IMG/VR virus record: IMGVR_UViG_3300013132_000315
Coordinates: 1-20,903 of that record
From: a virus
Reading direction: 5' to 3' (one strand)
Length of the DNA: 20,903 bases
The notes under the pieces were generated by a model. It had not been told where the DNA came from. It saw only the letters and a program-made list of their open reading frames with translations, and did no database searches. The position numbers and the translations under genes are program-made. This document shows positions 1 through 20,903 of this stretch, in pieces (the stretch's first letter is position 1; the number at the start of each line of letters is the position of its first letter).

Positions 1-311
1 ATCTCGGTCGTCCCGCTGCCGCCGGAAATGGAGACCGAGGCGGTGATGGTGACGGTGGTGGTCACGGCCGACCAGCTGGTCACGGTGGCCGAAGCGGTGG
101 TCGCTCCGAGCTTGAGGGTGGCGGTGATGCCGCTGGAATAATTGACGAACTCGTAAGGGGCGCTGAAGCTCCCGGTCGGCTCGAGGAAGTAGAGTTCGAT
201 GTTTTCCACATCGCCTTCGTAGAACAGTGGAGGCGGCAGCGGCAGGGTCGCGCTGGGGTCGGCGACGAATGTCCGGGCGGTGCTGTCGAGGTAGAGCTTG
301 CGGGCCTGCAT
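1..311 (-). CDS. Partial tail or fibre protein, 3' end outside window
   Basis: From ATG 311 an open frame continues for 103 codons to the left edge with no stop. The N-terminal part reads MQARKLYLDSTARTFVADPS, then LPPPLFYEGDVENIELYFLE, the form of the first strands of phage tail tip or fibre proteins, and the later part is Thr/Ser-rich (ATLKLGATTASATVTSW). The product is beta-type and probably structural. It follows the small Cys-rich gene by 28 bases. Length and full domain content cannot be seen. Confidence 0.7.
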   Translation of the reverse strand, partial: MQARKLYLDSTARTFVADPSATLPLPPPLFYEGDVENIELYFLEPTGSFSAPYEFVNYSSGITATLKLGATTASATVTSWSAVTTTVTITASVSISGGSGTTE

Positions 312-339
312 CCTTGCCCACGGGAGGTGTCAAAGGCGG

Positions 340-561
340 CTACGCTTGGTCGGCGCGGTCGCAGCATCCGGAGAGGCGGGGGCGGTGGGCGGGGTGGCTG
401 CGGTCGGCCTGCGCGTCGGCGGCGGCTTTGGCCTCGGGGGTGTTGTCCCCTCGCCTCATGCAGTCTTGGCAGTTGCCGAGCCATGGGCGGCCTCCATACC
501 AGCCGAGGGCGCAAGCGAATTGGCCGCGGTCGCGGGTGCGGGATTGGTGGGGGCAGGTCAA
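340..561 (-). CDS. Small cysteine-rich protein, possible zinc finger, 73 aa
   Basis: The frame continues that of the preceding gene after its TAA: one codon (GAT) and then TTG at 561, which would be the start of MTCPHQSRTRDRGQFACALG. No Shine-Dalgarno sequence is seen, so reinitiation after the upstream stop, or read-through of it, is likely. Four Cys (3, 17, 31, 34) in the order C-P-H, F-A-C, G-N-C-Q-D-C suit a zinc-binding knot. After residue 40 the sequence is low in hydrophobic residues. Small zinc-knot proteins of this type do occur in phage tail regions, but the role is unknown. Confidence 0.55.
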   Translation of the reverse strand: MTCPHQSRTRDRGQFACALGWYGGRPWLGNCQDCMRRGDNTPEAKAAADAQADRSHPAHRPRLSGCCDRADQA

Positions 562-564
562 ATC

Positions 565-1293
565 TTAAAAAACGGTGATTTCCACCGCATCATTGAACAC
601 GTAATTTCCTATCGGTGTGCTGTTGTCGTTGGCTTCTTTGAAGCCTCCAAAGGCTCCTGCGTCTTGAGCTTCTGGCGTGAAGTCGTAAGCAATAGACGCT
701 TCAAAGCGTTGCCATTTATCAGTGTCATTTGGATTATCTCCATGAAAAACAATAAGACCACTGACGGTTCCAGTTATGTCGTCAATGCCGTATGGGTAAT
801 TGTTATCGGTATATTCCCATCGGCAGAGGCTTGTTCTATAAACAGTTATTTCAAAACCTCCGCCATTCATTGTTAGGGTGTCTGGAAAATCATCAGTCAA
901 GAAATCGTTAAGGCAAGTGCCGAGCGCAACAGGTGCAAAGTCGATGGCCGAAGAATACTGGGTGTTAGTCGAAGCGTAGATCCCAATGTAGCCCATGTTG
1001 CCGAAGACAAAATTCGGGTCGGTGTAGTAGGCGGTGAATCCGTCAAACCATCCGTCTGGATTGTCGCCCATCTGCGGAGCGGTAAGCGGTGGGACAAGTC
1101 GGTTAAATTCGCCCTCGTTCCAAGTTTCGGGCAAGTCGGTGTATTGCAAAAACTCTGTTTCGTAGAGAGTGTTGGCATCGTAAAGGCAGCAGGCTTCGGA
1201 AACGCAACAGGTGCAACTGACAAGCCGCTCGCCTTGGACGAGCTTGGTGACGGCGCGGCGGGTGCCGGATTCGTCGACGGTGGTGGCGATCAC
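565..1293 (-). CDS. Hypothetical AT-richer tail-tip or adhesin protein, 242 aa
   Basis: The start ATG 1293 overlaps the previous stop. A cysteine cluster lies at residues 27-36 (SCTCCVSEACC: Cys at 27, 29, 30, 35 and 36), perhaps a metal site or disulphide knot. The rest is aromatic- and Asn/Asp-rich, with GWFDGFTAYYTDPNFVFGNM and SLCRWEYTDNNYPYGI, as in beta-sandwich receptor-binding or tail proteins. Base composition differs: bases 841-900 contain 23 G or C of 60 (38 percent), far below the neighbours, which suggests the gene came from elsewhere. The stop TAA at 565-567 is followed two codons later by a same-frame start. Confidence 0.65.
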   Translation of the reverse strand: MIATTVDESGTRRAVTKLVQGERLVSCTCCVSEACCLYDANTLYETEFLQYTDLPETWNEGEFNRLVPPLTAPQMGDNPDGWFDGFTAYYTDPNFVFGNMGYIGIYASTNTQYSSAIDFAPVALGTCLNDFLTDDFPDTLTMNGGGFEITVYRTSLCRWEYTDNNYPYGIDDITGTVSGLIVFHGDNPNDTDKWQRFEASIAYDFTPEAQDAGAFGGFKEANDNSTPIGNYVFNDAVEITVF

Positions 1294-1658
1294 GGGCAGT
1301 CTTGGGTTTCAACCCATTGCAGCGCGCCGTCTTGGATGCCGAGGATGTGGAGGGTGCTGCTTTGGGTGGCCTCGAGGACGACCCACCTTTCGCCGTCCCA
1401 GTAGAGCAGGTCGCCGGTGTTGGCTCCGTTGGGCAGGAGGCGGGTGATGCGGGTGCCGTCTTGGTCGTAGGCGACTTCGTAGAGGCCTGCGGCGGGGTCG
1501 GTATCCTTGGGCGGCTTGAGGGTGGTGCGGCGCCAGTTTTCGTCGAGGTGGATGGCCTTGATGGCGATGGGATAATCGTTGCTGCCCTTGGCCGGTTTGT
1601 TTTTGACCAGCTCAGTGAACAGGTAAACTCCAGTGACTTTGTCTTTGGAGTTAATCAT
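1290..1658 (-). CDS. Hypothetical tail protein, 122 aa
   Basis: The start ATG 1658 (MINSKDKVTGVYLFTELVKN) overlaps the stop before it as ATGA; an extension upstream to 1799 would be shadow sequence. The protein is beta-rich with DLLYWDGERWVVLEATQSST, a phrase in the style of repeated phage tail or fibre modules that present a 'WDG-W' strand. It probably lies near the tail tip. Its own stop overlaps the next start. Confidence 0.65.
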   Translation of the reverse strand: MINSKDKVTGVYLFTELVKNKPAKGSNDYPIAIKAIHLDENWRRTTLKPPKDTDPAAGLYEVAYDQDGTRITRLLPNGANTGDLLYWDGERWVVLEATQSSTLHILGIQDGALQWVETQDCP

Positions 1659-2440
1659 CGGCTTAACCGGTAAGTAAGGCTTACAACTTGAACGGTGGGA
1701 GTGACGTATTCGGCCGACTCGGTCGAGGGGACGGGGGTGGTTTTCTCGAAGGAGAGCAGGCCCGCGCGAAGGGCTTCGGACGAGCCGGAAGCGATCCACA
1801 GGTCGGCGGTGGCGGCGGCCTCGGGGGCGTCGGAACTGAAGCCTCCCGATGTGTTTGACGAGGCGTAGTAGATGCCGCCGCGTTGCTGGGTCAAAACGCT
1901 GGCGAGGTCGGAGCGGAAGAAGGTGGGCAGGGTGACGGCTTGGTCGCGGCCGATGCGGACGAACTCGACGATCTTGATGCGCTCGTCGTAGATGAAGGCG
2001 GTGTTGAAGCTGACGCGACGGGTGCCGCCGCTGGGAACGTAGGCGGTGAAGATGCCGAGGGTGGAGTCGCCGTAGTTGTAGGCTTGGCCGCGTTTGGTCG
2101 GCTCCAGTTGCTCGCGCAGATAGTAGCCGCGGAAGCCCGCCCGCTGGAGGGCACCGGCGTAGTTGGCTTGGATGGTGACGAGTCCGTTGGCCCGTTCGAT
2201 GGTGCGATCGACGAGGTAGAGGTTGTTGGTGACCAGTTCGCTGCGGTAGACGACCGAGGGCCAGATGGGCGGCGGGGCGTCGAGGTAGAATTTGGCGCTG
2301 GCTTGGGCCTGCTTGGTGGCGGGGGCAACGTAGGTCACTTGGACGTTGACCAGACCGGTGACTTGCTCCTGCGCGGATTGGGCGGAGAGGACGAGGCCGG
2401 TGGCGTTCCAGCTGGTGCTGCCGATGATGGTGGAGGGCAT
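1655..2440 (-). CDS. Hypothetical distal tail protein, 261 aa
   Basis: The start ATG 2440 lies three bases after the tape measure stop. The protein is beta-rich and polar, with strands such as TGLVNVQVTYVAPATKQAQ, LYLVDRTIERANGLVTIQANY and VRIGRDQAVTLPTFF. It ends with TPTVQVVSLTYRLSR. Position directly after the tape measure is where distal tail or baseplate-hub proteins lie in siphoviruses. I recognise no family. It ends in an ATGA overlap with the next gene. Confidence 0.65.
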   Translation of the reverse strand: MPSTIIGSTSWNATGLVLSAQSAQEQVTGLVNVQVTYVAPATKQAQASAKFYLDAPPPIWPSVVYRSELVTNNLYLVDRTIERANGLVTIQANYAGALQRAGFRGYYLREQLEPTKRGQAYNYGDSTLGIFTAYVPSGGTRRVSFNTAFIYDERIKIVEFVRIGRDQAVTLPTFFRSDLASVLTQQRGGIYYASSNTSGGFSSDAPEAAATADLWIASGSSEALRAGLLSFEKTTPVPSTESAEYVTPTVQVVSLTYRLSR

Positions 2441-2443
2441 GGG

Positions 2444-4450
2444 TTAGACGAGGGCGGTTTGAGGAAGTTTTTCGTCGATGGCGGGGACGTGCTTTTTGAG
2501 GAGGCTCAAAATGTTGTCGACTACGGATTGCAAGTCGGACTTGCCTCCGGGCGCAGCGTTTTGTTGGCGCATGGCTTCTTCTTCGGCGGCGCGTTCTTCG
2601 GGGGTCTTGGCTTGGTTCGACGGGTCGATGCCGTATTTCTGGGCGAGCTGTTTTTCTTTTTCAGCCAGGCGCCGGTCGATGCGGCCGCGCAGGCGCTCGG
2701 CGGCACCGAATTGGCCGGCGGCCTCGAAGCGGTCGGCGCGGTCCATGGCACTGCGCTCGCGGCGCTCCATCCGCGACAGGTCGGCGCGGATGTTGGCGGC
2801 GGTTTTGTCGACGCTGAACTTTTCTTTGATCCGCTCGACCCAGAAGCCGGTGCTGCTCAAGCGCGAAGATGCCGGATCAAATCGGACTGACTGCTCGCCA
2901 CGCTCGCGCAGGGCGCGGCCGAAGTCGGTGGTCGGATCAAAGGCGCGCTCGGCTCGGCCTCCACGACCCTTGGTGCCACCCTTGGCTCGGGCCTCGGCTT
3001 CCTCGCGGGCGGCGCGTTCTTCGGGGGTTTCGGTGGCTGCGGCGACTTGGGGGTTGACGGTTGCGGCTGCGGTGCCGGCGGCCGCAACATTTTCGGCCAA
3101 GCCGGCGGCTAACGCTTCGGCCTCGGCCAATCGGTCGCGCATTTCGATCAGCGGGTTTGCGGCATTGGCGGCGTAGGAATCGGCAAACTCCTTGGGCATC
3201 TCGGCCATGATGCCGCCCCACTCACTTTTGAGGTTATCGGCCTCATAGTGCATGATGTTGCTGATGTCGGTAATGGCTTGCTCGGCTTCCTCTTGCGCTC
3301 CACGCACGGCCTCGGCCGCCGCGCCCATGAAGGGAATTTTTTCCAAAACGCTGGCGACTGCGTCGAAAATGCCCGTGGCGATCTTGGCACCGAGCATCTG
3401 GAACGAACCTTCAATGAAGCCCATGGTCGTCGAGCCCGAGGAAAACAAAGACTGAACCGCTTGGCCGACGGTTTGCACGGCAGCCATAGCCATGGCGACA
3501 ATCTCGTTGATGGCGTTGAGCGCGGTGTTGCGCGCGGTCATAAACATGAGCGACAGCCCCTCGCCAAATTCGCCTTCAGTGATTGCTTTAATAGCAATCT
3601 CAATCTGATTGAGCGCCGTGCCCAGCTTGAAGGTTTCGGCAAACCACGCCAGCGTGGCGGCGGCGTATTCGGAGAGCTTGGCCCCGAAGCCGGCGGCGTC
3701 GATGTTGGCCAGGCGGGTGGTCACGTCGACCAGAGCCGGGGCGATTTGCTCGAGCAGGCCCGCGGCAAACTCTTTGCCCTTTTCGCCGATGGCGGCAAGG
3801 TTGTCTCCCAAGTCTGCAAATTTTTCTGCGACTCGGCTCATAATTTGAGGAGTTGTGCCAAGATAGCGTTGAGCCTTATCTAATTCGCCCGAAAAATTAC
3901 TAAACAAAGGAATAAGCTCGCCTCCGCTTTTGCCAAAAATATCCATTGCGAGGGCGGAACGCTCGGAATCGTTGCCCACGCCGTTCAATGCGTTTGCCAC
4001 GGCTTGCAGTTGCTCAGTCGGACTAAGTTCTTTGAGGCGCTCGAAGTTAAGCCCGAGCTTGCCGAAGGCTTCGACTTGCTCCTTGCCCCCCTCGCCTGCT
4101 GCGACGATGGATCTCCTCAACCTGTCAATCGTTCCACCAACTGCGTCCGCTGAAGATCCGCCAAGCTCAAACGCTTTTTGTAAAATTAAAATTTCTCCTG
4201 CGGCCATGCCGGTTCGCTTGGTTAGGTCATCAAGCTGACCGCCCATTGCGATGGCGGCGCTGAAAGATTCGACGGCGGCACGGACGCCGAAAAAGGCTGC
4301 GCCAATGCCGACCACGGTCGCGGCGATCTTGCCGAAGTGGCGGGAGATGCCGGCGCTGGCCGAGGCGGCAATGTTCTGAAGGTTCTTGGCGCCGCTGCTA
4401 AAGCCGACGGTGTTGAGCGAGGCGTTAAACCTGATGGATTCTCCGGCCAT
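2444..4450 (-). CDS. Tail tape measure protein
   Basis: At 668 residues this is the second longest gene product here after none other in the tail block, and it follows the frameshifting chaperone region as expected. The start ATG 4450 has AAGG about 9 bases upstream. A hydrophobic segment at about 35-60 (GKIAATVVGIGAAFFGVRAAV) and a second one in the middle (ALNAINEIVAMAMAAVQTVG) are typical. Residues 70-240 have the GGQLDDLTKRTGMAAGEILILQKAFELGG and SERSALAMDIFGKSGGELIPLF phrases found in many tape measure proteins. The last third is charged and helical. It sets tail length: roughly 1.5 angstrom per residue gives about 100 nm. Bases around 3841-3900 are AT-richer than the rest. Confidence 0.92.
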   Translation of the reverse strand: MAGESIRFNASLNTVGFSSGAKNLQNIAASASAGISRHFGKIAATVVGIGAAFFGVRAAVESFSAAIAMGGQLDDLTKRTGMAAGEILILQKAFELGGSSADAVGGTIDRLRRSIVAAGEGGKEQVEAFGKLGLNFERLKELSPTEQLQAVANALNGVGNDSERSALAMDIFGKSGGELIPLFSNFSGELDKAQRYLGTTPQIMSRVAEKFADLGDNLAAIGEKGKEFAAGLLEQIAPALVDVTTRLANIDAAGFGAKLSEYAAATLAWFAETFKLGTALNQIEIAIKAITEGEFGEGLSLMFMTARNTALNAINEIVAMAMAAVQTVGQAVQSLFSSGSTTMGFIEGSFQMLGAKIATGIFDAVASVLEKIPFMGAAAEAVRGAQEEAEQAITDISNIMHYEADNLKSEWGGIMAEMPKEFADSYAANAANPLIEMRDRLAEAEALAAGLAENVAAAGTAAATVNPQVAAATETPEERAAREEAEARAKGGTKGRGGRAERAFDPTTDFGRALRERGEQSVRFDPASSRLSSTGFWVERIKEKFSVDKTAANIRADLSRMERRERSAMDRADRFEAAGQFGAAERLRGRIDRRLAEKEKQLAQKYGIDPSNQAKTPEERAAEEEAMRQQNAAPGGKSDLQSVVDNILSLLKKHVPAIDEKLPQTALV

Positions 4451-4468
4451 TTGCTTCGCCCTTCAGTG

Positions 4469-5227
4469 TCAAGAGGTGGACGCCAGCCCGGGGTAGCGAT
4501 CCAACGTCTTCTTGATCTTGCCCGCCGCAGCGAGTTTGACCGCGCGGCTGAAGTAGTTGGCCCGCGCATTGAGCGCCTTGCGAAAGGCGGTGCCTGCTTG
4601 CGCCCAGCGGTTGAGGTAGCCGAGGTTGTTGACGAAGCCTACCTCGTATTTGTCGCCGCTTCCTTTGCTGATGACTTGGATCAGTTCGCGCATTTCCCCT
4701 TTTTTGTGGTGGGCCGCGGTGCGGAGGTAGGCCGGTGCCTTGACCGGGATGCCCAGCCCCTCGCCGATCTTCACGAACATCGAGGCCGCGAGGCCGCGGG
4801 CTTTTTGTTTGTTGACCAGGGATTTCGCGCGCTGCTCTTGAATCTGCCGCCACAGCCAGGAGGGATACGCCTTGGGCTCGTTGGCGCGGGCGAAGTAGTA
4901 GACGAGGCGGCCGTTCTTGCCCTTGGCCCGGCGCTGGGCGGCACGGGTCTGGGCGCGGGCCACGTCGGCGGCCGAGTAGGTCTTACCGCTGCGGCTTTCG
5001 GGGCCGGCGTAGTTAAAGGCATATTGGGCACCAGGGCGTTTGTCGTGGTTGGCTTGAATACTCTTCTGGGTGGCCTTCTTGGTTGAACGCACGGCGCTGG
5101 CCAGCATGGCCGAGAGCTCCGCTTTCATTACGGTCTCGAAGTCCTTGCCGCTAAGTTTGCGCAGGTCTTGGATCGCAGAATGAAAGCGGCGCGCGGCCTT
5201 CTCGTCGGGCGTAACCTTGACTTGCAC
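4469..5227 (-). CDS. Putative minor tail protein, Z-like, 252 aa
   Basis: The start is a GTG at 5227, two bases after the chaperone stop, so reinitiation is likely. The protein is very basic. Residues 1-60 are helical (FHSAIQDLRKLSGKDFETVM, AVRSTKKATQKSIQ), the middle has a Lys/Arg-rich stretch (AQTRAAQRRAKGKNGRLVYYF), and the end has YLNRWAQAGTAFRKALNARANYF and LDRYPGL. The general style resembles minor tail protein Z and related tail completion proteins, though those usually lie before the tube gene, not between chaperone and tape measure. Assignment is weak. Confidence 0.6.
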   Translation of the reverse strand: MQVKVTPDEKAARRFHSAIQDLRKLSGKDFETVMKAELSAMLASAVRSTKKATQKSIQANHDKRPGAQYAFNYAGPESRSGKTYSAADVARAQTRAAQRRAKGKNGRLVYYFARANEPKAYPSWLWRQIQEQRAKSLVNKQKARGLAASMFVKIGEGLGIPVKAPAYLRTAAHHKKGEMRELIQVISKGSGDKYEVGFVNNLGYLNRWAQAGTAFRKALNARANYFSRAVKLAAAGKIKKTLDRYPGLASTS

Positions 5228-5228
5228 A

Positions 5229-5851
5229 CTACACGCCGCCTGTCAGCGCCTCGGCCAGCAGGGCGTCGATGTTGCGGGCGCCGATCTCGCCGCTATCGGA
5301 CCACCGGGGCTTGCGTCCGCCGACGATGTCGTCCCAGAGCAGGAGCTGGTTAAGCGCGGCCAGGGGCAAATGCCAGATGGCTTGCTCGATGGAGATGCCG
5401 TATTTGGCCACGCGGGCGGCGAGGCACAGTTGCCACGCCGGGCGGGCCGTCAGGCTTTTGGGCCTTCGCCCTCCGCGGGCTCCACCGAGGCGCTTTGGGT
5501 GATGGTGGCGGCGACGCGCTCCATCTGGCCGGTGATCCACGGCGTGAAGGCGAACATATCGGCCGGTGCCTGCTTGTCCATCCACTCATAGATGTCGGCC
5601 TTGAGGTCGTCGATGGTGGCGATGCGGCGGCGGATGTCCATGATCGGCAGCGAGTGCAGATAGACGAAGGAGTAGACCGCGAAGGCGTAGTCGCCGTCGG
5701 GCTCGCCGGTGACGAAGCTGTTTTTCAGCCGCACCAGCAGGCTCCATGTGGCGGCCGTGACGGGCCGCAGGGTGATGCCGTTGACTTGTTCTTCGCTGGC
5801 TAAGGCCGAGACCTCGAGCAGCGACTCTCTTTTTTCTGGGTCGATGTCCAT
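5229..5851 (-). CDS. Tail assembly chaperone fusion, GT-like, by -1 frameshift, 207 aa
   Basis: The zero-frame chaperone (132 residues through Pro-Lys) can continue for 75 more residues in the -1 frame, SLTARPAWQLCLAARVAKYG and on, to a stop at 5229-5231. This second part has the form of T domains: helices with ISIEQAIWHLPLAALNQLLLW and a polar tail GEIGARNIDALLAEALTGG. It has no sensible start codon of its own; the upstream part of its frame is a low-complexity Arg-rich shadow of G. The base at 5456 is read twice. The fusion is predicted from the slip site, the frame relation and the gene order before a tape measure gene. How often it happens cannot be seen. Confidence 0.7.
5450..5851 (-). 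CDS. Tail assembly chaperone, G-like (zero frame), 133 aa
   Basis: The start ATG 5851 gives MDIDPEKRESLLEVSA. The protein is mostly helical, with NGITLRPVTAATWSLLVRLKNSF and AFAVYSFVYLHSLPI, and ends with an acidic GEGPKA tail. In lambda and many siphoviruses the gene before the tape measure makes a short chaperone (G) and, by a -1 frameshift near its end, a longer fusion (GT). Here the slip site CCCAAAA is in the last codons (see separate entries). The chaperone is thought to coat the tape measure protein until the tube assembles around it. No Shine-Dalgarno sequence is seen. Confidence 0.7.
   Translation of the reverse strand: MDIDPEKRESLLEVSALASEEQVNGITLRPVTAATWSLLVRLKNSFVTGEPDGDYAFAVYSFVYLHSLPIMDIRRRIATIDDLKADIYEWMDKQAPADMFAFTPWITGQMERVAATITQSASVEPAEGEGPKA
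5456..5462 (-). other. -1 frameshift slip site C CCA AAA
   Basis: On the minus strand the zero frame reads GGC CCA AAA GCC TGA, so the heptamer C CCA AAA sits two codons before the stop. It fits the X XXY YYZ pattern for -1 slippage, with both tRNAs able to re-pair on CCC and AAA. The frame that is entered is exactly that of the T-like extension. No clear stimulating hairpin was worked out. Confidence 0.75.
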
Positions 5852-5859
5852 AATGATTC

Positions 5860-5884
5860 AAGATTTCAGATTTAAGATTTCAGA
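5860..5884. repeat. Direct repeat AAGATTTCAGA, two copies
   Basis: AAGATTTCAGA occurs at 5860-5870 and 5874-5884, spaced 14 bases start to start with TTT between. It is strongly AT-rich in a GC-rich background and lies between the stop at 5880 and the ATG at 5851. It replaces the ribosome binding site one would expect for the chaperone gene. Origin as a small intergenic repeat is possible. Confidence 0.6.
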
Positions 5885-6281
5885 GGACCATCTGGGCGAC
5901 TTGGCGCTTGGTCTCGGGGGAAAGTTTTTCGTCGGCCAGCATGATGCCGCCCTGCGGGAGGTTGACCATGACGAGGCGGCGGGTGCGCTTGAAGATGACG
6001 TCGAGCAGGAGCTCGCGGTTGTAGAGGGCGGCGCGGGCCCCGGGGAGATCGGGCAAGGTGTCGCGCAGGGCCTCGCAGGCTTCCTGCCCCTCGAGGATGG
6101 CTTCGGCGATCTGGCCGGTGGTGAGGCCTGCGGCACCTTCGCAGGAGAACCAGTAGTGGACGGTCTCTCGTCCTTTCTGGACGACGCGGCTAATGGGGTC
6201 TTGCTGGCGGATGCTGACGCCGACGGTGCAGAGGACGGCGGCCAGCTTGGTGTCGGTGGTGGCCCAGTAAGATACTTGCAT
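5880..6281 (-). CDS. Hypothetical tail-module protein, 133 aa
   Basis: The start ATG 6281 gives MQVSYWATTDTKLAAVLCTVG. The protein has mixed strands near the N-terminal end (ISRVVQKGRETVHYWFSC) and helices in the middle (LTTGQIAEAILEGQEACEALRD). It ends with VMVNLPQGGIMLADEKLSPETKRQVAQMVL. It lies between the tube candidate and the frameshifting chaperone gene; no lambda gene at this place matches it, and I do not recognise a family. The stop codon lies within the 11-base direct repeat that precedes the chaperone gene. Confidence 0.6.
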   Translation of the reverse strand: MQVSYWATTDTKLAAVLCTVGVSIRQQDPISRVVQKGRETVHYWFSCEGAAGLTTGQIAEAILEGQEACEALRDTLPDLPGARAALYNRELLLDVIFKRTRRLVMVNLPQGGIMLADEKLSPETKRQVAQMVL

Positions 6282-6319
6282 AAATCTCTATATCTCTGGG
6301 GGCGCGATGCGCCCCGGGG

Positions 6320-6667
6320 TTAGAAGAGGTGGTTGGTCGCGCCGATCGTCACCTGTTGAAAATCATTGGGCGCTCGGGACACGGCAACGCTGTCGACGAA
6401 AAAGGTGCCGGTGACGCCCGCCAGGCTCGCGGTGGCGTTGGCCAAGGTGATGCTGGCGCCGATGGTCGGAAGGGACGCTTTAATGTAGCCGCTGAGAGAG
6501 GCGACACTCTTCTTGCCGTGATAGGCGGCGGCGACCATGTCGCCGTCTTCGTCAACGACGATGGTTTTGTCGCTGTCCGAGGTCTGGGAAAAGCTGGTGA
6601 AAACGCAGGTGGTTTCCGAAGAACCGCCGAAAGTGATGCTGGTGAGTCCGACAATGGTGGCTGCCAT
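6320..6667 (-). CDS. Putative tail tube protein, 115 aa
   Basis: The protein is almost entirely beta-type, with Thr/Ser/Gly-rich strands: ATIVGLTSITFGGSS, KTIVVDEDGDMVAAAYHG, ASITLANATASLAGVTGTFF and VDSVAVSRAPNDFQQVTIGA. The final phrase, strand plus NDFQQVTIGATNH, is frequent in tail tube proteins. At 115 residues it is shorter than lambda gpV but within the range of small tube proteins. Its place before the assembly chaperones and tape measure agrees with a tail tube. It could instead be a small decoration protein, but the tail position argues against that. Confidence 0.6.
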   Translation of the reverse strand: MAATIVGLTSITFGGSSETTCVFTSFSQTSDSDKTIVVDEDGDMVAAAYHGKKSVASLSGYIKASLPTIGASITLANATASLAGVTGTFFVDSVAVSRAPNDFQQVTIGATNHLF

Positions 6668-6694
6668 AATACTTCGGCAGCGTTGTCAACCTCG

Positions 6695-6940
6695 CTACAC
6701 GCGATAGATGCCGGTCTTGGTCCCCTGCTCTTGCTCGTAGCCTTCGTAGACGGCGTCTTTGATGGCGGCGGTCACGTCTGGGTCTTGCAGCGCGGCTGGC
6801 CAGTTAGGGATAAGGACAAACTGGCCATCAACTATGCGCCAGGGGGCTTGGCCTAAATGTGGTTTAGGCTGCGGGGAAAGCCTCGTTGCACCAGAGTCGG
6901 GCGTTGAGGGATCGGCGGAAGCTGCGGGTTTCGTTTTCAT
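6695..6940 (-). CDS. Small hypothetical protein, 81 aa
   Basis: The only plausible start in this frame is ATG 6940, which lies 77 bases inside the tail terminator-like gene; no alternative start occurs closer to that gene's stop. The first 28 residues are a low-complexity Pro/Ser/Lys stretch, as expected for a segment that is constrained by the overlap. The rest (PWRIVDGQFVLIPNWPAALQ and DAVYEGYEQEQG) looks like ordinary coding sequence. No Shine-Dalgarno sequence is seen. Function unknown; it sits between terminator and tube candidates. Confidence 0.5.
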   Translation of the reverse strand: MKTKPAASADPSTPDSGATRLSPQPKPHLGQAPWRIVDGQFVLIPNWPAALQDPDVTAAIKDAVYEGYEQEQGTKTGIYRV

Positions 6941-7349
6941 AGGTTACAGGATCAAATTCCAAGCCCCAGACTTTGACGATGTCTTCGGCGTTCAAGTCGG
7001 TGAGGAACTGGTCGGCATCGACCAAGTCGGACAAGGTTTTCCAAAGGGACTTGAAGCCCGCGGCTCCTTCGTCGGTGTCGTCGGTGTCGGGCAGGCGGCG
7101 TTCGTTGCGCTCGGCGTCGGGGGTTTCGTCGGCCGCGGTGGTCAGGGTGATGGTGAGGCGGCAGTTCCAGGTCTGCATGCCGAGGACAAGCTCGTCGAGT
7201 TTCTCGGCGCGGACGGTAATCTGCGGCAACTCGTCTTCGTCGGACTCGTCGGCGCTGACGATGCGGACGTCGGCGAGGTCGGTGTCGTCCTCGAGGACGG
7301 CGATGGCGGCGCGTTCGAGGGATTCTTCGATGGAGTAAAGGGTGCTCAT
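6864..7349 (-). CDS. Putative tail terminator-like protein, 161 aa
   Basis: The start ATG 7349 (MSTLYSIEESLERAAIAVLED) overlaps the previous stop; an upstream extension to 7568 would be a shadow of the joining-protein gene and was rejected. The protein is acidic, with DTDLADVRIVSADESDEDEL early, then strands ITVRAEKLDELVLGM and NCRLTITLTTAADET, then LWKTLSDLVDADQFLTDL, followed by RSLNARLWCNEAF. An N-terminal helix, four strands and helix layout is expected for lambda gpU-type tail terminators, and the position between joiner and tube agrees. The next gene overlaps by 77 bases. Confidence 0.5.
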   Translation of the reverse strand: MSTLYSIEESLERAAIAVLEDDTDLADVRIVSADESDEDELPQITVRAEKLDELVLGMQTWNCRLTITLTTAADETPDAERNERRLPDTDDTDEGAAGFKSLWKTLSDLVDADQFLTDLNAEDIVKVWGLEFDPVTYENETRSFRRSLNARLWCNEAFPAA

Positions 7350-7651
7350 CGCTGGTCGGGGGCTTGGAGGGTGAGGTCGATCGCGGCGGTGTCGGTGTCG
7401 ATGCCGACGATGCGGTAGCGGCGGCCGCAGTATTTGACCACGCCGCCCATACGGAACTCGGGAGCTCCGGCCTTTAAGACGGTGGCGGTGAGGCTGCGTT
7501 GGGCCTCGAAGCCGCCTTCGCCGAGGGCGTTGGCGTAGGTTTCCTCGCCGACCACGGCGGCATAGCAACGCTCGCGGTATTCGATCTGGTCGGCGATGGT
7601 GCTAACGGCCTCGGTGCAGCCGGCGGTGTAGGCTTGGGCGAACTGGGACAT
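7346..7651 (-). CDS. Putative head-tail joining protein, FII-like
   Basis: The start ATG 7651 directly abuts the preceding stop. The 101-residue protein has a helical N-terminal half (YTAGCTEAVSTIADQIEYRERC) and a beta-rich C-terminal half containing EFRMGGVVKYCGRRYRIVGI and AAIDLTLQAPDQ. Lambda gpFII-type joiners have this order of flexible N-terminal end and barrel with a RRGDxxxx-hairpin, and the gene comes before the tail terminator candidate as in lambda. The likeness is structural in style, not exact. Its stop overlaps the next start as ATGA. Confidence 0.55.
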   Translation of the reverse strand: MSQFAQAYTAGCTEAVSTIADQIEYRERCYAAVVGEETYANALGEGGFEAQRSLTATVLKAGAPEFRMGGVVKYCGRRYRIVGIDTDTAAIDLTLQAPDQR

Positions 7652-8581
7652 TTAACGGAGGGCGGTGTCAGCGGTGGCGAGCATGGCGCGCAGCGCGGCG
7701 GCGCAGTGGAAACGCTGGCGGACGAGCTGATGGGCCGCGGTGGCCACGGGTTGCAGGGCGGCAAAGTCGAGGGCCGCGACGGCATCGGCCAAGGCGTCGG
7801 CGTCGATCTCGGGGTCGAAGGCGATGCGGTGAGTGTCGGCGGGGAAGAATTCGTTGCGCGGGTCCATGGGTTGCGCTTCGACGATGAGGGCTCCGGCGGC
7901 GGCGGCTTCGTAGCAGCGGATGCCCTGGGCGCGACCGTTGCTGGCGGGGCAGAAGACGCCGGCGTAGTTGGCGTATAGGTGGGCAACGTGGTGCGCGGTT
8001 TGCACGCCTTTGCAGATGTTGAAGACGTCGACCAGACCGCGCTTGACCAAGGGCTCAAGCAGGCGGCGGCGGCTGGAGTAGACGCCGGGGGCGTATTCGT
8101 TTGTATCGCCAATGAAGGCGAGGCGCGGGGTGCGTTGGGCGATGGGCGGACCCGGGCGAAAAGCCAGCGTGGAGACCCAGCTATGGGCAAGAAAGGCGCG
8201 GCGGCCGCGGGCGCGCATGACGTCCATGTCGCAGGCTTGGCCGTAGAAGGAAACGTCGAAGCGGTCGGCGGAGTCTTCAAAGGCGGCGTAGGCGGTCATG
8301 GGGTTGCCAAAGCACCACTCGGAGGAAAAGCCAAGGAGCGGTTTGCCGATGGCGCGCAGGGCGCGGTAGGCTTCGTCGAAAAACAAACCGTATTGCGCGG
8401 GCGAGACGCAGAGGATGGCGTCGGAGTCGGAGCGGCGGAGGACGTTGAGGACTTGGTCCGACGTGGACATGATCATGGGCACGGCGGCGCGGACGACGCC
8501 GGCGAGCTGGGCATCGGCCAGGGCCAAGGCGCCGAAGGACGGCGGCTCGTTCCAGTGGTAAAGGACGTCGACCGTTTTCAC
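7652..8581 (-). CDS. Glycosyltransferase (CgeB/GT-B type)
   Basis: The start is a GTG at 8581 overlapping the previous stop as GTGA, so the two genes are tightly coupled. The protein has 309 residues. The N-terminal half is a Rossmann-like domain (VDVLYHWNEPPSFG, LLGFSSEWCF). The second half has FIGDTNEYAPGVYSSRRRLLEPLV at 157-180 and the CgeB-type sugar-nucleotide site NGRAQGIRCYEAAAAGALIVEA at about 215-236. A GT-B enzyme beside a GT-A enzyme implies two sugar-transfer steps or two sites. The target may be capsid or tail protein, or a cell-surface molecule; the sequence does not decide. Confidence 0.82.
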   Translation of the reverse strand: MKTVDVLYHWNEPPSFGALALADAQLAGVVRAAVPMIMSTSDQVLNVLRRSDSDAILCVSPAQYGLFFDEAYRALRAIGKPLLGFSSEWCFGNPMTAYAAFEDSADRFDVSFYGQACDMDVMRARGRRAFLAHSWVSTLAFRPGPPIAQRTPRLAFIGDTNEYAPGVYSSRRRLLEPLVKRGLVDVFNICKGVQTAHHVAHLYANYAGVFCPASNGRAQGIRCYEAAAAGALIVEAQPMDPRNEFFPADTHRIAFDPEIDADALADAVAALDFAALQPVATAAHQLVRQRFHCAAALRAMLATADTALR

Positions 8582-9987
8582 CGGCGACGGTAGTGCAGGG
8601 CGGAGACGGTGGCAGTGGCCGCGGCGTCGCCCTCGAGGGCGTCGACAATGCGCTGGTCCCAGTGGAGCGGCGGGGCAGTCTCGTCGTCGATGTGGACGAG
8701 GATCTGCCCGGCGGCCGCGGTGGCGGGATCGGGCGCGTGGCGGAAGCGGAGAAGAATGGTTAGGTCGGCGTTGTCTTCGGGCAAGCCGAAAATGTGCTCA
8801 ATGCGTTCGGCGTTTTTGGCCGCGTCGAGAAAGAGCTTGCGGGTGCGCGCGGCTTGCTCGGGGCGGACGGTGACGGGTTGGATGAGGCTGATGGTCGGGG
8901 CGGTCTGGGCGGCGAGGCGGGTGGTCTCGATGGCGTCGGCCTCGGCGGTGCGGCCGGTCATGCGGAGAAGCTGGGTCCAGAGAGTCTCCGCTGCCCAGCC
9001 GTAGAGGCCGTCGCGGTGCGTCCAGACTTTTTCGATGGGGCGCGGGAGGGCCATCATGCTGCGGAGGTAGGCTTCGGCGCGGACGATGTCGCCGAGGTCG
9101 AGGTGGAGGGCGCCGAGGAGGGCCAGGGCTTCGCGGCGGTTGGGCGCGGTGCGGTAGGCGCTGTGCAGCGCGGTCATCATGGCGGCGTGCTCGGGCGTGC
9201 CGGTTTCGATGATGTCGGGGCGGGCCATCTCGGCGATGTTGAGGCAGAGTTCGTAGCGTTCGGTGGGCTCGAGGCGAGGATGGGCCAGGGCTTTTTTGGC
9301 CATGGCCATGGCGTCGTTCTTGCGGCCGGCGCCCATGTATTCGCCGTGGAGGTGGTAGATTTCGCTGAGGGTGCGGTCGGCCTCGGGGATGGATTCGAGG
9401 ATGGTGAGGTTGCGGTTGCTGCCTTGCTTGGGCTCGTCGTCTGGCAAGTGGACGACGACGGGGGCGTCACAGCGCGCGATTTTGGCGTTGGGGGCGAGCT
9501 GGAAGTTTTCGTGGATCTTGTTGATCCATTTGCCGCGGTCGCGGCGGACGACGCGCTCGCGGAGGTTGTGGGCGATGCCGCGGCCGGCGACGTCGTGGTA
9601 GAGGGCGAAGGCGTCGAAGTCGGCGGCGAACTTGGTGAAGAGCTCGTGGAGGGCGGGCGCGAAGTTGTCGCCGGGGACGTCGTCGGCGTCGATCCAGAGG
9701 ACCCAAGGCTTGGTGGCGAGGTCGAAGGACTGCTGGCGGGCGGCACCGAAGTCGTCGACGTGGGGCCAATCGTTGCCGGGGGCGTTGGCGTAGACGTCGT
9801 ATTTGGCGCCGTGCTTCTGGCAGACCTCGGCGACTTTGAGGCTCTTGGCCTCGGCGCCGGTGGCGTGGACAACGCACATCTCGCTGACGGCGGGGGCGAA
9901 TTGGGTGAGGCAGCGGTCGAGGCGCTTGGGCTCGTTGCCGACGATGAGGCAAAGCGCGATCTGCTCGCGCGGGCTCGAATTCTCCAT
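8578..9987 (-). CDS. Glycosyltransferase family 2 with C-terminal repeat region
   Basis: The start ATG 9987 (MENSSPREQ) comes 31 bases after the capsid terminator; in-frame upstream sequence to 10125 lies in the terminator and capsid gene and is not coding. The N-terminal domain has the GT-A signatures: ALCLIVGNEPKRLDRCL at about 11-27, DFGAARQQSFDLATKPWVLWIDADD at about 79-103, with the metal-binding DxD as D100-A-D102. Residues from about 195 to 340 are helix pairs of TPR type (for example YELCLNIAEMA, EALALLGALHLDLGDIVRAEAYL). A beta-rich C-terminal tail follows. The 469-residue enzyme is expected to transfer a sugar from a nucleotide donor. Its place in a head operon suggests a virion component as target, which is inference. 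It overlaps the next gene by GTGA. Confidence 0.85.
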   Translation of the reverse strand: MENSSPREQIALCLIVGNEPKRLDRCLTQFAPAVSEMCVVHATGAEAKSLKVAEVCQKHGAKYDVYANAPGNDWPHVDDFGAARQQSFDLATKPWVLWIDADDVPGDNFAPALHELFTKFAADFDAFALYHDVAGRGIAHNLRERVVRRDRGKWINKIHENFQLAPNAKIARCDAPVVVHLPDDEPKQGSNRNLTILESIPEADRTLSEIYHLHGEYMGAGRKNDAMAMAKKALAHPRLEPTERYELCLNIAEMARPDIIETGTPEHAAMMTALHSAYRTAPNRREALALLGALHLDLGDIVRAEAYLRSMMALPRPIEKVWTHRDGLYGWAAETLWTQLLRMTGRTAEADAIETTRLAAQTAPTISLIQPVTVRPEQAARTRKLFLDAAKNAERIEHIFGLPEDNADLTILLRFRHAPDPATAAAGQILVHIDDETAPPLHWDQRIVDALEGDAAATATVSALHYRRR

Positions 9988-10018
9988 CTCTGGGCGGTGG
10001 AGGTTTGTCAACAAACGA

Positions 10019-10044
10019 AAGCCCCCGGCGGTGGCCGGGGGCTT
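10019..10044 (-). terminator. Intrinsic terminator after the major capsid gene
   Basis: A GC-rich hairpin with arms GCCCCCGGC (10021-10029) and GCCGGGGGC (10034-10042), a four-base loop, and two flanking A-T pairs lies 23 bases past the capsid stop. On the minus strand it is followed by TTTCGTTTGTTG. The stem can be extended imperfectly to 10009-10051. It would end, or reduce, transcription between the capsid gene and the glycosyltransferases. Confidence 0.85.
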
Positions 10045-10067
10045 CGTGTTGCGGCTGACGGGGCGGA

Positions 10068-10961
10068 TTAGCCCGTGATGAGTTTGGCGGCGCCGGTGAT
10101 CGCGCGGCTGTGGCCGAAGACGCACTCGAAGGAGGCGCTGTGGCGGCCGTTGAGCGGGTTATACACGCGGCGGTAGCCGAGCGAGAGGCCGCTCTGCGGA
10201 TCGGTGATCGTGGTGGCGGCCAGGTATTCGCTGGGGGCCTGCGGCTCAAGCGAGCGCACGGCCACGGCGACGGCGTTCGGGTGAACGGCCAGACCTTTAA
10301 GGGTGATGCTGTTCGAGGGCAGGATGACCGACTCGTAGACGTTCATGCCGAGCAGGCGCGGGACGCGGGCTTCGGCAATAGTGTCGCGGGCGCCAAACTG
10401 CGAGGCGTCCAAGAGGTTGGCCTGCGACAGAAGGCTGTCGTAGAGGGCGCTGTCGAGGATGAGGCTGCGCTCGGTCATGGGCACCTTCTCGTCCGTGAGC
10501 GCCTTGCGGAGCGTGCGGGCGTTGGTGATGGTGAAGGCCGAGGCGCCGGTGACCGACGCGGTGTATTGCGCGGCCGCTCCTGCGGTGGTGACAAACAGGT
10601 TGAGCACCGAGGTAAGGACCGCCTGGGCGAGGGCTTTGCCCTGCTGGTTGGCGAACTTGGTCAGCTCGGCAATCGAGGATTTGGAATACTCGGTGTCGCT
10701 CAAGGAGACCGTCACGATCTTGTGCTTGTCGACGGTGATCGACACGGTGTTGAGCGTGCCGCCGGTGCCACCGTAGTCGTCGTCAAAGGTTGTGGCTGTG
10801 AGGTTCGCCACCAAGGGAACTTCCACAGTCGCGCCGCGGCGGACGACCTCGTTGGAATACGAGGTGGTGAAGACGTTGAGCGGAAGGAGTTCCGCGGTGA
10901 AAGCCTCAAGCGCGGTCTGCGCCAGGAGCTTGTCGTTTAGGGCTGAATTGATTGTGGCCAT
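10068..10961 (-). CDS. Major capsid protein (HK97-fold, P22-coat-like)
   Basis: The 297-residue protein follows the protease-scaffold gene and precedes a terminator, the usual place for the main coat gene. The N-terminal end reads as in P22-type coat proteins: a helix (TALEAFTAELLPLNVF), then SNEVVRRGATVEVPLVANL, a basic loop followed by a strand. The middle has helix segments (FANQQGKALAQAVLTSVL) and a segment TITNARTLRKALTDEKVPMTERSLILD typical of the coat protein A-domain approach, and the C-terminal half has GMNVYESVILPS and a tail with a LSLGYRRVYNPLNGRH phrase. No Shine-Dalgarno sequence is visible before the ATG at 10961. Family assignment is by overall pattern and context. Confidence 0.85.
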   Translation of the reverse strand: MATINSALNDKLLAQTALEAFTAELLPLNVFTTSYSNEVVRRGATVEVPLVANLTATTFDDDYGGTGGTLNTVSITVDKHKIVTVSLSDTEYSKSSIAELTKFANQQGKALAQAVLTSVLNLFVTTAGAAAQYTASVTGASAFTITNARTLRKALTDEKVPMTERSLILDSALYDSLLSQANLLDASQFGARDTIAEARVPRLLGMNVYESVILPSNSITLKGLAVHPNAVAVAVRSLEPQAPSEYLAATTITDPQSGLSLGYRRVYNPLNGRHSASFECVFGHSRAITGAAKLITG

Positions 10962-10979
10962 AAGAGTGGTTGGTTAGGT

Positions 10980-11351
10980 TTAGGAGTAGAAGGTTTTGAG
11001 GATCTCCGCTTTGTTGGCGCGGAAGAACTGGGTGGCTTCGGGGCCTTCGAGGGCGGCAAATTTCTGCGCGGCGGTCAACTCGGGCACGACCGGGGTCGCG
11101 TTGTTGTCGATGCCGACGGAGGCGACGATGGCGGCGGCCTGCTCGCCGGCGCTTTTCTGCTCGGCGCGGAGGGTGGCGATCTCCTCGTCGCGGGTGGCGA
11201 CTTCGCTGGAGAGGCGGGCGACTTCGGCTTTGAGGGTTTCGAGTTCCTTGGCCGTGTCCTCGGCGGCTTGCGCCTGGGCGGCTTCGGCTTCGACTTTGGC
11301 GCTGAGTTCCGCCTGGAGGGCGTCAACTTTCGCTTGAAGTTCGGCGTTCAT
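10980..11351 (-). CDS. Predicted internally started scaffold protein, 123 aa
   Basis: Within the protease-scaffold gene and in the same frame, an ATG at 11351 (MNAELQAKVDALQ) is preceded five bases upstream by GGAGG, the best ribosome binding site of this head module. Starting here would make only the coiled-coil part, which is what lambda does with Nu3 inside gene C. The coiled coil covers about residues 1-75 and a helical C-terminal tail (LEGPEATQFFRANKAEILK) may bind the capsid protein. An in-frame ATG 60 bases further upstream lacks such a site. The ribosome binding site is seen; separate production of the short product is inferred. Confidence 0.65.
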   Translation of the reverse strand: MNAELQAKVDALQAELSAKVEAEAAQAQAAEDTAKELETLKAEVARLSSEVATRDEEIATLRAEQKSAGEQAAAIVASVGIDNNATPVVPELTAAQKFAALEGPEATQFFRANKAEILKTFYS

Positions 11352-12353
11352 ATTATCCTCCGCGGCGGTGTCAACCGGGGCGGCGGGCTCGGGTGCGGGT
11401 TTACTGGCCATAGTGTTTTGAAATTGGGCGAAGCGGGCGCGGGCCTGCTCGGGGGTGACGGACGCGGCGGCGGCGATGGGGGCGTCGATCTCGTCGACAA
11501 AGCCGAGCTCGAGGGCTTCTTGGGCGTCCATCCACGTTTCGTCAGTCATCATCTGCTCGATGGCCGCGCGGGGCTGGCCGGTCTTGCGAACGTAGGCGTT
11601 GACCAAGGTGGCTTTGAGTTTGTCGAGTACGTCGGCTTCTTTGCGGAGGTCGTCGGCGTCGCCCATGGTCATGCTCCAGGGGTTGTGGATCATGAGGAGG
11701 GCGTTCTCGGCGATGCGGGTCTCTTCGCCGGCCATGGCAATCACGGAGGCCATGGAGGCGGCGAGGCCGTCGATGTGGACGGTCAGTCCGCCTTTGTGTC
11801 GCTTGAGGGCGTTGAAGATGGCGGCGCCTTCGGTGACGCTGCCGCCGACGGAATTGATGCGGAGGTCGATGTGCTGGCCTTTGAGCTTTTTGATGTCCGC
11901 GGCAAATTGTTTGGCGCTGACTCCGCCGAAGCCGATCTCATCGTAAAGAGAAACCTCAACGCTTTGGTCGGGATCGCGGTCGTCGGTCGAAGAAATTGCA
12001 TACCATGTGGAGTTGCGGCCCATGTTGCTGGCCTCGTTGTCAAGTTCGTCGCTTTTGCGATTGGCCCACGATTGGCCGGGGTCGCCGCCCCACAAGGCCC
12101 ACGCGATGCGGCCGGCGCTGGGATAGCCGTCCTCGCCCGGGCTGAAGCCTTCGCCTTGTTTGTCCACTTCGTGGCGGGCGAAGTAGGACTTCATGCGCTT
12201 GACCGTATCGGGTGAAAGGTTTTTGCGGTTCTTGATGTCGCGAGCGCGGGCCACGCCGACCTCGGTGCCGCCGCGATTAAACTCTTCGCGCCAGGCGAGG
12301 CCGCGCTCGGCCTCGGCAGCCATGGCCTCGGTGGGCTTGAGATCAACGGCCAT
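10980..12353 (-). CDS. Prohead protease (ClpP-like, S14) fused to scaffold domain
   Basis: This 457-residue protein has three parts. Residues 1-105 are a small domain with GLAWREEFNRGG, ARARDIKNRKNLSPDTVKRM and SAGRIAWALWGGD, known to occur next to phage head proteases but without a defined role. Residues about 112-300 are a ClpP-like serine protease: RINSVGGSVTEGAAIFNAL, the nucleophile Ser200 in DGLAASMAS, His223 in LLMIHNPW, and an acidic DETWMDA at 271-277 where the third triad residue is expected. Residues 335-457 are a coiled-coil rich in Glu, Ala and Lys, as in scaffolds, ending in a globular tail. It cleaves scaffold and itself during capsid maturation, as lambda gpC does. Confidence 0.9.
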   Translation of the reverse strand: MAVDLKPTEAMAAEAERGLAWREEFNRGGTEVGVARARDIKNRKNLSPDTVKRMKSYFARHEVDKQGEGFSPGEDGYPSAGRIAWALWGGDPGQSWANRKSDELDNEASNMGRNSTWYAISSTDDRDPDQSVEVSLYDEIGFGGVSAKQFAADIKKLKGQHIDLRINSVGGSVTEGAAIFNALKRHKGGLTVHIDGLAASMASVIAMAGEETRIAENALLMIHNPWSMTMGDADDLRKEADVLDKLKATLVNAYVRKTGQPRAAIEQMMTDETWMDAQEALELGFVDEIDAPIAAAASVTPEQARARFAQFQNTMASKPAPEPAAPVDTAAEDNMNAELQAKVDALQAELSAKVEAEAAQAQAAEDTAKELETLKAEVARLSSEVATRDEEIATLRAEQKSAGEQAAAIVASVGIDNNATPVVPELTAAQKFAALEGPEATQFFRANKAEILKTFYS

Positions 12354-13833
12354 CTGGTGCGGGCGCGGGTGGCGCGAGTGTCACGGGTGCAGGGTTCGGA
12401 TTGAAAGTGCCGATGCTGTCGGGGCTGATGCCGAATTCTGCGGCGAGATCAGCGAGATACTTGGCTTCGACGGCGCGCTGACGGAGTTGGTCCTTCCACT
12501 CGTGGCCGCGCTCGCTGTAATCCTCGGCGTAGGTGCGCAGGCCGGCGCGGACGTCGGCAAGGTTGGCGGCGGCTTCGCGGCCGTAGTCGACGGAGGCGGC
12601 GGCCGGGCGTTGCCATTCGACGCGGAACCAGTTTGCGTTCTGCGGGAGGAGGCCGCGCTGCATGGCGATGGTGATGACGTGGGCCCAGACGCGGGAGCAG
12701 AGGCGGTCGATGAGGAGGGCCTGGCGTTGCTCGAAGGTGCGCTGGGCGCGGACGAGAACGGCGCGGAGGGCGGCACCGCCGGCGTCGGCGGGACGGGCGG
12801 CGAATTCCCAAGGGACGCCGAGGTTCAAGCAGACTTCGCGGAGGAGGACGTCACAGAATTCGCGGAAGTTTTGTGACGGGCGGTTCGAGGTCCACGAGAT
12901 GAGATCCTCGCCCATGGAGAGGCGCGGGATGGCGCCGCCGGCGTTGCCGAGGGATTCGACGGTGATTTCGTTGGTGCCTTCGGTGTTGATCGAGGTCGAG
13001 CCTTCGCCGAAGAAGTCGGCGCCCTGGGGGTTCGATGATTTGATTGCCAAGGCGATGTAGCTGGAGATTTTGAGCGCCATCTTCTCGAACGACACGGCGT
13101 CGCCGACATCGCGGAGGTGGTTGACCGAGGGGGCGAGCGGGGTGACGTAGCGGAGCTCGTCGCCTTGGCTGGCTTCGCCGACGTGGATGAGTTGCTGCGC
13201 GGGGATGTCCTCGTAGCGTTGCGAGGGGTCGGTGCCGTCGCCGATCAAGTGGCGGTAGAAGATGGGGCGCATCTGGGCGTTGACGACGACGCCGTCGATG
13301 ACGTTCTGGCCGCCTTCGCGGGCGGCAGGGTTGCTCGGCTCGTAGATGCTGCTGCGCGCGTCGCCGATGCGGTGGGCGAGGATGAGCTGCAGCGCGGGGT
13401 AGCCGGTGCTCTGCACAGCGGTGCGAAAGAAAACTTCGCCGTCGCGGTCGATGGCGACGCTGGCGATGCGCTGCATTTCGCGCCAGGTATAACGGCCCTG
13501 CACGTCGGCGACGCGGGACCACTGCTCAAAGAAGGTCTCGGCCGCGGCGTCCCAGGCTTCGTCGCCGCTGCGGGCCTGCGGGCGGATGCCTGCTCCAACA
13601 GCGTAGCGGGCTTTCTCGGTGATGAGGCCGCGCAGGAAGGGCGCGTTGTTGTAAAGCCAGCGCGAAAGTTTCATCAATCGCTCGCGGTCGGCCCCGCTGA
13701 CGTCGATGTGCGAGTCGACGGCGGTGGCGTTGTAGGGGAAGCGGCGCTGGATGGACGGGCGCGCGGCTTCGTAGCTTTGGGCCTTGGGGTTGAAGGCTTT
13801 GGTCAGGAGTTTCCAGCGGTCGGCGATCTTCAT
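12343..13833 (-). CDS. Portal protein (lambda gpB family)
   Basis: The 496-residue protein builds the dodecameric portal ring at one capsid vertex, through which DNA enters and to which the tail attaches. The N-terminal region has the family's look: basic MKIADRWKLL, then DRERLMKLSRWLYNNAPFLRGLI and KARYAVGAGI around 50-85, then WSRVADVQGRYTWREMQR near 105-125. A middle stretch reading FVDRDGEVFF-like (IDRDGEVFFR) and HVGEASQGDELRYVTPLAP are typical of lambda-type portals. The C-terminal end is Pro-rich. It overlaps the preceding gene by 4 bases and the protease gene by 11, as in lambda-type head operons. Confidence 0.92.
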   Translation of the reverse strand: MKIADRWKLLTKAFNPKAQSYEAARPSIQRRFPYNATAVDSHIDVSGADRERLMKLSRWLYNNAPFLRGLITEKARYAVGAGIRPQARSGDEAWDAAAETFFEQWSRVADVQGRYTWREMQRIASVAIDRDGEVFFRTAVQSTGYPALQLILAHRIGDARSSIYEPSNPAAREGGQNVIDGVVVNAQMRPIFYRHLIGDGTDPSQRYEDIPAQQLIHVGEASQGDELRYVTPLAPSVNHLRDVGDAVSFEKMALKISSYIALAIKSSNPQGADFFGEGSTSINTEGTNEITVESLGNAGGAIPRLSMGEDLISWTSNRPSQNFREFCDVLLREVCLNLGVPWEFAARPADAGGAALRAVLVRAQRTFEQRQALLIDRLCSRVWAHVITIAMQRGLLPQNANWFRVEWQRPAAASVDYGREAAANLADVRAGLRTYAEDYSERGHEWKDQLRQRAVEAKYLADLAAEFGISPDSIGTFNPNPAPVTLAPPAPAPDGR

Positions 13834-14150
13834 GTGAGCGGGTAGTTGAACGCGGCGATCATGGTCTTCTGCGGCTTGCGCGTCAGATACGCCTCGAGCT
13901 GGGCGTCGGTCATGTCTTTGATGAGGGCCCAGCAGGAGAGCGCCAGCTCGGCCACGGTGCTGGCGGTCATGTCGGGCGGGAGGGAGTAGCTAAAGGACTT
14001 GCCGCCCATGCTGGCGGAGACGAGGAGGCGGCCGCCTTCTTTGCTGGCGCTGTATTGGTTGGCGCCGATGGTCTCGAGGGCGGTGATCGTTTTCGCTGCT
14101 GACTTTCCGGAGGCTAACCAGGCTGAGAAAATGAACGCGCGCGGAGACAC
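13830..14150 (-). CDS. Small protein at the gpW position, 106 aa
   Basis: The open frame begins with a GTG at 14150; no ATG is available before mid-protein and no clear ribosome binding site precedes it. It lies between large terminase and portal, where lambda has the head-tail connector gpW. Residues 40-80 show a beta-hairpin-like segment (GGRLLVSASMGGKSFSYSL) and a helix (STVAELALSCWALIKDM), which loosely matches gpW's topology, though the protein is longer than gpW. It ends in an ATGA overlap with the portal gene. A connector role is inferred from position; sequence evidence is weak. Confidence 0.65.
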   Translation of the reverse strand: MSPRAFIFSAWLASGKSAAKTITALETIGANQYSASKEGGRLLVSASMGGKSFSYSLPPDMTASTVAELALSCWALIKDMTDAQLEAYLTRKPQKTMIAAFNYPLT

Positions 14151-14169
14151 GCGACTGGGGGCGTGTCAA

Positions 14170-15939
14170 TTATTCGGCGGGGTCGGGCTTGGGCTTGATG
14201 ATGTTACCGAATTCGGCGAGGGCGAGGATCATGAGCTCGGCGTCGAGCATGTGGTTGGGGCGACGGCCGATCTGCTTCCAGAGGTAGGTCTCGCGGCCGG
14301 TGAGCGGGCTGCGGCGGACCACTTTTCGGTGGGCATCGAGGTGGGCTTTGTATTCCTCGGAGGCGTCGGCGGCCACGGTCCAGGCGGGGCCTTTGCCGCC
14401 GCGGAGCCACTCGAGGACGTCTTGGGCGGCGGGTGAGCTGAAGAGCATGAGGAACCAGCCGCGCCGATAGGGCTTGATGACGCTGATGGCTTTGCGGAGG
14501 GTCTTGCCGAGCTTGACGCCGTAGCCTTCGGCGCGGTCTTCGCCTTTGGCCGGGATGTAACGATTGCGGATGCAGACGTCGAGGACTTCGTCGGTGCGGA
14601 AGCCGGAGTCGATGACGACGAGTTTGGCCATGGCGCCGCCGATGTTGCGGAGGTTGTCGAGACCGAGTTCGGTGACTTTAAATTCGATGTCGGCCCAGGT
14701 GGTGAGGCGGCCTTCGTCGATGAGTTTGCTGCTGCCGTCGCGGGCGAAGGAGCGGCAGACGAAGTAGAAGCAGTCTTGCTGCACGTCGACGGCCATGATG
14801 CGGGCGGTTCCTTCTTCGGCGGGGGCGCGGAGGGTGTATTCGCCAACGGTGAGCGGGCGGGACTCGGTGGTCATGGCTTCTTCCCAAGGCTCGGCGAGGA
14901 TGCTGTTGACGAAGTCTTGCAGGCCCATGAGGGATTGTTTGTCTTGGAGGAATTTGACGGCGAGGGCGCCGAAGCTGCGGCGGACGGAGTAGAGCGCGCT
15001 GAGGTGGTAGCTGCGATGGCCGGGGAGTGCGCCGGGGTTTTCGGCACGCCAATGGCCGTCGCGGAGCATTTTGGTTTTGAGGGCGTCGGTGATGGGGCCG
15101 GCGCAGTGGGGGCAGTCAAGGCGGGCGGTCTCGCGGACGCGCTTTAGGTCCCATTTGTCCTGGTCGAGGCGGGCGTCGTCGTCCCATTTCATCATGGGCC
15201 ACGCGAGGGTGGTGGCGGCGGAGCAATGGGGGCACGGGACCCAGAAGCGGCGTTGGTCGCCTTCGAGCCAGGCTTTCCAGATGCTGCCTTCCTGCGTGGT
15301 GGGGGTGGAGGTTTGCACGATGAGCGCCATGGGGAATGACGCGGTGCGCTGGACGGCGAGCTGGACGGCGGCGGCCTCTTGCTTGGTTTTGGTTTTGTAT
15401 TTGTCGACCTCGTCGAGGCAGAGGAGCGAGATGCTGCGGCCGGCGAGGTTGCCCGGGGAGTTTGAGCCGACAAACCAGAGGTGCATGCGGCGGAAGGCTT
15501 GGTCGAGGTTTTTGAATTTGTCTTTGTTCGACGGGAGCTCGGCGCGGAGGACTTCGTTGTCGTCGATCATGACTTGCCAGCGGGACTCGGAAAACGACTG
15601 GGCGTTGGTCTGGGTGTCGAGGACCCACAAGGCTGGCGCCGGGGCGCGGCACAGGCGGTAGGCCATGCCGACTTGAATGGCGGTGGACTTCGCCACCTGG
15701 GCGCCGCAGAGCAGGGCCATCGAGCGGACGCCGCTGGCGGGGTGGAAGGCGTCGAGCCATTCGCGCATGTAGGGGTAGCTGCGGACGCGGAAGGGCCCCG
15801 GGGATGAGGTGAAGCGGGAGGAGAAGCTGAGATTTGCCTCGGCCCACTCGGTGACGGACTGCCGAGGGTGCGGGACCCATTGCGATCGCCAGAGGCCGCG
15901 GGCGCGGTCGGTTGAATTAGGAATCCACGCGCAGGGCAT
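14170..15939 (-). CDS. Terminase large subunit (lambda GpA family)
   Basis: At 589 residues this matches the GpA family of packaging ATPase-nucleases. Residues 20-60 hold the family's N-terminal phrase with SVTEWAEANLSFSSRF and PGPFRVRSYPYMREWLDAF. The ATP-binding loop is GAQVAKST at 79-86 and the Walker B strand is LLCLDEVDKY at 172-181. Two Cys pairs, PCPHC and DCPHC, in the middle suggest a zinc-binding insertion as seen in this family. The C-terminal nuclease domain has RIMAVDVQQD and LVVIDSGFRTDEV, with the aspartates expected to bind metal. The P-loop has Ala where Gly usually precedes the Lys. It uses ATP to drive DNA into the procapsid and cuts concatemers. Confidence 0.93.
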   Translation of the reverse strand: MPCAWIPNSTDRARGLWRSQWVPHPRQSVTEWAEANLSFSSRFTSSPGPFRVRSYPYMREWLDAFHPASGVRSMALLCGAQVAKSTAIQVGMAYRLCRAPAPALWVLDTQTNAQSFSESRWQVMIDDNEVLRAELPSNKDKFKNLDQAFRRMHLWFVGSNSPGNLAGRSISLLCLDEVDKYKTKTKQEAAAVQLAVQRTASFPMALIVQTSTPTTQEGSIWKAWLEGDQRRFWVPCPHCSAATTLAWPMMKWDDDARLDQDKWDLKRVRETARLDCPHCAGPITDALKTKMLRDGHWRAENPGALPGHRSYHLSALYSVRRSFGALAVKFLQDKQSLMGLQDFVNSILAEPWEEAMTTESRPLTVGEYTLRAPAEEGTARIMAVDVQQDCFYFVCRSFARDGSSKLIDEGRLTTWADIEFKVTELGLDNLRNIGGAMAKLVVIDSGFRTDEVLDVCIRNRYIPAKGEDRAEGYGVKLGKTLRKAISVIKPYRRGWFLMLFSSPAAQDVLEWLRGGKGPAWTVAADASEEYKAHLDAHRKVVRRSPLTGRETYLWKQIGRRPNHMLDAELMILALAEFGNIIKPKPDPAE

Positions 15940-16501
15940 TGCCGGTGTTGCTGAGGGTGCTGAAGACTTGCTCGAGGTAGTCGGCCACGGTGTCGCGGGC
16001 TAACTCGGGGTCCGCGGGGTTGGCCGCCTGGGCGATGGCGGCCGGCATGGCCTCGAGGAGGGCGCGCAGTTTGCCGGCCTCTTCGGCGATGACGGATTGC
16101 ACCTGGTCGCGGTGCATGAGGGTCTGGGCCTCCTGCTCCGATTTGACCATGTCGCGCTTGCGGGTCTCGTGGGCCTCCTCGGCATCACGGACGGTGCGGC
16201 TGGCGGCAGCCCGCTCTTGGATCGACCCGGCGAGCTCGAAGTCCCGCACGGCCAGCCGGCGCAGGCGGTCGGTGACGGCCAGCTCGTCGGGGAGATCGAC
16301 CAGCTCGGCGGCCGGTTCGGGTGGCCGCGGCGCCGACGGCTGCGATCCCTTGGTTCGCCGGGCGTTCTGGTTAGCCTGACGCCACGCCGTCGCCGCCTCC
16401 AGCGAGTCCAGCGGCATCCCGCGCTTGACGGCTTTGGCGACGGCCGGCTGAGAAATGCCGAGCGCCTTGGCCATCTGGCCTTGCGATAACCGTGAGGACA
16501 T
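15917..16501 (-). CDS. Terminase small subunit (Nu1-like)
   Basis: This is the DNA-recognition subunit of the packaging motor. The N-terminal 30 residues form a helix-turn-helix (LSQGQMAKALGISQPAVAKAVKRG), as in lambda Nu1-type small terminases. A Pro/Ala linker near 50-65 follows, then a long charged helix (about 95-165, including EEAHETRKRDMVKSEQEAQ) suited to oligomerisation and to contact with the large subunit. The ATG at 16501 is preferred; a GTG at 16504 directly before it would add one residue. It overlaps the large terminase gene by 23 bases. Order and overlap with a GpA-type large terminase support the call more than sequence likeness alone. Confidence 0.8.
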   Translation of the reverse strand: MSSRLSQGQMAKALGISQPAVAKAVKRGMPLDSLEAATAWRQANQNARRTKGSQPSAPRPPEPAAELVDLPDELAVTDRLRRLAVRDFELAGSIQERAAASRTVRDAEEAHETRKRDMVKSEQEAQTLMHRDQVQSVIAEEAGKLRALLEAMPAAIAQAANPADPELARDTVADYLEQVFSTLSNTGNALRVDS

Positions 16502-16504
16502 CAC

Positions 16505-16530
16505 CCATAACCGCTGTCAATGGGTTATGG
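16505..16530. promoter_or_regulatory. Inverted repeat directly upstream of the small terminase gene
   Basis: CCATAACC (16505-16512) and GGTTATGG (16523-16530) are perfect 8-base inverted arms separated by 10 bases. The near arm ends four bases ahead of the ATG at 16501, so the repeat covers the ribosome binding region of the small terminase gene. It could be an operator bound by the helix-turn-helix protein or by the small terminase itself, or an RNA hairpin that limits translation. The repeat is seen; its role is inferred. Confidence 0.5.
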
Positions 16531-16550
16531 CTCGCAGAAACAAACAGAGC

Positions 16551-16570
16551 TGTCGCGGGCACTTGCGACA
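16551..16570 (-). terminator. Stem-loop, possible weak terminator of the accessory operon
   Basis: TGTCGC (16551-16556) and GCGACA (16565-16570) are perfect 6-base inverted arms around an 8-base loop. On the minus strand the stem is followed by GCTCTGTTTGTTTCTG, a moderately T-rich stretch. It lies about 36 bases past the stop of the membrane protein gene, where a terminator would be expected. The stem is short, so an operator is a reasonable alternative. Confidence 0.35.
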
Positions 16571-16605
16571 AATAGACTAAGGAGACTCCCTAACTGGGGG
16601 CGTAG

Positions 16606-16809
16606 TCACGCCTCTGGCTCGTGCCCTTGCAAGCGAATGAGTTGCCGCAAGAGTTCGTTGGTCTTCTCGGCTTCATCAAGCAGCGTATCCAACGTCATGT
16701 TGGCCTCGTGCGGGTCGTATGCTTTTGATGCTGCCTTCTTTGGCTTGGCCCGTAAGATAAGCCAGATAGCCAACAGACCAAACGCGCTTAGTGCGATGAG
16801 CAGTTCCAT
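16606..16809 (-). CDS. Small one-pass membrane protein, 67 aa
   Basis: The start ATG 16809 gives a hydrophobic segment at residues 1-20 (MELLIALSAFGLLAIWLILR) followed at once by a basic stretch AKPKKAASK, which fits an N-out, C-in membrane anchor. The remaining 40 residues are acidic and helical with spaced leucines (TLLDEAEKTNELLRQLIRL), possibly a coiled coil. No good ribosome binding site is seen. Size and layout are compatible with a holin-like or lysis accessory protein, but no endolysin is beside it and one-pass phage membrane proteins have many roles, so I name none. Confidence 0.55.
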   Translation of the reverse strand: MELLIALSAFGLLAIWLILRAKPKKAASKAYDPHEANMTLDTLLDEAEKTNELLRQLIRLQGHEPEA

Positions 16810-16847
16810 GATGCAATGGTATTGCGTGCGTCATGCTTGGCAAGGCG

Positions 16848-17336
16848 TTAGCCCTCCAAGTCCTGCACCGTCTGCACCACCGACCGCACCAAGGGATCAG
16901 CGAGGAACTTGGCTCGAGGGAAGGACGAGTCCATCGGATCGACGTTGAAGCGCATGCTGATGCTATAAGGCGCCACACTCCCCTGCCCATCTGTCTCTGG
17001 CTTGGGCGGGACAGCCGGCGCAAAGTTTTGTAGCACCAGTTGTTTGGCTGCTGACGGATTGCCAAAGAGGGAGCGCACGTCCTTGTGCTTCTTGGCTACC
17101 TTAATGCAGTAGCGCGCCTGCATCGGATCAATACCCTCATCAGCCAGCCCATCCACCCACGAATCAAAGGCTGCACCCAATTCCAGTTCAGCCTGGATCA
17201 GTAGCGTCCCCTGCTCGTGCATGGCCTCGATAGCCGTCTTCATCTCCTTGACCGCGCCGGCCTTGGCCTCGCGGATGCGTTCAGCCAGCGCGCGCAACTG
17301 TTCCACGCTGACGGCTGTTAGTTCTGTGCTGCCCAT
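16848..17336 (-). CDS. Hypothetical protein, 162 aa, possibly DUF3102-like
   Basis: The start is ATG 17336, inside the end of the helix-turn-helix gene. The first 90 residues are helical, with an AKAGAVKEMKTAIEAMHEQG segment, then a stretch reading AAFDSWVDGLADEGIDPMQA and ARYCIKVAKKH. This order (long helix, Trp-containing loop, helix-turn-helix-like end) resembles the DUF3102 type of phage and plasmid proteins, by eye only. The C-terminal half is Pro-rich then mixed. It belongs to the accessory block between replication and packaging. Function unknown. Confidence 0.65.
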   Translation of the reverse strand: MGSTELTAVSVEQLRALAERIREAKAGAVKEMKTAIEAMHEQGTLLIQAELELGAAFDSWVDGLADEGIDPMQARYCIKVAKKHKDVRSLFGNPSAAKQLVLQNFAPAVPPKPETDGQGSVAPYSISMRFNVDPMDSSFPRAKFLADPLVRSVVQTVQDLEG

Positions 17337-17899
17337 AGTTCGTTCGTTTCTTTCTGTTGGTTTGTGATGTCTATCTTGGTGCGCGTCTGGCCGACTATCA
17401 TCTGCCTTAGCGCGTAAGTCTTTCTGGCCGCGATGCTCTTCTGGCTGCGGGCAATGGTCGCCGGGTTGGCTGCCTTTCGGATCTCGATGACCCGCTTGCT
17501 GACAGCCGCCCTGGTCACACCAAACTGCTTGGCGATCATCGTCTGCGTCCGGTCCTCGTCGCGGTCCTCCAGCTCAAAGGCCGCCATCCAACAGGCCACG
17601 AAATACTGGAGATCCGGGCAGGCCGACACCTCTCGCGCTTGCTGAAGGAAACGCACAATGGCCTCCCGCTGGGCGATGCGGACAGCGTCGCTGTCGGTCT
17701 CTTGGCACGTCTCGATGAAAGCCATGGCCGCCATTTGGGCGAACAAGGCCGGCACAGTCTGCCCGCTGGCCCGAGATAGATCCGCCAGCCGGTCAAGGAA
17801 CACGTCTTTGGGCGCGTCTTGGTGTTCTGGCCAATAGCTCGCCTCCTTCCGATCCGCAGGGTCGCCTCCGAGCATGGCTGCTTTCTTCGTGTCAATCAT
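17318..17899 (-). CDS. Helix-turn-helix DNA-binding protein, 193 aa
   Basis: The start ATG 17899 overlaps the stop of the preceding gene. Residues about 117-141 form a clear helix-turn-helix: TQTMIAKQFGVTRAAVSKRV, the pattern of sigma-like or resolvase-like DNA recognition helices. Residues 30-110 are hydrophobic and helical (for example FLDRLADLSRASGQTVPALF) and may form a dimerisation or ligand domain. A basic tail with SQKSIAARKTYALRQ follows. Its position between replication and packaging genes suits a regulator of the late genes, but a packaging or replication accessory role is equally possible. It overlaps the next gene by 19 bases in another frame. Confidence 0.7.
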   Translation of the reverse strand: MIDTKKAAMLGGDPADRKEASYWPEHQDAPKDVFLDRLADLSRASGQTVPALFAQMAAMAFIETCQETDSDAVRIAQREAIVRFLQQAREVSACPDLQYFVACWMAAFELEDRDEDRTQTMIAKQFGVTRAAVSKRVIEIRKAANPATIARSQKSIAARKTYALRQMIVGQTRTKIDITNQQKETNELWAAQN

Positions 17900-18114
17900 A
17901 CGCGCAATCCCCTCCCCCGCGCCCCCAGCGCCTCTGCCAGCCGCAATGTGACCACCTCCTCGAACAGCTCGACGGCCGGCGCGTCAAACAATATGGCCGC
18001 ATCGGCCGCCGCTTGGCCCACGGCCTCTACCAGCCATTTGGCCGGTTGGCCGTTGTTGAGGGTTGGCCTGCCTTCTCGTAATTCGGCCAGCTTGGCTTTG
18101 CGTGTTTTTTTCAT
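17896..18114 (-). CDS. Small hypothetical protein, 72 aa
   Basis: The start is ATG 18114 (MKKTRKAKLAEL). No clear Shine-Dalgarno sequence precedes it. The N-terminal end is Lys/Arg-rich and the remainder is a predicted amphipathic helix rich in Ala, Leu, Val and Glu, so a small oligomeric or DNA-associated protein is possible. It is the first gene after the structured intergenic region and overlaps the following helix-turn-helix gene by the ATGA arrangement, so both are likely expressed and translated together. I do not recognise a family. Confidence 0.6.
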   Translation of the reverse strand: MKKTRKAKLAELREGRPTLNNGQPAKWLVEAVGQAAADAAILFDAPAVELFEEVVTLRLAEALGARGRGLRV

Positions 18115-18156
18115 CGTCTATTGGTCAAATTGGGTTCGGCCCTACAGACCTTGGGC

Positions 18157-18182
18157 GGACGGGACGTTAGGCACGTCCGTCC
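18157..18182. other. Hairpin in the intergenic region after the helicase gene
   Basis: The arms are GGACGGGACGT (18157-18167) and ACGTCCGTCC (18173-18182), pairing over 10 base pairs with one bulged G and a five-base loop. An outer pair AGACC (18146-18150) and GGTCT (18185-18189) could extend it. Neither side is followed by a T run on its transcribed strand, so it is not a standard intrinsic terminator. It may be a protein-binding site, an RNA structure, or part of a replication origin next to the helicase gene. Confidence 0.55.
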
Positions 18183-18197
18183 TTGGTCTTACGGGAA

Positions 18198-18250
18198 CCC
18201 CATACCCCATACTTTTACCTATAAGGGTCGTAGGGGGTGGGTCTATGGGG
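18198..18250. repeat. CCCCATA tandem repeat with a distant inverted copy
   Basis: CCCCATA occurs twice in direct tandem (18198-18204 and 18205-18211), and its inverse TATGGGG occurs at 18244-18250, immediately downstream of the helicase stop codon. On the minus strand the order is CCCCATA, then about 32 bases, then two TATGGGG. Such short iterons can bind a replication initiator or repressor, but three copies are few and the role is inferred from position only. Together with the hairpin at 18157-18182 this fills the 136-base gap without a gene (18115-18250). Confidence 0.4.
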
Positions 18251-19486
18251 CTAAAACGGGTCATTTGAAACCTTCCTATCGGCCACTTTTAGCCGCCAAA
18301 TCGGGTCTTTTCCGTTGTCCGCGGGCAGCACCTCCACGCCTTCCGCGGCCAACGCCTGCGGGTGGTCTTTGAGGCACTTTTTCCACGCCGCGATGGCATT
18401 GTTGTCGGGAAAAATGCCGCTCTGCTTGATCGCCGCGGTCAGCGCCGACCGCCCCGGGAGCTGCCCCCCATTGGCCTCCAGCGCCGCCCGCACGGCCTCG
18501 GCCCGCTGCGGCGCCTTCGAGATCGCCATCTTGCCCGCCTGACGCAGCTTGGCCGCGTCCAGATCCGCCCGCGGATTGAGCACCGGGCAGGCCCACTCGA
18601 AGACCGTGGCCGCTAGGGGCGCAAACTCCCGCAGGCTCGCCTCCATGACAAAACAGTCCTCCTCCTCATGCGCCGTGAACGTCACGATGGCATCCGGGTC
18701 GCGCGCCATGACCCCGCTGCCCGAGATCCGGTCCATAGCCTCCTTGCCCGCCTGGTTGCCCTTGGAAAAATGCGCCGCAAAGGCAATCGCCGCCCCGCAC
18801 TCATCGGCAAACTGCTCCAGCTCCAGCATCAGCGAGGCCATGTCGCCGGCCGCGTTCTCGTCCCGCCCGCCGTAAGTCTTATAGATCGGGTCCAGAATGA
18901 TGATCTTGAGGCCGCCAGGCACGTCCTTGACCCTCTGGCGGGCCGCCGAGAGCATGATCGACAAGTCGTAGCACTTGCCCCGCAGATTCCACGTCAGGAG
19001 GTTCTTCGACACCGCCTCGGGCAGTTGCCCGTCCTCGGCCACCCCGCGGAACGACGCGATCCACTCCATGCGCCGCGCGGCCGTCGAACCGTCCAGCTCG
19101 AGGTTCACATACAGCACCGCCCCCTGCTCGCACTTGAACCGCCCGAGCCACAGCCCGCCCGAGGCCACGGCCAGAGCCAGATCGCACAGCGTCCACGTCT
19201 TGCCCATCTTCGACGATCCGCCCACCACCAGCTTGCGTTTCTGCCGCAGAATGGCCCCATCCTCGCCGCCCTCGGGTCCGCAGATGAGCAACCCCGGCGT
19301 CAGCGCCTTCAGCGCGAAAAGCTCGTTGCCCGTCAGCCACGGCGGCAACGCATCCGCTTCCGGCGGGTCATCGGCCACTTGCAGCGTGTGCAGGTTCGGC
19401 GGAGGAGGCGCCGCCCCCTCGTCCATCTCCCGCGTCTCCATAAAGGCCGCCTCGCCGGCCGGTTGTGCTTTGCCGATTTTACGCAT
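18251..19486 (-). CDS. RepA-like hexameric replicative helicase (AAA_25 ATPase)
   Basis: The start chosen is ATG 19486 (MRKIGKAQ), with GGAG seven bases upstream and an 8-base overlap with the primase-like gene; upstream in-frame ATG codons would give a low-complexity shadow of that gene. The 411-residue protein has a Pro/Glu-rich N-terminal linker, a Walker A motif GSSKMGKT at 90-97, a Walker B strand IIILD at 195-199, FAAHFSKG at 236-243 and an RISGSGVMARDPDA segment (about 253-266) that is characteristic of RepA/DnaB-type ATPases. The C-terminal third looks like a small helical or winged-helix domain. It probably unwinds DNA at the fork or loads the host helicase. It is the last gene before a structured intergenic region. 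Confidence 0.85.
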   Translation of the reverse strand: MRKIGKAQPAGEAAFMETREMDEGAAPPPPNLHTLQVADDPPEADALPPWLTGNELFALKALTPGLLICGPEGGEDGAILRQKRKLVVGGSSKMGKTWTLCDLALAVASGGLWLGRFKCEQGAVLYVNLELDGSTAARRMEWIASFRGVAEDGQLPEAVSKNLLTWNLRGKCYDLSIMLSAARQRVKDVPGGLKIIILDPIYKTYGGRDENAAGDMASLMLELEQFADECGAAIAFAAHFSKGNQAGKEAMDRISGSGVMARDPDAIVTFTAHEEEDCFVMEASLREFAPLAATVFEWACPVLNPRADLDAAKLRQAGKMAISKAPQRAEAVRAALEANGGQLPGRSALTAAIKQSGIFPDNNAIAAWKKCLKDHPQALAAEGVEVLPADNGKDPIWRLKVADRKVSNDPF

Positions 19487-20369
19487 CAAAAAACTCCACT
19501 CGTTGAATTGTCCCATCCTCCCGCTGCCCGTTGGGCAGGCGGACAAACTGGCTCCGCAGCCACGTCTTCGGATCACCGCCCAGGCGCACCGCCTCCTCCA
19601 TGAACTTGCGGTCATCGGCCTCGTTCTCCGCCGCATACCAGCCATGCAGCGATTTCGACCCCGAGAAGACCACCAGCCGCAGCTTGCGGAACTCCGAGAG
19701 CCAGATATGCCGCGCCGCCTGCTCGTCCAGCGTGGCCCCGTCGTCGAACTCCACCACGATGTTTTGCCGCGGGCCGGTGTTGTCCAGGGTATGCGCCGAA
19801 TACTCGCCATCGCTCTTGCGCTTGCCCATAGGCGCCGACATGGCATTGGGCACGACAAACTCAAACATCCACAGCCGCGCCCCAAAGGTGTAAAGCAGCT
19901 CCGTCTCAAACTTCGCCACCCCGGTGCCCACGCAGATCAACACGTCCATGCCATCGCCCAAAAGCGCCTTCAGATACCAATCCGGCACCGTCTCCGCGGC
20001 CGTCTTGGCATCCAGCCCCGACGCCTCCCGCAACGACTCCAGATTCCACCCCCGCTGCTTGGAGAGCCGCCGGCACTCCGCCTGCAACGTCTTATTCGGC
20101 ACCGGCCACGGCCGCACCCGCTCCGTCCCGGTGGCCGGCGTCACCTCGTAGCTGTATTGAATGGCCGACAGGATCTCGCGGTCAGGCGTGAACCGCCCGT
20201 TCTCCTCGCGCACCGCATCCACCATGCGCCGAATGATGCGATAGGCCCGAGGGTGCGAGACGCCATCGTCCCGCAGCAGACAGGCCCAATGGTAGATCTG
20301 GCCGTGTAGGCTGGTGGCCGTGCGCTTGCGCTTGTTGGGCGATCGGCACCAGGAGAGGAATTTGCTCAT
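19479..20369 (-). CDS. Primase-like protein (archaeo-eukaryotic primase type)
   Basis: The 296-residue protein starts at ATG 20369 in an ATGA overlap with the gene before it. The C-terminal third carries features expected of an archaeo-eukaryotic primase (AEP) fold: an acidic strand IVVEFDD at about 204-210, a strand-turn LVVFSGSKSLHGWY at 232-245 with a histidine in the position of the second conserved motif, and FVRLPNG near 275-281, then RVEFFDA at the end. The N-terminal 90 residues are basic and helical and may bind DNA. The helicase gene follows directly, so a primase plus helicase pair for phage DNA replication is the natural reading. The third acidic motif is not clear to me, so catalytic competence is uncertain. 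An alternative is a nucleotide-binding protein that has lost primase activity. Confidence 0.6.
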   Translation of the reverse strand: MSKFLSWCRSPNKRKRTATSLHGQIYHWACLLRDDGVSHPRAYRIIRRMVDAVREENGRFTPDREILSAIQYSYEVTPATGTERVRPWPVPNKTLQAECRRLSKQRGWNLESLREASGLDAKTAAETVPDWYLKALLGDGMDVLICVGTGVAKFETELLYTFGARLWMFEFVVPNAMSAPMGKRKSDGEYSAHTLDNTGPRQNIVVEFDDGATLDEQAARHIWLSEFRKLRLVVFSGSKSLHGWYAAENEADDRKFMEEAVRLGGDPKTWLRSQFVRLPNGQREDGTIQRVEFFDA

Positions 20370-20575
20370 GCTGCCAGCCCCCTCAGTGAGCCGAGCATAA
20401 ACTTGACCAATTCAAGATCCCGCCGCTGGCGGGCCTCCTCGAGGTCGCGCGTCTTGAGGTTAATATTCACCCGCTCGGTGTAGACCGGGTGATACGGCTG
20501 ATACTTCATCCACCACCACCCGTGATTGTTGAACAGGTAGCGATTCGGGTTTGGTTGCCAGCGGGTCGGCCTCAT
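20366..20575 (-). CDS. Small protein resembling integrase N-terminal domain, 69 aa
   Basis: The start is ATG 20575, which overlaps the upstream stop as ATGA and has a good GGGAGG about 9 bases upstream. The central part has the look of the three-strand plus helix, AP2-like arm-binding domain found at the N-terminus of many tyrosine recombinases: aromatic strand GWWWMKYQ, then VNINLKTRDLEEARQRRD, where the TRDLEEARxRRD phrase is typical of that domain. Nothing follows it: there is no core-binding or catalytic domain in the protein or next to it, so this is either a stand-alone DNA-binding protein or a relic of an integrase. The likeness is by eye only. It overlaps the downstream primase-like gene by 4 bases. 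Confidence 0.6.
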   Translation of the reverse strand: MRPTRWQPNPNRYLFNNHGWWWMKYQPYHPVYTERVNINLKTRDLEEARQRRDLELVKFMLGSLRGLAA

Positions 20576-20778
20576 TTCTTCATCCTCCCATGCCGGCGCA
20601 TGGCCGATTTGAGGTGCGCCGCCTTGGTCTTCATGCCGTCCGCCATGCACGCCCGGTGCGCCTCCTCGAGGACGGCCATCGTCGGCCAGTTGCCGCTATA
20701 TTCAAAATAGCGGATCTGTGTCTTGAGATCGTCGGCCGACGTGTAGATCAGCCGCCGCACTTCTTGTGACTCAGGCAT
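20572..20778 (-). CDS. Small hypothetical protein, 68 aa
   Basis: The chosen start is the ATG at 20778, which gives MPESQEVRRL and is preceded by a purine-rich GGGGGTGGGGG stretch that could serve as ribosome binding site. An in-frame ATG further upstream at 20847 would add residues of low-complexity Arg/Gly type and overlap the previous gene entirely, so it was rejected. The protein is short, basic at its C-terminal end (RRHGRMKK) and probably helical, with a central stretch reading YFEYSGNWPTMAVLEEAH. Its stop overlaps the next start as ATGA, so the two are probably translationally coupled. Family not recognised; its place beside replication genes suggests an early accessory role only by context. 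Confidence 0.6.
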   Translation of the reverse strand: MPESQEVRRLIYTSADDLKTQIRYFEYSGNWPTMAVLEEAHRACMADGMKTKAAHLKSAMRRHGRMKK

Positions 20779-20902
20779 CCCCCACCCCCTTCCACCGCCT
20801 CGAAGCCTCAAGATACTCGTAATAAGCCCGATTGATCGCCTCCTCATCTGCCTCCCCGCCTTGGGCAGGCAGGCAGTAAAAGAGTCGCTTGCACAGATCG
20901 CG
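20771..20902 (-). CDS. Partial small protein, 5' end outside window
   Basis: An open frame enters from the right edge and ends at a TGA at 20773-20771, giving 43 residues of the C-terminal end. The visible part is rich in Arg, Glu and aromatic residues (for example AYYEYLEASRRWK near the end), consistent with a helical small phage protein. The stop overlaps the next gene's start by 8 bases, the same tight spacing seen throughout this strand, which supports it being a real gene. Part of the frame is made of a short palindromic repeat (20848-20876) that reads through in frame. I do not recognise a family. Confidence 0.5.
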   Translation of the reverse strand, partial: RDLCKRLFYCLPAQGGEADEEAINRAYYEYLEASRRWKGVGDA

Positions 20903-20903
20903 C

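Follow-up and report, generated by a model that had tools for sequence, protein, structure and literature searches.

A putative virion glycosylation cassette in the head operon of an uncultured phage and its relatives

The stretch of DNA analysed here (hereafter, the window) is a linear IMG/VR virus record of 20,903 bp, with a head operon on its minus strand. Two glycosyltransferase (GT) genes, GTA and GTB, are located between the capsid and connector genes of this operon, and this arrangement is not due to chance. Sequence comparisons and structural models suggested that these genes probably represent a cassette for virion glycosylation that forms part of the head operon. The preliminary description of this DNA had reported two coupled GTs that overlap by GTGA and lie behind a hairpin between the capsid and connector genes. 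All of the coordinates of this arrangement were confirmed, as was the overlap in the window, but the pair as such is not general: the constant unit is GTA and not GTA plus GTB, and GTB is optional, being present only in some sublineages.

Organization of the locus and architecture of the two enzymes

Table 1. Positions in the window of the cassette, its parts and its neighbors
Feature	Position	Strand	Basis
GTA, 469 aa (ATG 9987 to stop 8578): GT2 (GT-A) domain, TPR-like helical repeats, second-GT2 remnant	8578..9987	-	
GTA domain 1, residues 1-185, catalytic GT2 domain, D-A-D-D	9433..9987	-	PF00535, invariant columns
GTA helical repeat region, residues 186-361, TPR-like	8905..9432	-	all-helical model, weak TPR_19 match
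Truncated second GT2 domain, residues 362-469	8581..8904	-	alignment, PF00535 twice in full-length relatives, raised dN/dS
GTB, 309 aa (GTG 8581 to stop 7652), GT-B fold resembling GT4-type glycosyltransferases	7652..8581	-	PF13524, model, Foldseek PDB
GTGA stop/start overlap of GTA with GTB	8578..8581	-	sequence
Terminator-like hairpin in the gap between the capsid gene and GTA	10018..10045	-	hairpin search, fold energy, covariation
Major capsid protein gene	10068..10961	-	PHROG 283/267
FII-like connector gene, bordering the cassette downstream	7346..7651	-	weak PF05354, synteny in relatives

The gene upstream of GTA encodes a major head protein (PHROG 283, 1.5e-24), and a lambda-family portal and a ClpP-type head protease are encoded further upstream of the capsid gene. 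Downstream of GTB, the match to the FII/head-tail attachment family was weak (PF05354, 0.011). The operon had been described as lambda-type; the terminase, portal and protease agree with this description, and the capsid family does not. Translational coupling of GTB to GTA through the GTGA overlap is likely. Within the ClpP-like head protease gene (10980-11353, minus strand), we also observed an in-frame ATG at 11351 that is preceded by GGAGG; a start at this codon would yield a nested coiled-coil product of 123 aa, comparable to the C/Nu3 scaffold of lambda.

Pfam searches with GTA identified PF00535 (25.1 bits, cut-off 23.3) together with weak TPR matches. Among 24 diverse homologues, with identities down to approximately 30%, residues D100, D102, D103, H159 and E160 were invariant, and residues 186-361 were entirely helical in the AlphaFold model (overall pLDDT 84, pTM 0.72). 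The best fold matches of this model in the PDB were the glycocin S-glycosyltransferases SunS and ThuS (1.9e-14), which act on secreted bacteriocin peptides; enzymes of the TarS/TarP type were the next fold class (1e-7), and the best PDB match by sequence was the flagellin glycosyltransferase GmaR (2.6e-4). GTA scored only 18.7 bits against the SunS family TIGR04195 of NCBIfam, far under the curated cut-off of 350 that defines membership. As in the GT2-TPR enzymes of the SunS/GmaR type, a GT-A domain with a D-x-D motif is followed by TPR-like helices in GTA, and this predicted architecture is that of protein glycosyltransferases. The earlier proposal that a TPR-like repeat makes a protein substrate plausible is strengthened by the SunS/ThuS fold match and the GmaR sequence match. 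PHROG 13126 (beta-1,4-glycosyltransferase) was matched both by GTA (4.2e-15) and by the GTA of the second phage lineage described below (5.4e-29).

In most relatives, GTA has approximately 595-600 aa, and the repeats are followed by a second GT2 domain (D2) that is complete; in full-length relatives, PF00535 was found twice in the frame. The alignment revealed that the window GTA from approximately residue 362 onward corresponds to the first half of D2 and not to a further repeat, the D2 of the relatives being approximately 125 residues longer than the remnant in the window. Thus, the C-terminal helix-repeat region of the preliminary description is a repeat region over residues 186-361, whereas the remainder is a truncated second GT2 domain. 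The first half of D2 alone is retained in the window and in L007, L008, L009 and L020. The dN/dS value of the D2 remnant was 0.56-0.76 in pairs that include the window, compared with 0.09-0.17 for intact D2 in other pairs; because the value for L008 vs. L020 was 0.13, however, the remnant is not simply dead sequence. The dN/dS values of domain 1 of GTA were low (0.07-0.41).

For GTB, the Pfam search identified PF13524 (25.3 bits, cut-off 25), and the top PDB matches of its model (pLDDT 91.7) in Foldseek were GT4-type enzymes. No relatives of GTB were found in INPHARED, and those of GTA in this database were only distant, namely Manatee Spring contigs and, via the lineage-2 query, DSL-LC01 and PaBG, in both of which the GTA relative is close to virion-related genes. 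The D2 domain of GTA occurs as two subtypes. Among the contigs in which the interval was readable, GTB was absent from all 23 with subtype I and present in all 15 with subtype II or a truncated D2 (Fisher p 6e-11, a value that is overstated since the sequences are related). With GTB confined in this way to subtype II and truncated D2, GTB and D2 seem to be functionally connected.

Linkage to the capsid gene across relatives

Relatives were collected by two alignment scans. The capsid scan yielded 61 loci with 66-100% identity, 14 of which stop within approximately 140 bp of the capsid gene, while the other 47 have at least 190 bp beyond it. GTA was found downstream of the capsid gene in all 47 of these lineage-1 contigs, and it was also present in L107 and L108 (capsid 63%). 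Usually nothing lies between the two genes in lineage 1; in a single one of the 47 contigs, an N6/N4 DNA methylase gene (PF01555, L046:9983-11224) is inserted between them, and this insertion counts against the cassette reading in that it reveals a gap open to unrelated genes. The scan with the N-terminus of GTA yielded 163 relatives, 80 of which were kept, and 30 of these 80 formed a second lineage (L114-L143) with approximately 30% identity. The capsid of lineage 2 comes from another family (PHROG 1005), and GTA again followed the capsid gene in 30 of 30 contigs. The homologues are thus not scattered, and the linkage to capsid genes that the preliminary description had proposed as a check is borne out in both lineages. 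In the Manatee Spring phage ctKR88, a GT2-TPR-GT1 protein is encoded two genes past the capsid gene, with further sugar enzymes after it.

Among more distant capsid relatives, GTA was missing from Verrucomicrobia phage P8625 and from twelve Verrucomicrobiota prophage regions, which also counts against the cassette reading. A profile search of genome contigs with the close GTA alignment gave no match, while the profile of domain 1 plus TPR identified four loci, one of them a phage contig of a Chthoniobacteraceae MAG. Lineage 1 probably infects Verrucomicrobiota, because the capsid of P8625 shows 28% identity to that of lineage 1, the capsid gene and GTA are adjacent in the Chthoniobacteraceae MAG, capsid homologues occur in 17 of 388 Verrucomicrobiota genomes, and D2-like GT2s are found in three Verrucomicrobiota genomes.

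The distances of GTA (domain 1 plus TPR) correlated with those of the portal (r 0.83) and capsid (r 0.66) and not with those of variable tail genes (r 0.05 and -0.10), although this mirror-tree test is only weak evidence because linkage alone gives correlation and gene proximity partly explains the coevolution signal. In 21 near-complete relatives, PF00535 matches were confined to GTA or, in two lineage-2 phages, to a GT2-like gene of the head operon.

The hairpin behind the capsid gene was the best terminator-like site in the window, with 12 pairs, 9 of them GC, and a fold energy of -34 kcal/mol (z = -4.6). It was present in all 33 distinct capsid-GTA intergenic sequences of the relatives (59 loci); in an alignment of 18 distinct rows, 99.5% of the cells are paired, both sides have changed in 4 pairs, and the covariation score was reached by no shuffle. 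These patterns indicate that the structure at this site is under selection. The strong terminator of the preliminary description is therefore upheld as to site, stability and conservation but not as to its T tract, which is modest, with only 5 T among 8 letters in the tail CGTTTGTTGA. This putative terminator is most naturally read as causing partial termination, and conservation under covariation is consistent with control of enzyme dose by it. The motif GTTGACA directly behind the hairpin (10006-10012, minus strand) is invariant in the aligned intergenic sequences; as a -35 box it was rejected, because a matching -10 at suitable spacing is lacking and the 7-mer is not restricted to this position in the window.

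The accessory enzymes in the same interval are variable. In lineage 2, Methyltransf_24 and FkbM methyltransferases and further GT-like genes were found between the capsid and tail genes, together with a sulfotransferase in L135 and L136. An extra small GT2 is encoded between GTA and GTB in L056 and L155, and that of L056 matched only GTs of Mycobacterium and Gordonia phages (54 records among 50,697 phage records). In the Chthoniobacteraceae MAG (L195:2253-4706, L158:1-2277), GTA carries a class I methyltransferase as a C-terminal fusion; the fused gene comes after a capsid gene fragment in L195 and is followed in L158 by a small GT2 with 35% identity to Che8 gp108 (1e-22). In another phage, a transketolase pyrimidine-binding protein and a radical SAM protein after GTA replace the usual accessory enzymes (L143:2821-5865) and perhaps make an unusual sugar.

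Proposed mechanism and alternative explanations

In the proposed mechanism, a newly synthesized head protein is most likely bound by GTA through its TPR-like docking region, which resembles those of SunS and GmaR. The best candidate for this protein would be the product of the gene immediately before GTA, the major capsid protein, which by linkage is the most likely acceptor. GTA would most likely place the first sugar on a side chain of the bound protein, and GTB, translated in coupling with GTA, would most likely add the second. In the relatives, the second GT2 domain of GTA, extra GTs, methyltransferases or the sulfotransferase may extend or tailor the glycan. The hairpin most likely serves as a partial terminator that would keep the expression of the enzymes well below that of the capsid.

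A variant that overlaps with this scenario is that the acceptor is not the capsid but another virion protein, such as a head decoration or tail tube protein, which we regard as possible but rather unlikely. Mycobacteriophages are reported to glycosylate both capsid and tail tube proteins (PMC12363180), and GTA borders on the capsid gene and on connector genes alike. In addition, LamG-like or BspA-type LRR proteins are often encoded between the capsid gene and GTA in lineage 2 (L135:3582-5105, L129:5226-5966, L137:3860-5152); these are possible head surface proteins and possible acceptors, and in this lineage they could be modified rather than the capsid. In lineage 1, however, the gap is usually empty, and in the weak mirror-tree test the distances of GTA showed a correlation of only 0.27 with a possible tail tube gene (6320-6667), compared with 0.66 for the capsid.

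The other readings (ALTERNATIVES) are host-surface modification, DNA glucosylation and mobile cargo. The first two had been offered as alternatives in the preliminary description, and both lost ground because their usual partner genes were absent from near-complete relatives. Modification of the host surface late in infection, for superinfection exclusion or release from the receptor, would agree with the filing of PHROG 13126 under moron/host takeover, with TarS and TarP, which are wall teichoic acid GTs, as the next fold matches of GTA, and with the fact that GT-B enzymes of the GT4 type often act on lipid-linked glycans. We nevertheless consider it improbable: a GtrA flippase was found in 0 of 21 near-complete relatives, a search of GTA and GTB for membrane-like segments found no strongly hydrophobic stretch of 19 residues (maximum mean hydropathy 1.04 and 1.46), and the position in the head module is constant in two lineages and not mobile. 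Still less probable is that these are accessory cargo (moron) genes that occupy a permissive gap and are unrelated to the virion. Although GTB and the other accessory genes vary and the gap accepted a methylase in L046, GTA was never missing in the 47 and 30 contigs, no GTA-less member with the same capsid was found, the dN/dS of domain 1 is low, and the distances of GTA track those of the portal and capsid and not those of variable tail genes. Glucosylation of modified phage DNA, as in T4, is very improbable despite the GT-B fold of GTB and the DNA methylase in the gap of L046, given that a thymidylate-synthase/dCMP-hydroxymethylase homologue (PF00303) was found in 0 of 20 near-complete relatives, that GTA looks like a peptide GT equipped with a domain for protein docking and that GT4-type enzymes head the PDB matches of GTB.

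Returning to virion glycosylation, we tentatively suggest a modular and fast-varying surface-glycan system, in which a constant initiating GT, always beside the capsid gene, would start a glycan on the head and be combined with exchangeable GTs, methyltransferases and sulfotransferases, giving each phage a particle 'serotype' of its own, at an expression level set by the terminator. If so, virion glycosylation would belong to the core traits of entire phage lineages, outside Actinobacteria and away from animal immunity. Phage virion glycosylation has been described for mycobacteriophages, with antibody evasion as its effect. Here, the putative initiating enzyme is conserved as strictly as a structural gene across two lineages of uncultured phages, of which at least one probably has Verrucomicrobiota hosts, and its natural role would therefore be other than antibody evasion. 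Glycosylation could instead serve adhesion, stabilize the particle, protect it from proteases or grazers, or contribute to receptor use. The variable accessory enzymes would allow glycan structure and its selective value to be tested in sister phages whose only difference is the cassette.

Comparison with known glycosylation systems

Two features of virion glycosylation of the mycobacteriophage type, phage-encoded GTs and an association of GT genes with virion genes, were both found here, and the anatomy of the putative cassette works like that of these systems. One close parallel is Corndog (cluster O), in which gp35-gp38, encoding an O-methyltransferase, two GTs and a putative GlcNAc-transferase, lie inside the head operon, like the sugar-modifying enzymes of the window. 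The position differs (between portal and protease in Corndog, between capsid and connector genes here), as do the hosts, and the two were compared by description. Modified capsid subunits were suggested by the authors of the Corndog study (PMC4351075), and its capsid glycosylation is reported to need gp38 (Freeman 2023, as cited in PMC12363180).

Among protein glycosyltransferases, SunS and ThuS are the nearest in fold to the GTA model, with a weak sequence match to the SunS family. GmaR, the flagellin O-GlcNAc transferase of Listeria, has an N-terminal GT followed by a TPR domain, as in GTA, but runs on into an antirepressor domain, whereas in GTA the next element is a second GT2 domain or what is left of it. 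GmaR glycosylates flagellin, which its TPR has been proposed to recognise (PMC9638930), and the TPR portion of the GT-B enzyme FlmG binds flagellin by itself (PMC7591256). PHROG 13126, matched by GTA, has no assigned virion role.

Che8, another phage with a glycosylated capsid, differs in that it carries its GT genes at the far end of its genome and has the adaptor gene directly after the capsid gene. The association of GT and virion genes that is seen in Corndog is thus not required for capsid glycosylation. In Che8, gp110 is reported to be essential for this modification (Freeman 2023, as cited in PMC12363180), and gp108 is located in one cluster with it, two genes away. Comparison of GTA and GTB of the window with Che8 gp108-110 gave no significant similarity. 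The accessory GT2 of the cassette relatives, however, matches gp108 (29-35%), and this similarity provides a putative link, at the sequence level, between the cassette and known virion glycosylation systems.
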